Shown here piece after piece: positions 1 to 64,000 of a stretch of DNA of 64,000 nucleotides. The translations under genes and the position numbers were made by a program. Below the pieces are notes generated by a model. That model saw only the letters and a program-made list of their open reading frames with translations, was not told where the DNA came from and did no database searches. How positions within the stretch are numbered: the first letter of the stretch is position 1; the number at the start of each line of letters is the position of its first letter. Location of the stretch: assembly GCF_030347395.1 (NCBI RefSeq), contig NZ_CP128170.1, forward strand, positions 1,798,001-1,862,000. The letters run 5' to 3'. Origin of the DNA: Microbacterium sp. ET2 (GTDB lineage: Bacteria; Actinomycetota; Actinomycetes; Actinomycetales; Microbacteriaceae).

Positions 1-85
1 CCAATGGCTCAATTACCCCGTCGCCTTTACCAAGCCCGGGGCTTGCTGCTCGGCAACGCGATGGCGCGAGAATCACGCCCATGAC

Positions 86-937
86 GTGCATCTCCTTGCA
101 ATTCGAGGGCAGTTCCGCAGCAGGATCGCGAGTCACGTCGCTTCGCCGGCGGACCTGTCCATGCGGTCAACTCATTCACTCTTCGCGACTCTCGGCTCCG
201 CGATCTACATTCGTTGGGAGGGGGCCATTCCGGCGGCCATCAGAGAGCTCAACACGGTCCTAGTGTTCGAGTTTGCGCTTCAGTTGTACCTCCGCTTGGT
301 CACGATGGAGTCACGGGTCGCGAGGCTACGGCTAGGAGATCGCGAGCTGCGTGTCCGATATCGAGAAGCGCTTCGTCTGTTCTCAGAGTTGCGCCAAGGA
401 AGCCTGCGTGCAGGAGAGGCGCGAGATATCGCTCGAGCAGTGCTCCGCGAACTCGGTGCAGAAGAGATACGACCCACTATCGAAACTGCGTTGACCCTCG
501 CTGGAACTGCCCACGACACAGTGAGCGCGGCCCGCGCTGCGCGCCGCTCATGGTGGATAACAGTTCTCGCCACATTGATCGCCGCTCTAGTGGCAGTTCC
601 GGCTTTGCAGCAGCTCCTTCTGTCTCTGCCTGCTACGCCGAGCGAGCCGATAGGAGCAGTACTCCTGGCGCCGTTGAACTGGGCATCAGATCTAGCGTTC
701 TGGGGTCCGTGGGCACTCATGGGTGCGACCATCGCTGTCGTGGTGGGAGCAGTGGCCCTCGGATGGGTTGTACGTCATCGCCCACGCCATGTACCAGGGA
801 TTCGACGGGGGTTTGCATGGCCCACCCGCTTCACTGTGAAGAGCATCGATGGGTCCGAAGACCCTACTGGAGGAGGTGACGAAACCGCTTCCGAGGTATC
901 GGATGCACCTGAGCGAACCGAAGCCGACCAGGCCTGA
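86..937 (+). CDS. Hypothetical membrane protein
   Basis: I do not recognise the family. The frame opens at a GTG at 86, with in-frame ATGs at 161 and 305; the N-terminal part is unsupported, so the true start may be 305 (residues MESRVARLRLGD). The first half is charged and helical. Two strongly hydrophobic segments follow, near residues 150-180 (starting at WWITVLATLIAALVAVPAL) and 200-230 (FWGPWALMGATIAVVVGAVA). The tail is acidic and Ser/Thr-rich. This looks like a two-pass membrane protein with a cytoplasmic N-terminal domain. No operon partner is close: the next gene begins about 300 nt downstream. The gene is real on codon use and length, but no function can be assigned. Confidence 0.55.
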   Translation: MHLLAIRGQFRSRIASHVASPADLSMRSTHSLFATLGSAIYIRWEGAIPAAIRELNTVLVFEFALQLYLRLVTMESRVARLRLGDRELRVRYREALRLFSELRQGSLRAGEARDIARAVLRELGAEEIRPTIETALTLAGTAHDTVSAARAARRSWWITVLATLIAALVAVPALQQLLLSLPATPSEPIGAVLLAPLNWASDLAFWGPWALMGATIAVVVGAVALGWVVRHRPRHVPGIRRGFAWPTRFTVKSIDGSEDPTGGGDETASEVSDAPERTEADQA

Positions 938-1234
938 GGGCGGATTCACACAGGTCGCCATCGGCTTGGACGAGGTTCCACGTGGAAAGGCTCGGGGTTG
1001 CAATGAGGCAAACTCCGGGGATCGGTAGGAGGTAGAAGGGCGCCCTGAGGCATCTTCACCTGACCCTGCATTCAGTCGCACCTCGTTCTCATGGAGCGGC
1101 AATACCGTGCTCGCGATCCTCGACAGGGTCGCCGCGCTAATGCGGGTCGCTCAGCGTCCGCGGCCTTGGGTCCCTGAATGGGGTCGCTCCATGGGAGCGA
1201 TACGATTCGCTGGAGCCCGGGGAATGGAGGTCGA
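938..1234. other. Intergenic stretch without recognisable features
   Basis: About 300 nt between two hypothetical membrane-protein genes. I see no tRNA, long hairpin or convincing short gene. The last bases (1226-1230, GGAGG) are the ribosome-binding site of the next gene. Confidence 0.4.
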
Positions 1235-1918
1235 GTGCGTCGCTTCGTTGTACGCTTTTGGTCGGCGTTCGCAACCGCCGCCGTGATCGTGGGGTTGTAC
1301 CTCGGGGCGGCAGCACTCTCTCTCGAGCTAGTGTTCTGGCTGATTGTGGCGGGCTGTCTCGTGGTCGCAGTGCTCTGGACGGCAGTGCCCTGGATACTGA
1401 AGGCGCTCCCCAAGATCCGGGGGTATGACGCGCTACTGAAGCGAACAGGCACGCTGCAGGGCGAGATGGAGGACCTGCGGGCCAACGCCATGCAATTTGC
1501 GTCCGTGCGCGATGAGCTGTGGCGAGAGGGGTACGACGACGGCATTCGCGCGGCCCAGGGCGCGGTCCTCGGCTCGACTGCAGACACGCCGTCACTCCTC
1601 GCTGTTGCGCTGACCGACGACGGCATCGCGTTCGTTGGGGAGGGGCAGCATTTGCCGACTGTCGGGAGCTGGTTCAGCGTCGTCACCAATTCCACCACCG
1701 AGGTCAAGGGGGTGGTTGAGGTCATCGAGTCTGACCCGGCGAGTCGAAAGGTCGTCCTGTTATGTGTCGAGAAACGCAACGAAGAGTACTGGGATCGTCT
1801 CGAGGCGAGAGCAGTGATCGATGAAACAGTTCCGCCTGGAACCGTGCTCGCGAAGTTCAGCATTGGACAGCAGCGTGTGCGGCGTGTGGTGCGGCGCGGT
1901 GAAGAGGGCATCCAATGA
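1235..1918 (+). CDS. Hypothetical two-pass membrane protein
   Basis: I chose the GTG at 1235 because GGAGG lies 4 nt upstream; an ATG at 1178 in the same frame has no such site. The protein starts with a short basic segment, then two transmembrane helices (about residues 10-50, including LELVFWLIVAGCLVVAVLW), then a cytoplasmic domain of about 170 residues. That domain has a coiled-coil-like stretch (LLKRTGTLQGEMEDLRANAM) and a beta-rich C-terminal region ending in a basic tail. Its stop overlaps the start of the next gene (ATGA at 1915-1918), so the two are translationally coupled and probably work together. The family is unknown to me. Confidence 0.65.
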   Translation: MRRFVVRFWSAFATAAVIVGLYLGAAALSLELVFWLIVAGCLVVAVLWTAVPWILKALPKIRGYDALLKRTGTLQGEMEDLRANAMQFASVRDELWREGYDDGIRAAQGAVLGSTADTPSLLAVALTDDGIAFVGEGQHLPTVGSWFSVVTNSTTEVKGVVEVIESDPASRKVVLLCVEKRNEEYWDRLEARAVIDETVPPGTVLAKFSIGQQRVRRVVRRGEEGIQ

Positions 1919-2286
1919 GTGAAGAGAATGTCGTTGCGGTTGGAAAAGTCGCGACGATCATCCGCGACACGGAGATCGCGCTCAACATCGGCAGCGCCGA
2001 CGGTGTCGAGGAGGGCGACACTGTGCTGCTCTATCGCGATGTCACCGTAACTGACCCCGACAGCGGCGAGATCCTCGGCAGCGTCCGCTATCCAAAGGTC
2101 CGAATGACTGTGACAAGCGTCGAGCCTCGATTCGCAGTGGCGCGAATTGGGAACGCCGGCATCCTCTGGTCCGTGACCTTGCCGCGAAAGCGCTTTGTCG
2201 GCGCGGGAGCAAGTGAATCTCCGGACAAGATCGCAGTAAGCGTCGGCGAGATCGCGGAGGTCTTTCGCGTCGACCCTGATCTGTGA
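1915..2286 (+). CDS. Small soluble protein, FlgT-C/OB-like fold suspected
   Basis: A 123-residue protein coupled to the membrane protein upstream by a 4-nt overlap. It has no membrane segment. Its first half reads like a short beta-barrel repeat: residues around NIGSADGVEEGDTVLLYRDV, then a DPDSGEILG turn, then a strand run (VRMTVTSVEPRFAVARI). This resembles the C-terminal domain seen in FlgT-type and other envelope proteins, in which a glycine-rich loop is followed by a 'spec-G-E-x-LG' turn. The resemblance is by eye and weak. It probably partners the coiled-coil membrane protein. Confidence 0.6.
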   Translation: MSEENVVAVGKVATIIRDTEIALNIGSADGVEEGDTVLLYRDVTVTDPDSGEILGSVRYPKVRMTVTSVEPRFAVARIGNAGILWSVTLPRKRFVGAGASESPDKIAVSVGEIAEVFRVDPDL

Positions 2287-2637
2287 AGCCGGAGCAGAAG
2301 CGGCGGCGGAGCAGGGACTGAGGCGGCTAATCGTCGCTCGTAAGGCGGTCCCTGAGCGTGCCAACTGCATTGGTGCAAGGGTTGCAATGGCGCTCAATGC
2401 GGGCGCCGTTCTGATTCGCTCTCGCTGGCGTCGCTGGCGTCGCTGGCGTCGTTGGCGGATGGGTTGATCCGGCGCAATATTGGTAGAGATGTATCAAACT
2501 AATTGGGTCAACCCCGCCGAGCCGCAGGCCCCGGTCGACGGGCGGAGCCCCATCCAGACGGTGCGCGTCGCATTCGACGAAGTCGACTCGGCGCCATCCG
2601 CCGACTGAACCACCGGACAGGACGCAACGGTGCGGAC
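2287..2637. other. Non-coding interval with a 9-nt tandem repeat
   Basis: About 350 nt without a supported gene. It holds the 9-nt tandem repeat at 2422-2457 and, further on, presumably the promoter of the PucR-type regulator. A frame open from 2503 joins the regulator, but its first 45 residues are Arg/Pro-rich and look non-coding. Confidence 0.4.
2422..2457 (+). repeat. Tandem repeat, four 9-nt units
   Basis: Three exact copies of TCGCTGGCG followed by TCGTTGGCG, head to tail. It lies in non-coding DNA upstream of the PucR-type gene. No function is evident; simple-repeat slippage is the likely origin. Confidence 0.8.
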
Positions 2638-3621
2638 ATGCAGGAACTGATCGGACGACTGACCGAACTCGATCCCGAGGCGACGGAGACGCTTCGGGTC
2701 GTCACGTACTTCGATGCACTTATGGCTGCCGGACTGGGAATCGAGGCGATCGTGCGCGCAGCCGCGGCCATGGCGGGAGTGCCAGCGGGAGCCCGCACGC
2801 CGCGCCGCTTCGCGCGGTTCACTCCCGACGGCCGTCGGCTTGGCCCGGATCCGGCTGTGCAGGGCCGGCACGCCATCGAATCGATGGAGGTTCAGGTGTG
2901 GATTGAGCGGGCGGGTGAGTCGCGGGCCAACGACGCGATGCTCTTGGAGCGATTCGCGGTCGCTGCGGTGACCGCCGAGCGGCGGGATTCGCCCACGCGA
3001 TCGGCCGTTGACGTAGCGATCGACGCGACGCGGAGCGGCCAGGAGCGTGAGTCGGCGCTGGGGCGCATCGGCCTCGCACCGGGGGCGATGGTGAGGATCC
3101 TGCTGACGCCGGCGGCGGTCACCGACAAGCTGCCGATCTCGACCACCACGCTCACCTCGGCCGGGGTGCTGACCGTATTCGTCGCTCGCGACGGAGAGAC
3201 GGTGGAGGCATCACGCTGCGGCGCCGGCACCCGCGTTCGCGCGGACCAGCTCCCGGCCTCGTTGCGCATGGCTGAGTTCGCGTTTCGACTCACGGATGAC
3301 GACACTCCTGTCGTGGATGCGGAATCCCTCGGCATCCTCCTCGCCGCCGCGGCGGAGATGCTCGAAGCCAGTCCGCCGCCCCCTGACGTCACGGCGTTGG
3401 CGCAGCTCGACGATCGCCAACGCGACGTGCTGCACGCGTTGGTCGGGGCGGAGAGCGTGCGCGCCGCAGCCGTCGCGCTGCACATGCACCACTCGACGAT
3501 GCAAGCGCGCCAGCAGGCGTTCGAGTCGCAGCTCGGGTACGATCCGCGTTCGCCGATTGGGCGAGCGCGCTACGAGCTTGCCCGCCTCGTGCTCCGGCTT
3601 GGGGGCACTGGCGCGCGCTGA
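2638..3621 (+). CDS. PucR/CdaR-type transcriptional regulator
   Basis: A DNA-binding regulator of about 327 residues. The C-terminal 60 residues carry the HTH_30-type signature of PucR/CdaR proteins: an RQRDVLHALV helix, then HHSTMQARQQAFESQLGYD, then an ending with ARYELARLVLRL. The N-terminal and central parts are poorly conserved and presumably sense a ligand. I chose the ATG at 2638 (MQELIGRLTEL) because upstream in-frame residues look non-coding. It converges with the esterase gene at 3737, with a strong hairpin between them. PucR proteins often control purine or amino-acid catabolism, but this gene is separated from the purine locus by several unrelated genes, so its target is open. Confidence 0.7.
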   Translation: MQELIGRLTELDPEATETLRVVTYFDALMAAGLGIEAIVRAAAAMAGVPAGARTPRRFARFTPDGRRLGPDPAVQGRHAIESMEVQVWIERAGESRANDAMLLERFAVAAVTAERRDSPTRSAVDVAIDATRSGQERESALGRIGLAPGAMVRILLTPAAVTDKLPISTTTLTSAGVLTVFVARDGETVEASRCGAGTRVRADQLPASLRMAEFAFRLTDDDTPVVDAESLGILLAAAAEMLEASPPPPDVTALAQLDDRQRDVLHALVGAESVRAAAVALHMHHSTMQARQQAFESQLGYDPRSPIGRARYELARLVLRLGGTGAR

Positions 3622-3640
3622 CCCATCCCAGCCGACGCGG

Positions 3641-3672
3641 CACCGCCCCACAGGATCTTCTGTCGGGCGGTG
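3641..3672. terminator. Terminator hairpin between convergent genes
   Basis: Arms 3641-3653 (CACCGCCCCACAG) and 3660-3672 (CTGTCGGGCGGTG) form a 13-bp stem with one internal mismatch and a 6-nt loop. It sits between the PucR-type gene and the esterase gene, which point at each other, so it may terminate both strands. No U-tract follows, as is common in high-GC actinobacteria. Confidence 0.65.
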
Positions 3673-3736
3673 TCTGTCGCGTTCGTACGGCTACGCGTTC
3701 AGTCCGTGCCCCAGCCGGCCGGGCGGATCTGTGCCG

Positions 3737-4702
3737 TCAGGCGCCCAGCAGGCGGGCGACCCAGTTGTCGCGGGCGGCGGCGGCTGCGATTGACAGGGCT
3801 GCGTGCGGCGCAAAGCCCTCGAAGCCGTGGAAACCGCCTGACCAGATGTGCAACTCGGCGGAACCGCCGGCGGCCCAAATGCGTGATGCGTAGTCGACGG
3901 CCTCGTCGCGGAACACCTCGGCGGAGCCCGCGTCGATGAATGTCGGCGGTAGGCCCGAGAGATCGGTGGCGCGTGCCGGCGCGGCATAGATCGAAACGTC
4001 GTCGCCGGCGCGGCGGGGGCCCAGCAGCGCGGTCCAACCCATGACGTTCGAGCCACGATCCCAGGCGCCGATACCGTCGATCTGCTTGCTCGACGTCGTG
4101 GTGTCCCGGTCGTCGATCATCGGGCACATGAGCACCTGTCCGATCAGGGTGCCATCGATGCCTCGATCCCGGGCCAACAGGGTCGTTCCGGCGGTGAGCC
4201 CGCCCCCAGCGCTGGCGCCGAAGATCAGCAGCCGGCCGCGGTCGACGCCGACCTCGTCGGCGTGTTCGACGAGCCACTGCAGGCCGGCGAAACAATCTTC
4301 GACCGGGATTGGATCCGGATGCTCAGGCGCAAGACGGTATTCGACGGTCACGACGACGGCGCTGTGCTCGACCGCCCACGGCAGGGCAAAGTGGATGCCC
4401 GCGAACCGGTCACCCGAAACCATTCCGCCGCCGTGAATGTAGTAGATGCCCGGGCCGGGCTCCGTGTGGTTGCGCGGCGTGAGAATGCTGATCTCGATCT
4501 CGGCACGGCCGTACCCAGAGATCGTCACGTCGCGCCGGTCGACGCCGTATTCGTCCAGAAGCTCATCCACGGGCTTCATGCCCGGAAAGCCCTGACGCAA
4601 TATCGGGATCATCTCGACGGTCTGCGTTGCAGGGAAGTTCGCGATGGAGAGGGCTGCGCCCAGTTCGGCGTCGAACGGGGGAGCTGGGATTGTCGTGGTC
4701 AT
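3737..4702 (-). CDS. Alpha/beta hydrolase (HSL-family esterase)
   Basis: A 321-residue carboxylic-ester hydrolase of the hormone-sensitive-lipase family. The oxyanion-hole motif HGGG is at residues 90-93 and the nucleophile elbow GASAGGG centres on Ser164. The catalytic His sits in GGFHGFEGF near the C-terminus, and an Asp lies in the preceding TFIDAGSAEVFRDEAV region. I chose the ATG at 4702 because GGAGGA lies just upstream. No signal peptide is visible, so it is cytoplasmic. It likely hydrolyses short-chain esters; the natural substrate cannot be read from sequence. Transcribed alone, converging with the PucR-type regulator. Confidence 0.85.
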   Translation of the reverse strand: MTTTIPAPPFDAELGAALSIANFPATQTVEMIPILRQGFPGMKPVDELLDEYGVDRRDVTISGYGRAEIEISILTPRNHTEPGPGIYYIHGGGMVSGDRFAGIHFALPWAVEHSAVVVTVEYRLAPEHPDPIPVEDCFAGLQWLVEHADEVGVDRGRLLIFGASAGGGLTAGTTLLARDRGIDGTLIGQVLMCPMIDDRDTTTSSKQIDGIGAWDRGSNVMGWTALLGPRRAGDDVSIYAAPARATDLSGLPPTFIDAGSAEVFRDEAVDYASRIWAAGGSAELHIWSGGFHGFEGFAPHAALSIAAAAARDNWVARLLGA

Positions 4703-4835
4703 GTGTTCCTCCAAGGGCCACAGCGTTGTGTCATCCCCAGAGTGCTTGGGCGCCGACCCATGATCAACCGCCATCCGTCACCGCTTTGCGCCCGAAACTG
4801 CTCAGATGGCGGTCGGTGAGCGGTCGTTCCGCGCG

Positions 4836-5432
4836 TCACCTGCGGCTGACGATCAGGTATCTCTCGTCGGAGGTGGGACCGCCCCAGTACGACGGGTCAT
4901 TTAGCAGGCGGAGTTCCACGTCGTTTCGAAGCTCGCTCACGAGACTGACGCTTTCGGCGGCGGTCAGTCCGACTCCAGTGCTCCATCGGCCCTCGATGAG
5001 GATCAGCAGGCCGGTCGGCGTCAGCAGCTCGATCCAGTTCTGCAGGGCCGTGGCCGGGTCGGGCATCGCCCAGAGGACATGACGGGAAAGGGCGACGTCG
5101 AAAGCCCCGGCCTGAAGCGGCGGGTCGGCGGCGTCGGCGACGATGAATGACGGCTTCGGTATCGTCCGGTGGCTCTTCTTGCGACCTCGGCGAATCATCT
5201 CGGCAGAGAAGTCGACACCACTGACGACGTGGCCGCCCTCCGCCGCGAGCAGGAGAGACAGCGTGCCTGTTCCGCACCCGAGATCAGCGACCATTCGTCC
5301 ACGACCACCTATCACGGGGAGTAGTAAGTCCGCCCATGCGCGGCGGACATCAGGATCGCGCAGTCCATGGTCGGCGGCATCGTCAAAAGTCTCCGCCTCT
5401 GCATTCCACAGTGATCTCGCGTCCTCCGTCAT
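4836..5432 (-). CDS. Class I SAM-dependent methyltransferase
   Basis: A 198-residue methyltransferase of the Methyltransf_11/25 type. The SAM-binding motif I is MVADLGCGTGTLSLLLA near residues 47-63. An acidic motif II position lies at VSGVDFSAEMI, and motif IV/V is around GAFDVALSRHVLWAM with a following LLTPTGLLILIEGRW strand. I chose the ATG at 5432 (MTEDARSLWNAEAETFDD), which begins the canonical N-terminal helix; the frame is open far upstream without support. The acceptor substrate is unknown. The next gene upstream on this strand is about 115 nt away and unrelated in function. Confidence 0.85.
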   Translation of the reverse strand: MTEDARSLWNAEAETFDDAADHGLRDPDVRRAWADLLLPVIGGRGRMVADLGCGTGTLSLLLAAEGGHVVSGVDFSAEMIRRGRKKSHRTIPKPSFIVADAADPPLQAGAFDVALSRHVLWAMPDPATALQNWIELLTPTGLLILIEGRWSTGVGLTAAESVSLVSELRNDVELRLLNDPSYWGGPTSDERYLIVSRR

Positions 5433-5547
5433 CCGCTCATACTTCCACCAGGCAACGACCAAGGCGCACGTCGACCTAAGTCCGTAAACCGCCGGCCTAT
5501 CCACACACCCAGGTGCGCAAGCCGGTCCTCGATCGGGCGTAGTCGCC

Positions 5548-6129
5548 TCAGGTGTAGCCGCGTTTGCGGAGCATGCCGGCCGCGCGGGTGAAGTCGCCGG
5601 GTGAGGGAACCTCGAAGTCCAGGGCGTTGGCGTACCGGGTGATGATGTTGAAGATCGCGCCGACCGCCGCAGCATCCTTCAGATCCTCGACCGTGACACC
5701 TGCATCGATGGCCGCGCGGGCGTCGAGCGCCAACAGGTCGTCTGGTGCCGTCGTCATCCGCTCGAGGAAAGACAGCGCGGCGCGGAAGCGGTCGCCGATC
5801 GGAGCCGTGCGGTAATCGGTGAGCACCGCGTCCGCGACAGCCTCGTCGATGCCCGTCACCGCGACTGCTCGATGGGCGCCGACACAGAACGGACACGAGT
5901 TCCACGAGGCAACCGCGGCCGCCATCAGCTCGCGCTCGGGCACCGTCCAGCCGCTGGGCCCGCGCATGGCTTTCTGCGCCCACTCACCTAGTTGCGGGCC
6001 GACGAAGGCGGTGTCGTAGAACGCGACCCGCGCCGCATCGGGGAGCCGATACCCGGCGAAGCGCGAGATCATCCGAAACAAGAATCGATGGCGGAATGAG
6101 TCACCGCGCTCGACCTCAGTCAGCCGCAT
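5548..6129 (-). CDS. Carboxymuconolactone decarboxylase/AhpD-like protein
   Basis: A 193-residue protein of the AhpD-like superfamily. The redox motif CPFCVGAHR (CxxC followed by His) is intact in the segment WNSCPFCVGAHRAVA, as in alkylhydroperoxidase-type members. The preceding region (ERELMAAAVASWN) and the following long helices match the family. It probably takes part in peroxide or thiol-linked detoxification; a decarboxylase role is unlikely with the CxxC present. Its start overlaps the 3' end of the small gene at 6116-6448 by 14 nt, so the two are likely cotranscribed. Confidence 0.8.
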   Translation of the reverse strand: MRLTEVERGDSFRHRFLFRMISRFAGYRLPDAARVAFYDTAFVGPQLGEWAQKAMRGPSGWTVPERELMAAAVASWNSCPFCVGAHRAVAVTGIDEAVADAVLTDYRTAPIGDRFRAALSFLERMTTAPDDLLALDARAAIDAGVTVEDLKDAAAVGAIFNIITRYANALDFEVPSPGDFTRAAGMLRKRGYT

Positions 6130-6448
6130 CCATCGCCTCCTCTATCGCGCGGGTCGCGGCGTCCCACCGGACCAACCCCGCGCCGACACACGCCGACATC
6201 ACCACCTCGAACGCCGCCTTATCGGATCCGACGGCATCGCGGACGGCCGCGACCTGACCGTCGGAGACCCGGTACGACGCTTCGGCGATGGTTCGCGCGA
6301 GCTCGCCGAAGGGCGCCTCCAACTCGACGACGTCGCCGGCACCCGCCCGGGTGACGGCAGCACGCAGTTCTGCGTCGAGAACTCCTGATGCCCCGAGCCG
6401 CTCCCGCAGCCTCTGGGCGAAGGTCTCGTGGCTCGAAGGCGCAGACAT
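6116..6448 (-). CDS. Small helical protein paired with the AhpD-like gene
   Basis: A 110-residue protein from the ATG at 6448 (MSAPSSHETFAQRLRERLG). It is almost entirely alpha-helical by composition, with no Cys and no membrane segment. The 3' end overlaps the AhpD-like gene by 14 nt, which supports a shared operon. Similar small partners encoded before CMD-family genes usually carry no assigned function, and I recognise none here. The segment VSDGQVAAVRDAVGSDKAAFEV resembles the helical core of AhpD proteins, so it could be a degenerate half-domain; that is only an impression. Confidence 0.65.
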   Translation of the reverse strand: MSAPSSHETFAQRLRERLGASGVLDAELRAAVTRAGAGDVVELEAPFGELARTIAEASYRVSDGQVAAVRDAVGSDKAAFEVVMSACVGAGLVRWDAATRAIEEAMDAAD

Positions 6449-6632
6449 GTGACGGAACCTACACCCCGCTGCAACGAACCGAGCGTTCAGCCGCTCCACA
6501 CCTGCCCGGTTTGCTTCGTCGCCGTGAGCGTGAGTCACCGATTCGCGTATGACCCGCCCGCTGAAGTGCCCGACGATGGTGCCCCATCCGTGACAGAAAA
6601 GAGGAATCCATGAGCCGCTGACCGCGAGCCGA

Positions 6633-7895
6633 TCAGGCTACCGCGCGGGCACGCACGGCCGCGGCCAGCGCACGAATACCCAGGTCGACGTCGGCCGTCG
6701 ACACCGCCTCGTCGGGGTGATGGCTGATGCCGTCGGGGTTCCGGAGGAAGAGCATTCCAACCCCTGTCACCGCGGCGAAGGCCATCCCGTCGTGCCCCGC
6801 GCGACTGAAGAGCGTCGGCGCCTCCCCCGAGCGCGACGGCAGCACCTCGCGAATCCCCTCCCCGACGACGTCCTGCAGCAGGGGGTCGCAGAACACCGCC
6901 GACGCCTCGTGAACCTCTCGCGCCGACCACGCCAGACCCCGGCGCGCCGTGACCGCGCCGACCTCGTCTTGGATCACCTGCCACACCCGGTCGCGGTCGC
7001 CGTCGAACTCGCCGCGGAGGTCGAGCGACAAGGACGCGTCTCCGGGCACCACGTTGATCGCGCCCGGGTGGATCTGCAGCTCGCCGACCGTCCCGACGAT
7101 GTGGTGCTCGGCGCGGCACACCCGCTCGACGGCGAGCGCGATCTCGGCCGCACCCAGCAGCGCATCGCGACGCCGGTCGTAGGGAGTGCCACCGGCGTGC
7201 CGGGCCTCGCCGACAATGTCGAGCCGGAACCGCCGCGCCGACGCGATCGACGACACCACCGCGAGCGGCTCGTCGCCCTCGTCGAGCTCGGGCCCCTGCT
7301 CGATGTGCGCCTCGAGGTACCCGACGAGCTCGCCCGGCTGACGCGCGGCGTCGCCGATGCGCCCCGGGTCGAGACCGAAGTCGAGGAATGCTTCGCGCAG
7401 GGTCGTGCCCGCGGCATCCGTCAGCTCCCACCACGCCGGGTCCCACTCCCCCGCAGCCGCCGACGACCCGAGCAGCGCCCGGCCGAACCGCGTGCCCTCC
7501 TCATCCCAGAAGGCGATGACCTCGAGCGCGAACGGGAGTGCCTCCGCGCGCAGCGCGCGCACCACCTCGATCGCGATGAGCACTCCGGCGATCCCGTCGT
7601 ACCGGCCGGCGTCGGGCACGGTGTCGAGGTGCGAGCCGAGCACGAGCGCGGGCGCCTCACCCGCCGCCGGCCCCGCCCTCCCGATGAGGTTGCCCGCGGC
7701 ATCCTGTCTCGTCGTCATGCCCGCTTCGCGCATCCACTCCGCCACCAGCCGGTTCACGCGCGCGTGCTCGGGCGAGAGGTAGACCCGCTCGATGCCGCCC
7801 TCGGCGCTGGTGATGCGCGCGAGCTCGTCACAGCGCGCCATCACGCGCGCCGCCGGCGCCATCACCCCCGCGCGCGTCACGCGTGTGCGGTCCAC
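6633..7895 (-). CDS. allC: Allantoate amidohydrolase (M20 family)
   Basis: A 420-residue zinc-dependent amidohydrolase of the AllC/HyuC group. It hydrolyses allantoate to ureidoglycine (or ureidoglycolate), CO2 and ammonia in the cytoplasm. Metal ligands are visible in GSHLDTVPDAGRYDG, FWDEEGTRFG, EAHIEQGPELDE and FSRAGHDGMAF, in the order and spacing of the family. The dimerisation lid domain lies between. N-carbamoyl-L-amino-acid hydrolases share this fold, but the setting, last gene of an operon that also encodes allantoinase and ureidoglycine aminotransferase, favours allantoate. It overlaps the aminotransferase gene by 19 nt. Confidence 0.9.
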   Translation of the reverse strand: MDRTRVTRAGVMAPAARVMARCDELARITSAEGGIERVYLSPEHARVNRLVAEWMREAGMTTRQDAAGNLIGRAGPAAGEAPALVLGSHLDTVPDAGRYDGIAGVLIAIEVVRALRAEALPFALEVIAFWDEEGTRFGRALLGSSAAAGEWDPAWWELTDAAGTTLREAFLDFGLDPGRIGDAARQPGELVGYLEAHIEQGPELDEGDEPLAVVSSIASARRFRLDIVGEARHAGGTPYDRRRDALLGAAEIALAVERVCRAEHHIVGTVGELQIHPGAINVVPGDASLSLDLRGEFDGDRDRVWQVIQDEVGAVTARRGLAWSAREVHEASAVFCDPLLQDVVGEGIREVLPSRSGEAPTLFSRAGHDGMAFAAVTGVGMLFLRNPDGISHHPDEAVSTADVDLGIRALAAAVRARAVA

Positions 7896-9130
7896 GCCGC
7901 ATCCCCGGCACCGCGGAACACGTCGGTCGCCGCCTCGACCCCACCGCCGGCGGGCACCGCGACCCCGTGGCGACGCAGCACCGCCTCGAGCGCGGCGAGC
8001 GTGGTGAGCACCGCGTCGTCACGGGCGTTGTACCCCATCGTGCCGATCCGCCACACCCGGCCGTGGAGCGGCCCGAACGACGTGCCGATCTCGATGCCGA
8101 AGTCCTCCAGCAGGTCGCTGCGCACCGCATCGCCGACGACACCGTCGGGAATCTCCACGGCGACGACGTTCGTCATCTTGTGCGCGACGTCGCCGAAGAC
8201 GACGAGCCCAAGCCCCTGCACGCCCGCGAGCATCGCCGCGCCCGCGCGCGCGTGCCGGGCCAGCACGTTGTGGGCGCCCTCCTCGAGCAGCAGTCGCGCA
8301 CATTCGCGCGCGCCGTAGAGCATCGAGGTCGCCTCGGTGTGGTGGTTGAGGCGCCGGGGCCCCCAGTAGTCGAGGATCATGCCGAGATCGAAGTAGTTCG
8401 AGCGGATGAAGTCGGATGCCGCCTCGTCGCCGTCCTCACGGATGCCGGCCTCGATGCGCTTCCGCGACCGGATGATCTCCACCGCCCGATCGGACAGGGT
8501 CACCGGCGCCGACCCCGAGGGGCCGCCGAGGCACTTCTGCAGGCCCGCGGTCGCGGCATCCAATCCCCACCCGTCGGCCTCGAACGGGTTACCGCCGAGC
8601 GACGCGGTGGCGTCGGTGTAGAACAGCACTCCATGCCGGGCGCAGATCTCCCCGACACCCGCGAGCGGCTGGTTCATCGTCGTCGAGGTGTCGCCCTGCA
8701 CGAGCGCGAGCAGGGTCGGGCGCACCCGCACCACTGCCTCCTCGATCACGGAGTCGGGGAAGACCTGCCCCCACTCGGTCTCGATCGTGTGGACCTCGGC
8801 GAGCGCCCGCTCGGCGATCTCGGCGAGCAGGTGCCCGAAGCGCCCGAAGATCGGGACGAGCACGCGGTCGCCCGGGCGGATGAGCGACACCATCACGGCT
8901 TCGATCCCCGCCCGGGAGGTGCCGTCGACGAGCACTGTCGCGTCGTTGCGGGTGCGCCACACGTGCCGGTACAGCTCCTGGGTCTCGGCCATCGTCGTCG
9001 TCATGAACGGGTCGTACTGTCCGACGAGCGGCGCCGACATCGCCGTCAGCACGCTCGGGTACGCCGAGATCGGGCCGGGGCCCATGAGCAGGCGCGCGGG
9101 CGGGACGATGGGGCCGGGGAGGTGGGTCAT
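7877..9130 (-). CDS. pucG: (S)-ureidoglycine--glyoxylate aminotransferase
   Basis: A 417-residue PLP-dependent class V aminotransferase. PucG moves the amino group of ureidoglycine to glyoxylate, giving glycine and oxalurate. Landmarks are the family N-terminus LLMGPGPISAYPSVL, the VDGTSRAGIEA phosphate-cup region, and the Schiff-base lysine in AGLQKCLGGPSG. Alanine--glyoxylate aminotransferases are close relatives, but placement directly before allC and behind allantoinase makes the purine role the best call. AGGAA precedes the ATG at 9130. There is a 40-nt gap to the amidase gene upstream, the largest in this operon. Confidence 0.88.
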   Translation of the reverse strand: MTHLPGPIVPPARLLMGPGPISAYPSVLTAMSAPLVGQYDPFMTTTMAETQELYRHVWRTRNDATVLVDGTSRAGIEAVMVSLIRPGDRVLVPIFGRFGHLLAEIAERALAEVHTIETEWGQVFPDSVIEEAVVRVRPTLLALVQGDTSTTMNQPLAGVGEICARHGVLFYTDATASLGGNPFEADGWGLDAATAGLQKCLGGPSGSAPVTLSDRAVEIIRSRKRIEAGIREDGDEAASDFIRSNYFDLGMILDYWGPRRLNHHTEATSMLYGARECARLLLEEGAHNVLARHARAGAAMLAGVQGLGLVVFGDVAHKMTNVVAVEIPDGVVGDAVRSDLLEDFGIEIGTSFGPLHGRVWRIGTMGYNARDDAVLTTLAALEAVLRRHGVAVPAGGGVEAATDVFRGAGDAAWTAHA

Positions 9131-9170
9131 GGCAGTTCCTGTGTCGTTGCGGGGTGCGAGGCGGCCGTCG

Positions 9171-10763
9171 TCATCGTGCCCGCACCGCCTGGGCGAGGCG
9201 CCGGGCGAGACGGACGAGGGCGATGTCTGTTCCGGGTCGCGAGGTCACGCAGACCCCCACGGGCGCGGTGGCGGCGCCCTCGGTCGCGGAGATCGCGTGA
9301 AGGAGCGGAGCCGACAGCGACGGCAGGCCGGCGACCGCGGCCGGCGTGGTCATCCGCAGGGTCGCGGTGCGCACCCGGTCGATGGTGTCGGTGGCTGCGG
9401 TGCGCATCGGCGCCGGGCCCGGCACGGTCGGCATGAGCAGCACCGCGTCGGTGACCAGCGCCCGGAGGCGCGCGGCCAACGGCGACAGGGCGCGGCGGGC
9501 GGCGTCCTCTTCGGCGGCCGTCATGACGGATGCTGCGCGGAAGCGCTCCGCCACCGCCGCGCCGAGCGCGTCGGGGTGGGCGCGCACCCACTCGCCGTTG
9601 TTGCGCCAGGCCTCCGCGCCCTGCACGGTGCGGAACGGCGCGAGGTAGTCGTCGAGGTCGCCGATCGACACCGTCTCGACGGAGGCGCCGCTGGCCGTCA
9701 CCCGCTGCCGCAGTGCCTCGAAGGCCTTCCGGGTGGCGGGCTCGGCGGAGGCGAGCACTTGTTCGGGGACGACGAAGCGCCAGGGCAGGTCGTCGTCGGA
9801 TTCGCCGTAGACGTTCTCGGTCGACTCCGACCCGTCGTAGCTGAGGCACCAGTCGGCGACCCGCTGCAGTGTGTCACCGTCGCGGGTCAGCCACCCGACC
9901 GTATCGAACGACTGAGCAAGGGGAAGGAGGCCCTGCCGGGGCACCAGCCCGTGCGTCGTACGCAGGCCCCAGAGCCCCTGGTACGAGGCCGGCACCCGCA
10001 CCGACCCGGCGGTGTCGGTCGCAAGGCCGACGTCGGCCTGCCCGGTCGCGACCGCGGATGCCGGTCCGCTCGACGACCCGCCGGGGAGGGCGCCGGGCAG
10101 AGCGCCGTTCGGCGGGGTGCCGTAGTGGGGGTTGTCGCCGGCGATGCTGTACGCGAATTCGTCGGTGCGGGCGATGCCGCGGAGCGACGCGCCCCCGCGG
10201 AGGAGGTCGCCGACGGCGGGGGCGGTGGTCGTCTCAGCCCGCGCCTCGGCGAGGAAGGCGGGATTGCCCGCGCCGATCCGGTACCCCTTGATCGCGAACA
10301 GGTCTTTCACCGCGACGGTGAGCCCGGCGAGTGGGCCCTCCCAGGCGCCCTGCCAGAGCGGATCGCCCACCATCCGCCACACCGACCGGTCGAGCGCCTG
10401 GGCGCGGGGCGTGACGTGCGCGGCGGTGATGAGCCAGCGGCCGTGCAACCGCTGCCACACCTGGGTCTGGAGGCCCGTCCCGCCGCCGGCGTACCGTGCG
10501 ACGGACACGAGCACCGCGGCATCCGGACCGATCGGGCGGTACTCGATCCGCTCGATCTTGCGCGGCGGCACGCCTCCGCGGACGCTGCGGAAGGCGCTGA
10601 TCGCGTCGTGGCCGACGAGCAGCCCGGCGGCGTCTCCGCGGAGGGTCGCGGGACCGGGGGCGAAGGCGTCGTCGAGAGCGTCGAGGTCGTCGGAGAGGAT
10701 CGCGCGCTCGTACTCCTCGAACGCGGTGAAGAGGTCGCTCGGGATGCCGGAGTGCTCAGCCAC
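9171..10763 (-). CDS. AtzH-like (DUF3225) domain fused to amidase-signature enzyme
   Basis: A 530-residue two-domain protein. Residues about 1-130 are an AtzH/HpxZ-like SnoaL-fold domain (DLFTAFEEYERAILSDDLDAL at the start, QVWQRLHGRWLITAAHVT at the end). Residues about 135-525 are an amidase-signature hydrolase with the complete Ser-cisSer-Lys triad: Lys in GLTVAVKDLFAIKG, Ser in ATDTAGSVRVPAS, Ser in ALPGGSSSGPASAVA. In enterobacterial hpx loci a free-standing HpxZ and an AtzE-type amidohydrolase serve oxalurate catabolism. Here both are one polypeptide next to pucG, whose product is oxalurate, so oxalurate hydrolysis is my inferred reaction. Start is GTG; it overlaps the upstream gene by 8 nt. 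Confidence 0.82.
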   Translation of the reverse strand: MAEHSGIPSDLFTAFEEYERAILSDDLDALDDAFAPGPATLRGDAAGLLVGHDAISAFRSVRGGVPPRKIERIEYRPIGPDAAVLVSVARYAGGGTGLQTQVWQRLHGRWLITAAHVTPRAQALDRSVWRMVGDPLWQGAWEGPLAGLTVAVKDLFAIKGYRIGAGNPAFLAEARAETTTAPAVGDLLRGGASLRGIARTDEFAYSIAGDNPHYGTPPNGALPGALPGGSSSGPASAVATGQADVGLATDTAGSVRVPASYQGLWGLRTTHGLVPRQGLLPLAQSFDTVGWLTRDGDTLQRVADWCLSYDGSESTENVYGESDDDLPWRFVVPEQVLASAEPATRKAFEALRQRVTASGASVETVSIGDLDDYLAPFRTVQGAEAWRNNGEWVRAHPDALGAAVAERFRAASVMTAAEEDAARRALSPLAARLRALVTDAVLLMPTVPGPAPMRTAATDTIDRVRTATLRMTTPAAVAGLPSLSAPLLHAISATEGAATAPVGVCVTSRPGTDIALVRLARRLAQAVRAR

Positions 10764-11907
10764 GGCGCACCCCGTCGAAGTCCGCCTCGCGGATGCGGGC
10801 GTGGATGCCCGTCACGATGTCGACGACCTGCGAGATGTCGAAGTCGGTCGCGGCACTGAGGTACGCGTAGGCGAGGTGCTCGTCCATCCCCCACCGGGCC
10901 GAGATGAGGTCGATCGCCGCGCGCACGCACTTGCGCATCGCCTCGTTCAGATCGACGTCGAGGCCCGTAGGAACGAGGTACTCGTGGGTGCGGACGAGGG
11001 GCCCCGAGACGTCGCCGAACTCGGCGCGGGCTGTGGCCTGCGGGATGACCTCGAAGCGCAGCGTCGCACGGAGCGGCGCTTCGAGCGCGGTGAGGGCGAC
11101 CTCGCCATCGCCCTGCGCGAAGTGCGGGTCGCCGACGTACGCGAGCGCCCCCGGCACCTGCACCGGCAGGTAGAGCGCAGCGCCCTCGGTGAGGAGCTTG
11201 ATGTCGATGTTGCCGCCGTGGAGCCCAGGCGGCACGGAGTGGGGTCGCTCGTCGCCGGCGACCGCCACGCCCATCGTGCCGAGGAACGGCGCGAGCGAGA
11301 ACTCCACGGCGCGCTCCTCGCCGTGTCGGAGCGGGAGCACGCCGACGAGCTCGGCGCCGCGCCGCTCCACCGGCGTGAAGACGCTGACGCTCCCCTCGCT
11401 TCGAGGGAGAACGCCGACGAGGGCGCCCTTGCCGTGGCGGTTGGAGATGACGCCGTAGGGCACGCGCGGCACCAGCCGCTCGACCGTGATCTTCAGCAGA
11501 TCGCCGGGCTCGGCGCCCTCGACCCGGATCGGCCCCGTCACGATGTGCGGCCCGTCCGAGTCCGGATCGCGGGAGAGCGCGGCGGCGATCGCGGCGGCAT
11601 CGTCGAGCACCGCCGCCGGGTCGACGCCGTGGCCGGCGAAGTAGGCGCGGGGGTCCTTCCCCTGATCCTCGAGGATGCCCTCGTGGCTCACCGTGTCGAT
11701 CGTGACGGTGTCACCCGCCGCGATCGCGAGCACGGGAGCATCCGTCGCGCAGGGAAGCCGGCCCCACCGCACCGTCCCGGGGGTCGATGGCAGGTAGTGG
11801 TCGCCCGGCAGCTCGCCGAGACCCGGCTGGAGGATCTCGAAGTCCACACCCACTGTGCCATCAAAGCCCACTGTGCCATCCAAGCCCATGCGCGGGTCGT
11901 CCGTCAC
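10756..11907 (-). CDS. Acetamidase/formamidase family protein
   Basis: A 383-residue enzyme of the FmdA_AmdA family, which releases ammonia from formamide or short amides. Typical segments are AIAAGDTVTIDTVSHEG, TGPIRVEGAEPGDLLKITVE, the Gly-Asn-Asp-Lys-like GGNIDIKLLTEGAALYLPV and GDPHFAQGDGE. I chose the GTG at 11907 because its GTGA overlaps the stop of the allantoinase gene; the frame upstream is a shadow of that gene. Its job in purine breakdown is not standard: it could process an amide such as oxamate or recover nitrogen from formamide. Membership in the operon is clear, exact substrate is not. Confidence 0.82.
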   Translation of the reverse strand: MTDDPRMGLDGTVGFDGTVGVDFEILQPGLGELPGDHYLPSTPGTVRWGRLPCATDAPVLAIAAGDTVTIDTVSHEGILEDQGKDPRAYFAGHGVDPAAVLDDAAAIAAALSRDPDSDGPHIVTGPIRVEGAEPGDLLKITVERLVPRVPYGVISNRHGKGALVGVLPRSEGSVSVFTPVERRGAELVGVLPLRHGEERAVEFSLAPFLGTMGVAVAGDERPHSVPPGLHGGNIDIKLLTEGAALYLPVQVPGALAYVGDPHFAQGDGEVALTALEAPLRATLRFEVIPQATARAEFGDVSGPLVRTHEYLVPTGLDVDLNEAMRKCVRAAIDLISARWGMDEHLAYAYLSAATDFDISQVVDIVTGIHARIREADFDGVRRG

Positions 11908-13289
11908 GCCGCGACGCCCGCGCGCGCCGAGAGCAGCCGCCCGCCGGGCATGCCCCGGTAGTGCGGCGCCTCGCCGGCGCCACCCTCGGTCACGTTGAAG
12001 ATCGGCCGGCCGTACAGCCACGTGCGACGGATGCGCCCGGTCAGCTGACGATGGTCGTAGGCGGTGATCGGGTTGCGGTGCAGGAGCTTCCGGGCCTCGA
12101 TCACATACGGGTCGTCGACGCCGAACACCGTCAAGTGGGCCGGGGCACCGATGTCGATGACTCCCGCGCCGTCGAGGCCGGCGACGGCCGCAGGGCCGGT
12201 CGAATAGAGAGGGACGATGGTCTCCAGAGGGATGCCGCGGGCCCGCGCGTCACTCCACACCGCCGAGAGTCCGACCTGCAGGCCGGAGATCCCGCCCCAT
12301 GCGAGCCCGAAATCGCCGCCGCCGGAGCGCTTGAGATCGACGGTGCTCGGCGAGTGGTCGGAGACGATCGCGTCGATCGTGCCGTCGACCACGCCCTCCC
12401 AGAGCAGTTCCCGGTTGGAGGCCTCCCGGATCGGCGGACAGCACTTGAATTCGGCCGCTCCCTCGGGGATGTCCTCCGCGACGAGCGTCAGATAGTGCGG
12501 GCACGTCTCCACCGTGAGGGCGATCCCCTCGGCCTTCGCCGCCCGGATCGCCGGCAGCGAGCGGGCGTCGCTGAGGTGCAGGATGTGCGCCCGGGCTCCG
12601 GTGCGCCGCGCCTCGGCGATGACGGTATCGATGGCCGAGGCTTCGCTGGCCGGAGGGCGGGATGCGAGGAATGCGGCGTACTCGCGGCCGAGCGGTCCGT
12701 CCGCGTGGAGGAGCGCCGGGTCCTCGGCGTGGACGATCAGGCGCGAGCCGATGGCGGCGACCTCTTCCATCGCCGCGGCGAACTGCGCTCGATCGAGGTG
12801 CCCGAACTCGTCGACACCCGAGGGGGCGAGGAAGCATTTGAATCCGTAGACGCCCGCGTCGTGAAGCGGCTCGAGGGCGCCGAGGTTCTGCGGCACCGCA
12901 CCGCCCCAGAAGCCGACGTCGACGTAAGACGCGTTCGCGGCGGCCGCGCGCTTGATCTCGAGGTTGGTCGGCGTCGTCGTGGGAGGAATGGCGTTCAGCG
13001 GCATGTCGACGATCGTCGTGATGCCGCCGGCGCCGGCGGCGAGGGTCGCCGATCGGAACCCCTCCCACTCGGTGCGTCCGGGCTCGTTGACGTGCACGTG
13101 GGAGTCGACGAGCCCAGGGAGGAGCACCGCGTCGTCGGGGACGATGGCCGAGCGCATGCCCCGGACCTCGGGAGAAGGGTCGAGGATGTCGACGATGCGC
13201 CCGTATTCGACGACGACGTCCGCCGGGCGGAACGAGCCGCCGATGAAGGCTCGTCCCGCCCGGACGACGAGGCGATCGCGACGCGGCAT
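11904..13289 (-). CDS. allB: Allantoinase
   Basis: A 461-residue binuclear-metal amidohydrolase that opens the hydantoin ring of allantoin to give allantoate. Metal ligands appear in LVDSHVHVNEPGR (HxH), the carboxylatable lysine in GVYGFKCFLAPSG, His in IVHAEDP, His in AHILHLSDAR and Asp in IVSDHSPS. The NEPGRTEWEGF segment after HxH is characteristic of allantoinase rather than dihydropyrimidinase. The ATG at 13289 overlaps the permease stop by one base (TGATG), and its own stop overlaps the formamidase start. The operon therefore runs permease, allantoinase, formamidase, amidase, aminotransferase, amidohydrolase. Confidence 0.93.
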   Translation of the reverse strand: MPRRDRLVVRAGRAFIGGSFRPADVVVEYGRIVDILDPSPEVRGMRSAIVPDDAVLLPGLVDSHVHVNEPGRTEWEGFRSATLAAGAGGITTIVDMPLNAIPPTTTPTNLEIKRAAAANASYVDVGFWGGAVPQNLGALEPLHDAGVYGFKCFLAPSGVDEFGHLDRAQFAAAMEEVAAIGSRLIVHAEDPALLHADGPLGREYAAFLASRPPASEASAIDTVIAEARRTGARAHILHLSDARSLPAIRAAKAEGIALTVETCPHYLTLVAEDIPEGAAEFKCCPPIREASNRELLWEGVVDGTIDAIVSDHSPSTVDLKRSGGGDFGLAWGGISGLQVGLSAVWSDARARGIPLETIVPLYSTGPAAVAGLDGAGVIDIGAPAHLTVFGVDDPYVIEARKLLHRNPITAYDHRQLTGRIRRTWLYGRPIFNVTEGGAGEAPHYRGMPGGRLLSARAGVAA

Positions 13290-14806
13290 CAGACTCGACT
13301 CTCCACCGCGACGGGCGCGGCGTCGTCGGCGGGTGCCGCCGTGGCATCCGGTCGGTGACTCCACATCACCGCGATGTACAGAATCGCTCCGATCAGAGCC
13401 CCGATGACCCACGCGAATCCGCTCAGGGCCTGCAGGAACGGCGCCCACACCGCAGCGACCGAGAACACCGCCGCGACGCAGACAGCCACGATCGCGCGGA
13501 TGTTCCAGCCTCGCTGGTAGTGGTATCGCGCCTGCGGGTCCATGGAGAAGAGGTCGGCGATCTTCAGGGAGCGCCGCTGGATGATGTAGTAGTCGGCGAC
13601 GAGCACCCCGTAGAGGGGTGCGAGGAACGCGCCCAGGGTGTCGACGAAGAGCGGCAGGTTGTTCCCCACGATCGACACCCACAGGGCGCCGACGATGAAT
13701 CCGAGCACGGCGGTCATGTACCCGCCCGCCTTGAAGCTGATGCGCTGCGGCGCCAGGTTCGACAGGTCATAGGCGGGCGGGATGAAGTTCGCGACGAGGT
13801 TGATGCCGATCGTCGCCACGACGAAGGTGATCGCCGCAAGGATCGTCAGGAACACGTTGCCGACGAGCCCGACGATCTCGGCCGGGTTGGTGAGGGGCTC
13901 GCCCTCCCCGCCCTGGAGGACGATGTAGGCCCCGGCCGTGGTGAACAGGCTCAGGAACGTGAAGAACGTGAGACTGACGGGCAGGCCGAAGAAGTTCCCC
14001 CGCTTCATCGACTTCTCGCTCTTGGAGAAGCGCGCGAAGTCGCCGAAGTTGATGATGACCGCGGAGAAGTAGGCGATCATCGTGCCGATCACCCCGAAGA
14101 ACGCCGTGACGGCGGCCCAGCCCTCGACCTCGCTGTTGCTGAAGATCGAGCCCACGGCGGGGAGGAGCCGGTCGCCCGCCTGCACCCAGATCGCGACGAG
14201 CAGTCCGACCATCACGACGTAGACGGCGGGCCCGGCGAAGTTCAGGAACTTCTCGATCCAGGCGATGCCGCCGATGAAGAGCGTGACCTGCAGTGCGGCG
14301 ACGAAGATGTACGACACCCAGTCGATCCAGGTCATCCCGAGGAACGTCGCCTCGGGGACCCCGAACAGCGCGTTCAGCGCGAGGGCGACAGCCGTCGAGG
14401 CGAAGTACGTCTGCGCGCCGTACCAGAAGATCGCCACGATGCCGCGCACGAGAGCCGGGAACTGCGCGCCCCGGACGCCCATGCTGGAGCGGGCCATCAC
14501 GGCGTAGGGGATGCCGTACTTCACGCTCGGCTTCCCGGTGAGGTTCACGAGCCAGTTGACGAACAGGCCGGCGAGGATGATGGCGGCGAAGACCCACCAG
14601 CCGTTGATTCCGGCCGTGATGAACAGGCTCGCAGCGAGCGTGTAGCCGGCGAGGCTCTGCACGTCGTTGGTCCAGACGTTGAAGATCTCGAACGCGCCCC
14701 ACCGCCGCTTCTCCTTGGGAAGCGGCGCGAGGTCGTCGTTGTAAAGGCCCGGGTGGGGGGCGGAGGCGATGTGAGTGTCGAATTCGGAGGTGGAGCTGAG
14801 AGTCAT
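13289..14806 (-). CDS. pucI: NCS1 family allantoin/purine permease
   Basis: A 505-residue, 12-helix transporter of the nucleobase:cation symporter-1 family. N-terminal YNDDLAPLPKEKRRWGAFEI and NVWTNDVQSLAGYTLAASLF are the family hallmarks, followed by WLVNLTGKPSVKYGIPYAV. As first gene of the allantoin operon it most likely imports allantoin (PucI-like), though hydantoin or cytosine permeases look alike. I chose the ATG at 14806 because GGAGAC precedes it; a TTG at 14818 is in frame but lacks a site. Its promoter region 14807-14943 carries a motif, GGGAAACCG on this strand, that recurs before the uraD operon. Confidence 0.88.
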   Translation of the reverse strand: MTLSSTSEFDTHIASAPHPGLYNDDLAPLPKEKRRWGAFEIFNVWTNDVQSLAGYTLAASLFITAGINGWWVFAAIILAGLFVNWLVNLTGKPSVKYGIPYAVMARSSMGVRGAQFPALVRGIVAIFWYGAQTYFASTAVALALNALFGVPEATFLGMTWIDWVSYIFVAALQVTLFIGGIAWIEKFLNFAGPAVYVVMVGLLVAIWVQAGDRLLPAVGSIFSNSEVEGWAAVTAFFGVIGTMIAYFSAVIINFGDFARFSKSEKSMKRGNFFGLPVSLTFFTFLSLFTTAGAYIVLQGGEGEPLTNPAEIVGLVGNVFLTILAAITFVVATIGINLVANFIPPAYDLSNLAPQRISFKAGGYMTAVLGFIVGALWVSIVGNNLPLFVDTLGAFLAPLYGVLVADYYIIQRRSLKIADLFSMDPQARYHYQRGWNIRAIVAVCVAAVFSVAAVWAPFLQALSGFAWVIGALIGAILYIAVMWSHRPDATAAPADDAAPVAVESRV

Positions 14807-14906
14807 GGCAGTCTCCAATCGAGAGCCGTCGGCGATCAGTGCGGGAGGAGCTCTGACGGCTGTGGAGCGGCCATCACCGTGAAGCTATTGCTTAACGGTG
14901 CGGTGC

Positions 14907-14915
14907 CGGTTTCCC
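14907..14915 (-). promoter_or_regulatory. Candidate operator half, permease promoter
   Basis: GGGAAACCG read on the minus strand, in the region upstream of the permease start. The same 9-mer occurs at 15640-15648 before the uraD operon, and the XRE-cupin regulator gene lies between the two. Candidate regulator site by co-occurrence only. Confidence 0.35.
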
Positions 14916-14943
14916 CGATGTAACGCCTCTGTTAAGTGAGCGT

Positions 14944-15579
14944 TCAAGGAGTCGCAGGGCTCTCGCCGGGGAGCCCGAAGGGCAGGGTGATCCACACCGC
15001 GACGGCGGTGTCCTCCGCCTCATTGACCACGCGATGCGGGCGGGCCGCAGAGAACGACAGCGAGGCGCCCGGACCCAGTCGTACCTCGCCCTCGCTGAAC
15101 TCGAACGTGAGCACCCCGGTGACGACATGGCCGCTCTCCCACCCGGAGTGGACGAGCATGGCGCCGTCGAGACTCGACGAGGCACCGGGCGGGTAGACCG
15201 ATTCGAACAGGTCGACGCCGGTCACGGCCAGCGGCGTGAGCCGGCGGTACGTGACGCCCTGGCCGAGATGCGCGACCGCGGTCGCTCCGCGCGACACCAC
15301 GACACCGGGAAGGGGCTCGGTGACGTCGGATCCGGCCGACTCGGGCGGCCGTTCGAACACGTCGAGCTCATCGAAGATCGCCGACACCGGCACGCCGAGG
15401 ACGGCCACCAGCTCGATGAGCCGGTTCACCGAGGGCTGCATGACGCCGGTCTCGATCTGCGACAGAGCACTCGAGGAGATGCCGAGCTGCTGAGCGACGG
15501 AGGACAGCGAGCGCCCCGACGCCTGGCGCAGCTGGCGCAGTCGGGCACCGATGCGCGTCGGCTGCGCGATATCCCCCAT
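14944..15579 (-). CDS. XRE-family regulator with C-terminal cupin domain
   Basis: A 211-residue regulator from the ATG at 15579, which has GGAGGAAGG upstream. Residues about 8-65 are a Cro/C1-type helix-turn-helix (RIGARLRQLRQASGRSLSSV, then QLGISSSALSQIETG). Residues about 115-205 are a cupin-2 sensor domain (PPGASSSLDGAMLVHSGWES, then a RPHRVVNEAEDTA strand). Such proteins control catabolic genes by binding a small acid or purine intermediate. It lies between the permease/allantoin operon and the uraD-uraH-hpxO operon and is transcribed away from the latter, so it is the natural local regulator of both. Confidence 0.88.
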   Translation of the reverse strand: MGDIAQPTRIGARLRQLRQASGRSLSSVAQQLGISSSALSQIETGVMQPSVNRLIELVAVLGVPVSAIFDELDVFERPPESAGSDVTEPLPGVVVSRGATAVAHLGQGVTYRRLTPLAVTGVDLFESVYPPGASSSLDGAMLVHSGWESGHVVTGVLTFEFSEGEVRLGPGASLSFSAARPHRVVNEAEDTAVAVWITLPFGLPGESPATP

Positions 15580-15639
15580 GGCCTTCCTCCGCGGAAATAG
15601 TACGGGCGGCGGGAGCGCGGCAACGCGATGTTTACACGA

Positions 15640-15648
15640 GGGAAACCG
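15640..15648 (+). promoter_or_regulatory. Candidate operator half, uraD promoter
   Basis: GGGAAACCG in the divergent region between the XRE-cupin gene and uraD. It lies inside an ACACG-N13-CGTGT dyad. The sequence matches the 9-mer in the permease promoter. Inferred regulator site. Confidence 0.35.
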
Positions 15649-15708
15649 AAACGTGTCTGCCGGCTTCGTAGCGTGAGGCTTCCGCAGCACCCCCGCGAGA
15701 GGACCGTC

Positions 15709-16224
15709 ATGCGCATCGGCGACTTCAACGCCCTCGACGAGGGTGCGGCGCGCGATCTGGTGAGCCTGTGGGCGGCGATCCCGCGGTGGGTGTCTGCGGT
15801 CGTCGCCGGGCGCCCGTATCCGTCGCGGGATGAGCTCGAAGCGACCGCCGCGACCGAGGCCGCGTCGTGGGACGCCGACGATCTCGACCAGGCGCTGGCG
15901 CAGCATCCGCGCATCGGGGAGCGCCCCGTCGGCGACGACGCCTCCGCGACCGCCTCGCGCCGCGAGCAGGCCGCGATGACGGCTGCCGCCCCCGGCGTCG
16001 CCCAGCGGATCGCCGCCGGCAACACCCGCTACGAGGCGCGGTTCGGACGGGTGTTCCTCATCCGGGCCCGCGGGCGGTCGGCGGAGGAGATGCTCGCCGA
16101 GCTCGAGAGGCGCCTGTCGAACACGCCCGAGTCGGAGGTCGTCGAGGCGGCGGGCCAGTTGTGCGAGATCGCCCTCGGGCGACTGCGCGAGACCGTGTCG
16201 GCCGATCGGGTGCGGACAGGATGA
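15709..16224 (+). CDS. uraD: OHCU decarboxylase
   Basis: A 171-residue 2-oxo-4-hydroxy-4-carboxy-5-ureidoimidazoline decarboxylase, the step that yields S-(+)-allantoin. The active-site His is in ALAQHPRIGER; the N-terminal ALDEGAARDLVSLW and the later AGNTRYEARFGRVFLIRARG and EEMLAELERRLSN segments are typical. I chose the ATG at 15709 (GAGAGGA upstream); upstream in-frame residues are Arg/Pro-rich and non-coding in style. It is followed 4 nt later by the HIU hydrolase gene, so the two downstream steps from urate are cotranscribed. Confidence 0.9.
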   Translation: MRIGDFNALDEGAARDLVSLWAAIPRWVSAVVAGRPYPSRDELEATAATEAASWDADDLDQALAQHPRIGERPVGDDASATASRREQAAMTAAAPGVAQRIAAGNTRYEARFGRVFLIRARGRSAEEMLAELERRLSNTPESEVVEAAGQLCEIALGRLRETVSADRVRTG

Positions 16225-16228
16225 TGCC

Positions 16229-16564
16229 ATGACCAGTCAGCTCACCACCCACGTCCTCGATGCATCCTCGGGCTTTCCCGCGAGCGGGGTCGCCGTCGTC
16301 CTGTCGAAGATGGCCGACGAACCGCGCATCCTGCAGATCGCGTCGGGCGAGACCGACCTCGACGGGCGCCTCAGCCTCGGGCCCGAGTTCCTCGACCACG
16401 GCACGCACGTGCTGACCTTCGCCACCGGCGCGTACTTCGCCGGCCTCGGCGTCGACACCTTCTACCCGTCGGTGACGGTGACCTTCCGCGTCACCGACGA
16501 CACGCATCTGCATGTGCCGCTGCTGCTGAGCCCCTTCTCCTATTCCACCTACCGCGGGAGCTGA
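16229..16564 (+). CDS. uraH: 5-hydroxyisourate hydrolase (transthyretin-like)
   Basis: A 111-residue HIU hydrolase, which opens 5-hydroxyisourate to OHCU. The N-terminal THVLDASSGFPASGV and the C-terminal tetrapeptide YRGS, the signature of this family as opposed to vertebrate transthyretin, are both present. The active-site residues of the family (His in THVLD, Arg, His, and the YRGS Ser) can be located. It lies between uraD and the urate hydroxylase gene with 4-nt and 3-nt gaps, giving a three-gene operon that converts urate to allantoin. Confidence 0.93.
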   Translation: MTSQLTTHVLDASSGFPASGVAVVLSKMADEPRILQIASGETDLDGRLSLGPEFLDHGTHVLTFATGAYFAGLGVDTFYPSVTVTFRVTDDTHLHVPLLLSPFSYSTYRGS

Positions 16565-16567
16565 GAC

Positions 16568-17761
16568 GTGAAGGTCGTGATCATCGGTGCCGGAATCGGG
16601 GGCACGAGCGCGGGGATCGCGCTGGCCCGACACGGGCATGACGTGGTGATCTACGACCGGATGCGACAGAACCGACCCGTCGGCGCCGCACTGTCGCTGT
16701 GGTCGAACGGCGTGAAGGTGCTCAACTGGCTGGGTCTCGGTGAGGAGGTCGCCCGCCTCGGGGGCCGGATGGACCACATGGCCTACCACGACGGCCACAC
16801 CGGTGATCAGCTCTGCCGGTTCAGCCTCGAACCGGTGACCGCGCACACGGGCCAACGGCCCTACCCCGTCTCACGCGCCGAGCTGCAGGCGCTGCTCATG
16901 GACACCTTCGGGCTCGACCGGATCCACCTCGGGCGCGAGCTCGTCGCGATCCGCGAGGACGGCGAGAAGGTGATCGCGGTCTTCGCTGACGGATCCACCG
17001 ACGCCGCCGATCTGCTCATCGGCGCCGACGGGGCGCGCTCGCTCACCCGCGACTGGATCACCCGGGCGGATGAGGGCGGGTTCCGCGTCGAGCGGCAGTA
17101 CTCGGGGTACACGAACTTCAACGGGCTGGTCGACGCCGACGCGGCGATCGGTCCGCTCGATCAGTGGACGACCTGGGTCGCCGAGGGGAAGCGCGCCGCG
17201 GTGATGCCGGTCGCCGACGACCGCTTCTACTTCTGGTTCGACATCCCGCAGCCGGCGGGGCTGCCCTACGAGCCGGGCGATGGTGTCGCGCCGCTCGAGG
17301 CCGCCTTCGGGCACTGGTCGCCCGAGGTGCGGCGGCTGATCGCCGGCATCCGTCTCTCGGAGTCTCTGAACCGCGTGGAGATCTGGGACATCGATCCGCT
17401 GCACACGTGGACGCGCGGACGGGTGGCGATCCTCGGGGATGCCGCCCACAACACCGCCCCCGACATCGGGCAGGGCGCCTGCTCGGCGCTGGAAGACAGC
17501 TTCGCGCTGGCGATCAGCCTCACCACCCACACCGTCGGGGTCGAGGATTCGCTGCGGCGGTACGAGAAGATGCGCACCGAGCGCGCGGGAGAGCTCGTGC
17601 TGCGCGCGCGCAAGCGCGGCGAGGAGACCCACGGCTACGACCCGTCGATCACGGCCGCCTGGTACGAGAGCCTGCGCGGCACCGACGGCACCGCGATCAT
17701 CCGGGGCATCATCGGCAACATCGAGGGCAGCCCCATCAACCTCGGGGTGGGGCTGCTGTAG
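16568..17761 (+). CDS. hpxO: FAD-dependent urate hydroxylase
   Basis: A 397-residue class A flavoprotein monooxygenase that hydroxylates urate to 5-hydroxyisourate with NADH and O2. The Rossmann GAGIGG is at residues 7-12, the DG motif is LLIGADGARSLTR, and the GD motif is GRVAILGDAAHNTAPDIGQG. Generic salicylate-type hydroxylases share these motifs, but the operon with uraH and uraD makes HpxO the clear choice. It stands in for urate oxidase, for which no gene is seen. Start is GTG, 3 nt after the uraH stop. Confidence 0.92.
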   Translation: MKVVIIGAGIGGTSAGIALARHGHDVVIYDRMRQNRPVGAALSLWSNGVKVLNWLGLGEEVARLGGRMDHMAYHDGHTGDQLCRFSLEPVTAHTGQRPYPVSRAELQALLMDTFGLDRIHLGRELVAIREDGEKVIAVFADGSTDAADLLIGADGARSLTRDWITRADEGGFRVERQYSGYTNFNGLVDADAAIGPLDQWTTWVAEGKRAAVMPVADDRFYFWFDIPQPAGLPYEPGDGVAPLEAAFGHWSPEVRRLIAGIRLSESLNRVEIWDIDPLHTWTRGRVAILGDAAHNTAPDIGQGACSALEDSFALAISLTTHTVGVEDSLRRYEKMRTERAGELVLRARKRGEETHGYDPSITAAWYESLRGTDGTAIIRGIIGNIEGSPINLGVGLL

Positions 17762-17788
17762 GCCCTCGTCGCGTCTGGTCGCTCGGGG

Positions 17789-18088
17789 TCAGGCGGTGAC
17801 GAGCAGGGCGATCCCGGCGGCGACGCTCACCACCGCGAGAACGAGCGCGATCGTGATCAGCACGACGTGCACGCGATAGAACGTCGTGCGGCGCCCGTCG
17901 GCGTCCCGCGCGCGTGGGTCGTTCGCGATGCGCGGGTAGAACCGCGGCCACACGACCGCGTTGAAGAGCGCGTTGACGAAGAGGACCACCGCAGCGAGCA
18001 CGAGCACGGCTCGATCGTACGCGGATGCCGCGGCGCGGCGTTCTCGTACGGGTCGTCGGGCGAGCGCAGCGAGACGAAGCGCGCCCAC
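17789..18088 (-). CDS. SCO4848-family small membrane protein
   Basis: A 99-residue, two-helix membrane protein. Helix one is around VLVLAAVVLFVNALFNAVVW and is followed by a short loop with PRFYPRIANDPRA; helix two is HVVLITIALVLAVVSVAAG. The order hydrophobic, W-P, short charged loop, T-x-F-x-x-H-hydrophobic matches the SCO4848 family of small actinobacterial membrane proteins. The first 20-27 residues are Arg-rich and may not be translated; a GTG at 18007 is an alternative start. Function unknown. It converges with the urate hydroxylase gene. Confidence 0.6.
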   Translation of the reverse strand: MGALRLAALARRPVRERRAAASAYDRAVLVLAAVVLFVNALFNAVVWPRFYPRIANDPRARDADGRRTTFYRVHVVLITIALVLAVVSVAAGIALLVTA

Positions 18089-18097
18089 CCCGCCCCG

Positions 18098-18180
18098 GTC
18101 GTTGAGCGAGCACAGCGAGTCGAAACGCGGCGCTGTCCGCTGGGCGTTTCGTCTCGTCGCTCCGCTGCTCGCTCAACGAC
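18098..18180. repeat. Long inverted repeat, GTCGTTGAGCGAG type
   Basis: Outer arms GTCGTTGAGCGAGCA (from 18098) and GCTCGCTCAACGAC (ending 18180) pair almost perfectly, with inner pairing of TCGAAACGC and GCGTTTCG around a short loop. It lies between the small membrane protein gene and the 3' end of the sigma-factor gene. It is probably an intergenic palindromic element that also acts as a terminator. Confidence 0.75.
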
Positions 18181-18192
18181 CAGGCGTCCGCC

Positions 18193-19401
18193 CTACCGCG
18201 CTCCCGCGGCGCGGAGGAACCAGCGGCGCTCGGCGCCGTTGCGGGTGAGTCGCGCGGCGAGTTCGTACTCCCGCCGCGCGTCCGCCGTCCGATCCGCCCG
18301 ATCGAGGAGATGAGCACGCACCGCCGCGACGCGGAGCGGCGAGGCTCTGCCCACCCACGCCGCGACGATCTGCAGCCCCGCCGCCGGGCTGACCACCTCC
18401 CCCACTGCGACGGCCCGACCGAGCTCGCTGACCGGGCCCGGGTCGAGGCGGCAGAGCACCTCGTACAGCCCCAGGATCTGCCGCCAATCGGTCTCGTCCG
18501 CGATCGCGGCTTCGTCGTGCACCGCGGCGATGGCCGCACGCACCTGATAGCGCTCCGCGCGCTCCCGCATGAGCGCGTCGGTGAGCAGCGCGGCGCCCTC
18601 GGCGATGCGGTCGGCGCGCCACAGGGTCCGGTCCTGGTGCGCGAGCGGAACCAGCACGCCGTCGGCGTCCACTCGCGCAGGCGCCCGCGCATCGGTGAGG
18701 AGCATCAGGGCGACGAGGCCCATCGCCTCGGGACGCCAGGGGTCGTCGGGGCGCGCGAGGGAGAGGAGGAGTCGGGCGAGGCGAAGCGCTTCCGCGCCCA
18801 GAAGCGGACGCATGATGTCCTCGCCCTCGACCGCCGAGTGCGCCTCGGTATGGAGGAGGCTCAGCACGTCGAGGAGCACAGGGATGCGATCGGCGAGCGC
18901 GCCCGCCGACTCGAGCGACACCCCACGCAGCGCCGCCTTCGCCCGAGAGATCCGCTGCGCGACAGCGGGCTCGGCTGCAAGCAGACCACGTGCGATCTCG
19001 CGGGTGGTGAGCCCGCCGACGCAGCGCAGCGTGAGCGCCATCTGCGACGCGGGCGGCAGCGACGGATGACAGCACAGGAGGAAGAGGCGAAGGGTGTCGT
19101 CCACGTCGGACGCGACGGCGCCGCCGGGGTCCAGCAGGGTCGACCTCTCCTCCCGCGCCCGCCGCGCGGCATCCGATCTGACCGCGTCGACGTACCGGCG
19201 CGACGCCACCGACACCAGCCACGCGGCCGGGTTGTCGGGGATCCCCTCACGCGGCCACTGGGCCCATGCCGCGAGGAGCGCCTCCTGCACCGCGTCCTCG
19301 GCGTTGTCGAAGGCGCCCGTCCGTCGCACCATCACCGCGAGCGCGCGCGGGGCCGCCGACCGCACCGCCGCGGTCAGCGCCCCGAGCGGCGACGGATTCA
19401 C
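18193..19401 (-). CDS. ECF42-type RNA polymerase sigma factor
   Basis: A 402-residue extended ECF sigma factor. Sigma-2 lies in residues about 10-85 (FDNAEDAVQEALLAAWAQW) and sigma-4 in about 105-165 (ALTLRCVGGLTTREIARGLL, then AQRISRAKAAL). A helical C-terminal extension of about 230 residues (DUF6596-like) includes LTDARAPARVDADG. This layout and the adjacent YCII/DGPF gene are the hallmarks of group ECF42, in which the extension and the partner protein replace a classical anti-sigma factor. The start overlaps the YCII stop by 4 nt, so the two are coupled. Target promoters are not evident. Confidence 0.9.
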   Translation of the reverse strand: MNPSPLGALTAAVRSAAPRALAVMVRRTGAFDNAEDAVQEALLAAWAQWPREGIPDNPAAWLVSVASRRYVDAVRSDAARRAREERSTLLDPGGAVASDVDDTLRLFLLCCHPSLPPASQMALTLRCVGGLTTREIARGLLAAEPAVAQRISRAKAALRGVSLESAGALADRIPVLLDVLSLLHTEAHSAVEGEDIMRPLLGAEALRLARLLLSLARPDDPWRPEAMGLVALMLLTDARAPARVDADGVLVPLAHQDRTLWRADRIAEGAALLTDALMRERAERYQVRAAIAAVHDEAAIADETDWRQILGLYEVLCRLDPGPVSELGRAVAVGEVVSPAAGLQIVAAWVGRASPLRVAAVRAHLLDRADRTADARREYELAARLTRNGAERRWFLRAAGAR

Positions 19402-19775
19402 GTGTTCGCGGCGAAGTCCGCATCGGTCCAGATGCGGGCGATGCGCATGCCGCCGGGGACGACGGCCTCGGGGAACAGGGCGGCGATCTCGGCGGCACGG
19501 GCCTCGTCGGCGACATCCACCAGGTAGTACCCCGACACCACCTCGGTGAGCTCGGGCAGCGGCGCGTCGGTGACGACCGGTCCGCCGGAGCCGCGGGCGA
19601 CGTGCCGCTGTGCGGCGGTGTCGAGCGCCTTGGAGTCGACCAGCTCGCCGGTGGCCTTCAGGTCGGACTCGACGTCCCAGTAGATCTGGAACGCCGCCGT
19701 GCGCTCCTCGTCGCTCATCTTCGCGAACAGATCGATCACGGCCGGGCTGTTGTGGATCAGGATCAGGTACTGCAT
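19398..19775 (-). CDS. YCII-domain (DGPF) protein, sigma-factor partner
   Basis: A 125-residue YCII-related protein starting at the ATG at 19775, which has GAGGGAG upstream. It begins MQYLILIHNSPAV and has the family ending with PEAVVPGGMRIARIW. Such proteins are encoded next to ECF42 sigma factors and are thought to modulate them. Its stop overlaps the sigma-factor start. The frame is also open upstream without a stop into the MerR gene, so the protein could alternatively be made as the C-terminal part of a 462-residue fusion. The presence of its own ribosome-binding site favours separate translation. Confidence 0.8.
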   Translation of the reverse strand: MQYLILIHNSPAVIDLFAKMSDEERTAAFQIYWDVESDLKATGELVDSKALDTAAQRHVARGSGGPVVTDAPLPELTEVVSGYYLVDVADEARAAEIAALFPEAVVPGGMRIARIWTDADFAANT

Positions 19776-20786
19776 CGGAACTCCCTCACTTCCGGCCGCC
19801 GGGCGCGGCCCTCTCAGTGTGTCGGAGCCGGGTGGCGTTTCTCGACACACGTTTCTCGCACCGCGTGCCTCGCCGAGCGTGCGGGAGACGCCGAGACCCA
19901 CCTCCGCCGCCGAGACCCACCGTGGCGCAGTGGGTCTCGGCGCGGAAAGTGGGTCTCGGCGTCGTGGGCACGGCCCGTCGAGCCAGGCCACCGGCTGCTG
20001 CAGGTCGACGACCCAGCGGGTGCCGCCCGGGTCCATCGGCGTCTCGAGGTAGACCTCGCGCGCGGCTCCCGCGACCGACAGCCCGCGGCGCTCACCCTCT
20101 GCGACGAGGTCCTGCCACGCGCGCTGGATTCCCAGCAGGTCGTCGGCCTCGTACCGTCCGGTGAGGGCCCGGGATGCCGCGGGCACGGTCGCCCGCTCGA
20201 GCCCCGGCGGGGTCGGGGCATCGCCGATCTGCTCCGCCGCGGCCGCGATCATGCCGTCTCCGTCGGTGGTGTAGATCGCGACGCCCGGTCCGGTGTGCGC
20301 AGCCCCGGCCGCGGCGATCGCCTCGTTGACCCTGGTGAACATGTAGCCGATCTCCGCCTCGATCTGCGACATCTCCTCGATGCGCGCGGTCTGCTGCACC
20401 ACGCGCAGTTCGGGCAGGGCGGTTTCGATGTATTCCGTCATGGGAATCTCCTTCTGGATGACGCGGAGACGCGCCTCGACGGCCGCGAGTCGGTGCCGGT
20501 CTGCGGCGATCTGCGACCGCAGCTCCTCGCGCCGCTCCTGCAGGAGGAGCGCGATGTCCTCCTGTGAGAGGCCGCCGTCCAGCATCCGTCCGACCTGCTC
20601 GAGAGTGAACCCGAGGTCCTTCAGGGCGACGATGCGGTTGGCGCGCTCGAGCTGGTCGGCGCCGTAGGAGCGGTAGCCGCTCCACGGGTTGACCCGCTCG
20701 GGCGTGAGGAGACCGAGGTGGTCGTAGTGACGCAGCATCCGGACCGACACTCCGGCCAGCCGGGCGAATTCTCCGATACTCAACAT
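19398..20786 (-). CDS. MerR-family regulator with GyrI-like domain, open into YCII
   Basis: Residues 1-70 are a MerR DNA-binding domain (MLSIGEFARLAGVSVRMLRH, then SYGADQLERANRI), residues about 75-110 the coiled-coil dimer helix, and about 115-270 a GyrI/BmrR-like ligand domain ending near WVVDLQQPVAWLDG. Such regulators sense drugs or other small molecules. No stop codon follows the ligand domain: the frame runs through a nested palindrome at 19889-19961 and continues in phase into the YCII protein. I think the natural stop was lost when the repeat arrived. The promoter carries a perfect dyad with MerR-type spacing. The independent MerR part is roughly 19970-20786. Confidence 0.75.
   Translation of the reverse strand: MLSIGEFARLAGVSVRMLRHYDHLGLLTPERVNPWSGYRSYGADQLERANRIVALKDLGFTLEQVGRMLDGGLSQEDIALLLQERREELRSQIAADRHRLAAVEARLRVIQKEIPMTEYIETALPELRVVQQTARIEEMSQIEAEIGYMFTRVNEAIAAAGAAHTGPGVAIYTTDGDGMIAAAAEQIGDAPTPPGLERATVPAASRALTGRYEADDLLGIQRAWQDLVAEGERRGLSVAGAAREVYLETPMDPGGTRWVVDLQQPVAWLDGPCPRRRDPLSAPRPTAPRWVSAAEVGLGVSRTLGEARGARNVCRETPPGSDTLRGPRPAAGSEGVPMQYLILIHNSPAVIDLFAKMSDEERTAAFQIYWDVESDLKATGELVDSKALDTAAQRHVARGSGGPVVTDAPLPELTEVVSGYYLVDVADEARAAEIAALFPEAVVPGGMRIARIWTDADFAANT
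19889..19961. repeat. Nested palindromic element, A-A-A'-A' order
   Basis: Two direct copies of CGCCGAGACCCAC (19889-19901, 19908-19920) are followed by two inverted copies GTGGGTCTCGGCG (19930-19942, 19949-19961). They can form two nested 13-bp stems. A related element with the same architecture occurs at 20845-20918. Likely a dispersed intergenic repeat family. Confidence 0.8.
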
Positions 20787-20804
20787 GGTGATTCCACGAC
20801 AGAG

Positions 20805-20826
20805 CCTGACACCGTGTCAGGGTCAA
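20805..20826 (-). promoter_or_regulatory. MerR-type promoter operator
   Basis: A perfect dyad CCTGACAC-C-GTGTCAGG at 20805-20821 lies 18 nt upstream of the MerR start codon. Reading leftward, TTGACC (20826-20821) serves as -35 and a weak TGTCGT (20801-20796) as -10, leaving a 19-nt spacer filled by the dyad. A 19-nt spacer is what MerR activators untwist. Confidence 0.7.
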
Positions 20827-20844
20827 GCACCACCACCACTGGCT

Positions 20845-20918
20845 CGCCGAGGAACCACATTCTCGCCGAGACCTCACGCCGTGGCGGGGTGTTTCGGCGC
20901 AGATGTGGTTTTTCGGCG
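20845..20918. repeat. Nested palindromic element, diverged copy
   Basis: Outer arms CGCCGAGGAACCACAT (20845-20860) and ATGTGGTTTTTCGGCG (20903-20918) pair, and inner arms CGCCGAGACCTCAC (20864-20877) and GTGTTTCGGCG (20889-20899) pair inside them. The order of units and the CGCCGAGA core match the element at 19889-19961. It lies between apt and the MerR gene. Confidence 0.7.
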
Positions 20919-20962
20919 AAGGGGGCGGGGCGCGGCGGCGGCGGGGCGGGGCGGCGGGGCGG

Positions 20963-21496
20963 TCAGGCGCGGAAGACGGCGTGGATGGCGGTGTCGACGC
21001 GGCTCAGGACCGCGCGGCCGCCGAGCGCCTCGAGCTCGAGCAGCACCGCGGTGCCGGTGACCTCGGCGCCGACCTCGGCGAAGAGGTCATGCGCGGCGGC
21101 GAGGGTGCCGCCGGTGGCGAGCACGTCGTCGACGAGGAGCACGCGCGCACCGCGGGGCAGGTCGTCGTGCACCTCGATGGTGGCGGTGCCGTACTCCAGC
21201 GCGTAGTCGACGGCCGCCGCGGGCCGTGGGAGCTTGCCCGCCTTGCGCACCGGCACGACGCCGGCGTCGGCGGCGATCGCGGCGGCGGCGGCGAGCAGGA
21301 ACCCGCGCGCCTCGACCCCGGCGACCACGTCGAAGGTGCCCGCGAAGGGGGCGATGAGGGCTTCGGTCACCGCGCGGAGTGCGGCGGCGTCCGCGAGGAG
21401 CGGCGTGATGTCGCGGAACTCGATGCCCGGCGACGGGTGATCGGGGATGAGGGCGATCAGCGATTCGGCGCGGGCGAGGGGGCCGGAGGCGTTCAC
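20963..21496 (-). CDS. apt: Adenine phosphoribosyltransferase
   Basis: A 177-residue purine salvage enzyme that makes AMP from adenine and PRPP. The PRPP-binding motif VLLVDDVLATGGT is at residues 119-131. Upstream, the hood-like IPDHPSPGIEFRDITPLL and GVEARGFLLAAA segments are diagnostic of APRT. It is cytoplasmic and monocistronic here, with the GH13 gene diverging from it and a palindromic repeat downstream. Length and motif order are normal. Confidence 0.95.
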   Translation of the reverse strand: MNASGPLARAESLIALIPDHPSPGIEFRDITPLLADAAALRAVTEALIAPFAGTFDVVAGVEARGFLLAAAAAIAADAGVVPVRKAGKLPRPAAAVDYALEYGTATIEVHDDLPRGARVLLVDDVLATGGTLAAAHDLFAEVGAEVTGTAVLLELEALGGRAVLSRVDTAIHAVFRA

Positions 21497-21535
21497 CCCG
21501 CCACCTTAGTCGCGCGCGCAACACACTCAGGAAAG

Positions 21536-21549
21536 TGTAAGCGCTTGCA
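21536..21549. promoter_or_regulatory. LacI-family operator before the GH13 gene
   Basis: TGTAAGCGCTTGCA is a dyad around AAGCGCTT, the typical core of LacI/CcpA-type operators. It lies 13 nt upstream of the glucosidase start codon, and the LacI-type regulator gene follows the glucosidase, so repression at this site is the simple model. Confidence 0.7.
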
Positions 21550-21562
21550 GTATTGTGAGCGC

Positions 21563-23245
21563 ATGACTTCGCCCGAAACGGTCACATCCCCCGCAGACCG
21601 CTCCTCCACCCCCGGTTCCGAGTGGTGGCGCACCGCCGTCATCTACCAGATCTACCCGCGCTCGTTCGCCGACACCTCCGGTGACGGCATCGGCGACCTC
21701 CCCGGCGTCACCGCACACCTCGACGACCTCGCCGAGCTCGGCGTCGACGCGATCTGGCTCTCCCCCTTCATGCGCAGCCCTCAGAAGGACGCCGGCTACG
21801 ACGTCGCCGACTACTGCGACGTCGACCCGCTGTTCGGCACGCTCGCCGACTTCGACGACATGCTGGAGGGCGCACACGACCGCGGCATCCGGGTCATCGT
21901 CGACCTCGTCCCCAACCACTCCTCCGACCAGCACGAGTGGTTCCAGCAGGCTCTCGCCTCCGCCCCCGGCAGCCGCGAGCGCGCGCGCTACATCTTCCGC
22001 GAGGGCCGCGGCATCGACGGTGACGTGCCCCCGAACAACTGGGAGTCGGTCTTCGGCGGCCCGGCCTGGACCCGGGTGACCGAGGCCGACGGCACCCCCG
22101 GTCAGTGGTACCTCCACCTGTTCGACACCTCGCAGCCCGACTTCGACTGGACCAACGAAGAGGTGCGCGAGGAGTTCCGCCGCATCCTGCGGTTCTGGCT
22201 CGACCGGGGTGTCGACGGCTTCCGCGTCGACGTCGCCCACGGCCTGGTCAAGGCCGAGGGTCTTCCCGACTACACCCCGCCCTCCACCGCCGACTCGATG
22301 GGCGGCGGCGAGGTGGACGTGCCCTACTGGGGCCAGGAGGGTGTGCACGACGTCTACCGCGACTGGAACGCCCTGCTCGCCGAGTACGAGGGAGACCGGG
22401 TCCTCGCCGCCGAGGCGTGGCTGCCCACCGCCGACAAGACGGCGCTCTGGGTCCGCGAGGACGAGATGCACCAGGCCTTCAACTTCCCCTACCTGTCGAC
22501 GCCGTGGAACGCGACCGAGCTGCGCGAGGTCATCACCGAGTCGCTTCGCGCCTTCCCCGGGGTCGGTGCGCCGAGCACCTGGGTGCTGTCGAACCACGAT
22601 GTGGTGCGTCACGCGTCGCGCCTCGCGCTGACGGCCGAGAACCCGCAGGGGCACGGCATCGGTCCCGACTCCGCCGGCAAGCCGATCCCGGATGTCGGAC
22701 TGCGCCGCGCCCGCGCCGCGACGACCGTCATGCTGGCCCTCCCCGGTTCGTCGTACCTGTTCCAGGGCGAGGAGCTCGGCCTGCCCGAGGTCGTCGACCT
22801 GCCCGACGACGCCCGCCAGGACCCCACCTGGTTCCGCACCGGCGGCGAGCGCTACGGCCGCGACGGCTGCCGCGTGCCGCTGCCGTGGCAGAGCGACGCG
22901 CCCGCGTTCGGCTTCAGCACGACCGGCGAAGCGTGGCTGCCGCAGCCGGCCGATTGGGCGGGTGTGGCCCGCGACGTCCAGCGCGCCGACGGCGCGTCGA
23001 CGCTGTCGCTGTACCGCAGCCTGCTCGCCGAGCGCCGCGCCCATCAGCTGGGTGCCGGCGACCTGGAGTGGCTCGACGGGTTCGGCGATGACGTGGTGGC
23101 GTTCCGCAACGGCTCGGTGCGGGTGATCGCCAATCTCGGCGTCTCCGCGGTCGAGCTGCCCGCGGGTGAGATCCTGGTCGCGAGCGGCCCGGTCGAGGAT
23201 CGCACGCTCCCCGTCGACACGGCGGTGTGGCTCACCGAGGACTAA
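21563..23245 (+). CDS. GH13 alpha-glucosidase / oligo-1,6-glucosidase
   Basis: A 560-residue family 13 glycoside hydrolase of subfamily 13_23/30 type. It begins WWRTAVIYQIYPRSFADTSG. The four conserved regions are visible: DLVPNHSSDQH, GFRVDVAHGL with the nucleophile Asp, LAAEAWL with the acid/base Glu, and VLSNHDVVRH with the transition-state Asp. No signal peptide, so it acts on oligosaccharides already imported, releasing glucose from alpha-1,4 or alpha-1,6 links. No sugar transporter gene is adjacent. A LacI-type operator sits in its promoter and the regulator gene follows within 40 nt. Confidence 0.9.
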   Translation: MTSPETVTSPADRSSTPGSEWWRTAVIYQIYPRSFADTSGDGIGDLPGVTAHLDDLAELGVDAIWLSPFMRSPQKDAGYDVADYCDVDPLFGTLADFDDMLEGAHDRGIRVIVDLVPNHSSDQHEWFQQALASAPGSRERARYIFREGRGIDGDVPPNNWESVFGGPAWTRVTEADGTPGQWYLHLFDTSQPDFDWTNEEVREEFRRILRFWLDRGVDGFRVDVAHGLVKAEGLPDYTPPSTADSMGGGEVDVPYWGQEGVHDVYRDWNALLAEYEGDRVLAAEAWLPTADKTALWVREDEMHQAFNFPYLSTPWNATELREVITESLRAFPGVGAPSTWVLSNHDVVRHASRLALTAENPQGHGIGPDSAGKPIPDVGLRRARAATTVMLALPGSSYLFQGEELGLPEVVDLPDDARQDPTWFRTGGERYGRDGCRVPLPWQSDAPAFGFSTTGEAWLPQPADWAGVARDVQRADGASTLSLYRSLLAERRAHQLGAGDLEWLDGFGDDVVAFRNGSVRVIANLGVSAVELPAGEILVASGPVEDRTLPVDTAVWLTED

Positions 23246-23282
23246 GCGGCGCGAGCGCGCGGGCGACGAGCGAGGGAGCGAC

Positions 23283-24299
23283 GTGGTCAGCATCGACGAG
23301 GTAGCACGCCTGGCCGGCGTGTCCACCGCCACCGTCTCCCGCGCGCTGAGCGGCCGCGGCCACGTCTCGGCGACGGCGAAGACCAGGGTCGAGGATGCCG
23401 CGAAGAGCCTCGGCTACGTGGTGTCGGCGTCGGCATCGAGCCTGGCCTCGGGCCGTCGGCGCAACATCGGGGTGCTCGTGCCGTTCCTCGACCGCTGGTT
23501 CTTCAGCACCGTGCTGAGCGGCATCTCGACCTCGCTCATGCGTCGCGGGTACGACATCACGCTGTACAGCCTCACCAACGACGCCGCCGAGCGGCATGCG
23601 ATCTTCGAGAACTTCCTGCGCCGCCAGCGCGTGGACGGGGTGATCGCGATCTCGCTCGAGCTCGGCGAGGACGAGCTCGAGCGACTGCGGCAGATCGACC
23701 TGCCGGTCATCGCGATCGGTGGACCGAGCCGACGCCTGGACACGCTCACGATGGACGACGTCGCCGTGGCCCGGCTCGCCACCGAACACCTCATCGCGCT
23801 CGGCCATCGCGACATCGCGCACATCGGCGCGAGCCCCGAGTTCGACGTCGACTTCCACGTGCCGACGCAGCGTCGCCAGGGGTTCGAGCAGGCGCTGGGC
23901 GACGCCGGGTTCCCCGCGCGGCCCGCGCTGTACGAGCCCGCCGACTTCACGATCGAGGGCGGGTTCCACGCCGCCAAGCAGCTGCTCGGACGCCCCGGCG
24001 AGCGCCCGACCGCCGTCTTCGCCGCATCCGACGAGATGGCCATCGGGGCCCTGCTGGCCGCGCGCGAGCTCGGCTATCGCGTGCCCGAAGACCTGTCGGT
24101 CATCGGGATCGACGGTCACGAGCTGGGCGAGTTCTTCCGGCTCTCCACCGTCGACCAGTTCCCCCTCGGCCAGGGCGAGCGGGCTGCCGATGCGATCCTC
24201 GCCGAGATCGACGGGGTCGCCCCCGTCGAGGAGCGCCCGTCGCGTCGCCTGCCGTACGAGCTGATCGTGCGCGGCTCCACGGCCCGCGCGACCAGCTGA
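23283..24299 (+). CDS. LacI-family transcriptional regulator
   Basis: A 338-residue repressor starting at the GTG at 23283, with GGGAG upstream. Residues 1-50 are the LacI helix-turn-helix (VSIDEVARLAGVSTATVSRA, then the minor-groove hinge helix near SASSLASGRR). The rest is a periplasmic-binding-like sugar sensor (IGVLVPFLDRWFFSTVLSGI near the start, DLSVIGIDGHELGEFF near the end). It is encoded directly after the GH13 glucosidase, whose promoter has a matching operator, so it most likely represses that gene until an alpha-glucoside is present. Confidence 0.9.
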   Translation: MVSIDEVARLAGVSTATVSRALSGRGHVSATAKTRVEDAAKSLGYVVSASASSLASGRRRNIGVLVPFLDRWFFSTVLSGISTSLMRRGYDITLYSLTNDAAERHAIFENFLRRQRVDGVIAISLELGEDELERLRQIDLPVIAIGGPSRRLDTLTMDDVAVARLATEHLIALGHRDIAHIGASPEFDVDFHVPTQRRQGFEQALGDAGFPARPALYEPADFTIEGGFHAAKQLLGRPGERPTAVFAASDEMAIGALLAARELGYRVPEDLSVIGIDGHELGEFFRLSTVDQFPLGQGERAADAILAEIDGVAPVEERPSRRLPYELIVRGSTARATS

Positions 24300-24343
24300 C
24301 CGCCGCATACCGACCGGCCCGGAGCCACCCGGTTTCGGCAGGT

Positions 24344-24349
24344 TAGGCT
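24344..24349 (+). promoter_or_regulatory. Probable -10 box, leaderless M20 gene
   Basis: TAGGCT lies 7 nt before the ATG at 24357, with no ribosome-binding site between. This spacing puts the transcription start at the A of the start codon, as in actinobacterial leaderless genes. Confidence 0.5.
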
Positions 24350-24356
24350 CGGCGGT

Positions 24357-25601
24357 ATGGCCCTCGACCTCGATGCGATCTACACCGACCTCCACCGTCA
24401 TCCCGAGCTGTCGTTCCAAGAGACCCGCACCGCCGGGGTCATCGCACAGCGGCTGACGGAGCTCGGCATCGAGTTCGAGGAGGGCGTCGGACGCACCGGC
24501 CTCGCCGCGGTCATCCGCAACGACGACCACGCCGCCGTCGAGGGCGAACGCGGCCCCGTCGTGTGGCTCCGCGCCGACATGGACGGCCTCCCCGTCGAGG
24601 AGCGCACCGGCCTCGCCTACGCCAGCACCGCCCGCGGCATCGATCCGCACGGCCTGGCCGTTCCGGTGATGCACGCATGCGGGCACGACATGCACGTCAC
24701 CGCTCTCCTCGGTGCGCTCGAGCGCCTGGTCGCCACCACCGATGAGTGGCGCGGCACGGTCGTCGCGGTGTTCCAGCCCGCCGAGGAGTACGGCGCCGGG
24801 TCGCAGGCGATGATCGCCGACGGCGTGCTCGACCGCTTCCCGCGGCCCGACATCGTGCTCGGCCAGCACGTCACGCCACTGCCGGCCGGCACCATCGGCA
24901 TGCGCCCGGGAACCCAGATGGCGGCCTCGGACGGGTTGCGCGTCACGCTCCTCGGTCGGGGCGGTCACGGCTCGCGGCCGCACTCCACGATCGACCCCGT
25001 CGTGATGGCCGCGGCCACCGTCATGCGGCTGCAGACCGTCGTCTCGCGCGAGACCGACCCACGCGATGTCGCCGTGGTCACCGTGGGCTCGATCCACGCG
25101 GGCTTGAAGAACAACATCATCCCCGCCGAGGCCGTGCTCGAACTCAGCCTCCGCTACCCCGACGACGAGGCCCGTGCGCGCGTGCTGGAGAAGGTCGAGC
25201 GCATCGTCCGCGCCGAGGCGCAGGCCTCGGGTGCGGAGGAGGAGCCGGTCATCCGGGTCGACCACAGCCTCCCGCCGACCATCAACGACGACGAGGCGAC
25301 GGCGCGCCTGAGCGCGGCGTTCGCCCGCGCCTTCGGGGAAGACACCGTCATCGACCCGGGCATGTTCACCGGCAGCGAGGACGTCTCGTGGTTCGCCCGG
25401 GAAGCGGGGGTGCCCCTGGTGTTCTGGTTCTGGGGAGGCGTCGACCCTCAGGTGTACGCCGACGCCGTGGCATCCGGGAGCATCGAACGCGACATCCCCA
25501 CCAATCACTCGCCGTTCTTCGCCCCGCTCCTGCAGCCCACCCTCGACAACGGCGTGACGAACCTCGTCACCGCGGCGCGCGAGTTCCTCGGGCGTCGGTG
25601 A
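24357..25601 (+). CDS. M20-family amidohydrolase (amino-acylase type)
   Basis: A 414-residue dinuclear zinc peptidase of subfamily M20D, the group of hippurate hydrolases and N-acyl-amino-acid amidohydrolases. Metal and catalytic residues are seen in RADMDGLPVEERTGLAYAS, VMHACGHDMHVTALLG, FQPAEEYGAGSQAM, ASDGLRVTLLGRGGHGS and FTGSEDVSWFA near the C-terminus. Cytoplasmic. It likely frees an amino acid from an N-acyl or N-aroyl conjugate; the substrate is open. It appears to be transcribed as a leaderless mRNA. Its 3' end overlaps the convergent VanZ/RDD gene by 35 nt. Confidence 0.85.
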   Translation: MALDLDAIYTDLHRHPELSFQETRTAGVIAQRLTELGIEFEEGVGRTGLAAVIRNDDHAAVEGERGPVVWLRADMDGLPVEERTGLAYASTARGIDPHGLAVPVMHACGHDMHVTALLGALERLVATTDEWRGTVVAVFQPAEEYGAGSQAMIADGVLDRFPRPDIVLGQHVTPLPAGTIGMRPGTQMAASDGLRVTLLGRGGHGSRPHSTIDPVVMAAATVMRLQTVVSRETDPRDVAVVTVGSIHAGLKNNIIPAEAVLELSLRYPDDEARARVLEKVERIVRAEAQASGAEEEPVIRVDHSLPPTINDDEATARLSAAFARAFGEDTVIDPGMFTGSEDVSWFAREAGVPLVFWFWGGVDPQVYADAVASGSIERDIPTNHSPFFAPLLQPTLDNGVTNLVTAAREFLGRR

Positions 25602-26634
25602 GCGTCTGACCGGAGATCAGTCCGGGAAGCCCCCGTCCGTCCCTGGTCGTGAGGGCGAGGACGACGGCGATGACGGCGAAGAGAAGTGCCCACGCGCCGT
25701 TCTCTCTCGTGAGGCTGTCGAGGGCGGCGAAGCCCGCGATCCCGCCGACAGCCCGAAGGGTTCGCTCGGCCCATGTCGGCAGCCGGTCTCCGACGTAGCG
25801 CAACTGCACGGCGAGATCCCCGAAGGAGCGCCCCGTCATCAGGATCACCGTGAGCACCGCGCCGACGGCCACCCCCTGTCCGACCACCGATGCGATGGCG
25901 CCCTCCCCGACGGCGTCGGTGTCGCCGATCACGAATTGCAGCCAGAGCTGGGTCGCCACCGACACAGCGGCGCCGATGAACAGGTACACCAGCACATCGC
26001 ACACCATGGCCAGTAGTCGTCGGCGGCGCGTCACCGGCCGTGGCTGATCGGCGTCGGGTGCGGGAGGAGACCCGCGCAGAGTCCTCGGCACGGCCAGGGC
26101 GAGCACAGCGCCCAGGCCCGCGCCGAGGGTGTTCGTGGCGAGGTCGACCACGTCGAACACCCGATAGGCGCAGGGGAACACGCCCCAGACGCCGGTCAGC
26201 TGCGTGGTCTCGACGAGCAGGGAGAGCGCGAACCCCGTGAGCAGGGCGACGACGATGCCGCGCCCACCGAGCACCCGGAGAAAGAAGCCGAGCGGGACGA
26301 AGAGCAGCACGTTCAGACCCAGCTGGAGCAGCGCGGGGTCAGCGAGAGGCGACCCGACACCGTCGAAGGCGCCTCGGATGTCGCGGACGAACGTCAGCGG
26401 ATCGAGGTTGACCCCCGCACACCGATAGGTCGTGGTGTCGGGCAGCGGCACGAGGGTGTAGGCCCAGATCGCCCAGAAGTACATAAGCGCCGCCGCCCAC
26501 AGCAGCAGTCGACCGGCGCTCAGCCTTCCCCGGCGACGGTAGGAGATGGCGACGAAGGGAACGAAGAGGGCGACGCCCGCGAATGCGCCCAAGAGGACCG
26601 CGACGATCCCCGGCGTGATGCGATCCACGCGCAA
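25567..26634 (-). CDS. VanZ-RDD membrane protein
   Basis: A 355-residue integral membrane protein with two recognisable parts. The N-terminal half is VanZ-like: helices around YFWAIWAYTLVPLP, NVLLFVPLGFFLRVL, LSLLVETTQL and VVDLATNTLGAGLGAVLAL. The C-terminal half is an RDD domain: RRRRLLAMVCDVLVYLFIGA carries the Arg-Asp pattern, followed by three more helices and a short basic tail. VanZ-type proteins modify glycopeptide susceptibility in some bacteria, but most, including this one by context, have unknown roles in the envelope. The 3' end overlaps the convergent M20 gene. Confidence 0.85.
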   Translation of the reverse strand: MRVDRITPGIVAVLLGAFAGVALFVPFVAISYRRRGRLSAGRLLLWAAALMYFWAIWAYTLVPLPDTTTYRCAGVNLDPLTFVRDIRGAFDGVGSPLADPALLQLGLNVLLFVPLGFFLRVLGGRGIVVALLTGFALSLLVETTQLTGVWGVFPCAYRVFDVVDLATNTLGAGLGAVLALAVPRTLRGSPPAPDADQPRPVTRRRRLLAMVCDVLVYLFIGAAVSVATQLWLQFVIGDTDAVGEGAIASVVGQGVAVGAVLTVILMTGRSFGDLAVQLRYVGDRLPTWAERTLRAVGGIAGFAALDSLTRENGAWALLFAVIAVVLALTTRDGRGLPGLISGQTLTDARGTRAPR

Positions 26635-26709
26635 GAGTCTGACACCCCCACCGACCAGGAACGGGCAGGGCCGGCAGACGTGGTCTCCTTCGCCGCGTCG
26701 ACGGTCGAA

Positions 26710-27522
26710 TCAGCACACCGCGGCCCGCCACCACACGAGGGGCTGCGTGGGGATCGTCGGGCGCGGCACATCGGGAAGCCGTGCCAGTCGCGCGGCTTCG
26801 ACGGCATCGAACGGATTCGTGCGCAGCAGCGGTCCGTGCCCCGGGAGAAGTACGGATGCCCGCGCTAACGCGAGGGCTCCGAGCGCGAGCACCGCGCGGT
26901 GCGGGTCGGCGTGGAACATATCGGGGAGGAGCTGCGAGCCGGCGTGCGGGAGGGTGGGGTGCGCGGCGACCAGCGCATCCCCGGTCACGAGCGCTTCGGC
27001 GTCGGGGAGCACGAAGGCGGTGTGGCCGCGGGTGTGCCCGGGGGTGACGATCGGAATCACCCGGTGGCCTGCGACGGTGAAGGGACCCGCGAGCGGACGC
27101 ACGTCTTCGACGGCGACGTTGTCGAGCCCGCCCGACCGGATCGCGTGCACCGCCCATCGGATGACGCGCGGTCGCCACAGCGACGGGAGCAGGTCGAGGA
27201 GCGTGATCTGCTCGACAATCTCCCTCCGGATGTTGGGGAGCTCCGCGGCGTCGGCGAACACGCGCGCACCGTGCACGCGGGCGATGGCCCCCGCGCAGCC
27301 GATGTGGTCGCTGTGTCCGTGGGTGATGAGGACGGTCGTCACCGGAAGGCCCGCACCGCCGGCGGCCGAGATCGACTCCTCGACGAGCGGGTAGTCGTTC
27401 GGGTACCCGGCATCGATCAGTGCGACCTCCCCGTCGCCGACGAGGACCGTCCAGTTCGAGGCGGGACCTTCGACGAACGTCACCCCCTCGGCGACGGGGT
27501 GGGTCGTCATCGCACGGGTCAT
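26710..27522 (-). CDS. MBL-fold metallo-hydrolase
   Basis: A 270-residue metallo-beta-lactamase-fold protein. The zinc motif THGHSDHIGCAGA (HxHxDH) is complete; further ligands are His in TPGHTRGHTAFVL, Asp in ALVTGDALVAA, and His in LLPGHGPLL. The class includes glyoxalase II-like, lactonase-like and many uncharacterised hydrolases, so the substrate is unknown. The ATG at 27522 overlaps the stop of the FAD oxidoreductase gene (ATGA), so the two are cotranscribed and coupled, and probably act on successive intermediates of one pathway. Confidence 0.85.
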   Translation of the reverse strand: MTRAMTTHPVAEGVTFVEGPASNWTVLVGDGEVALIDAGYPNDYPLVEESISAAGGAGLPVTTVLITHGHSDHIGCAGAIARVHGARVFADAAELPNIRREIVEQITLLDLLPSLWRPRVIRWAVHAIRSGGLDNVAVEDVRPLAGPFTVAGHRVIPIVTPGHTRGHTAFVLPDAEALVTGDALVAAHPTLPHAGSQLLPDMFHADPHRAVLALGALALARASVLLPGHGPLLRTNPFDAVEAARLARLPDVPRPTIPTQPLVWWRAAVC

Positions 27523-28895
27523 CGGGCATCCACGAACGGCACGATGTTGGGGAGGAACAGACCGCGGGGATCCACGGCGCGGCGGACGCGGTCGACGGCC
27601 TCCCACGTCGCGTGATCGAAGGTCCGGCTCGGTTGGGACGCCGACTCGACGAAGGTCGGCAGGGTACGGCCGGTGTCGCGGTGGCTCAGGGCGGTTCGGA
27701 TACGAGCGGCGGCGCCCTCCTGCATCTCGGGAGTGAGAGGACCGCCGACGGCACCGACGACGAGCAGAGCGAACTCCGCGTCCGTACGGTCGAACGCCCC
27801 ACCGTTCTCGGGCGGGTATGCGAAGGCGCCGCCGAGGTGTCGCAGCTCGACACTGGTCAACGTCGAGCCCGACGCTGACCCCACAAGGTCGACGAGGGTG
27901 CGGACGTCGGCCTGGTCGAGGCTCGACAAGAGGAGGTGGTCGCCGACGTAGGGGATGGGATCGGGGGGATCCATGTGCGTCAGGGGAAGCTCGATGGGGT
28001 CGCGGAGGTCCCAGGTGTCGATGATCGGCTCGGCGATCGCGCGCAGCGGGTCGAGCAGGGCGGCAGCCTGGTGACTGATGTCGGTGAGCAGGTACGGGTC
28101 GCGGATGCCGGCGGCCCCGTCGAGCGCGACGACGGTCCGGCCGGCGATCGCCTCGGGGATGCCCGGCAGAGGCGGGATGTTCAGCACGCGCATGCTTGTG
28201 GTCAGAGTCCACGGGGCGTTCTCGGTCCACGTCCGCCAGGCCGAGATGATCTCCTCCGCGTGCTCGGCGGGCCAGAACGCGATGCCGGTGTAGACCTTCC
28301 ACATCGGCAGGAGCCGGATGGTGACCGACGTCACGACGCCGAATCCGCCACCGCCCCCGCGCAGCGCCCAGAAGAGGTCGGGCTCCTCGTCCGGGCTCGC
28401 GGTGACGACGCGACCGTCGGCGAGGACGAGGCGGATGCTCACGATGTTGTTGGCTGCGATCCCGTGGGTGCGCCCGTAGAAGCTGATACCACCACGGAGG
28501 AGATACCCGACGGCACCGACGGTGCCACTGGAGCCGTGCAAGACGGCCAGCCCGTGCTCGGCGGCCGCGGCGACCACCGCGGCCCAGCGCGTGCCGGCCG
28601 GAATGGTCGCGGTCTGCGCCTCGCGGTCGATCACGACGGGTTCGTCGAGCTGCGTGCGGATGAGAAGTGCGCCGTCCAGAGGCTGCGATGTCGCCGCGGA
28701 GTGCCCGGTCGCGATGACGCTCGCGGTGAGGTCGTTGTCGCGGGCGTAGCGGACCGCTTCGCACACGTCTTCGACCGATCGGGCGATCACGGTGCGACGG
28801 GGAGCGGGCTGGGGAAGGAGGTTGTACGCTTCGATGGCAACGGCGTAGGGGGATTCGCCGGGCGATGCCACGGTGAGGGTCTTCGTGTCGTTCAT
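27519..28895 (-). CDS. FAD-binding oxidoreductase, berberine-bridge/PCMH type
   Basis: A 458-residue flavoprotein with an FAD_binding_4 (PCMH) domain in the N-terminal half and a BBE-type C-terminus (VDRVRRAVDPRGLFLPNIVPF). The flavin-linking His is in VIATGHSAATSQP. The second, Cys-type linkage of bicovalent members is absent: that position reads RGGISFYGRTHG. Members oxidise alcohols, sugars or alkaloid-like molecules with O2. It diverges from a LAL regulator gene 53 nt away and is coupled to the metallo-hydrolase downstream. A paralogue with the same divergent-LuxR layout occurs at 46010-47410. Confidence 0.87.
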   Translation of the reverse strand: MNDTKTLTVASPGESPYAVAIEAYNLLPQPAPRRTVIARSVEDVCEAVRYARDNDLTASVIATGHSAATSQPLDGALLIRTQLDEPVVIDREAQTATIPAGTRWAAVVAAAAEHGLAVLHGSSGTVGAVGYLLRGGISFYGRTHGIAANNIVSIRLVLADGRVVTASPDEEPDLFWALRGGGGGFGVVTSVTIRLLPMWKVYTGIAFWPAEHAEEIISAWRTWTENAPWTLTTSMRVLNIPPLPGIPEAIAGRTVVALDGAAGIRDPYLLTDISHQAAALLDPLRAIAEPIIDTWDLRDPIELPLTHMDPPDPIPYVGDHLLLSSLDQADVRTLVDLVGSASGSTLTSVELRHLGGAFAYPPENGGAFDRTDAEFALLVVGAVGGPLTPEMQEGAAARIRTALSHRDTGRTLPTFVESASQPSRTFDHATWEAVDRVRRAVDPRGLFLPNIVPFVDAR

Positions 28896-28939
28896 GCCTT
28901 CCACGCTAGAAATCCGTCGGCCACGCGCCATCCGAGAAA

Positions 28940-28959
28940 CCACGGAAGATGACACGGAG
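28940..28959. promoter_or_regulatory. Candidate LAL-regulator boxes (CACGGA repeats)
   Basis: CCACGGAA and CACGGAGAA occur 12 nt apart between the FAD oxidoreductase and LAL gene starts, overlapping the latter's start codon. On the other strand they read TTCTCCGTG and TTCCGTGG, which also occur as direct repeats before the amidohydrolase gene at 31676-31695. Confidence 0.4.
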
Positions 28960-31672
28960 AATCTCCGCAGACGCTGCCGTTCCACCCCTTGAGCCACGGC
29001 TGCCGCCGCTGCGAGAAGAGCTCGCGGCCGATCTCGCCCGCCGCCTCGCCGCACCGGGAACGACGACCCTCGTCTCAGCTGAGGCGGGTTTCGGCAAGAC
29101 GACGGTCATCGACCGCGTGCTCGATCTCGTCGCCGCCCGCTCGCCCGGCACCCGAGTGCTGTTCGCGCGGGGTGTGCGCTCGAGCGTGCCGACCCCCCAC
29201 GTAGGCCTGCATGAGCTGTTCACCGGGGTCGACCCGAAATCTCTGGACCTGCCGCCGGGTCACGCCTCGGGTCTCTGTGCAGCGCTCGGACGGTCATCGA
29301 TCGAGGGCGAACTCACCCCGGCACGCGTCATGATGTCCACGCACAGTGTCATCCTCCGTCTGCTGGAGATCTCGCCCGTTGCGATCGTCGTCGACGATTG
29401 GGATGCGCTGGACGCCGAGTCCGCCGAGGTCATCCGCTACCTGACCTCGCGCCGCTACACGGCGGGAGGCGCCCCCTCACTGCTGCTCGCCTACGCGTCG
29501 CCTCGCCCCGACGACGCATTCGGCGAGTCCGTCGTCGCTCTCCCGCCGCTGAGCCCCCGCGACGTTCAGGCTGTCGCCCAGGATGCGACCGGCCGCACCC
29601 TTCCCCTCGCCACCGCGACACGCGTGCAGGCGCTCAGCGGCGGGAATCCCCTGTGGGCGCTGGAGATGGCTGCGGTGGATGACGCGGACGCATCGAGTTC
29701 GCTCGAGGAAGCGATGAGGCAGCGCATCGAGCGGGCGAGCCCGGCAGCGCGCCGCATCCTCGCCGCCCTCGGGGCCGCGGGTCCCCTCTCCGCGGAGCAC
29801 CTCCACGCGGCGGCCTCGGTCTCGGACGCCGACATCCTCGAAGCGATCGACGGCGGCGCGGTGGAGGAGCATCGAGGCAGGGTGACCGCGCGGCATCCCA
29901 TGCTCTCGGCAACCGCGTTGCAGGGCCTGAGCGAACCCGACCGGCGGGCCCTTCATGGCCGGATCTCGGAGGTCGTCGTCGATCCCGTGGCCCGTACGGA
30001 CCATCTCGAGCGCGCGACGCCGCCCGGCGCGCAGCCGGCGTTGGCCCGAGCGCTCGACGAGGCCGCGATGCGCGCTCGCTCGCAGGGTGCGGTGGGAGAG
30101 GCGACCGACCTCGCCGGGCGCGCCGTCCGGCGCACTTCGGCTGACGACCCCGCCCTGGCGCGGCGACGGATCTCGTGGGCGGATCTGGCGCTGCGCGCCG
30201 GCGACTTCGCCGGTGTGCTCGATGCGCTCGGCGGTGTCGAATTCGAGCGTCTCGACGTCGCGCTCCTGGATCGCGCCCTCCCTCTGCTGGTGACCGCCGC
30301 GGCGGCAGAGCGCGGCGACGCCGCCGCCCGCGCGATGTTGCATGCCGCCGCCTCCCCCACCGACGATCCCGTCAGGCAGGCGGTGTACGACACCTACCGT
30401 GCCGAGGCGGGCCATGAGGCCGGCGACCGGCTGGCCCTCGCACGCGGGGCGGCCGATCTGCTGCGCAGAGCCGGAGCGGCGCCGCTGTCGCGGCACCGGG
30501 CGCTCGGCGCGCTCATCCTCGACGATCTCGACGCAGGTCGCGGGCTCGACGATGGGCTGCTCGCCGAATGCGCCGCCCTCGAGACGCAGATCGACCTTCT
30601 CGCAGTCAATGACAGTGCCCGGGCCATGACGGGCCTCTACGCTCACCAGGTCGGACAGCTGGAGCGGTCGCGCCAGGCCCTCGAAGCCATGCACGCCGTC
30701 GCTGTCGAGCAGGGCCAGGAGGTCGTAGCCGGCGTGTTCGCGCTGCATCTGGCCGCCACCGAAGCGCAGGCCGGTGACCTCGCCCGGGCGGAGCACTGGC
30801 TGGACTTCTGGGAGCAGGTGAACCCCTGGCCCGACACCCCACCGCCGAGCGCGATCGCCGCCATGGGCCTGCGGGCGCTGCGACGGGCCGATGCGGACGA
30901 GATCGAACGCATCGTGCGGCTTCCCCATGGTCCGGGCGGCGAGGCGATCGGCCGGCTGGTGCGGCAGGCCCTTCTCGGCCTGACCGCCGCGCGCACCCAG
31001 AACTGGGCGTCCGCGCTCAGCGCGCTCACCTCGGCGAGATCGCTCGCCGATTCGCTCGGTATGGCCGAGCCCGGGCGCCGGCTGTGGCTGGACTTCGATC
31101 TCGCCCGCACCCTGATCGCCGTCGGCGATCTGAGCGCCGCCGGCGACATTGCCGCCGGACTGGAGGAGATCTCCGCCGGCGGCCGACCCCTGCTCGACGG
31201 GGTTGCCGCAAGCATCCGCGGCGAGATCGCGCTCGCGCGTGACGACTCCTCGGCCGCCGTCGACGCGCTCACCCAGGCCGACGCGCTGTTGCGCGAAGCG
31301 GAGATGCCCTTCGAGCGGTCTCGCACCCAGCTCGCGCTCGCCCGCGCTCACCACGCGCGGCGAGCGCGTCACGACGCCGTCGCGGCACTCGATGCGGCGG
31401 AGTCCAGCGCGCGGAGGGCGAGCGACGCCGGGCTGGTCGGGCGCATCGTGGCGCTTCGTGGCGAGGTCGAAGCCTCCACGCCGGCAGGAGTGCTCACGGA
31501 ACGCGAGCGGGTCGTCGCCCTCGCCGTGGCGCGGGGCTCGACCAACCGGGAGATCGCCGACGAGTACCACCTGAGCGTCCGCACGGTGGAGTCGCAGCTG
31601 TCGGCCGCCTATCGCAAGCTCGGCGTGCGCTCCCGCAGCGAACTGGCGGTGCTGATGAGGCAGTCCGGGTGA
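28949..31672 (+). CDS. Large ATP-binding LuxR-family (LAL) regulator
   Basis: A 907-residue MalT-like regulator. The AAA ATPase domain has Walker A AEAGFGKTT at residues 44-52 and Walker B around VAIVVDDWDALD. The middle 500 residues are helical repeats of TPR type. The C-terminal LuxR helix-turn-helix covers the last 60 residues (LTERERVVALAVARGSTNRE, then LSVRTVESQLSAAYRKLGVR). It diverges from the FAD oxidoreductase gene and lies upstream of the amidohydrolase/TPP operon. Matching TCCGTG repeats in both promoters suggest that it controls both. Ligand unknown. Confidence 0.9.
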   Translation: MTRRISADAAVPPLEPRLPPLREELAADLARRLAAPGTTTLVSAEAGFGKTTVIDRVLDLVAARSPGTRVLFARGVRSSVPTPHVGLHELFTGVDPKSLDLPPGHASGLCAALGRSSIEGELTPARVMMSTHSVILRLLEISPVAIVVDDWDALDAESAEVIRYLTSRRYTAGGAPSLLLAYASPRPDDAFGESVVALPPLSPRDVQAVAQDATGRTLPLATATRVQALSGGNPLWALEMAAVDDADASSSLEEAMRQRIERASPAARRILAALGAAGPLSAEHLHAAASVSDADILEAIDGGAVEEHRGRVTARHPMLSATALQGLSEPDRRALHGRISEVVVDPVARTDHLERATPPGAQPALARALDEAAMRARSQGAVGEATDLAGRAVRRTSADDPALARRRISWADLALRAGDFAGVLDALGGVEFERLDVALLDRALPLLVTAAAAERGDAAARAMLHAAASPTDDPVRQAVYDTYRAEAGHEAGDRLALARGAADLLRRAGAAPLSRHRALGALILDDLDAGRGLDDGLLAECAALETQIDLLAVNDSARAMTGLYAHQVGQLERSRQALEAMHAVAVEQGQEVVAGVFALHLAATEAQAGDLARAEHWLDFWEQVNPWPDTPPPSAIAAMGLRALRRADADEIERIVRLPHGPGGEAIGRLVRQALLGLTAARTQNWASALSALTSARSLADSLGMAEPGRRLWLDFDLARTLIAVGDLSAAGDIAAGLEEISAGGRPLLDGVAASIRGEIALARDDSSAAVDALTQADALLREAEMPFERSRTQLALARAHHARRARHDAVAALDAAESSARRASDAGLVGRIVALRGEVEASTPAGVLTERERVVALAVARGSTNREIADEYHLSVRTVESQLSAAYRKLGVRSRSELAVLMRQSG

Positions 31673-31675
31673 GCA

Positions 31676-31695
31676 TTTCCGTGGACTTCTCCGTG
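31676..31695 (+). promoter_or_regulatory. Candidate LAL-regulator boxes before the amidohydrolase
   Basis: TTTCCGTGG and TTCTCCGTG are direct TCCGTG repeats 11 nt apart. The same two motifs occur on the minus strand at 28940-28959. A -10-like TAACGT follows near 31730. Confidence 0.4.
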
Positions 31696-31774
31696 CAATC
31701 CCCGAAGAGGTGGGCACCCTCGGATTCCTAACGTGATGAGTCGCGTCGATCGACGCTCTCACGAAAGGAAACCC

Positions 31775-33103
31775 ATGTCTGAACGCCGACTGCTTCTCCG
31801 CGGCGGATCCCTCTTCACCAGCGACGACGACCTGGGCGTGTTCACGTCCGGCGATGTGCTCGTCGTCGACGGCGTCATCCGCGAGGTCGGGCCCGAGATC
31901 ATCGACCCTCGCGCCGAGATCGTCCCCGTCCACGGGTCCATCGTCATGCCGGGACTGGTCGACACCCACCGCCACCTGTGGCAGACAGCGCTTCGTCACG
32001 TCGCCGCCGACTGGACGATGTCGGACTACGTCGCGGGGATGATCCAGGGCATCGGCCCGGGCTTCGCCCCCGAAGATGTACGGATCGCCGGTCTCGTCGG
32101 CAGCCTCGAGGCGCTCGATGCGGGTACCACCACGGTGATGGACTGGTCGCACATCGTGCACACGCCCGCGCACGCCGACGCGGCGATCAGCGCCCTGGAG
32201 ACTGCCGGGATCCGCGCCGTCTACGGGTACGGCCTTGCGGCACTGCCCGCCGCCGACTGGTTCGAGTCCGACCTCCGGCGCCTCGCCGGGACCGCGCGCT
32301 TCGGCCGACCCGACGGCCTCCTCACCCTCGCGCTCGCCAGCTGGGGTCCCGAATTCGCCGACGTGCCCACGACCGTGCGCGACATCGAGCTCGCCCGCGA
32401 GCTGGGCCTGCGCATTTCGCTGCACATCGGCGTCGGGATGATGGGTGCGGCGCGCGCGGTCACCGAGCTCGACGCCCGCGGGCTGCTCGGCGACGACCTG
32501 GAGTTCATCCACGCCACAACGGCGACCGACGCCGAACTCGTGCGGATCGCTCAGACCGGTGGCTCGGTGTCGGTCTCGCCCCGGGTCGAGATGCAGATGG
32601 GTCACGGCTACCCCGCCACCGGGAGGATGCTGGATGCGGGCCTTCGGCCGAGCCTCAGCGTCGACATCGTCAGTGGCATTCCCGGCACCCTCTTCGGTGA
32701 GATGCGGGCGGCGATGGAAGCCGAACGCGCTCGCCAGAACGCGGCAGCGCTGAGCCGTCACGAGTGGCCGGGGCCGCTCCGCGTGACCGCCGAGGACATG
32801 GTGCGGATGGCGACGATCGATGGTGCCCTCGCCCTCGGTCTCGCCGATGTCACCGGCTCGCTCACGCCCGGCAAGCAGGCCGACATCACCGTGCTGCGCG
32901 CCGACGTGACGAGTGTTCCGACCGCCGACACGATCGCATCGCAGATCGTCGCCGCCGACGCGCACGTCGTGGAGCACGTCCTGGTCGCCGGTGAGTTCCG
33001 CAAGCGCGACGGCCGGATCGTCGGTCACGACCTCGCGGCACGCCGTCAGGATCTCGATGCGTCGCGCCTGCGACTCCTGCAGGCAGCCGGGGCTCTCGTA
33101 TGA
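31775..33103 (+). CDS. Amidohydrolase (chlorohydrolase/cytosine-deaminase-like)
   Basis: A 442-residue metal-dependent hydrolase of the TrzA/AtzA/SsnA/guanine-deaminase group. The first metal ligands are in MPGLVDTHRHLWQTALRH (HxH). A later His is in RISLHIGVGMM, another in EFIHATTATDAE, and the Asp is in SLSVDIVSGIP. The C-terminal GSLTPGKQADITVLRAD strand closes the composite beta domain. Family members deaminate or dechlorinate N-heterocycles such as triazines, guanine or 8-oxoguanine. AAAGGAA precedes the ATG at 31775. Its stop overlaps the TPP-enzyme start (ATGA), an unusual pairing. Confidence 0.85.
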   Translation: MSERRLLLRGGSLFTSDDDLGVFTSGDVLVVDGVIREVGPEIIDPRAEIVPVHGSIVMPGLVDTHRHLWQTALRHVAADWTMSDYVAGMIQGIGPGFAPEDVRIAGLVGSLEALDAGTTTVMDWSHIVHTPAHADAAISALETAGIRAVYGYGLAALPAADWFESDLRRLAGTARFGRPDGLLTLALASWGPEFADVPTTVRDIELARELGLRISLHIGVGMMGAARAVTELDARGLLGDDLEFIHATTATDAELVRIAQTGGSVSVSPRVEMQMGHGYPATGRMLDAGLRPSLSVDIVSGIPGTLFGEMRAAMEAERARQNAAALSRHEWPGPLRVTAEDMVRMATIDGALALGLADVTGSLTPGKQADITVLRADVTSVPTADTIASQIVAADAHVVEHVLVAGEFRKRDGRIVGHDLAARRQDLDASRLRLLQAAGALV

Positions 33104-34771
33104 CGACGGTCCACCCGCGCGAGACGCGCCTGGCCGGCGCGCGGCCCGCCGAGTCGGTCGGACGGGTCGTCGCGGCATCCGCTCTGGAGTTCAGCTCCCA
33201 CGCCTTCGGCGTCATGGGCGCCGACAACGCCGTGATGATCGACGGGATGATCCGGCTGGGGATGTCGTACGCCCCGATGCGCCACGAAGCCGGCGCCGTT
33301 GTAGCGGCCGATGCGTTTACGCGTGTCGCGGGCCGGCCCGCCGTGTGCACGACGACGTCGGGGCCGGGGTTCACCAACGCCCTGACGGCTCTGGCTGAAG
33401 CGTCGCGGGCACGATCGCCGCTGGTGCTGCTGACCGGGTCGGCCCCGGTCAGCGGCCCGCGGCCGGGTGATATCGACATCCGCCGAACGGCCGCGTCAGC
33501 CGGGGCGCGGGCGTGGATGGTCGAGGAGGAAGACACCGTCGGGACGATCCGGGCGGCGTTCCAGACCGCGAGGGCGGAGAACCGGCCGGCCGTGGTGTGC
33601 GTCCCCTCCGATGTCTCGCGACGGACGGCCACCCGGCCGGGGGCTCGTGCGCGGGCGGCGGATCGCCCCGGGGCATCGGGCGCCCTCCTCCCGTCGGCGC
33701 GCGACGAGCTGTCGCGCCTCGCCGACCGGCTCCGCGCCGCGCGGCGGCCCCTCCTCCTGGCGGGGCGCGGCGCGATCGGCGCCGCCGAGGCTCTTCGACG
33801 CACCGCGTCGGCGTACGGGGCACGCACCGCGACGACCACTCTCGCGCTCGGAGTGTTCGGCTCGGGAGACGGCCACCTGGGGATCGCCGGCGGTTTCGCC
33901 ACCGACGACGAGGCCGCCGCGATGCATCGCGCCGACGTCGTCGTCGTGATCGGCGCCGGCCTGAACGCCCACACCACGCGTCGGGGAACGGTCTTCGCCG
34001 CCGGCGCACACGTCGTTCAGATCGACCTCGCGGCGCAGCCGACCTCGACGCGCGTCGACCAGTTCATCCGGGCCGACGCCGAAGACGCCCTTATCGAGCT
34101 GCTGCTCCAAGCCCCGGCGAACGCCGAGAGAACAGGGACATGGCGTGGCATCCCCTCCGTCCACCCGTCGACGGGCGCGCACACGCTCGTCGACGGGCTT
34201 CACCCCGCCGCGGTCGCCGACGCCGTCGCCGATGCCGTGCCGTCCGACGCGACGTTCGTGGTCGACGGCGGCAACTTCATGGCCTGGCCCCTGGCGTCCT
34301 GGCGACCGGCCCGCCCGCGATCCTTCGTGCCGGCCGGACTGGCGTTCCAGTCGATCGGTCTGGGCCTCGGCGCACTCGTCGGCGCGGCGGCGGCGCGGCC
34401 CGACGCGTACCCGGTGCTCGGTGTCGGCGACGGCGGTCTCCTCATGTCGCTGGCCGATCTCGACTCCGTTGCGCGGCTCGTTCCGCGCGGCGCGATCGTG
34501 GTGTTCAACGACGCCGCGTACGGTGCCGAGGTGCACCAGTTCGGGCCGGAGGGCTTCGCCGAGTCGCCCATGCGCTTCCCCGCTCGCAGCTTCGCTCTGA
34601 TCGCCGGCGCCTTCGGCCTCCGGACCCTCTCGGTCTACGACCGCGAGACGCTGCGGATCGCCGCATCCTTCCTCCGGGCCCACCGCGACGAGCCTCGTCC
34701 TCCTCGACTGTCACATCTCGCCCAGCGTGGCGGCACCCTTTCTGCGAGCGCTGGAGCCACGACAGGCGTAA
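33100..34771 (+). CDS. Thiamine-diphosphate-dependent acetolactate-synthase-like enzyme
   Basis: About 557 residues with the three domains of the AHAS/benzoylformate-decarboxylase family. The N-terminal PYR domain has the catalytic Glu in APMRHEAGAVVAADAF. The central domain follows, and the C-terminal PP domain has the ThDP/Mg motif in VLGVGDGGLLMSLADLD through FNDAAYGAEV. Native C-terminal sequence (SLVLLDCHISPSVAAPFLRA) sits one frame over, after a +1 shift at about 34693, and ends at TAA 34769-34771, overlapping the next ATG as TAATG. As sequenced, the frame instead runs on to 34926. Lyase or decarboxylase reaction unknown; coupled to the amidohydrolase. Confidence 0.75.
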
Positions 34772-36869
34772 TGTCATCGGCCGTGACGATTGATGGTCGC
34801 GAGCCGGTGGAGGAATCCCCTCGCGCGAAACGCCTCCTCCTGGGAGACCCCTCACCTCCGAGAAGCTCGACGACCAGCTGCTGCCCAAGCGCCGCGCGCT
34901 GCCGATCTTCGCCTCCGACGCGCTGAGCTCGGTGGCCTATGCGCCGCAGGAGCTGCTGATGATCCTGCTCATCGGCGGCACGGCGTTCCTCGCCTTCAGC
35001 CCCGGGGTCGCGGTCGCCGTCGTGGTGCTGCTCATCGTGGTGGTGCTGAGCTACCGCCAGCTCATCAAGGCGTATCCCTCAGGCGGCGGCGACTACGAGG
35101 TGGCGCGCACCAACCTCGGCGAGGTGCCGGGGGTCGTCGTCGCCTCGGCACTCCTCGTCGACTACGTCCTCACCGTCGCCGTGTCGATCGCGTCGGGCGT
35201 CGACAACATCATCTCGGCGATCCCCGAGCTCGCGCCCTTCCGCATCGAGTTCGCGGTCGGCTTCGTCATCCTGCTCGTGATCGTCAACCTCCGCGGGGTG
35301 CGCGAGGCCTCGTTCGCCTTCGCGATCCCCACCTACGTCTTCATCGGCTCGGTCGCCTTCATGGTGGTCGTCGCCCTCATCCGCACCGCGCTCGGCGACC
35401 CGCCGATCGCCTCGAGCGCCGAGTACGCGGTCCAGGCCGAGGAGCTCACCCAGGCCGCGACGATCCTCCTCATCCTGCGGGCGTTCTCGAGTGGATGCTC
35501 CGCCCTCACCGGGGTCGAAGCGGTCTCGAACGGCGTGCCGGCCTTCCGCCGCCCGAAGGTGCGGAACGCCCAGTGGACGCTCGTGCTCATGGGCGGGGTC
35601 GCCATCGTGCTCTTCACCGGTCTCACCGCTGTCGGGCTCATCTCGCAGGTGCACTACGCCGAAGACCCCTGCAACCTCGTCGGCTTCGCCTGCGAGACCA
35701 CCCCCCAGCCGAGCCTCATGGCGCAGATCGCGGCGGCCACGTTCGGAATGGGGTCGATCCCGTTCTTCATCGTGCAGGCCGCCACCGCCTGCGTGCTGCT
35801 GCTCGCCGCCAACACGGCCTTCAACGGATTCCCGCTGCTCGGGTCGGTGCTGGCGCGCGACGGCTACGCGCCGAAGGCGCTGAACACCCGCGGCGACCGG
35901 CTGGTGTTCTCGAACGGGATGATCATCCTGGGCCTCGCGGCCATCGTGGTCCTGATCGTGTACCAGGCGAACCTGACGACCCTCATCCAGCTGTACATCA
36001 TCGGCGTCTTCGTGTCGTTCTCACTCGGCCAGATCGGCATGGTGCGGCACTGGCGACGCGAGCTCCGCCAGACCACCCGCGTCGAGGCGCGGCGTGATCC
36101 ACGGGCGGCGGCCGAGCGCCGCGCGGCACTCACCGGCCTCGCGATCAACTCGACCGGAGCGGCGATGACGGTCGCCGTCCTCGTCATCGTCACCGCGACG
36201 AAGTTCATCTATGGCGCCTGGCTGGTCTTCCTGGCCATCCCGGTGCTCGCGGTGCTCATGATCGGCGTGAACCGGTACTACCGCGACGTCGACCACGAGA
36301 TCCGCATCGACGAGCCGGTCCAGTACGGCTCGTCGGGCGACGTCGCCCTCATCCTCGTGAGCAAGCTCCAGAAGCCGGTCGCCAAGGCCCTCGACTACGC
36401 CCTCGCGGCCAAGCACGACAAGACGATCGCCCTGCACGTGGCGGTGACGAACGACGACGCCGACGCGCTGCAGCGGGAGTGGCAGGACCAGCGGATGCCG
36501 GTGCCCCTCGTCATCCTCGAGTCGCCGTACCGCTACTACGCGCAGCCGGTCGCGGAGTTCATCCGTCAGTATCGGCAGAAGCACGGGTCGGCCGTGGTGA
36601 CGGTGTATCTGCCGCAGTACATCGTCGGTCACTGGTGGGAGACCTTCCTCCACAACCGTCGCGCGCGGCGCATCGCCCAGCAGCTCATGCTCATCCACGG
36701 CGTCACGATCACCCTGGTGCCGTGGCTTCTCGACTCGTCAGAGCTCATCTACGGGCGGCGGTCGCGCCCGCTCCCCGGCCAGGACCGCGCCGGCCGGCCG
36801 TTCGAGCCCGATCTCGAGGCACCCCCGATCGCCGAACGGTCGAGCCTGGAGGCCCGCCCGGACGAGTGA
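34771..36869 (+). CDS. KimA-like APC-superfamily potassium permease (5' frameshift)
   Basis: About 700 residues: 12 transmembrane helices followed by a cytoplasmic universal-stress-like domain of about 200 residues (GDVALILVSKLQKPVAKALD, then YLPQYIVGHWWE). This fits KimA/YdaO-type K+ importers rather than amino-acid permeases, and the kdp operon follows directly. The natural start is ATG 34771 (MSSAVTIDGREPVEESPRAK), but a 1-nt loss in the CCCC run at 34848-34851 breaks the frame before the family segment LTSEKLDDQLLPKRRALPIF. The uninterrupted frame carrying the helices runs from about 34790; a GTG at 34932 is the first in-frame start. A sequencing error is likely. Confidence 0.75.
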
Positions 36870-36999
36870 CGCCGCGCCGCGGCATCCGCTCTTCTCCTTC
36901 TTCGCACCCTCGCCTCGCGCGCGGACGAGGGGAGCGGCCCGACACGGCCGCCGTGAGCAACCCGTGAGGAGCAGCCGCGGGGCCGTAGGGATTCCGTGA

Positions 37000-37021
37000 G
37001 GATGCCGCAGCCGCGGCATCC
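37000..37021 (+). terminator. Hairpin between the permease gene and kdp
   Basis: GGATGCCGC (37000-37008) pairs perfectly with GCGGCATCC (37013-37021) across a 4-nt loop. It lies downstream of the permease gene and just before the first tiny kdp-linked frame. It may terminate the permease transcript or act in the kdp leader. Confidence 0.55.
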
Positions 37022-37042
37022 GGGGGTGTTGCATCGCATCTC

Positions 37043-37126
37043 GTGCTCGATGTGATCTATCTCGTGGCGACCATCGCCCTCTTCGCCCTCGTGGCCCTGG
37101 CTGCGCGGGGGGTGGAGCGGCTGTGA
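37043..37126 (+). CDS. Tiny membrane peptide upstream of kdpF
   Basis: A 27-residue frame from a GTG at 37043: residues [20 protein letters not shown] form a single transmembrane helix, followed by a short ending with Arg-Gly-Val-Glu-Arg-Leu. Its stop overlaps the kdpF start by GTGA. I found no strong ribosome-binding site, and a second GTG lies at 37052. The hydrophobic pattern and the coupled overlaps through to kdpA suggest a real additional small subunit or leader peptide of the Kdp system. Its function is unknown. Confidence 0.5.
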
Positions 37127-37212
37127 CCGCCCTCTCGCTCATCGCCGCGACCCTCGCCGTCGCCGCGATCGTCTATCTGGTCATCGCCCTGGTGAAGCCG
37201 GAGAAGTTCTGA
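37123..37212 (+). CDS. kdpF: KdpF, small subunit of the K+-transporting ATPase
   Basis: A 29-residue single-helix protein, GTG start, ending [11 protein letters not shown]. The YLVIALV(K/R)PE(K/R)F ending is the hallmark of KdpF, which stabilises the KdpABC complex in the membrane. The start overlaps the preceding tiny frame and the stop overlaps the kdpA ATG by one base (TGATG at 37210-37214), so translation of the set is coupled. Confidence 0.85.
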
Positions 37213-38894
37213 TGGACGCCACCGCCACGTGGACCGGCATCCTGCAGGTCGCCACCGTCGTCCTGCTTCTGACGCTCCTCTACCGTCCCCTCGGCGACTA
37301 CATCGCCCACGTCTACACCACCGACCGCGACGCGCGCGTCGAGCGGGGCTTCTACCGCCTCGTAGGTGTCGACGCCCGCTCCGAGCAGACGTGGCAGGTC
37401 TACGCCCGCAGCGTCCTGATCTTCTCCGTCGTCGGTGTGCTGTTCGTCTACGCCCTCCAGCGGCTGCAGGCGTTCCTCCCCTCCTCGCTCGGCCTTCCCG
37501 CCGTTCCCGAGGCGCTGGCGTTCAACACCGCGGTGTCGTTCGTCACCAACACCAACTGGCAGTCGTACTCGCCCGAGCTGACGCTCGGCTATACGGTGCA
37601 GTTCGCCGGGCTCGCTGTGCAGAACTTCGTCTCGGCAGCGGTCGGCATCGCCGTGGCGATCGCGCTCGTTCGCGGGTTCGGCCGTCGGGGAGCGACGACG
37701 ATCGGCAACTTCTGGGTCGACCTCGTCCGCGGCGTCGGGCGCCTGCTGCTCCCGCTGTCGATCCTCGCCGCGATCGCGCTGCTCATCGCCGGCGTCGTGC
37801 AGAACTTCAACGGCTTCACCGACGTGACCACGCTCAGCGGCGCCACTCAGACGCTGCCCGGCGGACCCGTCGCCTCGCAGGAGGCCATCAAGGAGCTCGG
37901 CACGAACGGCGGCGGATTCTTCAACGCCAACTCGTCGCATCCGTTCGAGAATCCCACGCCGTGGACGAGCGTGCTGCAGATCCTCCTGCTCCTCGCGATT
38001 CCGGTCGCGATGCCCCGCGCGTTCGGCCGCATGGTCGGCGACAACCGTCAGGGCTACGCAATCCTCGCGGTGATGGCATCGATCGCGATCGTGTCCATCG
38101 CCGCGGTCAGCTGGCTCGAGTCGCTCGCCTTGGGCACCGCCCCTCAGCTGGCCGGCTCGACGATGGAGGGCAAGGAGGTGCGGTACGGCATCTTCGGCTC
38201 GACCCTCTACGCCGCCGCGACGACCCTGACCTCGACCGGCGCGGTCAACTCGATGCACGACTCCTACACCGCACTCGGCGGCATGATCCCGATGATCAAC
38301 ATGATGCTCGGCGAGATCGCGCCGGGCGGCGTCGGGTCGGGACTGTACGGGATGCTGGTGCTCGCCGTCCTCGCCGTGTTCGTCGGCGGTCTGCTGATCG
38401 GCCGTACCCCGGAATACCTCGGGAAGAAGATCGGGCCGCGCGAGATCAAGCTCGCGAGCCTCTACATCCTCGTCACCCCGACACTCGTGCTCGCCGGGAC
38501 CGCGCTGAGCTTCGCGATCCCCGGGATCAGAGCGGATGTCGAGGCGACGTCGATCTGGAATCCCGGCATCCATGGCCTGAGCGAAGTGCTCTACGCCTTC
38601 ACCTCGGCCTCGAACAACAACGGCTCGGCCTTCGCCGGTCTCACCGCGAACACCCCGTGGCTCAACACCGCGCTCGGTGTGGCGATGCTCCTGGGCCGGT
38701 TCCTACCGATCGTGCTGGTGCTCGCACTCGCCGGGTCGCTCGCGGCCCAGAGGCCGGTGCCGTCCACGGTGGGGACGCTCCCCACCCACCGCCCGCAGTT
38801 CGTCGGGCTCCTCGCGGTGCTCGCGGTCGTCGTGACCGCGCTGACCTACTTCCCCGTTCTCACGCTGGGTCCCCTGGCGGAAGGGCTCGTCTGA
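37212..38894 (+). CDS. kdpA: KdpA, potassium-binding/channel subunit
   Basis: A 560-residue membrane subunit that forms the selectivity filter and K+ pathway of the high-affinity KdpFABC pump. Filter-loop segments are visible, for example [51 protein letters not shown] and [15 protein letters not shown]. Length and order match the family, with about ten helices. It is preceded by kdpF and followed 2 nt later by kdpB. Like other kdp operons it should be induced at low K+ by KdpDE, encoded downstream. Confidence 0.96.
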
Positions 38895-38896
38895 CC

Positions 38897-41056
38897 ATGT
38901 CCACACTGACCACTCCCCCGCCGACCGTCGGCTCGCACGAGGCGGCATCCGAGGCGCGCGCACCCCGCGCGTTCGGCGCCGCACAGCTCGCCCAGGCGCT
39001 CCCCGGGGCACTTCGCAAACTCAACCCCGCCGCCCTGTGGCGGAACCCCGTCATGTTCCTGGTGTGGGTGGGCGCTGCGCTCACCACCGTCATCGCGATC
39101 GCCGAGCCCTTCCTCGGCGGCGCCGGCGAGTCCGGCGGCACCGTGGTGCCCGCCGGGTTCACCTGGGGGATCGCGGTGTGGCTCTGGCTCACCGTGCTCT
39201 TCGCCAACCTCGCCGAGTCGGTCGCCGAGGGGCGGGGCAAGGCGCAGGCGGCGACGCTGCGCAACACCCGGACGAGCACGATGGCGAACCGGGTCACCGG
39301 GTACGACGCGGTCGCCGACCCCGCCGCCGAGCTGTCGGGCACCGCCCCGGTCTCGTCTGCCGAGCTCACCCTCGGCGACGTCGTCGTGGTGACGGCCGGC
39401 GAACTGATCCCCGGCGACGGCGACATCGTGCACGGTATCGCCACGGTCGACGAGTCGGCGATCACCGGCGAATCCGCACCGGTCGTCCGCGAGTCGGGGG
39501 GCGACCGCAGCGCCGTGACGGGCGGCACGCGCGTGCTGTCCGACCGCATCGTCGTGCGCATCACCTCGAAGCCCGGCGAGACCTTCGTCGATCGGATGAT
39601 CGCGCTCGTCGAGGGCGCGAGCCGGCAGAAGACGCCCAACGAGATCGCGCTGAACATCCTCCTCGCGAGCCTGTCGATCGTCTTCGTCATCGTCGTGCTC
39701 ACCCTCAACCCGATCGCGTCCTATGCGGCCGCACCCGCCAGCATCCCGGTGCTCATCGCCCTGCTGATCTGCCTCATCCCCACCACGATCGGGGCGCTGC
39801 TCTCGGCGATCGGCATCGCCGGGATGGACCGGCTCGTGCAGCGCAACGTGCTGGCCATGTCGGGCCGCGCTGTCGAGGCCGCCGGCGATGTGACCACGCT
39901 GCTGCTGGACAAGACAGGCACCATCACCTACGGAAACCGCCGCGCGAGCGACTTCGTCGCCATGACCGGAGTGGATGCCGCGGACCTCGCCCGGGCTGCA
40001 TCGCTGTCGTCGCTGGCGGACCCCACCCCCGAGGGAACCTCGATCGCGGAGCTCGCCGCGGCCCAGCGCATCGTCGCCGAGATGCCCGCCGGGGCGGTGA
40101 CCGTGCCCTTCACCGCGCAGACCCGCATGAGCGGGCTCGACCTCCCCGACGGCACCCAGGTGCGCAAGGGTGCGGGCTCAGCGGTCCTGGCGTGGCTGGA
40201 GGCGGAGGGCGCCTCCGTGCCGACCCAGGTGCGCGCGCAAGTCGTGAGCGAGACCGACGCGATCGCCGAAGCCGGTGGCACGCCGCTCGTCGTCGCGACG
40301 CTGGGCGGCACCGGCAGCCGCATCCTCGGGGTCGTCCACCTCAAGGACATCGTCAAAGACGGACTGCGCGAGCGCTTCGACGAGCTGCGCGCCATGGGCA
40401 TCCGCACGGTCATGATCACGGGAGACAACCCCCTGACGGCGAAGGCCATCGCCGCCGAGGCGGGTGTCGACGACTACCTCGCCGAGGCCACCCCCGAGGA
40501 CAAGCTCGCACTCATCAAGCGCGAGCAGGAGGGTGGCCGTCTCGTCGCCATGACCGGCGACGGCACGAACGACGCCCCCGCTCTCGCGCAGGCGGATGTC
40601 GGGGTGGCCATGAACACCGGCACGTCGGCCGCGAAGGAGGCCGGCAACATGGTCGACCTCGACAGCGACCCGACGAAGCTCATCGACATCGTGCGCATCG
40701 GCAAGCAGCTGCTCATCACGCGTGGGGCACTCACGACCTTCTCCCTGGCCAACGACATCGCGAAGTACTTCGCGATCATCCCGGCGATGTTCATGGGGGT
40801 CTTCCCCGGGCTCGCGGCGTTGAACATCATGGGGCTGTCGTCGCCGGCGTCCGCTGTGACGAGCGCGATCATCTTCAACGCGATCGTCATCGTCTTCCTC
40901 ATCCCGCTGTCGCTGCGGGGCGTGGCCTACCGGCCGGCGAGCGCGTCTCAGCTGCTGTCGCGGAACCTCCTGATCTACGGTCTCGGCGGTGTCATCGCGC
41001 CCTTCATCGGCATCAAGCTCATCGACCTGGTCGTGAGCCTCATCCCGGGCTTCTGA
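38897..41056 (+). CDS. kdpB: KdpB, P-type ATPase subunit
   Basis: A 719-residue P-type ATPase that powers the Kdp pump. The phosphorylation motif DKTGTIT has its Asp at residue 338. The actuator motif is [12 protein letters not shown], the nucleotide domain has [12 protein letters not shown], and the hinge motif is [22 protein letters not shown] chose the ATG at 38897, 2 nt after the kdpA stop; the frame is open far upstream inside kdpA but that part is a shadow of kdpA. No mutation of key residues is seen. Confidence 0.96.
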
Positions 41057-41093
41057 GCCCCCGCACTCTCGACCCGAACAAGGAGTCGCACGC

Positions 41094-41708
41094 ATGTCCA
41101 CCACCCGCACCACCCTGCGCAGCGTCGGCGTCGCCGTCCGCGCGATGGTCGCCTTCACCGTCATCCTCGGTGTCGGCTACACCCTGCTGATCACCGGCAT
41201 CGGTCAGCTGGTCCTCCCCTGGCAGGCGAACGGATCCCTCCAGCGGGACGCGGCCGGTGCCGTCGTGGGTTCTGCCCTCATCGGGCAGAGCTTCACCGAT
41301 GCCGACGGCGAGGCCCTGCCCGGATACTTCCAGTCCCGCCCCTCGGCCGCCGGTGACGGCTACGACGGCGGTGCGTCGAGCGGCTCGAACTGGGGCCCGG
41401 AGAACGCCGACCTCATCGCAGCGATCGAGGAGCGCAAGGCGGTGATCGCCGAACGCGAGGGCGTCTCGCCGGAGGAGATCCCCGCCGATGCGCTGACCGC
41501 CTCGGCCTCGGGACTCGATCCGCACATCAGCCCTGCCTACGCCCTGCTCCAGGTGCCGCGCGTGGCGGAGGAACGCGGGATCCCCGCCGACGAGGTCGGC
41601 GAGCTGGTGGAGTCTATGATCCAGTCCAGGGACCTCGGCTACCTCGGGGAACCTCGCGTCAACGTCCTGCAGCTGAACCTCGCGCTCGACGAGCGGGAGC
41701 AGCGCTGA
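41094..41708 (+). CDS. kdpC: KdpC subunit
   Basis: A 204-residue single-pass subunit of the Kdp pump. One transmembrane helix (residues about 13-35) is followed by an extracytoplasmic domain with the family segments IGQSFTDADG, YFQSRPSAAGDGYDGGASSG and DALTASASGLDPHISPAYA. It stabilises the complex and is needed for activity. AAGGAG precedes the ATG. It is separated by 37 nt from kdpB and by 73 nt from kdpD. Confidence 0.95.
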   Translation: MSTTRTTLRSVGVAVRAMVAFTVILGVGYTLLITGIGQLVLPWQANGSLQRDAAGAVVGSALIGQSFTDADGEALPGYFQSRPSAAGDGYDGGASSGSNWGPENADLIAAIEERKAVIAEREGVSPEEIPADALTASASGLDPHISPAYALLQVPRVAEERGIPADEVGELVESMIQSRDLGYLGEPRVNVLQLNLALDEREQR

Positions 41709-41781
41709 CGCCGAGAACGAAGGACCGATCAGGTATGCACGCCGCCCGCGCCTCGCGCCGACCCCTCACCGGGGAGCCGCG

Positions 41782-44325
41782 ATGAAGCGCGGGCGGCTGC
41801 GCGTGCTGCTGGGCGCCGCACCCGGTGTGGGCAAGACGTACGAGATGCTCGAGGAGGGTCGGCGTCTGGCGGGCGAGGGGCGCGATGTGGTCGTCGCGAT
41901 CGTCGAGACCCACGGCCGCGCCGCCACTGCGGCGCAGATCGAGGGACTCGAGGTGATGCCCCGGCGCGTCCTCGAGCACCGCGGCGTCGAGCTGACCGAG
42001 CTCGACCTCGACGCGGTGCTCGACCGCCGGCCCGACGTGGCTCTCGTCGACGAGCTCGCGCACACCAATGCCCCCGGTTCGGCCAACGACAAGCGCTGGA
42101 AAGACGTCGAAACGATCCGGGATGCCGGCATCGACGTCATCACGACCGTCAACGTCCAGCACATCGAGTCGCTGAACGGCGTCGTCGAGCAGATCACCGG
42201 CATCCCGCAGCGCGAGACCGTGCCGGATGCGGTGGTGCGCGGCGCCGACCAGATCGAGGTCGTCGACCTCGCACCGCAGTCGCTGCGCGACCGCCTGTCG
42301 GCGGGCCAGGTGTATCCGGCCGAACGGATCGACGCGGCGCTGTCGAACTACTTCAGACTGGGCAACCTCACGGCGCTGCGCGAACTGGCGCTCCTCTGGC
42401 TCGCGGATGAGGTCGACAGCGCCCTGAAGAGCTACCGCTCCGAGCACGGCATCGAGGGAAGCTGGCAGGCCCGCGAGCGGGTCGTCGTCGCCCTCACCGG
42501 CGGCCCCGAGGGCGAGACGCTGCTGCGGCGAGGAGCGCGGATCGCCGCGCGCTCGGCGGGCGGCGAGCTGCTCGCCGTGCACGTCTCCAGCCAGGACGGC
42601 TTGCGCGCCTCGAGTCCTGGCGCATTGGCTCAGCAGCGCGCGCTCGTCGAATCTCTCGGCGGCACGTACCACCAGGTCGTCGGCGACGACATCCCGCGCG
42701 CCCTGGTCGACTTCGCCCGCTCGGTCAACGCCTCGCAGCTGGTCATCGGCGTCAGCCGTCGCGGCCGGCTCGCCGCCGCGGTGACCGGACCCGGCATCGG
42801 CGCCACCGTCATCCGCGAGTCGGGCGACATCGACGTGCACATCGTCACGCACGCCGCCGCCGGCGGGCGCTTCGCCCTCCCGCGCGTGCGCGGAGGAGCC
42901 CTCAGCGTCAAGCGCCGCGTGCTCGGATTCGTCACCGCGCTCATCGGGGGCCCGCTGCTGTCGGTGGTGCTCTCGACCTTCCGCAGCGAAGAGTCGATCA
43001 CCTCCGATGTGCTCTTCTACCAACTGCTCGTCGTGGTCGTCGCCCTCATCGGCGGCATCTGGCCCGCGCTCTTCGCCGCCGTGCTGTCGGGTCTGACCCT
43101 GGACTTCCTGTTCGTCGAGCCGCTGTACAACGTCACGATCTCCGACCCTCTGCACGCGCTCGCCCTCGCGCTGTACGTCGTGATCGCGATCCTCGTCAGC
43201 TACATCGTCGACCAGGCAGCGCGGGCAGCCAGGGTCGCGCGGCGCGCGGCGGCGGAGTCGGGCTGCTCGCCACCGTCGCCGGCAGCGTGCTGCGCGGTGA
43301 GAGCGCCGTTCCCGCTCTCGTCACCCGCACCCGCGAAGCGCTGGGCCTCGCCGGCGTGCGCCTCGAGGCCGCGGACGGCACGACGATCGCCACCGACGGC
43401 GAGCCCGTGCGCGGCGACGACTACGTCACCATCGCCGTCGGGCGCGGGCCCGACGGCGAGCCGCGGGGCCGACTGGGCTGCACGGCAGCCTCGGAGCGCG
43501 CGAGCGGCGTCTTCTCGACGCGATCGTCGCCCAGCTCGCCGCCGCGCTCGAACACACCGATCTCACCGCGACGGCGCGCGCGGCCGATGCCCTCGCCGAG
43601 GCCGACCAGGTGCGCACCGCCCTGCTGTCGGCGGTCAGCCACGACCTCCGCCGGCCGCTGGCCGCCGCCCTGGCCGCGATCGGAGGGCTGCGGGCGGCCG
43701 GCGACCACCTGAGCGCGGCCGACCGTCAGGAGCTGCTCGAGACCGCGGACGAGAGCCTGTCCACCCTGTCGCAGCTCGTCACCGACCTGCTCGACGTCAG
43801 CCGCGTGGAGGCGGGAGTGCTCGCGGTGTCGCTCGCGCCGGTCGACGCCGCCGGTGCCGTCCTCGCGGCTCTCGACGAGCTCGATCTCGGTCCGGGCGAC
43901 GTCGAACTCGGCCTCGACCCCGACCTCCCTGCGCTCACGGCCGATCCCGTGCTGCTGCAGCGCGTGCTCGTGAACGTGCTCGCCAACGCCCGGCGGCACA
44001 GCCCCGAGGGCGCCCGGGTTCTCATCACCACCAGCCGACTCGGACAGAACGCCGAGATCCGCATCGTCGACCGCGGCCCCGGAGTGAGCGCCGAGCGTCA
44101 GGAGGACATGTTCGCGCCGTTCCAGCGACTGGGTGACGTCGACAACACCACCGGGCTGGGGCTCGGGCTCGCGCTGTCCAAGGGCTTCACCGAGGGGATG
44201 GGCGGCGCACTCACCCCGGAGAACACCCCCGGCGGCGGCCTGACGATGGTCATCGCTCTCCCCCTCGCGGCGACGGCACCTCCGGCTGAGCGGCCGGCGC
44301 CCGCCCCCGCGGGAAGCGGGCGCCC

Positions 44326-44329
<4 letters not shown>
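41782..44329 (+). pseudogene. kdpD: KdpD sensor kinase gene with two 1-nt frameshifts
   Basis: Intact parts together give a KdpD of about 850 residues. The N-terminal KdpD domain has Walker A GAAPGVGKT at residues 11-19, followed by a USP domain, a four-helix membrane segment (LIGGIWPALFAAVLSGLTLD), a GAF-like region, and a kinase core with the H-box AVSHDLRRPLAAAL and ATP motifs LANARRHSPEGA and DRGPGVSA. One base appears to be missing at the GGG run 43260-43262 and another at GGG 43475-43477. Restoring a G at each returns the family sequence without gaps. Both sites read GGGCTG, so homopolymer miscalling is likely and the gene may be functional. It senses K+ or turgor and phosphorylates KdpE. 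Confidence 0.85.
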
Positions 44330-45006
<677 letters not shown>

Positions 45007-45058
45007 TGCGATCCCGGTTCGCGGCCTGGCTCCTCTTCCCAGCACCCAGGATGGGGTG

Positions 45059-45904
45059 ATGAGAGACGATCACGAGCGCCGCGCCGACCAACGTCGCCGA
45101 GACGGTGAAACGGACGGGCCGATCGAGGCAGCGCTGGAGAAGGAGTTCGAAGACGTCGTCGGCGAGGGCGCCGAGCGTCTTCACCGCACCTTCCGGGCGA
45201 CGGTCGTCACCGGCTTCCTCGGCGGTGTCGAGATCGGAGTCGGAGTCATCGCCTACCTGGGCGTGCTCGAGCACACCGGCGATCAGCTGCTTGCGGGGCT
45301 GGCGTTCAGCGCAGGGTTGATCGCTCTTCTGATGGCACACAGCGAGCTGTTCACGGAGAACTTCCTCATGCCCATCGCCGCGCTGGTCGCACGCGAGGGC
45401 ACCCTGGGGCAACTGGGCAAGTTGTGGGGTGGGACGCTGGTGGGGAATCTCTCAGGCGGATGGATCGTCATGGGCATCGTCGTCCTGGCATTTCCGGAAT
45501 GGCACGAGCTTCTCGCCCGGACTGCCGACCACTTCGTCAATGAACCGTTCTCGTGGAAGTTCGTCGCGCTGGCGATGCTGGGCGGGGCGGTCATCACACT
45601 CATGACCCGGATGCAGGAGGGCACCGACTCGGAGCCGACGAAGATCGTCGCGGCGATCGTCGGCGGTTTCCTACTGGCCGGCTTCCAGCTGCTGCACTCG
45701 ATCCTCGACTCGCTCTTCGCGTTCGGAGCGATCCTGAGCGGAGCCGACATCACCTATCTCGAGTGGTTCGTGTGGTTCCTGCCGGTGCTGGGGCTGAACC
45801 TCCTGGGCGGAGTCCTCCTCGTCACCGTTCTGCGCATCGTTCGCGAAGGCGAACTCTTCAGGATGCGACGCGGCCTGCCGGGCGGGAGCGTCAGGAAGCC
45901 GTGA
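45059..45904 (+). CDS. Formate/nitrite transporter (FNT) family protein
   Basis: A 281-residue membrane channel with six helices and the FNT fold. Family segments include GLAFSAGLIALLMAHSELFTENFLMP, LWGGTLVGNLSGGWIVMGIVV and ILSGADITYLEWFVWFLPVLGLNLLGGVLLVT; only short parts are quoted in place of the full blocks. It has a hydrophilic N-terminal extension of about 40 residues rich in Arg, Asp and Glu. The substrate could be formate, nitrite, hydrosulfide or another small monoacid. I chose the ATG at 45059 (AGGATGGG upstream); a GTG at 45056 is also possible. It stands alone after kdpE. Confidence 0.85.
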   Translation: MRDDHERRADQRRRDGETDGPIEAALEKEFEDVVGEGAERLHRTFRATVVTGFLGGVEIGVGVIAYLGVLEHTGDQLLAGLAFSAGLIALLMAHSELFTENFLMPIAALVAREGTLGQLGKLWGGTLVGNLSGGWIVMGIVVLAFPEWHELLARTADHFVNEPFSWKFVALAMLGGAVITLMTRMQEGTDSEPTKIVAAIVGGFLLAGFQLLHSILDSLFAFGAILSGADITYLEWFVWFLPVLGLNLLGGVLLVTVLRIVREGELFRMRRGLPGGSVRKP

Positions 45905-46009
45905 GGATCACGCCGCGTCCTGGGGCTCACCTCGACCGCGTCCTGACCGCGACCGGCACCGCCCGCACACGCTCCCCCAAGCGCGCGGACGGTGCCGTGC
46001 CCGCGCCGG

Positions 46010-47410
46010 TCAGTGCACCGGCTGCGCGGGGGAGAACACGTCGGCGGGGTCGAAGAGGCGCTTGAGCTCCCCCAGCCGACCGGCCGCCGCGCCGTACCCG
46101 ACACGTCGGTCGACACCGCCGCCGTCTACGAACGTCAGCGCCAGGGCGTCGATGTGCCACGGCGCGAAGAGTGCCACCGCCCCGCGGACGGCGGCATCCG
46201 CGCCGGCCGCAGCTTCCGGCACCGGAACCATCGTGACCGCATGGCAGATGTACTCTCCGCGCATGGCCGACACCGCGCCGCCGCCGGCTGTCGGCTGTGC
46301 GACGGCGCCGCCGATGTGGCGCAGCTCGGTCATGAACAGTCCACGGTCCGATCCGGCGCGAAGGAACGCCTCCACAGCGGCATCCGGAAGCTCATCGAGA
46401 ACCGCATGGGCCGTCACCGCCGGAGTCGGCTGCGGCGGATCCATGTGCACGGCGATCAGGCCGGCAGCGGGGATGCGGCCGAACGTGTCGATCTCGGGTG
46501 CGAGCTCGCGCAGCGGCGCGAGAACCGTCGCCGCCGTGTCATCGCGCTCCAGCACGGCGCCGTCGATCACAACCACCGATCGACCGGAGAGGAAGGGCGG
46601 CAGCTCGGGCAAGGGCGGAAGGTTCAGGATGCGCAGGGTGGTCGTCGCGCTCTCGGGAGCCGTCGCCGTCCATGCAGCCCAGGCGCGGGCGACCTCGGGG
46701 GCGCGAGCGGCGTCCCACAGCAGCATGCCGGCGTAGACATCTGCGTAGGGGAGCAGGTCGATCTCGAGCGAGACCACCACCCCGAAGGCGCCGGAACCGC
46801 CGCGGACCGCCCAGAACAGGTCGGGGTTCTCTTCGGCGCTGGCACGCACGAGCACACCGTCGGCCGTGACGAGCTGAACGGCGCGGACGAAGTTCACCGC
46901 GAGGCCGTGCGTCCTCGCATAGAACGACAGGCCTCCGCTGAGGCTGTACCCGGCGACGCTCACGTCGCCGGCGCTGCCGTGAGGCGCCGTCAACCCGTGG
47001 GGCGCCGTCGCCTCGAGCACGTCGTTCCAGTGCGACCCGCCGAGGACGCGCGCGGTGCGCGCGACGGGGTCCACCGTGACGCCCCGAAGGCGAGCCAGGC
47101 TGACGATGACGGTGTCGGCGAGGCCGGTGTCGGCGAGGGCGGCGGCGGCGTGTCCGGTGGACTGCGGTGCGACCCGGAGTCCTGCCGCAGTGGCCGCGCG
47201 GACGATCTCCACGACGTCTTCGGCGGTCTCGGGGCGTGCGACCGCGACCGGTCGCTGGTCGACGGCGAGGTTCCACGGCATGCGTGCGAGGTCCCATTCG
47301 GGGTCGCCGGGCAGCACGACGCGGCTTCCGAGTTCGGTCCGCAGGCGCAACGCCCTCGGGTCTGCGTCCGGACGGGCGGCGTCGGTGGTGGTGGTGTCGG
47401 ACAGGGTCAT
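46010..47410 (-). CDS. FAD-binding oxidoreductase, BBE/PCMH type (paralogue)
   Basis: A 466-residue flavoprotein with the same architecture as the one at 27519-28895. The flavin-linking His is in VAPQSTGHAAAAL, the PCMH core has GYSLSGGLSFYARTHGLA and VTADGVLVRASAEENPDLFW, and the C-terminal BBE segment is LKRLFDPADVFSP. As in the paralogue, the second covalent (Cys) site is missing. ATG 47410 has GGAGCTC upstream. It diverges from a LuxR-type gene, and CCATCCCAGG inverted repeats lie between them. Substrate unknown. Confidence 0.87.
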   Translation of the reverse strand: MTLSDTTTTDAARPDADPRALRLRTELGSRVVLPGDPEWDLARMPWNLAVDQRPVAVARPETAEDVVEIVRAATAAGLRVAPQSTGHAAAALADTGLADTVIVSLARLRGVTVDPVARTARVLGGSHWNDVLEATAPHGLTAPHGSAGDVSVAGYSLSGGLSFYARTHGLAVNFVRAVQLVTADGVLVRASAEENPDLFWAVRGGSGAFGVVVSLEIDLLPYADVYAGMLLWDAARAPEVARAWAAWTATAPESATTTLRILNLPPLPELPPFLSGRSVVVIDGAVLERDDTAATVLAPLRELAPEIDTFGRIPAAGLIAVHMDPPQPTPAVTAHAVLDELPDAAVEAFLRAGSDRGLFMTELRHIGGAVAQPTAGGGAVSAMRGEYICHAVTMVPVPEAAAGADAAVRGAVALFAPWHIDALALTFVDGGGVDRRVGYGAAAGRLGELKRLFDPADVFSPAQPVH

Positions 47411-47496
47411 GATGAGCTCCAGCGTGAGATGTCTGGTCGGGTGGGGGCGCCCACGGCGGGCGCCCGTCGGAGAGTCTGACGGCGCCCCACTTCCGG

Positions 47497-47550
47497 CCGC
47501 CATCCCAGGGGAGAGGGATCTTGGGGCATCCCAGATACCTGGGATGGCGG
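47497..47550. promoter_or_regulatory. Nested inverted repeats in the divergent promoter
   Basis: CCGCCATCCCAGG (47497-47509) is exactly inverted at 47538-47550 (CCTGGGATGGCGG). Inside, CATCCCAG (47527-47534) is inverted at 47539-47546, giving a tight 8-bp dyad with a 4-nt centre. Three half-sites of one motif in the space between the FAD oxidoreductase and LuxR-type genes mark a likely operator. Confidence 0.65.
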
Positions 47551-47579
47551 ATCTTCTCCGGCAGGAGCACACTGTTCGC

Positions 47580-48713
47580 ATGGCCACCGCACTGGCTCTG
47601 GGGCGTGCGCGGAGCGACATCGAGGTGATGTCGCGCGCCGGCCTCCCCCTGCACCGGTTCATGGACGAGGCCGCCGCCGCTCTGGCAACGGTCGTCCCCT
47701 TCGTCGCCGCGTGCGTGTCCACCCTCGACCCGGCGACCGCGATGGTCTCGAGCGTCCGCAAGCTGGGGGCTCTCGACGGGCGCAACGAGCAGGATGTCTC
47801 GTGGTCGCAGATCGAGTACGGGAGCGAGGAGCCGACGGCGATCCGGGGGATGCTCCGAGCCGGGCGCACCGCCGTGGGGATGCAGCGCGAGACCGGCGGG
47901 GAGCTGGAACGCTCGACGCGGATGGCCGAACTGCTGATCCCCTATTTCGACTTCCATGACGAGGCGCGCGTGGTCTTCGCCGATCGCAGCGGAGGGTGGG
48001 GACACATCTCGCTCTTCCGCGGAAGCGATGAGCAGGGGTTCGGAGCGGACGAGCTGGCGTTCCTCGCCGCGGTCGCGTCATCCTTCACCCGCGGCATCCG
48101 CACCGGACTCCTCGCGCAGATCGCCCTGACGAACCCCGTCCGCGAGGCGGGTCCCGCCGTCGTCATCGTCGATGCGCAGAACCGCATCGTCCAGTCCACC
48201 CCCGGAGCGCAACGCCACCTGGAACGGATGTCGATGCCGTCGGGGATGGGCGATCCGCTCGTCTACGTCTTCGCCCTCGTCGACGCTGCCCGCCGACTCG
48301 CACGCGGCGAGACAGACAGCGTTCCCCGCGTGCGGGCGCGTACGGCGGACGGGCTCTGGCTCGTGCTGCACGCTGCACCCCTCGGCGGGCTCGGCGATCG
48401 CGGCGGCGACGTCGTCGTCACCGTCGAGGAAGCGAGGCCTCAGGAGGTGATCGACCTCGTGGCAGCGGCCTTCGGCCTCACCGCTCGAGAGCGCGACGTC
48501 GTCTCCATCGTTCTCCGAGGCGCAGACACGAAGGAGATCGCCGCCTCGATGCATGTCTCGCCCTACACGGTGCAGGACCACCTGAAGTCGATCTTCGACA
48601 AGGCGGGCGTCACCAGCCGTCGGGAACTGGTCGCCCGGGTCTACTTCGACCAGTACCTCTCCCGCGCCGGATCCGAGATCGCGCCCTCCGGGTGGTACGC
48701 GGCCGCACCCTGA
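47580..48713 (+). CDS. LuxR-type helix-turn-helix regulator
   Basis: A 377-residue regulator (from ATG 47580). The N-terminal two thirds look like a GAF-type sensor (HRFMDEAAAALATVVPFVAA, later WGHISLFRGSDEQGFGADEL). The C-terminal LuxR helix-turn-helix is FGLTARERDVVSIVLRGADT, then SMHVSPYTVQDHLKSIFDKA. An in-frame ATG at 47544 lies inside the operator dyad and has no ribosome-binding site, so 47580 is preferred. It diverges from the FAD oxidoreductase gene and most likely controls it. Confidence 0.85.
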   Translation: MATALALGRARSDIEVMSRAGLPLHRFMDEAAAALATVVPFVAACVSTLDPATAMVSSVRKLGALDGRNEQDVSWSQIEYGSEEPTAIRGMLRAGRTAVGMQRETGGELERSTRMAELLIPYFDFHDEARVVFADRSGGWGHISLFRGSDEQGFGADELAFLAAVASSFTRGIRTGLLAQIALTNPVREAGPAVVIVDAQNRIVQSTPGAQRHLERMSMPSGMGDPLVYVFALVDAARRLARGETDSVPRVRARTADGLWLVLHAAPLGGLGDRGGDVVVTVEEARPQEVIDLVAAAFGLTARERDVVSIVLRGADTKEIAASMHVSPYTVQDHLKSIFDKAGVTSRRELVARVYFDQYLSRAGSEIAPSGWYAAAP

Positions 48714-48739
48714 CGGTGCCGCGCCACGCCGGCTCCGGC

Positions 48740-49642
48740 TCAGCCGAGGCCGGCGCGCTCCGTCTCGGCCGCGCCCGCGCCTGCGACGGGCTTGCGCGAG
48801 AGTCCGACCGCGCCGGAGGACGGCTCCTTCGACAGCGCTGCGGCGACGGCGACCGACTCGTCGACGTCGCGGTAGCGGGGCCGGAGCTTCACCGGATGCT
48901 CCGGCTTCTTCTCGCGCTTGGCCCGGCGCGCGGCGTAGGTGAGGTTCAGGGCCTCGACGAAGATCGCGAAAGCCATCGGCCCGTAGATGAAGGCCTTGTC
49001 GATGTAGAACCCGAAGCCCTCGGCGATGAGGAACACGCCGATGAGGAGGAGGAACGACAGCGCGAGCATCTTCACCGTGGGGTGTTTGTTGACGAACTCG
49101 AAGATGAACCTCGCCGCGAAGAGCATGATGCCGAAGGAGAGCACCACGACGGTGATGATGACCACCAGGTTGGTCGTCATGCCGACCGCGGTGATGACCG
49201 AGTCGAGCGAGAAGACCAGGTCGAGCACGAGGATCTGCCCGATCACCGCGCCGAACGAGATCGCCTTGGAGCCGCCGGCCCCGTGCTCATCCTCAGCACC
49301 CTCGAGTTTGTGATGGATCTCGGTGACCGCTTTGTAAAGCAGGAACAATCCACCCGCGATGAGGATGATGTCCTTCCACGAGAAGCTCAGATCGCCGATG
49401 GCGAAGACCTCCTCGGTGAGGGTGATGAGCCACCCCGCGAAGAACACCAGGATGACGCGCATCAGCATCGCCAGGGTGAGGCCGAGGTTCCGTGCCCGCG
49501 CCTGCTGCTCCTTCGGGAGCTTGGAGGCGAGGATCGAGATGAAGATGACGTTGTCGACGCCGAGCACGATCTCCAGGACGAACAGCGTGATGAAGACCGC
49601 GATGAGGTCGGGCGTGAAAGCGAAGCTGAAGTCCACGGTCAC
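48740..49642 (-). CDS. TerC-family integral membrane protein
   Basis: A 300-residue protein with about eight helices. The metal-binding family motifs are present: LEIVLGVDNVIFISILASKLP near residue 25, and LVLDLVFSLDSVITAVGMT later. TerC/Alx proteins are linked to manganese export or to insertion-associated metallation of exoenzymes; tellurite resistance is only the historical name. A hydrophilic tail of about 50 residues follows the last helix. Start is GTG at 49642; no clear ribosome-binding site is seen. It is transcribed alone. Confidence 0.88.
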   Translation of the reverse strand: MTVDFSFAFTPDLIAVFITLFVLEIVLGVDNVIFISILASKLPKEQQARARNLGLTLAMLMRVILVFFAGWLITLTEEVFAIGDLSFSWKDIILIAGGLFLLYKAVTEIHHKLEGAEDEHGAGGSKAISFGAVIGQILVLDLVFSLDSVITAVGMTTNLVVIITVVVLSFGIMLFAARFIFEFVNKHPTVKMLALSFLLLIGVFLIAEGFGFYIDKAFIYGPMAFAIFVEALNLTYAARRAKREKKPEHPVKLRPRYRDVDESVAVAAALSKEPSSGAVGLSRKPVAGAGAAETERAGLG

Positions 49643-49650
49643 ATCGTAAG

Positions 49651-49673
49651 GGGGTGACCGAACCGGCCACCCC
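49651..49673 (-). terminator. Terminator hairpin after the AHSA1 gene
   Basis: On the minus-strand RNA, GGGGTGGCCG pairs with CGGTCACCCC through a 3-nt loop with one G-U pair. It lies downstream of the ArsR-AHSA1 operon and just upstream of the TerC start, so it likely ends the former transcript. Confidence 0.6.
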
Positions 49674-49707
49674 CCTTGATCGCCCGCGGAGCTCTCGGTG
49701 CGCGCGA

Positions 49708-50688
49708 TCAGACCGACGCGAGCACGCCCTCCAGCCGCGCGTAGCTGGCCTCCATGCCGTCGACCATGCCGGTGGCGAGGATCATGTCGCGCGTCTCGCT
49801 GTCGGGATACTCGATGAGGAGCGTCAGCAGCGTCACGCCGTCCTCCTCGTAGAGCGACAGGTCGTTGATCGTGCCCGGCGCGTCCATCCCGATCATCCGC
49901 TCGGTCGAGACCTCCCTGCGCGGCGGGTCGCTGAGGAGCAGCTCGCCTTCGAAGCCGAACTCCTCGCCCTCGGTACCCGGGGCAGGGGCCCAGACGTTCC
50001 GGTAGGTGTCACCCACGGCGTCGGCCTGCTCGGCGACGGGCATCGTCCATCCGTCAGGCCCCAGCATCCATTGCTTCATCAGTTCCGAGTCGTGGTGCGC
50101 CTTCCAGACCAGCTCGCGCGGACCGCGGATGACGCGGGTGATGCGCACGTGCTGATCGTCGAGGATCTCCAGCTCCGTGCCGCGCCCGGCGGCGTAGTCG
50201 CGGAGGTCCCGCAGCACCAGGTCGAGCTGGTTGATCGCCATCGTCGAGCCCTCGACGGCGCCGAAGGCGACGACCTGCTCCAGCGCCTCGGCGGAGGCGA
50301 AGTAGGTCGTGTTGACCATTCGCGACCCGGTCGCGGTCGGCTCGAAGGCGAACACGACACGCATGACGGGCATCCCCTCGAGCGGCGCTCCCTCCTCGTT
50401 CGCGAACGCGTCGAGGACGGTGAAACCGCGCGGGGCGTCGATGGAGAGGAATTTCCACGACCCCCACGACTGCTCGCCCTTCGGGCTCGTCATGACGTAG
50501 CGCGCGTGCCCGCCGACGGTGAAGTCGAACTGGGGGAAGCTCGCCGGCCAGCCGGGAGGTCCCCAGAACCGTTCGAGCTGCTGAGGATCGGTGAAGGCTT
50601 TCCAGAGGCGGTCGACGGATGCGTCGAACTCCGCCTCGAGGGTCATGGTGAGGGCTTCGGCGTCGGTGGTGACATCGGTGACGGGCAT
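49708..50688 (-). CDS. SRPBCC (AHSA1-like) protein with two tandem domains
   Basis: A 326-residue cytoplasmic protein made of two AHSA1/Bet v1-like domains. Domain one (residues about 12-155) has DASVDRLWKAFTDPQQLERFWGPPGWP and domain two (about 165-325) has VWKAHHDSELMKQWMLGPDGWTM; each is the same fold with a hydrophobic pocket. Such proteins often bind lipophilic ligands. The ATG at 50688 overlaps the stop region of the ArsR regulator gene, forming the common ArsR-AHSA1 pair in which the regulator controls the operon. AAGGACACTGAC precedes the start. Confidence 0.85.
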   Translation of the reverse strand: MPVTDVTTDAEALTMTLEAEFDASVDRLWKAFTDPQQLERFWGPPGWPASFPQFDFTVGGHARYVMTSPKGEQSWGSWKFLSIDAPRGFTVLDAFANEEGAPLEGMPVMRVVFAFEPTATGSRMVNTTYFASAEALEQVVAFGAVEGSTMAINQLDLVLRDLRDYAAGRGTELEILDDQHVRITRVIRGPRELVWKAHHDSELMKQWMLGPDGWTMPVAEQADAVGDTYRNVWAPAPGTEGEEFGFEGELLLSDPPRREVSTERMIGMDAPGTINDLSLYEEDGVTLLTLLIEYPDSETRDMILATGMVDGMEASYARLEGVLASV

Positions 50689-50689
50689 G

Positions 50690-51064
50690 TCAGTGTCCTT
50701 CGTTGGATGCTGCGGGTAAGGGTGTCGGCGGATCTTCGGCGAGAAGCTGGTCGAGGCGCGCGATGCGCGAACGCCACAGCTCCTCATAGGCGGCGAGCAA
50801 CGCGCGGGCGCGGGCGATCATGGCCGGATCCGCTCGGACCAGCCGTTCCCGGCCCTCGGCGCGCTTGACGATGAGACCGGCCGCTTCGAGCACCGCGACG
50901 TGCTTCTGCACCGCGGCGAACGACATGTCGTACTCGCGGGCCAGACCCGACACCGAGTGCTCGCGCTCGATCGCGCGTCGCAGGATGTCGCGACGCGTCG
51001 CTGCGGCGAGCGCGTGGAACACGCGGTCGATATCGTCATCGGTGAGCTCCGTTTGTACAACCAT
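50690..51064 (-). CDS. ArsR-family regulator of the AHSA1 operon
   Basis: A 124-residue winged-helix regulator. Residues 10-85 hold the ArsR domain (VFHALAAATRRDILRRAIER, then SFAAVQKHVAVLEAAGLIVK). No Cys or His cluster for metal binding is seen, and pairing with an AHSA1 gene is typical of non-metal ArsR proteins. The start codon lies inside a perfect 20-bp dyad, and a -10-like TAACGT sits 8 nt upstream of it, so the mRNA is probably leaderless and autorepressed. Confidence 0.88.
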   Translation of the reverse strand: MVVQTELTDDDIDRVFHALAAATRRDILRRAIEREHSVSGLAREYDMSFAAVQKHVAVLEAAGLIVKRAEGRERLVRADPAMIARARALLAAYEELWRSRIARLDQLLAEDPPTPLPAASNEGH

Positions 51065-51074
51065 TTGGTTGTAC
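51055..51074. promoter_or_regulatory. ArsR autoregulatory operator covering the start codon
   Basis: GTACAACCA-TT-TGGTTGTAC, a perfect 9-bp dyad with a 2-nt centre. The ATG of the ArsR gene (51064-51062) lies within it. Confidence 0.75.
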
Positions 51075-51127
51075 GTTAGACCTCCGCAAGGTCCAGGTCA
51101 ACCCCCAGGTTGTCGGGAGCGCGTTCT

Positions 51128-51187
51128 CGTTGCACTTGCGGACTTTGCGTTGCACTAGTCCCGTTGGTCCTTGCACTGAATGCAACG
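51128..51187. repeat. Phased TTGCACT direct repeats
   Basis: CGTTGCACT at 51128-51136 and 51148-51156 and CCTTGCACT at 51169-51177, 20 and 21 nt apart, followed by an inverted TGCAACG at 51181-51187. Two-turn phasing suggests a protein-binding array. It lies between the ArsR gene and the end of the YcaO operon. Confidence 0.5.
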
Positions 51188-51245
51188 AAACGCCAAAACG
51201 AGTGCGAGGCATCTAGGTGTGGCCGGTGGAATTCGGGAGCTTCCT

Positions 51246-52993
51246 TCACCAGCCGGGATAAGGCGGGGTCCGGTCGATACATAAGGGGAAAGCGGCAGGT
51301 GCCAGCCGCTCAAAGGCCGGCGCGAGAACGCGGCATGCCGTATAGCCCGCTTCACGTACCCGCGGGGTTGTGACGTCCACCACGATGACCCGCGCGTCCG
51401 CGTTAAGAAGAGCCGACAGCGGCTGCGCGCCGACTCCCTCGTCGGGCACTGAACCGTGCGGGATCGTCCTGCGCCTCACTCGGGCGACACTTGACGCGCT
51501 GAGCCCATACTGCACGTGACACATGGGATCAATGAGGCCCCGCGCATCAGCGAAAACAGTTTCGGCGTATCGACGGTGCCGGTCGAATGGCGCTAAGCCC
51601 GCGACCCCGCCGTTGCCGATACTTTCCGCGCTGCGGATCAGGCTGTCGGGTGAATCTAGATCACGCGCGGAAGCGTGTTGAATCAAAGCCTCGGCCACGG
51701 CTGTCAACGCAGCGTCTTGGGGCTCGGCTGCGGCGGCAAACCCCAGGGAGACGATGTCCTTCTCCCTGTCGTCGACGACGGCGAGACGTACCCGAACACC
51801 GGTGGACGTAGGGATGGCGAGAAGCCGTATGTCCAGCGTCGACTCTCGACCTTTGGTTGGCTGAACCGCGGCAGGCAGCCACATTCCGGCAGCGGGTTCG
51901 GCTTTCGCCACCATAGCGAGACGGCGTCGTGGGCGATGACGTGTGCAGCGGCGCGTTCCGCCGCAGCTTCGAGGTCGGTGCCGGCGCAGAGGCCGACGAG
52001 ATTGTGGCTGTTGGTCGACGGGAGGGGGTCCAGGCGACTAGCGAGATAGCCGGCGTGGACGAGGGAGATCGGGACCCAGCACGTCTCGCCACGCTCATCG
52101 CCAGCGAGCCACCAGTTCACGGCCCGATCATCGTCGCGGACGAAGGGAAACCCGGGCATCTCGTGCAGGGCGGGATCGTGGGGCCGCCACTCCGCGACGG
52201 TGAGCACCCGGTCTCCCGAGGCCCTCAGCTCTTCGGCGGTGGCGCGCCGCAGTCGCCCTTGCCCCAAGTAGGCGCCGCAGTAGTGCGCTATTCCCGAAAG
52301 CAATGCGACATGTTCGGGCGTGTCCGTGCCGCCGGAGAAGCCTGCCGCCGGCGCGAGGGCGTCGGGCTGGAAGCGCGAGTCGACGCTCCCAAGGTGTGGG
52401 AGTTCCGCGTGCAGGTGTTGGAATCCTGGCGGGTGCCACGGCTCGATGGGGCGCGCGACGATCCGTCGCAGCACACCGGTGACGGAATCGACGCTCGGCG
52501 CGGGTCTGAGTCGGTGTGGCACCCACGCGTCGCCTTCCCATCGTTCGAGCATGTCCGCGCCTGCGTCGCGGTCATCATCGAGACGCAGGTTGAGGGGGTC
52601 GGCGATAAGCGGGGGTTCCGTGAGCGCTGCGGCCACGGCGGGCTCCGCAACTCCTGCCCGCAACAGCTTCCCGATGAGATCCGCCGTGGCCGGGGCGTTC
52701 AGTGGGTCGAGCAGGATGCGGTGCAGTCGTCCCGCGTACCGCCACAGGACGATGATCTTCCCGTCGCACGTGCGCGCGAGATCATGCAGCGCGGCGGTCG
52801 AGTCGACCTCGATGTGGTGCTGGCCGACCGGGACCTCGACGTTAGGCCCGGAGGCTCGGATCTCGTCCAGGGCGGCGCGGACGGCATCGGAGTTGACAGC
52901 CACGGCGGGCGCGGTGAGGATCCAGCGGCGGCCGTCGTCTCCGCAGACGACGAGCTGGTCGCCTCCGAGCGCGTGAACCGTGACGCGAGTCAC
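51246..52993 (-). pseudogene. Degenerate YcaO-like protein, one frameshift
   Basis: About 582 residues after correcting one lost base at the AAA run (51903-51905, minus strand), following residue 363. It aligns throughout with the fused C-D protein encoded upstream but lacks its last 30 residues. The ATP-binding YcaO motifs are replaced: where the partner has GEAAERYCG this one has LLSGIAHYCG, and where the partner has EEIIERHA this one has AHVIAHDA, removing all four acidic ligands and both Arg. So even with an intact frame it should not bind Mg-ATP. A scaffold or substrate-presenting role is plausible. GTG start overlaps the partner's stop (GTGA). Confidence 0.75.
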
Positions 52994-55194
52994 GCGTGAG
53001 GGACGGGGAAGTAGTTGAGCTCGTGCTCAGCGAGTCGCTCCGCCCGCCACCCGAGTTCGACGGCGAGGTCCTGCACGCGCCCACGGCCGAGAAAGGGGAA
53101 TGCAGCGGGCGCGTTTCCCACAGTGCCCGGGACGATTGCTCGCACGACCGCCATACCGGTGCTGGCGATGTCGGGAGAGGTGATGTCGACGATGATGACT
53201 TCGTGGCCGGCGGCTTCGAGCGCACCTTGGTATGCGGCCGGAGTCCGTTCGCTGAGGCGCGGAAGGTCGGCCAGGCGGCGGGCGGCGGGACGTTCCAGCA
53301 GGGGCGCGACCCGCTCGACGGCACGGGGGTCGAGGTGGACCTGTTGCTGCACCATGAGGTCGTCGCAGTCGCGCATGTCTTCGCGGTATGAGTCGAGGTA
53401 GCGACGATCGGCACGCCACGGCTTGAATGACCGACTGTTGAGCTCGCCCCGGGCCATGGCATCCCAGTGAGCTCCGTCCGCGCGCAGAAGGTCACGGCTC
53501 CCCTCCTGAAGGGTGCAGGCCTCGGTCCAGGCCTTGAGGGCTGCGGCTTCGGGGGTGTCGCGACAGGCGAAGCCGACGTTGACGAGGGTGTCGACGTCGT
53601 TGTGGAGGACGCCTGCCATGACTGGCACACCGAACTCGTTGTCCAGGTGGATGAGCGAGGGTCGCTGGCCGGCGTCTGCGGGGATCCCGTTCCAGACGTC
53701 TGCGAGGTCGCCGGGGTCGACGGCGTCGAGCGGTTGCCCGTTGAGCCACCACACCATCGTCGCGTGACGCTCGATGATCTCCTCGAGTGCGGAGGTCACA
53801 GCGTAGTCGAGGTTCGGGCCGGCTGCGATCCCCGCGAATGGGCAGAAGGTCGTGACGGGCGCGCCGGCGTACCCGGCGGTGAACCAGTTGACGTAGACGG
53901 TGCTCGCCGGCACCAGCACGGTCTCGCCGGTCGTGAGCGATCGCCCCGGCACCCAGTGCTGCTCCAGGTCATGGGTCATCCGGACAAACGGGAAGCCGGG
54001 GGTGTCGTATTGCTTATCGGAGTAGAGCACGAGGTCGTCCGGATCGAGGACGCGGGTGGCGCCGCGGCGAAGAGAGTCGTAGCTGCCGACGGTGACGGGA
54101 AGGGTGTCGAGCAGGTTGCCGCAGTACCGCTCGGCCGCTTCGCCGATCGCGCTCGCGCGTGCTTGTTCCGGGTCGCCGAAGGCGGAGCCCTGGCAGGAGG
54201 TGTTGTTCGCCCAGCGTGAGACGCGGCGCATGTTGCAGACGTCGCTTTGGGCGGTGGCGAGAAGCGAGGGGATGCTCGGATGGTGCACGACGTCGCGGGT
54301 GCGTTGGACGAGACCGGTCACCCGGTCGACGAGGTCGGCGGGAGTGTGAGGGCGGGATTCGCTGAGGACGCTGGTGGGCAGCGGGAGAACCGGGTGCGTG
54401 GTGAGTGTGCCGTCCGCGGCGATTTCGGTGACGAGGTCACCGGTTCGGGTTCCGCCCAGGATGGCAGCTGCGGCGCGGATGCTGTGGCCGAGGTGATGGG
54501 GCGCGCGGCCGGCGTCTCCGCCTGCGGCGGGGGCGCGCAGCGCGCGGTGGGCGACGGCGTCGAAGGCGGCCGCGGTGCGTCGGGCGGCGAAGTCCTCGTA
54601 GTTCGCGCCGACACCCGGGGTGACGAACGGCCCGATCCACACGGTTGAGCGGGAGACCTCGACCGCTACCCAGGGTGTGCGGGCGTCGCTGCAGAGCCTG
54701 TCCAGCGCGATGAGGGTCGCGTCGTCGGCCCCGCGAACTGCGTAGACGAGCAGTTCCCGGGTGCGGAAGGCGCGGTGGACCACGCGCTGCCAGTCATCGG
54801 CCGGCACTGCTCGAACGACACGGTCACTGCCGTTCTGCAGGGCGGCGACGACCTCGGGGTCACCGGTGACGAGCAGGTCGCCGGGATCTGCGTCGGATCC
54901 GTCGCCTGTGTCGTAGTGGGGAGCGGTGACGGGCAGGGAGCCGGCCGGTTCAGGATCGGTGAAGGCGCCGTCGCGATCGAGCACGTCGAAGAGGACGGCT
55001 GCGCCGTCCTCCCAGCCCGCGGGCAGGAATGGGGAGGGAACACCCGTGGCCCAGGAATCCAGCATGCGCAGCATGGTGGGAGCGTCAACGTCCAGTGCAT
55101 AGGAGTTGTCGGCAGGAGTGGTGACGAGCACGCGACCACCGGGCAGGGCGCGGACTTCGGCGTGCACGGTGCGGGTGAGTGTGGGAGAGGACAT
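52990..55194 (-). CDS. Fused TOMM cyclodehydratase (C-D, YcaO domain)
   Basis: A 734-residue RiPP-modifying enzyme. Residues 1-80 resemble a leader-binding RRE (HAEVRALPGGRVLVTTPADN). About 105-215 is an E1-like C domain (LLVTGDPEVVAALQNG, then WIGPFVTPGVGANYEDFAAR). About 280-734 is a YcaO domain with both ATP motifs intact: GEAAERY at 351-357 and EEIIER at 471-476. YcaO enzymes phosphorylate backbone amides to make azolines, thioamides or amidines from Ser, Thr or Cys. The Cys pair that usually holds zinc in the C domain is absent (NYED). The C-terminus is FPVPHA, close to the proline-rich end of the family. Encoded 74 nt after the precursor. Confidence 0.85.
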   Translation of the reverse strand: MSSPTLTRTVHAEVRALPGGRVLVTTPADNSYALDVDAPTMLRMLDSWATGVPSPFLPAGWEDGAAVLFDVLDRDGAFTDPEPAGSLPVTAPHYDTGDGSDADPGDLLVTGDPEVVAALQNGSDRVVRAVPADDWQRVVHRAFRTRELLVYAVRGADDATLIALDRLCSDARTPWVAVEVSRSTVWIGPFVTPGVGANYEDFAARRTAAAFDAVAHRALRAPAAGGDAGRAPHHLGHSIRAAAAILGGTRTGDLVTEIAADGTLTTHPVLPLPTSVLSESRPHTPADLVDRVTGLVQRTRDVVHHPSIPSLLATAQSDVCNMRRVSRWANNTSCQGSAFGDPEQARASAIGEAAERYCGNLLDTLPVTVGSYDSLRRGATRVLDPDDLVLYSDKQYDTPGFPFVRMTHDLEQHWVPGRSLTTGETVLVPASTVYVNWFTAGYAGAPVTTFCPFAGIAAGPNLDYAVTSALEEIIERHATMVWWLNGQPLDAVDPGDLADVWNGIPADAGQRPSLIHLDNEFGVPVMAGVLHNDVDTLVNVGFACRDTPEAAALKAWTEACTLQEGSRDLLRADGAHWDAMARGELNSRSFKPWRADRRYLDSYREDMRDCDDLMVQQQVHLDPRAVERVAPLLERPAARRLADLPRLSERTPAAYQGALEAAGHEVIIVDITSPDIASTGMAVVRAIVPGTVGNAPAAFPFLGRGRVQDLAVELGWRAERLAEHELNYFPVPHA

Positions 55195-55230
55195 GTGGCT
55201 CCGATTCGGCGTGCCGGGTGGTGGTGGGTA

Positions 55231-55260
55231 GGGTGCCCCGCCGCGAGGGACGGGGCACCC
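55231..55260 (-). promoter_or_regulatory. Hairpin after the precursor gene (attenuator-like)
   Basis: GGGTGCCCCG (55231-55240) pairs perfectly with CGGGGCACCC (55251-55260) over a 10-nt loop. It lies 8 nt beyond the candidate precursor stop and before the cyclodehydratase start. Such hairpins after RiPP precursor genes let the peptide be made in excess of the enzymes. Confidence 0.6.
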
Positions 55261-55268
55261 GGCGGTCC

Positions 55269-55376
55269 TTAGGACCAGGCGAACGCGGTGGACACGTGTC
55301 CGTGGTTGTTCGCGTTGGGCGCGAGGATCTGGTCCTCGGAACGCTCCGTCGCAACCTGCGTGATGGTGATCTGCAT
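55269..55376 (-). CDS. Candidate RiPP precursor peptide
   Basis: A 35-residue peptide from ATG 55376, beginning MQITITQVATERSEDQILAP and ending with a core-like NNHGHVSTAFAWS. GGGGGTGA lies 5 nt upstream of the start, and the start is 5 nt after the stop of the transporter gene, so it is cotranscribed with the transporters and the YcaO enzymes. The acidic first half (ERSED) suits a leader. The second half offers Ser29, Thr30 and Ser35 for heterocyclisation and His25 and His27 for metal binding. There is no Cys. Cleavage site unknown; no protease gene is in the operon. Confidence 0.7.
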   Translation of the reverse strand: MQITITQVATERSEDQILAPNANNHGHVSTAFAWS

Positions 55377-55381
55377 ATTCG

Positions 55382-57157
55382 TCACCCCCTTCTTCCTTCT
55401 CGTGCGCCGACCCGGATGGTCGAGGCGTCGGGGTCTTCGAGGGCGAGCAGCGAGCGGTATCGCGGGTCGTCGGTGAGCGTGTCGTGGGTGCCGTCTGCGA
55501 TGACGCGGCCGTCTTCGATCAGCACGACGCGCGGCATCCGGCGGATGGTGGATACCCGGTGTGCGATGACGATGGTGGTCCGTCCGAATCGGACGCGGGC
55601 GAGGGTGTCGGCGAGGTCGCGTTCCAGGATGGTGTCGAGGTTGGCTGACGCCTCGTCGAGGATGAGCACGGCGGCATCGCGGAGCATCGCCTGCGCGATC
55701 GCCACTCGTTGCCGTTGCCCACCGGACAGTGCGGTGCCCCGTTCCCCGACAGGTTCGTCGAATCCCCGGGCGAATGTGGCGACGGTGTCGGCGAGGCCTG
55801 CTCGTTGCACGGCTTCTTCCAGCTGGGCGTCGGTGGCGTCGGGGTGGGCGAGCAGGAGGTTGTCGCGGAGGGACCCGCGGAAGATGAAGGGGTGTTGCGG
55901 GATGAGGGCAACTTCCCGGCGGGCGGTGTCGGGGGTGAGGGTGCGGAGCGGTCGTCCGTCGAGGAGGATGCTGCCGGAGGTCGGGTCCCACAGCCTGGTG
56001 AGCAGCCGGGCGATGGTGGACTTTCCCGCTCCCGAGGCGCCGACGAGCGCCAGGTGTTCGCCGGGTTGAATGTCGAGGTCGAGGCCGTCGAGCACGAGAT
56101 GTTCCGCGGTGTACCCGAACGTCACGTCGCGCAGTTGAACCGCCCCGGCGCCCAGGCCGGGACGGGTGTCGTCTCCTGGGAAGACCTCGTCGGGTTCGTC
56201 GAGGAGAGAGAGGATGCGGGTCGCTGCTGCGGACATCTCGCCGATGCGCTGCAGCATCGCAAAGGCCCCGGCGGCGGGGACGATCGACGCCGTCGCGAGC
56301 ACAGTCGCCGGCGGGATCAGGACCGGATCGATCGCTCCTGCCGCGGCCGCGCCGACGAGGATCAGGAGGAAGCTGAAGGTGGTGGCGGCCACCACGAGGT
56401 CGGCGAGACCGGCTTCGAGCGCGCTGCGGAGTGAGAAGCGCCGTTTCGCGGATTGCACGGCGCGGGTGTGTGCCAAGACCGTGTCGCGGTGCTGGCCGGC
56501 GAGATCGAGGGCGGCGATGTCTCGGCGGGACTCCATTCCCTCGAACGTGGTCGCGCGCAACGCGCCCAAACGTTCCCGGATGTCCGCGCCTTGCCGTGTC
56601 TGCGCTGGGGCGAGCAGCCACGGCACTGTTAGTAGCAGGGCGATCCCGACCGGGACGACCAGCCCCACGGGGCCGACGAGGATGACGAGCGCGATGCCGA
56701 ACGGAACGGGGGTGAGGAGGGCGTTCAGCGCGGCGCCGAGGGTGTGGGCGTAGAACCACTCCATTGCTTCGACATCGCCCATGGCGGTCCCGGTGACCTC
56801 CCCGGCGCGCCGGCGAGCGGATCGACCGGGCACGATGCGTTCGATCGCGTCGTACACCCGCAAACGGAGCGCGGCGATCACCCGGTAGGCGAGCACGTGA
56901 CTCAGCCAGGACTCGATCCACGTGAACGCGCCGCAGGTCACGATCGCGGCGGCGAGCCCGATCAGTAGGGCCGCCACAATCGCGTCGTCGCCTGCCGTGA
57001 CGACGGAAGCGATCGCGGCGCTGAGCCCAGCCGCGGCAGCGGCTGCCAGCTGATAGGCCGTCATCGACAGCGCTGATCGGATGAACAGTCGGCGATCGGC
57101 GGGAGCGAGCACCGTGAGAAGTCGGAGGACGGGTCGAAGCATCGCCATCGTGCTCAT
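55382..57157 (-). CDS. ABC half-transporter (TMD-NBD), second of a pair
   Basis: A 591-residue exporter-fold half-transporter: six helices in residues about 20-320, then an ATPase domain with Walker A GASGAGKST, signature ALSGGQRQRVAIAQAM and Walker B AVLILDEASANLD. It overlaps the other half-transporter by ATGA, so the two form a heterodimer. Pairs of this sort, like YbtPQ or IrtAB, import metallophores despite the exporter fold; others export peptides. Either direction fits: export of the modified peptide or import of its metal complex. The precursor gene follows 5 nt after its stop. Confidence 0.85.
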   Translation of the reverse strand: MSTMAMLRPVLRLLTVLAPADRRLFIRSALSMTAYQLAAAAAAGLSAAIASVVTAGDDAIVAALLIGLAAAIVTCGAFTWIESWLSHVLAYRVIAALRLRVYDAIERIVPGRSARRRAGEVTGTAMGDVEAMEWFYAHTLGAALNALLTPVPFGIALVILVGPVGLVVPVGIALLLTVPWLLAPAQTRQGADIRERLGALRATTFEGMESRRDIAALDLAGQHRDTVLAHTRAVQSAKRRFSLRSALEAGLADLVVAATTFSFLLILVGAAAAGAIDPVLIPPATVLATASIVPAAGAFAMLQRIGEMSAAATRILSLLDEPDEVFPGDDTRPGLGAGAVQLRDVTFGYTAEHLVLDGLDLDIQPGEHLALVGASGAGKSTIARLLTRLWDPTSGSILLDGRPLRTLTPDTARREVALIPQHPFIFRGSLRDNLLLAHPDATDAQLEEAVQRAGLADTVATFARGFDEPVGERGTALSGGQRQRVAIAQAMLRDAAVLILDEASANLDTILERDLADTLARVRFGRTTIVIAHRVSTIRRMPRVVLIEDGRVIADGTHDTLTDDPRYRSLLALEDPDASTIRVGAREGRRG

Positions 57158-58872
57158 GCCGTGACCTCGTCTCGCTGCGCAGCGTCCAGCTTCGCTAGTG
57201 CTCCGCCGGCGGCGACGAGTTCGTCGTAGCGGCCGTGTTCGAGGACCCGCCCCTCGCCCATGACGAACACCTCGTCGACGTCGCGGATGCTGCTGAGCCG
57301 GTGTGCGACGACCACTGTCGTCACAGGGGCGCCATCGCCGGTGTGTCGGGGAAGACCTGCCAGCAGTGCGCGTTCCCGACGTGTGTCCAGCGCGCTGGTC
57401 GCTTCGTCCAACAGCAGGATCGGAGCGTCGAGGAGCAACGCGCGCGCCACCGCGAGCCGCTGTCGTTGGCCGCCGGACAAGAGAGCGCCGGTATCGCCGA
57501 CCGGAGCATCCAGTCCACCTCGATCGATACTGGCCAGCTCGAGCGCCTGCGCCTTCTCGAGTGCCTCGAGAAGGCGGGCGTCATCGGCTTCCGGTGCGAT
57601 TACGGCGAGGTTGTCGCGCACGGTGCCTGAGAAGATGACCGGATCCTGGGAGACAAGCGCTATCGCCATCCCAGGGGCGGTTTTCTGGACGGCGACGCGA
57701 CCGGAGGTCGGCGTGAGGAAACCAAGCAGGATGTTCGCGATCGTCGACTTGCCGGATCCTGACGCTCCGACGATGGCGACGCGGTTGCCTTCCCGAATTC
57801 GGAGCGAGACATCGCTGAGCGCATCGGTATCGGCTCCGGGGTAGCGGGCGACGACATTCTCGAGCTCAACCGCATAGGGCGCCGCTGCGCCGGCACGAGA
57901 ATCCGGGTGGGCGGCCGCGGAGTCCTGCGCGCGATCGAGCTCGTTGAGGATGCGGCCACCGGCTGAGACCCCGAGATAGCCGGCGTGCCAGTGATTCGCG
58001 AGATCACGAAACGGCCGGTAGGCCTCGAAGGACAGCATCGTCACCAAGAAGAGAGCGGAGGCCGGAAGAGCCCCGGCGTTTACCCGAACGACCGCGACAC
58101 ACAGGACGATGGCAGGACCAGCGAGAAGCAGGAACCCGGTGAGCCCGGACTCGACGAGCGACAGTCGCAGCTGAGCGAGCGTCGCCGTCAGCAGGTTCTC
58201 GCCTGCTGCATGGAGCCGTCGCCGGGTTCGACGCGTCGCGCCGAGCAGTTTCAGCGTCTCCATCCCGCGCATCGCGTCGACAGTGTCTGCGTGCAGCCCG
58301 GAGTACGCCCCCCAGTGATCGTCGCCGCGACGCTGTAGCGCTGCGTCCCAGAGTCGCGGCACAGCTAGTACCGCGATGGCCGCGGCCGCCGCCACGAGCC
58401 CTACGACCGGGTCGATCACCGTGAGGAATGCGATCACGCATACGGCGGTGACGGCGGTGACGACAACTTGGGGGATGTAGCGGGCCACGTACGGCTCAAT
58501 GTTTTCGACCCCGTCGACCAGGAGCGAGTCGGCCTCACCCGCTCGCTGCACACCGGCCGTGATGGGACCGGCGGCTGCGGTTGCGTCCAGCATCTGGGCG
58601 CGTAGTTTCGTCTTCGCTCGCGACGCCGCAGCGTGGGCGGCAATCTCTCGACCCGCGGTGGCGAGGGGCCGAGCGAGAAGAGCGGCTGCCAGCACGATCA
58701 ACGGGACGACAAGGGTAGACAGCGATTCTCCGGTCACGATCCCGGCGAACACGCGCGCCGTCGACACGGCCTGCGTAATCGCGAGGGCGCTGAGCACCAG
58801 CCCCATCACGATTGTGGCGGCGACGGCAACGCGCGCTGGCGCGGCCAGTCGCAGAAGTCGGAGGTGAATCAC
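57154..58872 (-). CDS. ABC half-transporter (TMD-NBD), first of a pair
   Basis: A 572-residue half-transporter from the GTG at 58872 with AAGGA upstream. Six helices are followed by an ATPase domain: Walker A GASGSGKST, signature LLSGGQRQRLAVARAL, Walker B ILLLDEATSALD. The arrangement resembles CydD/IrtB-type proteins. It opens the leftward operon (transporter, transporter, precursor, C-D enzyme, YcaO paralogue). Its promoter region of 50 nt is shared with the FecCD permease gene and contains a Zur/Fur-like box, so both arms should respond to the same metal. Confidence 0.85.
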   Translation of the reverse strand: MIHLRLLRLAAPARVAVAATIVMGLVLSALAITQAVSTARVFAGIVTGESLSTLVVPLIVLAAALLARPLATAGREIAAHAAASRAKTKLRAQMLDATAAAGPITAGVQRAGEADSLLVDGVENIEPYVARYIPQVVVTAVTAVCVIAFLTVIDPVVGLVAAAAAIAVLAVPRLWDAALQRRGDDHWGAYSGLHADTVDAMRGMETLKLLGATRRTRRRLHAAGENLLTATLAQLRLSLVESGLTGFLLLAGPAIVLCVAVVRVNAGALPASALFLVTMLSFEAYRPFRDLANHWHAGYLGVSAGGRILNELDRAQDSAAAHPDSRAGAAAPYAVELENVVARYPGADTDALSDVSLRIREGNRVAIVGASGSGKSTIANILLGFLTPTSGRVAVQKTAPGMAIALVSQDPVIFSGTVRDNLAVIAPEADDARLLEALEKAQALELASIDRGGLDAPVGDTGALLSGGQRQRLAVARALLLDAPILLLDEATSALDTRRERALLAGLPRHTGDGAPVTTVVVAHRLSSIRDVDEVFVMGEGRVLEHGRYDELVAAGGALAKLDAAQRDEVTA

Positions 58873-58892
58873 GGAGTCCTTCGATGTGCAAA

Positions 58893-58907
58893 CGAGAATC
58901 GTTATCA
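58893..58907 (-). promoter_or_regulatory. Zur/Fur-like box in a divergent promoter
   Basis: Minus-strand TGATAACGATTCTCG resembles Fur-superfamily boxes of the TGAxAAxnATTnTCA kind, and its centre holds the dyad AACGA-GAA-TCGTT. It lies 20 nt from the transporter GTG and 15 nt from the permease GTG, so one bound repressor could cover both promoters. Confidence 0.55.
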
Positions 58908-58922
58908 ATAAGCTGTGTTCCT

Positions 58923-60020
58923 GTGTACACGACCAATGCGCCTCCGCGCCACTCCGACGCTCCATCCGGGGTGACATTGGGAGACGCGGCGCGGCGCGCC
59001 CGCCGGCGCGGCGGCGTCCTCCTTGTCGCACTCTGCTTGACACTCGTCGGGTCGGCGATCGTTGCAGTCGGGATCGGTCCCGTGGACGTATCTCCCGCTG
59101 TGGTAGCACGGGTGATCGGCGCTCAACTCGGCCTCCCCCTCGAAGCGACGTGGAGCTCCTCCGAGGAATCGATCGTGTGGCTGATTCGCGTTCCCCGGGT
59201 GCTATTGGGTGCGTTCGTCGGCGCTGTGCTCGCGATGACGGGCGCGGCCATCCAATCGCTCGTGCGCAATCCGCTCGCTGACCCTTACCTGCTGGGAATC
59301 TCATCCGGTGCCTCAACCGGAGCGGCGGCGAGCATCCTGTTCGGCATCGGTTCCGGCCTGGGCGCGATCGCCCTCACCGGTAGCGCGTTCGTCGGAGCGC
59401 TGCTCGCGATCGTGCTCGTCATGACGATCGCGAGAATCGGTGGCCGCTTCGTTCCGTCTCGGTTGATCTTTGCCGGAATCGCCGTTGGCTTTGCTTTGAC
59501 GGCGTTGACGAACTTCCTCGTCTTCGCAAGCGAGTCGCGGGACGGTACGCGCGCGGTGCTCTTCTGGATGCTCGGATCCCTCGGTCAAGCCCGATGGCCC
59601 TCCGTGCCGGTCGGGCTCATCGCCGTTGTCGTCGCGCTCGTCGCCTTCACCCTGTGGGCGCACCGGTTCGATGCGATCGCCATCAGTGACGACACCGCTC
59701 TGGCGCTGGGAACCAACCCCACGCGCTTCCGAGCCGCCGCGGTGATCGTCGTGTGTCTGGTCATCGCGGCCGCCGTGTCTGTGTCCGGCCTCATCGGCTT
59801 CGTGGGTCTCGTTGTGCCGCACATCGTAAGACGCCTCGTCGGCGGGCGGCACAGCATCGTGATCCCGACCTCCGCCGTCCTCGGGGCACTCCTACTCGTC
59901 TGGGCCGACGCCGCAGCTCGCGTCGCTTTCGCGCCACGCGAACTGCCGTTGGGGATCCTTACCGCACTCATCGGGACCCCGCTCCTCATCGCCCTCATCC
60001 GGCGCTCAGCAGAGCGCTGA
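58923..60020 (+). CDS. FecCD-type metallophore ABC permease
   Basis: A 365-residue permease with about ten helices of the BtuC/FecCD family. Recognised segments are VWLIRVPRVLLGAFVGAVLA, GAAIQSLVRNPLADPYLLG, ISSGASTGAA and the C-terminal SGLIGFVGLVVPHIVRRLVG and GILTALIGTPLLIALI. Such permeases carry Fe-siderophores, heme, cobalamin or other chelates. I chose the GTG at 58923 because a TAAGCT -10-like box lies 8 nt upstream, giving a leaderless mRNA; a GTG at 58971 is an alternative. The lipoprotein and ATPase genes follow as one operon. Confidence 0.85.
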   Translation: MYTTNAPPRHSDAPSGVTLGDAARRARRRGGVLLVALCLTLVGSAIVAVGIGPVDVSPAVVARVIGAQLGLPLEATWSSSEESIVWLIRVPRVLLGAFVGAVLAMTGAAIQSLVRNPLADPYLLGISSGASTGAAASILFGIGSGLGAIALTGSAFVGALLAIVLVMTIARIGGRFVPSRLIFAGIAVGFALTALTNFLVFASESRDGTRAVLFWMLGSLGQARWPSVPVGLIAVVVALVAFTLWAHRFDAIAISDDTALALGTNPTRFRAAAVIVVCLVIAAAVSVSGLIGFVGLVVPHIVRRLVGGRHSIVIPTSAVLGALLLVWADAAARVAFAPRELPLGILTALIGTPLLIALIRRSAER

Positions 60021-60076
60021 TTCCTTCGCCCGTCCTTCCTCGCAAGTACCTGCCACCACCCGAAAGAGAGAAACTC

Positions 60077-61069
60077 ATGATCAAGAACCACCTCCGGCGC
60101 CGCTCTGGTGCCGCCCTCGTCGCGGTAGGGGCGCTCGTCGCCCTGACGGCATGCTCCACGGCAACGGCTGAGGCCGAGGCCGAAGGCGCGTACCCGCTCA
60201 CAATCGAGAACTGCGGTGCCGACTTGGAGATCGCGTCCGAACCCGCTTCGGTTCTGACGATCGGGACCTCGGCCATCGCCCTCCTGGACACTGCCGGCGC
60301 CTCGGACCGGATCACCGCCCGGAGCGGCGAATTCGGCGCCGACCTTCCCGAAGGTCTCGACAACCCGCCAACCGACGCGACCATCGTCGATCCCTCCGAC
60401 CCCACCGCCGAGTCCATCATCGGAGCAGAACCCGACATCATCGTCGGCTACGGACTCTTCAATGCCGCCCCGGAAGACATCGCCGCAGCAGGCATCCCTG
60501 AGATCGTGATCGACGGAGAGTGCAGCCACGACGCCGCACTCACGGAGAAGACCGACTTCGACGCGATTTTCGCCGACGTGAGCCGGCTTGCCACCGTGTT
60601 CGGCACCGAGGCTGCCGCCGACGCCAACCTCGAGGAGCTTCGCGCAGAGCTCGACGACCTGACCGCCGCCGCGTCCACGGAAACTGAGCGCGGGACCGCG
60701 GCCGTCGTCTACTACTTCTCCGAATCGTCCACGCTTTCTGCCCGCGGCGGGCAGGGCATCGCCGACGACGTCTTGGACCGCGCCGGCTTCGACAACGTCT
60801 ACGGCGACGAGCCGTCCGTCTACCTCGAGGTGAACGTGGAGACGCTCCTCGACGCCGACCCCGACACCATCGTGCTCGCCTACGGCCTCTACGGGGAAAG
60901 CTACGAGGACGCGAAGGCTCACCTGCTCTCCGAGCCCGGCGTCACCGATCTTGAAGCCGTCAAGGCCGACCGCATCGTAGGAGTACTCGCGTCCGACCTC
61001 TCGCCCGACCCCGGAGCGCTCCGCGGACTGCGTGCCGTGCTCGAGGGCACCGGGCGCCTCTCGCAGTGA
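60077..61069 (+). CDS. Metallophore-binding lipoprotein (periplasmic-type SBP)
   Basis: A 330-residue solute-binding lipoprotein of the FepB/BtuF/PeriBP fold. The signal peptide (residues 1-25) ends in a lipobox LTAC with Cys26 as the lipid anchor. The mature part begins with an acidic Ala-Glu linker. Two lobes follow (around VLTIGTSAIALLDTAGASD and VLDRAGFDNVYGDEPSVYLE). AAAGAGAGAAA precedes the ATG. It captures the chelate outside the cell for the FecCD permease and the ATPase encoded next. The ligand cannot be told from sequence; few His are present, against a free-zinc binding protein of ZnuA type. Confidence 0.85.
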   Translation: MIKNHLRRRSGAALVAVGALVALTACSTATAEAEAEGAYPLTIENCGADLEIASEPASVLTIGTSAIALLDTAGASDRITARSGEFGADLPEGLDNPPTDATIVDPSDPTAESIIGAEPDIIVGYGLFNAAPEDIAAAGIPEIVIDGECSHDAALTEKTDFDAIFADVSRLATVFGTEAAADANLEELRAELDDLTAAASTETERGTAAVVYYFSESSTLSARGGQGIADDVLDRAGFDNVYGDEPSVYLEVNVETLLDADPDTIVLAYGLYGESYEDAKAHLLSEPGVTDLEAVKADRIVGVLASDLSPDPGALRGLRAVLEGTGRLSQ

Positions 61070-61845
61070 TCGACGTCGACGGCTTGGTCGTGCGCTACGG
61101 CCAAGCCGTCGCCGTCGACGATGTAAGTGTTGACCTCCCCACCGGCAGGACGGTCGGGCTGATCGGTCCGAATGGCTCAGGGAAGTCATCCATCGTCCGA
61201 GCCATCTTCGGAGCCATCGATCGGATGCGCGGAACGGTCGTCGTCGACGGCGATGCCCTCGACACGCTCTCCGCACGGGATCGCGCCGAACGGATCGCCG
61301 TCGTGGCCCAGGAAGAACGAACGGGTCTTCCCCTCACGGCGTGGGACTCAGTGATCCTCGGACGTTCCATTCGCATCTCCGGATGGAGCCGCTACCGGCC
61401 CGAAGACGAGGCCGCCGCCGAAGACGCGATGCAACGCGCCGGTGTCGACCACCTCGCCCAGAGGTCGGTCGACACGCTCTCCGGGGGTGAACGCCAGCGT
61501 GTCCTGATCGCCCGAGCCATCACCCAAGGAGCAAGCCACCTGCTCCTCGACGAGCCCACGAACCATCTCGACATCCGCTACCAGCACGAGATCCTCGCAC
61601 TCGTGCGCAGCCTGCCGCTCACCACGCTCGTCGTGCTGCACGACCTGAACCTCGCTGCCCGATACTGCGACGAACTCGTCCTCCTCGACAATGGTCGCGT
61701 GGTCGCCATCGGATCACCGGATGAGATCCTGCAACCCGACCTCATCGCTTCCACGTATGGCATCGGCGCCCGTCGCGCCGACACCGAGGGCGTACCTCAG
61801 CTCACCTTCTTCCCTCTGCCTGACACCGCTCACGTGGGTCGCTGA
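61066..61845 (+). CDS. FepC/BtuD-type ABC ATPase
   Basis: A 259-residue ATPase of metallophore uptake systems. Walker A is GPNGSGKSS at residues about 34-42, the signature LSGGERQRVLIARAI, Walker B HLLLDEPTNHLDI, followed by the switch His in TLVVLHDLNLAARYCDE. Start GTG 61066 overlaps the lipoprotein stop (GTGA). It completes the permease, lipoprotein, ATPase uptake set. Confidence 0.92.
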   Translation: MIDVDGLVVRYGQAVAVDDVSVDLPTGRTVGLIGPNGSGKSSIVRAIFGAIDRMRGTVVVDGDALDTLSARDRAERIAVVAQEERTGLPLTAWDSVILGRSIRISGWSRYRPEDEAAAEDAMQRAGVDHLAQRSVDTLSGGERQRVLIARAITQGASHLLLDEPTNHLDIRYQHEILALVRSLPLTTLVVLHDLNLAARYCDELVLLDNGRVVAIGSPDEILQPDLIASTYGIGARRADTEGVPQLTFFPLPDTAHVGR

Positions 61846-61934
61846 CAGCTCACCGCCAGGCTCAGAGGGACAGACAAGAGCCGGCGGATGCCCGCCGGCC
61901 CTTGAGTCCGAGTGCGCGGCAGGCGCCGCGGCGG

Positions 61935-62231
61935 TCAGTGCTCGTCGTAGTGCTCGCCGTGGGTGGCGTGCTTGTGTCCATCGTGCACGTAATCCACGTG
62001 GTCGTCGTGCTGAACAGCCTCGTGACCACAGTCCGTGCCGTGTGCGTGTTCCGCAACCGTGTGCTCGGCGACGCTCTCGTGCTCGTCGTAGTGATCGCCG
62101 TGCGCCGCGTGGTGGTGCGTGCCGTGGACGTAGTCGACGTGATCGTCGTGCTGAACAGCCTCGTGGCCGCAGTCGGTTCCGTGCTCGTGTTCGGACACTG
62201 TGTGCTCAGCGTGGATCTCAGTCGTGCTCAT
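61935..62231 (-). CDS. His-rich metal-binding protein, internally duplicated
   Basis: A 98-residue protein with 22% or so His by eye. Two near-identical repeats of about 43 residues each carry the order EHTV(S/A)EH, HGTDCGHEAVQHDDHVDYVH, then H-rich HYDEH; Asp, His and one Cys per repeat are well suited to zinc. No signal peptide or helix is seen, so it is a cytoplasmic metal buffer or chaperone. AAGGAGAGAACG precedes ATG 62231. It is encoded after, and overlaps by 14 nt, an ArsR gene on the same strand, so it is probably under that regulator. Confidence 0.85.
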   Translation of the reverse strand: MSTTEIHAEHTVSEHEHGTDCGHEAVQHDDHVDYVHGTHHHAAHGDHYDEHESVAEHTVAEHAHGTDCGHEAVQHDDHVDYVHDGHKHATHGEHYDEH

Positions 62232-62541
62232 CGTTCTCTCCTTTGTCAGAGGGGTCCTCTTCGAGGACGTGGGTGATCGCGTCGTCGACGACATGCGCGA
62301 TGTGGTGGTCCGCGAGCTGATACACCGCTTCTCGTCCCGTGCGTGACACGGTCACAATCCCCGCCTGCCGCAATGTCCGAAGATGCTGCGACACCAGCGG
62401 TTGCGACATCTCGCTGCGTTCCACCAACGCGCTCACCCCGGCGGGCTCCGCGGCCAGCAAGCGCAGGAGGTAGAGGCGAGAAGAGGAGCCCAGGACCTTG
62501 AACAGCGCCGCTGTGGCTTCCAACCCCGCCTCACGTGTCAT
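62218..62541 (-). CDS. ArsR/SmtB-family metalloregulator
   Basis: A 107-residue winged-helix repressor (ATG 62541). HTH segment MSQPLVSQHLRTLRQAGIVTV is typical; the C-terminal helix has His, Asp and Glu residues (LADHHIAHVVDDAITHVLEEDP) that match an alpha-5 metal site of the Zn-sensing SmtB/CzrA class. The frame is open further upstream, where CECCD occurs, but the family start fits MTREAG. It heads an operon with the His-rich protein and diverges from a second ArsR gene. Confidence 0.88.
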   Translation of the reverse strand: MTREAGLEATAALFKVLGSSSRLYLLRLLAAEPAGVSALVERSEMSQPLVSQHLRTLRQAGIVTVSRTGREAVYQLADHHIAHVVDDAITHVLEEDPSDKGENDEHD

Positions 62542-62596
62542 AGGACCATCACAACACTCACATAATCGAATGGCAATACGTTTATGCAATTGGGAA

Positions 62597-62608
62597 TGAT
62601 GATCATCA
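62597..62608. promoter_or_regulatory. Palindrome between two divergent ArsR genes
   Basis: TGATGATCATCA, a perfect 12-bp dyad between the ArsR starts at 62541 (minus) and 62658 (plus). Candidate operator for one or both repressors. Confidence 0.45.
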
Positions 62609-62645
62609 GTGGCTTCCCCCCTGTTGCCCATGTTGAGTGGCGGCG

Positions 62646-62651
62646 TAGTAT
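62646..62651 (+). promoter_or_regulatory. Probable -10 box, leaderless ArsR gene
   Basis: TAGTAT lies 6 nt before the ATG at 62658, with no ribosome-binding site between, consistent with a leaderless transcript. Confidence 0.5.
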
Positions 62652-62657
62652 TTGCGT

Positions 62658-63019
62658 ATGCGCGTAGATAAGCAGGAATGCGGGTATCGGCCGGACAGCT
62701 CCTATGTGGAGCTCGCCGTGGAGGTCTTCGGGATGTTGGCGGACGCCACGCGGGTGCGGATCATCCTTGCGCTGCAGGGCGCGCAGGAGATGTCGGTGAA
62801 CAGCATTGCTGAGGCAGTCGACAAGTCGCCGGCTGGTGTGTCGCAGCACTTGGCGAAGCTCCGTCTTGCGCGGATTGTTGCGACTCGTCAGGAGGGGCAG
62901 AAGGTGTTCTACCGGTTGGAGAATGAGCACGCTTCCCGCCTGGTCGCGGACGCGATTTTCCAGGCGGAGCATTCGTTGGGTGGCACTCCGCACCACCACC
63001 ACGCGGATCGAGCCACTGA

Positions 63020-63023
<4 letters not shown>
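62658..63023 (+). CDS. ArsR/SmtB-family metalloregulator of the CDF exporter
   Basis: A 121-residue repressor (ATG 62658; a TTG at 62652 is also in frame). The winged helix is SVNSIAEAVDKSPAGVSQHL. A Cys (QECGY) lies near the N-terminus, and the C-terminal tail has HHHHAD, both likely metal ligands. Its stop overlaps the CDF gene start (ATGA), so it almost certainly represses that exporter until metal accumulates. Confidence 0.9.

Positions 63024-64000
<977 letters not shown>

Follow-up and report, generated by a model that had tools for sequence, protein, structure and literature searches.

The closest known system to the locus described here is the streptamidine (ami) RiPP family, which has 237 precursors in print and to which its original description assigns no function (Russell et al. 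2021, PMC8442711). In that work streptamidine bound none of the metals tested, Zn(II) included, a mutant showed no starvation phenotype, and the FecBCDE genes were required for production. Two further points of reference are the mobilisin group of predicted TOMMs (Cox et al. 2015, PMC4603692) and coelibactin, a precedent for a small-molecule zincophore under Zur control (PMC5472717).

In a 64-kb window of the Microbacterium sp. ET2 genome (the whole stretch of DNA that was analysed), a block of eight genes spans positions 51246-61845. We consider it moderately likely, judging from sequence, that this block is a Zur-repressed ribosomal metallophore (zincophore) module.

The block and its modifying enzymes

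The outer coordinates, gene content and strands of the block agree with those of a first-pass annotation made from the DNA alone (Table 1). The rightward permease, lipoprotein and ATPase were as it had described them, as were the 35-residue peptide with H25, H27, S29 and T30 and a fused C-D cyclodehydratase. The leftward operon holds the two exporter halves, the peptide and the cyclodehydratase that had been assigned to it, but its second YcaO gene is split over two overlapping frames. Likewise, the promoter is divergent, although 95 nt (58873-58967), rather than the 50 nt given earlier, separate the likely GTG starts. Profile comparison placed F420-0, corrinoid and iron-chelate importers as the best curated matches of the uptake proteins, all below cut-off. 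Among the eight genes there is no B protein, hydrolase or dehydrogenase, nor any peptidase-like gene; the last of these leaves leader removal unaccounted for and counts against the zincophore reading.

Table 1 Features of the block in window coordinates
Feature	Position	Strand	Remark or basis
YcaO2 C-terminal frame, family signature PYPGW at end	51246..51914	-	one-frame copies in relatives
YcaO2 N-terminal frame, second YcaO with degenerate ATP site	51704..52993	-	frame broken in Microbacterium sp. ET2
CD, fused E1-like/leader-binding and YcaO cyclodehydratase, C-terminus ...FPVPHA	52990..55194	-	profile matches and homologues
GC-rich hairpin directly 3' of the precursor stop codon	55231..55260	-	folding
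RiPP precursor, 35 aa, MQITITQVATERSEDQILAPNANNHGHVSTAFAWS	55269..55376	-	comparison of 17 orthologues
ABC1, partner exporter-fold half transporter, CydC/MsbA-like	55382..57157	-	found in 15/15 informative relatives
ABC2, exporter-fold half transporter with membrane and ATPase domains, CydD-like	57154..58872	-	probable GTG start; found in 15/15 informative relatives
Zur-type box CGAGAATCGTTATCA in the promoter common to both operons, an inverted repeat of 7-1-7 layout	58893..58907	.	motif scoring
FecCD-family permease	58968..60020	+	probable GTG start
Substrate-binding lipoprotein, Peripla_BP_2, lipobox-like ...LVALTAC	60077..61069	+	sequence
Uptake ATPase	61066..61845	+	sequence

The cyclodehydratase, CD, is a single 734-aa fusion. 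It matches TIGR03604 above cut-off (E 2.6e-74), while the match to TIGR03882 in its N-terminal half lies below (22.8 bits, cut-off 36.9 bits), and its homologues include TruD, LynD and MusD. The acidic ATP motifs GE[AS]xERY and [LI]EE[IV][IV]ERH are retained, as is a proline-containing C-terminus, FPxPH[AS]. With C and D proteins and an adjoining short precursor, the block has the gene content of a YcaO cyclodehydratase (TOMM/LAP type) cluster, whose predicted product would carry azol(in)e or amidine rings.

YcaO2 differs in that the ATP-site glutamates are lost throughout the aligned relatives (L015 is unreadable at the first motif), and a role as a second active heterocyclase was rejected for this reason. 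Clusters with two YcaOs do not generally show this degeneracy, since eight of the 11 second YcaOs in the wider loci keep both ExxER motifs complete. The other three differ by one residue: L124_2 has Ala for Arg in its first motif, and in L129_2 and L139_2 Gln replaces the first Glu of the second motif. YcaO2 makes a case for asking what a YcaO without ATP-site residues does.

The frame of YcaO2 is broken at about 51849-51880, between its two frames, and the close family occurs in only four of the 295 genomes from this genus, one of them the host. Both observations would suit a pathway that is inactive in Microbacterium sp. ET2, decaying or borrowed, with uptake genes perhaps taking up the product of others. 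We regard this as unlikely, though it carries real weight: the block's remaining genes have unbroken frames and are conserved, the relatives carry YcaO2 in one frame (Isoptericola sp. AK164 and Brachybacterium tyrofermentans among them), and the break may stem from a sequencing error in a protein that in any case lacks ATP-site residues. Inactivity in this strain is compatible with a zincophore role for the family as a whole.

A conserved precursor core

The precursor is 35-43 residues long across the close relatives, and each of the 15 informative loci has exactly one, placed between the exporter gene and the cyclodehydratase. Six-frame translation of 15 relatives (624,612 residues) contains the motif LAPN...H.H 15 times; this count, together with the single, correctly placed precursor in each relative, argues that the peptide is not a chance reading frame. 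In 17 orthologues the core is invariant at N1, H5, H7, F12 and W14, so that both histidines of the HxH motif are kept in all 17. Averaged over 136 pairs, core codons gave pN 0.155 and pS 0.425, and constraint is weaker in the leader (pN 0.340, pS 0.406); the core is under purifying selection. No Ser, Thr or Cys is invariant in the core of the 17 precursors: Ser29 is variable and Thr30 (core Thr10) is kept in 16. The exception is L019, and its missing Thr10 is a point counted against the zincophore reading.

A profile of the window-class precursor matched those of the more distant loci L127, L124 and L130, with no shuffled sequence scoring higher, and gave weak matches to the APHNHA peptides (L125, L126, L128) and to L129 and L139. 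The HLSATH, tandem ALV and HSSNHAT classes were not recognised by this profile, the first two scoring at shuffle level. Calculated [M+H]+ values for candidate products, with those after loss of H2O in brackets, are 1612.7251 (1594.7145) for NANNHGHVSTAFAWS, 1709.7779 (1691.7673) for PNANNHGHVSTAFAWS, 860.3758 (842.3652) for PNANNHGH and 763.3230 (745.3125) for NANNHGH, the last two being shorter products expected only if a follower is cleaved off, as it is in streptamidine.

Directly after the precursor stop codon a hairpin folds in all 17 loci despite their differing sequences, with z scores against shuffles from -1.4 (the window, where it is weak) to -7.1. It is possibly a partial terminator that would set the ratio of precursor to enzyme.

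Probable zinc-type regulation and shared inheritance

The first-pass annotation had placed a Fur-superfamily-like box in the shared promoter. The box is present; it is the highest-scoring site in the 64-kb window (24.7 bits) and fits the Zur box tGaNNatSatNNtCa obtained by ChIP in S. coelicolor (PMC5472717). The same type of box stands at znuACB-zur in the host genome, and in a genome-wide search of the relatives other than L011 the matches listed include znuA, CobW-type GTPase, L28, L32, AztD and zur operons. The scoring matrix was built from 19 boxes at non-RiPP genes and gave at least 14.9 bits to 15 of 16 RiPP promoters, where the 99% quantile of the background is 6.9; it is partly circular, as a pattern derived from RiPP promoters served to find the training boxes, and what stands independently is that the genes beside those boxes are zinc genes. 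The RiPP promoter of L015 has no good box (5.8 bits), and those of L004 and L016 are outscored by other sites of the locus; these three count against the zincophore reading.

The box that the promoter has in common with znuACB-zur and the zinc-response genes of relatives narrows the regulating metal, most likely, to zinc. Metal regulation as such, claimed earlier, is strongly supported in the close family by this predicted site, and the gene set is apparently under a zinc-sensing switch. An iron/DtxR reading of the box was rejected on the basis of its zinc-gene partners. A metallophore for another metal (e.g. Cu, Ni, Co or Fe) deployed at low zinc, or a mixed-metal chelator, is quite improbable. 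Such a role would draw on the tight binding of Cu(II) and Ni(II) by His-rich peptides and on the names of the curated matches, by which FecCD importers are mostly iron or cobalamin systems; it is opposed by a box of the zinc type, common to znu, zur and L28 genes.

In the wider loci, Zur-type boxes stand upstream of 21 of 31 precursors, mostly of the streptamidine type, and for the ALV-type precursors (L168-L181) 11 of 14 loci have one lying 85-111 bp before the start of the precursor. This test covered loci with a called precursor, which leaves out L131 and L182-L185; L182 and L185 do show a precursor on other inspection.

Gene order recurs in all 15 informative close relatives (13 genera, nine families): uptake ATPase, lipoprotein and FecCD permease and, divergently, two exporter halves, precursor, TruD/LynD-like cyclodehydratase and second YcaO. 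Informative here means having enough flanking DNA; L012, L020 and L021 run off their contigs and were set aside. The syntenic loci with a conserved core beside the same ABC pair, by which the first-pass annotation proposed to check its reading, are therefore found throughout the close family, and the link it drew between RiPP genes and a chelate-type uptake operon is strongly supported there; regulation and gene linkage together are well supported by comparative sequence. Trees of the CD, exporter and uptake genes are largely congruent with each other and discordant with taxonomy. The host Zur, encoded by a Fur-family gene at genome position 2038523-2038933, is by contrast closest to that of another Microbacterium (79% to L082, 48% to Brachybacterium L079). 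Export and re-uptake systems are thus co-inherited with biosynthesis, the transported molecule being presumably the modified peptide.

A FecCD-type permease is present in 37 of 40 wider loci; one of the three others, L120, is cut by a contig end. L122, L123 and L120 repeat L018, L005 and L020 and were not counted as new. The remaining two, L124 and L130 (CD identity about 40%), have neither a FecCD permease nor a box, although their precursors contain LAPNGNH. Uptake genes are therefore not a constant companion of a YcaO and a LAPN-type precursor. The annotation had held that related loci with YcaO genes but no uptake operon, and with a different peptide, would speak against it; none of the 15 close loci is of this kind, and the remote L124 and L130 literally are. 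They could also be cited for an ordinary siderophore uptake operon lying beside an unrelated RiPP cluster, FecCD operons being common in Actinobacteria. We give this very little credence, given that the uptake operon adjoins in 15/15 close loci, the trees are largely congruent and the Zur box is shared. In L127, furthermore, the uptake genes are embedded in the biosynthetic operon and the gene order is changed, and the RiPP-uptake association thus survives rearrangement. A chance neighbourhood of two unrelated operons was rejected by the synteny and the largely congruent trees.

A candidate zincophore among known systems

The gene set, the conserved core, the inheritance as one module and the box in common with zinc-uptake genes were computed directly; the biochemical steps that we infer are as follows. 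When zinc is short, Zur would leave the shared box and both operons would be expressed. The fused C-D enzyme would hold the precursor with its N-terminal half and, using ATP, cyclise the backbone of the His-rich core, giving an azoline at Thr30 or an amidine as in streptamidine, with the degenerate YcaO2 as a putative non-catalytic partner. Following export by an ABC1/ABC2 heterodimer, the peptide may bind Zn(II) through its conserved His residues and cyclised backbone, and the predicted lipoprotein would capture the peptide-Zn complex for import through the FecCD permease with its ATPase.

Signals, too, can be peptides with importers of their own, and a zinc-starvation-induced RiPP that chelates nothing, acting as a signal or growth inhibitor with the FecCD set for sensing, re-uptake or self-protection, is an improbable but serious alternative. 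Bacteriocins diversify fast, and the conserved His-rich core is unlike them; the best curated matches of the uptake proteins, importers of F420-0, corrinoids and iron chelates (all below cut-off), also speak against it. Streptamidine provides evidence on both sides, having bound none of the metals tested and having shown no antibacterial or antifungal activity (PMC8442711). The zincophore reading has its own difficulties here: streptamidine bound no tested metal, its mutant had no starvation phenotype, and a pure re-uptake role does not predict the need for FecBCDE in streptamidine production.

We tentatively suggest, at a little under even confidence, that the window family and the streptamidine-type family form one large Zur-controlled group of actinobacterial YcaO peptides, secreted to fetch zinc and re-imported through FecCD systems. 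This would be the first recognised ribosomal branch of zincophores, the window branch being built on a pair of active and degenerate YcaOs. To our knowledge, the bacterial zincophores known are opine-type or non-ribosomal. If true, the proposal adds a new bacterial route of zinc scavenging, and sequence alone would suffice to find and test zincophores that are ribosomal and gene-encoded. The Zur box also offers a testable reason for the unexplained FecBCDE genes of the widespread streptamidine family.

TruD, LynD and MusD, the cyanobactin heterocyclases, are homologous to CD across its YcaO domain and a short stretch of its E1-like one; their substrates and biology differ from those of the window system. 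Mobilisins resemble it in an actinobacterial fused cyclodehydratase and a nearby short peptide low in Cys, Ser and Thr, whereas, compared by description only, they have B (dehydrogenase), C and D proteins and the block has no B; the mobilisin section of PMC4603692 mentions neither an uptake operon nor a link to metals and gives no peptide sequence. The system of PMC13174530 is described as YcaO-TfuA/MNIO and was therefore set aside. Bufferins are likewise ribosomal peptides and bind metal, but they are made by MNIOs, chelate excess copper and are not described as importing zinc in the account consulted (PMC12452194). Coelibactin of Streptomyces has zincophore genes under Zur, as the block appears to, repressed in its case by zinc-bound Zur (PMC5472717); it is putatively non-ribosomal (PMC3430247), whereas the window peptide is ribosomal.

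Streptamidine differs in having a standalone YcaO and a separate E1-like partner, where the window has a fused C-D protein; the study took standalone YcaOs only (PMC8442711). Its precursor carries HLSATH and an ALV follower, in contrast to the HGH core of the window peptide, which has no ALV motif, and the window adds a degenerate second YcaO and has no hydrolase or dehydrogenase. The term 'Zur' is absent from the main text of PMC8442711. Nevertheless, both systems combine a YcaO and a TruD-like leader-binding partner (AmiB in streptamidine) with a short precursor whose core is not rich in Ser, Thr or Cys. Both have FecBCDE-type importer genes, with one permease gene rather than two in the window, and two ABC transporters; both are wide in Actinobacteria, and Zur-type boxes occur in loci of both types.

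Locus architecture, precursor and enzyme pair

The minus strand of the locus, in a single-contig host genome of 3.6 Mb, encodes two exporter-fold ABC half-transporters (ABC1, ABC2), a 35-aa peptide, a 734-aa fused E1-like/YcaO cyclodehydratase (CD) and a second YcaO (YcaO2); the plus strand encodes a FecCD permease, a substrate-binding lipoprotein and an ATPase. The gene content of both operons agrees with the first-pass annotation, and they share one divergent promoter, although the gap between the probable starts is 95 nt rather than the 50 nt given there. The proposed fused C-D cyclodehydratase was borne out by homology of CD to TruD, LynD and MusD, with E-values of 1e-19 to 7e-12 in a sequence search and of 8e-38 to 3e-35 for a family profile.

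One CD scan of GTDB genomes returned 18 loci, three of them truncated by contig ends. The syntenic relatives that had been suggested as a check were found in all 15 informative loci, with a conserved core beside the same ABC pair and an identical order, ATPase-lipoprotein-permease divergent from ABC2-ABC1-precursor-CD-YcaO2. These loci span 13 genera and 9 families (Brachybacterium, Salinibacterium, Glycomyces, Isoptericola, Oerskovia, Aeromicrobium, Cellulomonas with two loci, Mobilicoccus, Microbacterium with two loci, a Pseudoclavibacter MAG, Cellulosimicrobium, Actinomyces and Sediminivirga). On one Mobilicoccus massiliensis contig there are two CD/YcaO2 regions (L012, L013), one of which extends to the edge of the contig; this may reflect a duplication or a repeat introduced by assembly.

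The precursor of each informative relative contains the core N[AS][NH][NH]H[GA]H....F.W. Across 17 precursors (15 relatives, the window and locus L121), mean pairwise identity was 72% in the C-terminal 15-residue core vs 50% in the leader, with pN/pS of 0.155/0.425 and 0.340/0.406, respectively. Core residues N1, H5, H7, F12 and W14 are invariant and Thr10 is kept in 16 of 17. A hairpin of variable sequence directly follows the precursor stop in 17/17 loci (z vs shuffles from -1.4, the window's own and weak, to -7.1) and is likely a partial terminator.

YcaO2 is a paralogue of CD (profile comparison: probability 100, E 8e-50, 24% identity). The ATP motifs of CD, GE[AS]xERY and [LI]EE[IV][IV]ERH, contain glutamates also seen in the TruD/LynD/MusD alignments, which we take to be the ATP/Mg ligands of YcaO proteins. 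Those of the second motif are absent from YcaO2 in 17/17 rows and those of the first in 16/16 readable rows, the window included in both. Its C-terminus, PGW, is invariant in 34/34 aligned proteins; CD ends in FPxPH instead. The second YcaO protein annotated earlier is therefore present as a paralogue, but it lacks these glutamates family-wide and is frame-broken in the window, where it spreads over two frames. It occupies one frame in 16/16 relatives read; P0134 and P0135 are one-frame YcaO2 proteins of 581 aa. In a cluster that is otherwise complete, the break may be genuine or a sequencing artefact, and it may have silenced the pathway in Microbacterium sp. ET2. In the closest named relative, Microbacterium sp. 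RD1, YcaO2 (P0141) is uninterrupted at this position and has an N-terminus annotated short, which would mean either a wrongly called start or another lesion within this lineage. Second YcaOs of the wider two-YcaO clusters have both ExxER motifs complete in 8 of 11 cases and a one-residue change in the other three; judged by these motifs, a degenerate YcaO2 partner distinguishes the window family.

Positions of YcaO2 and of Zur-type sites in and near the window
Feature	Position	Score (bits)
YcaO2	51246-52993	
YcaO2 frame break	~51849-51880	
Box in shared promoter	58893-58907	24.7
Second-best Zur-type site	62591-62605	16.7
Cation-efflux (CDF) gene	63020-64000	
Palindromic box past the window	L046:10983-10997 (genome 1868982)	23.3

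The promoter box and the choice of metal

The Fur-superfamily-like box noted earlier in the shared (RiPP) promoter was searched across the host genome, allowing at most two mismatches, which gave 12 strand matches at 9 places and none for the reversed control. The two best places besides the RiPP promoter lie at a zinc locus in which ZnuA, an ABC ATPase, an ABC permease and a Fur-family gene are consecutive, with an extra ABC permease gene (minus) and an ATPase gene (plus) next to them; Pfam matches confirmed the ZnuA and Fur-family assignments, and the ABC genes were named by reading. Matches occurred in all 14 relative genomes; among the matches listed, the reversed control gave fewer, between 0 and 8 in each genome. 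Among the places examined, the box stands at znuA-C-B-zur in L082 and at znuA-like genes in L071, L067, L086 and L055. It also lies at a CobW-type GTPase gene divergent from L28 (L081, L066, L068), at a CobW-type GTPase with the zinc chaperone AztD (L088), at AztD in L080, at CobW-type genes (L083, L059), at L32 (L074) and at several places of the Brachybacterium island L079; some matches, such as those in L061, L075, L084 and L087, are not near zinc genes. Eleven box-neighbour proteins, two in the host, matched Pfam/NCBIfam models as named, some below equivalog cut-offs, and the identities in L055, L059, L067, L068, L071, L079 and L082 rest on host-protein similarity or reading. In actinobacteria, Zur is known to target znu genes along with genes for COG0523 GTPases and for paralogues of L28 and L32 (PMC5472717, PMC2823685), and the window box agrees with the ChIP-derived consensus tGaNNatSatNNtCa in the former.

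A weight matrix trained on 19 boxes at non-RiPP genes scored the RiPP promoter higher than any other site in the 64 kb of the window. Of 16 RiPP promoters, 15 scored 14.9 bits or more, vs a 99% background quantile of 6.9 (3,161 windows); the exception is L015, with 5.8, and other sites of the same locus outscored the RiPP promoter in L004 and L016. The matrix alone is partly circular because its training boxes came from a RiPP-promoter-derived pattern; the identity of the box-neighbouring genes is free of this circularity. Metal regulation is thus sharpened to a predicted Zur box common to znu/zur and RiPP promoters, but not to that of L015, which has no good box.

The second-best site in the window lies ~415 bp upstream of a His/Asp-rich CDF gene. 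Because Zur activates the zinc exporter zitB in S. coelicolor (PMC5472717), the two could by analogy form an export arm of the zinc response. A third palindromic match of the host-genome search, 7 kb past the window, has a gene for a small membrane protein on one side and an amidohydrolase-like frame (judged by eye) on the other, and is a possible further Zur target. On the Brachybacterium tyrofermentans contig (L078, L079, L004), at least six Zur-type boxes occur in ~37 kb around the RiPP cluster; the region also contains a zur-like gene, frames of the CobW type and another FecCD importer, and looks like a zinc-starvation island.

Wider family and co-inheritance

At E 1e-60, CD has relatives in 20/394 class-level and 9/398 family-level genomes (host in both). 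A wider set comprised 20 loci of CD relatives and 20 of relatives of one streptamidine-type YcaO, with precursor classes including APHNHAVTAASFHWS, VLAAPQDPTTHALVQNPFAW, tandem VLSAPQGPGTNALVHNPFAF, HLSA[TS]HSNALVENPFD and HSSNHAT. HLSATH, found in L169, L171, L172, L176 and L178, has exactly the sequence of the streptamidine core (PMC8442711). Two tandem cores occur in the precursors of L169, L171, L174 and L175 and, as the ALV type, in those of L135, L137 and L138.

A FecCD-type permease matched in 37 of 40 wider loci; of the others, L120 is truncated by a contig end, and the search found none in L124 and L130. Zur-type boxes were sought up to 300 bp upstream of the precursor in 36 wider loci, in 31 of which a precursor was identified. 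A box of at least 13 bits preceded 21 of the 31 precursors (at least 16 bits in 19), vs a background rate of 1.0% of 3,710 windows. Among the other ten, L126 and L128 have a box before ABC2, at another operon start, and several, including L124 and L130, gave no convincing box. Of the 14 streptamidine-type loci L168-L181, 11 have a Zur-type box 85-111 bp ahead of the precursor start. The precursors of L124 and L130 are LAPNGNH-type and fit the window-class profile, but these loci show neither permease nor upstream box, and are perhaps a branch with another job. YcaO genes apart from any uptake operon and with a different peptide, named earlier as evidence against the proposal, were seen among these loci only in the two remote ones; all 15 close loci are linked.

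Maximum-likelihood trees of CD, the exporter pair and the three uptake proteins all grouped the window with Brachybacterium and Isoptericola and placed two other Microbacterium apart, in each case with strong support. Salinibacterium fell inside the window's group in the CD tree and adjoined it in the other two; disagreements were minor (L006, L009/L013, L015/L017, long row L019). Microbacterium holds two distant versions, since near-window proteins occur beside the two distant strains (sp. RD1 96%, M. aquimaris and M. xanthum 78%). Host Zur shares 79% identity with the Zur of L082, a distant-version Microbacterium, and 48% with Brachybacterium Zur. From these largely congruent, taxon-discordant trees and the Microbacterium-like Zur, biosynthesis, export and uptake genes appear to transfer as one module. 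The close family occurs in 4/295 same-genus genomes including the host (E 1e-210 or better), and in 14/295 at a looser E 1e-40. The distant cluster L127 has its uptake genes within the biosynthetic operon in a different order, and YcaO2 was not detected in it.

Proposed function and known systems

We favour as most likely, with moderate confidence, a Zur-controlled ribosomal zincophore (zinc-fetching metallophore) module. The main evidence against this reading is foremost the negative streptamidine data, then L124 and L130 without uptake genes. According to PMC8442711, CAS and LC-MS gave no sign of metal binding by streptamidine, Zn included, it showed no antimicrobial activity, and its mutant had no starvation phenotype; the authors had noted fecBCDE genes and suspected metal import, and fecBCDE deletion abolished production. 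Possible explanations of the negative result are a medium that still contained zinc, a hexapeptide that is just part of the active molecule, or a function other than chelation. The word Zur is absent from the main text of that paper, and no title or abstract joining YcaO peptides and Zur was found in searches of an open-access library, nor a prior description of the window's His-rich core class. The Zur link makes the function of the whole YcaO/FecCD peptide group testable.

The actinobacterial mobilisin group (Cox et al. 2015, PMC4603692) resembles the window in its fused cyclodehydratase and short peptide, and is possibly related; the comparison is by description, the mobilisin section holding no peptide sequence. 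A YcaO peptide cluster with FecCD genes is already known; what is new here is the enzyme pair of CD and a degenerate YcaO2, together with the His-rich core class and the Zur link.
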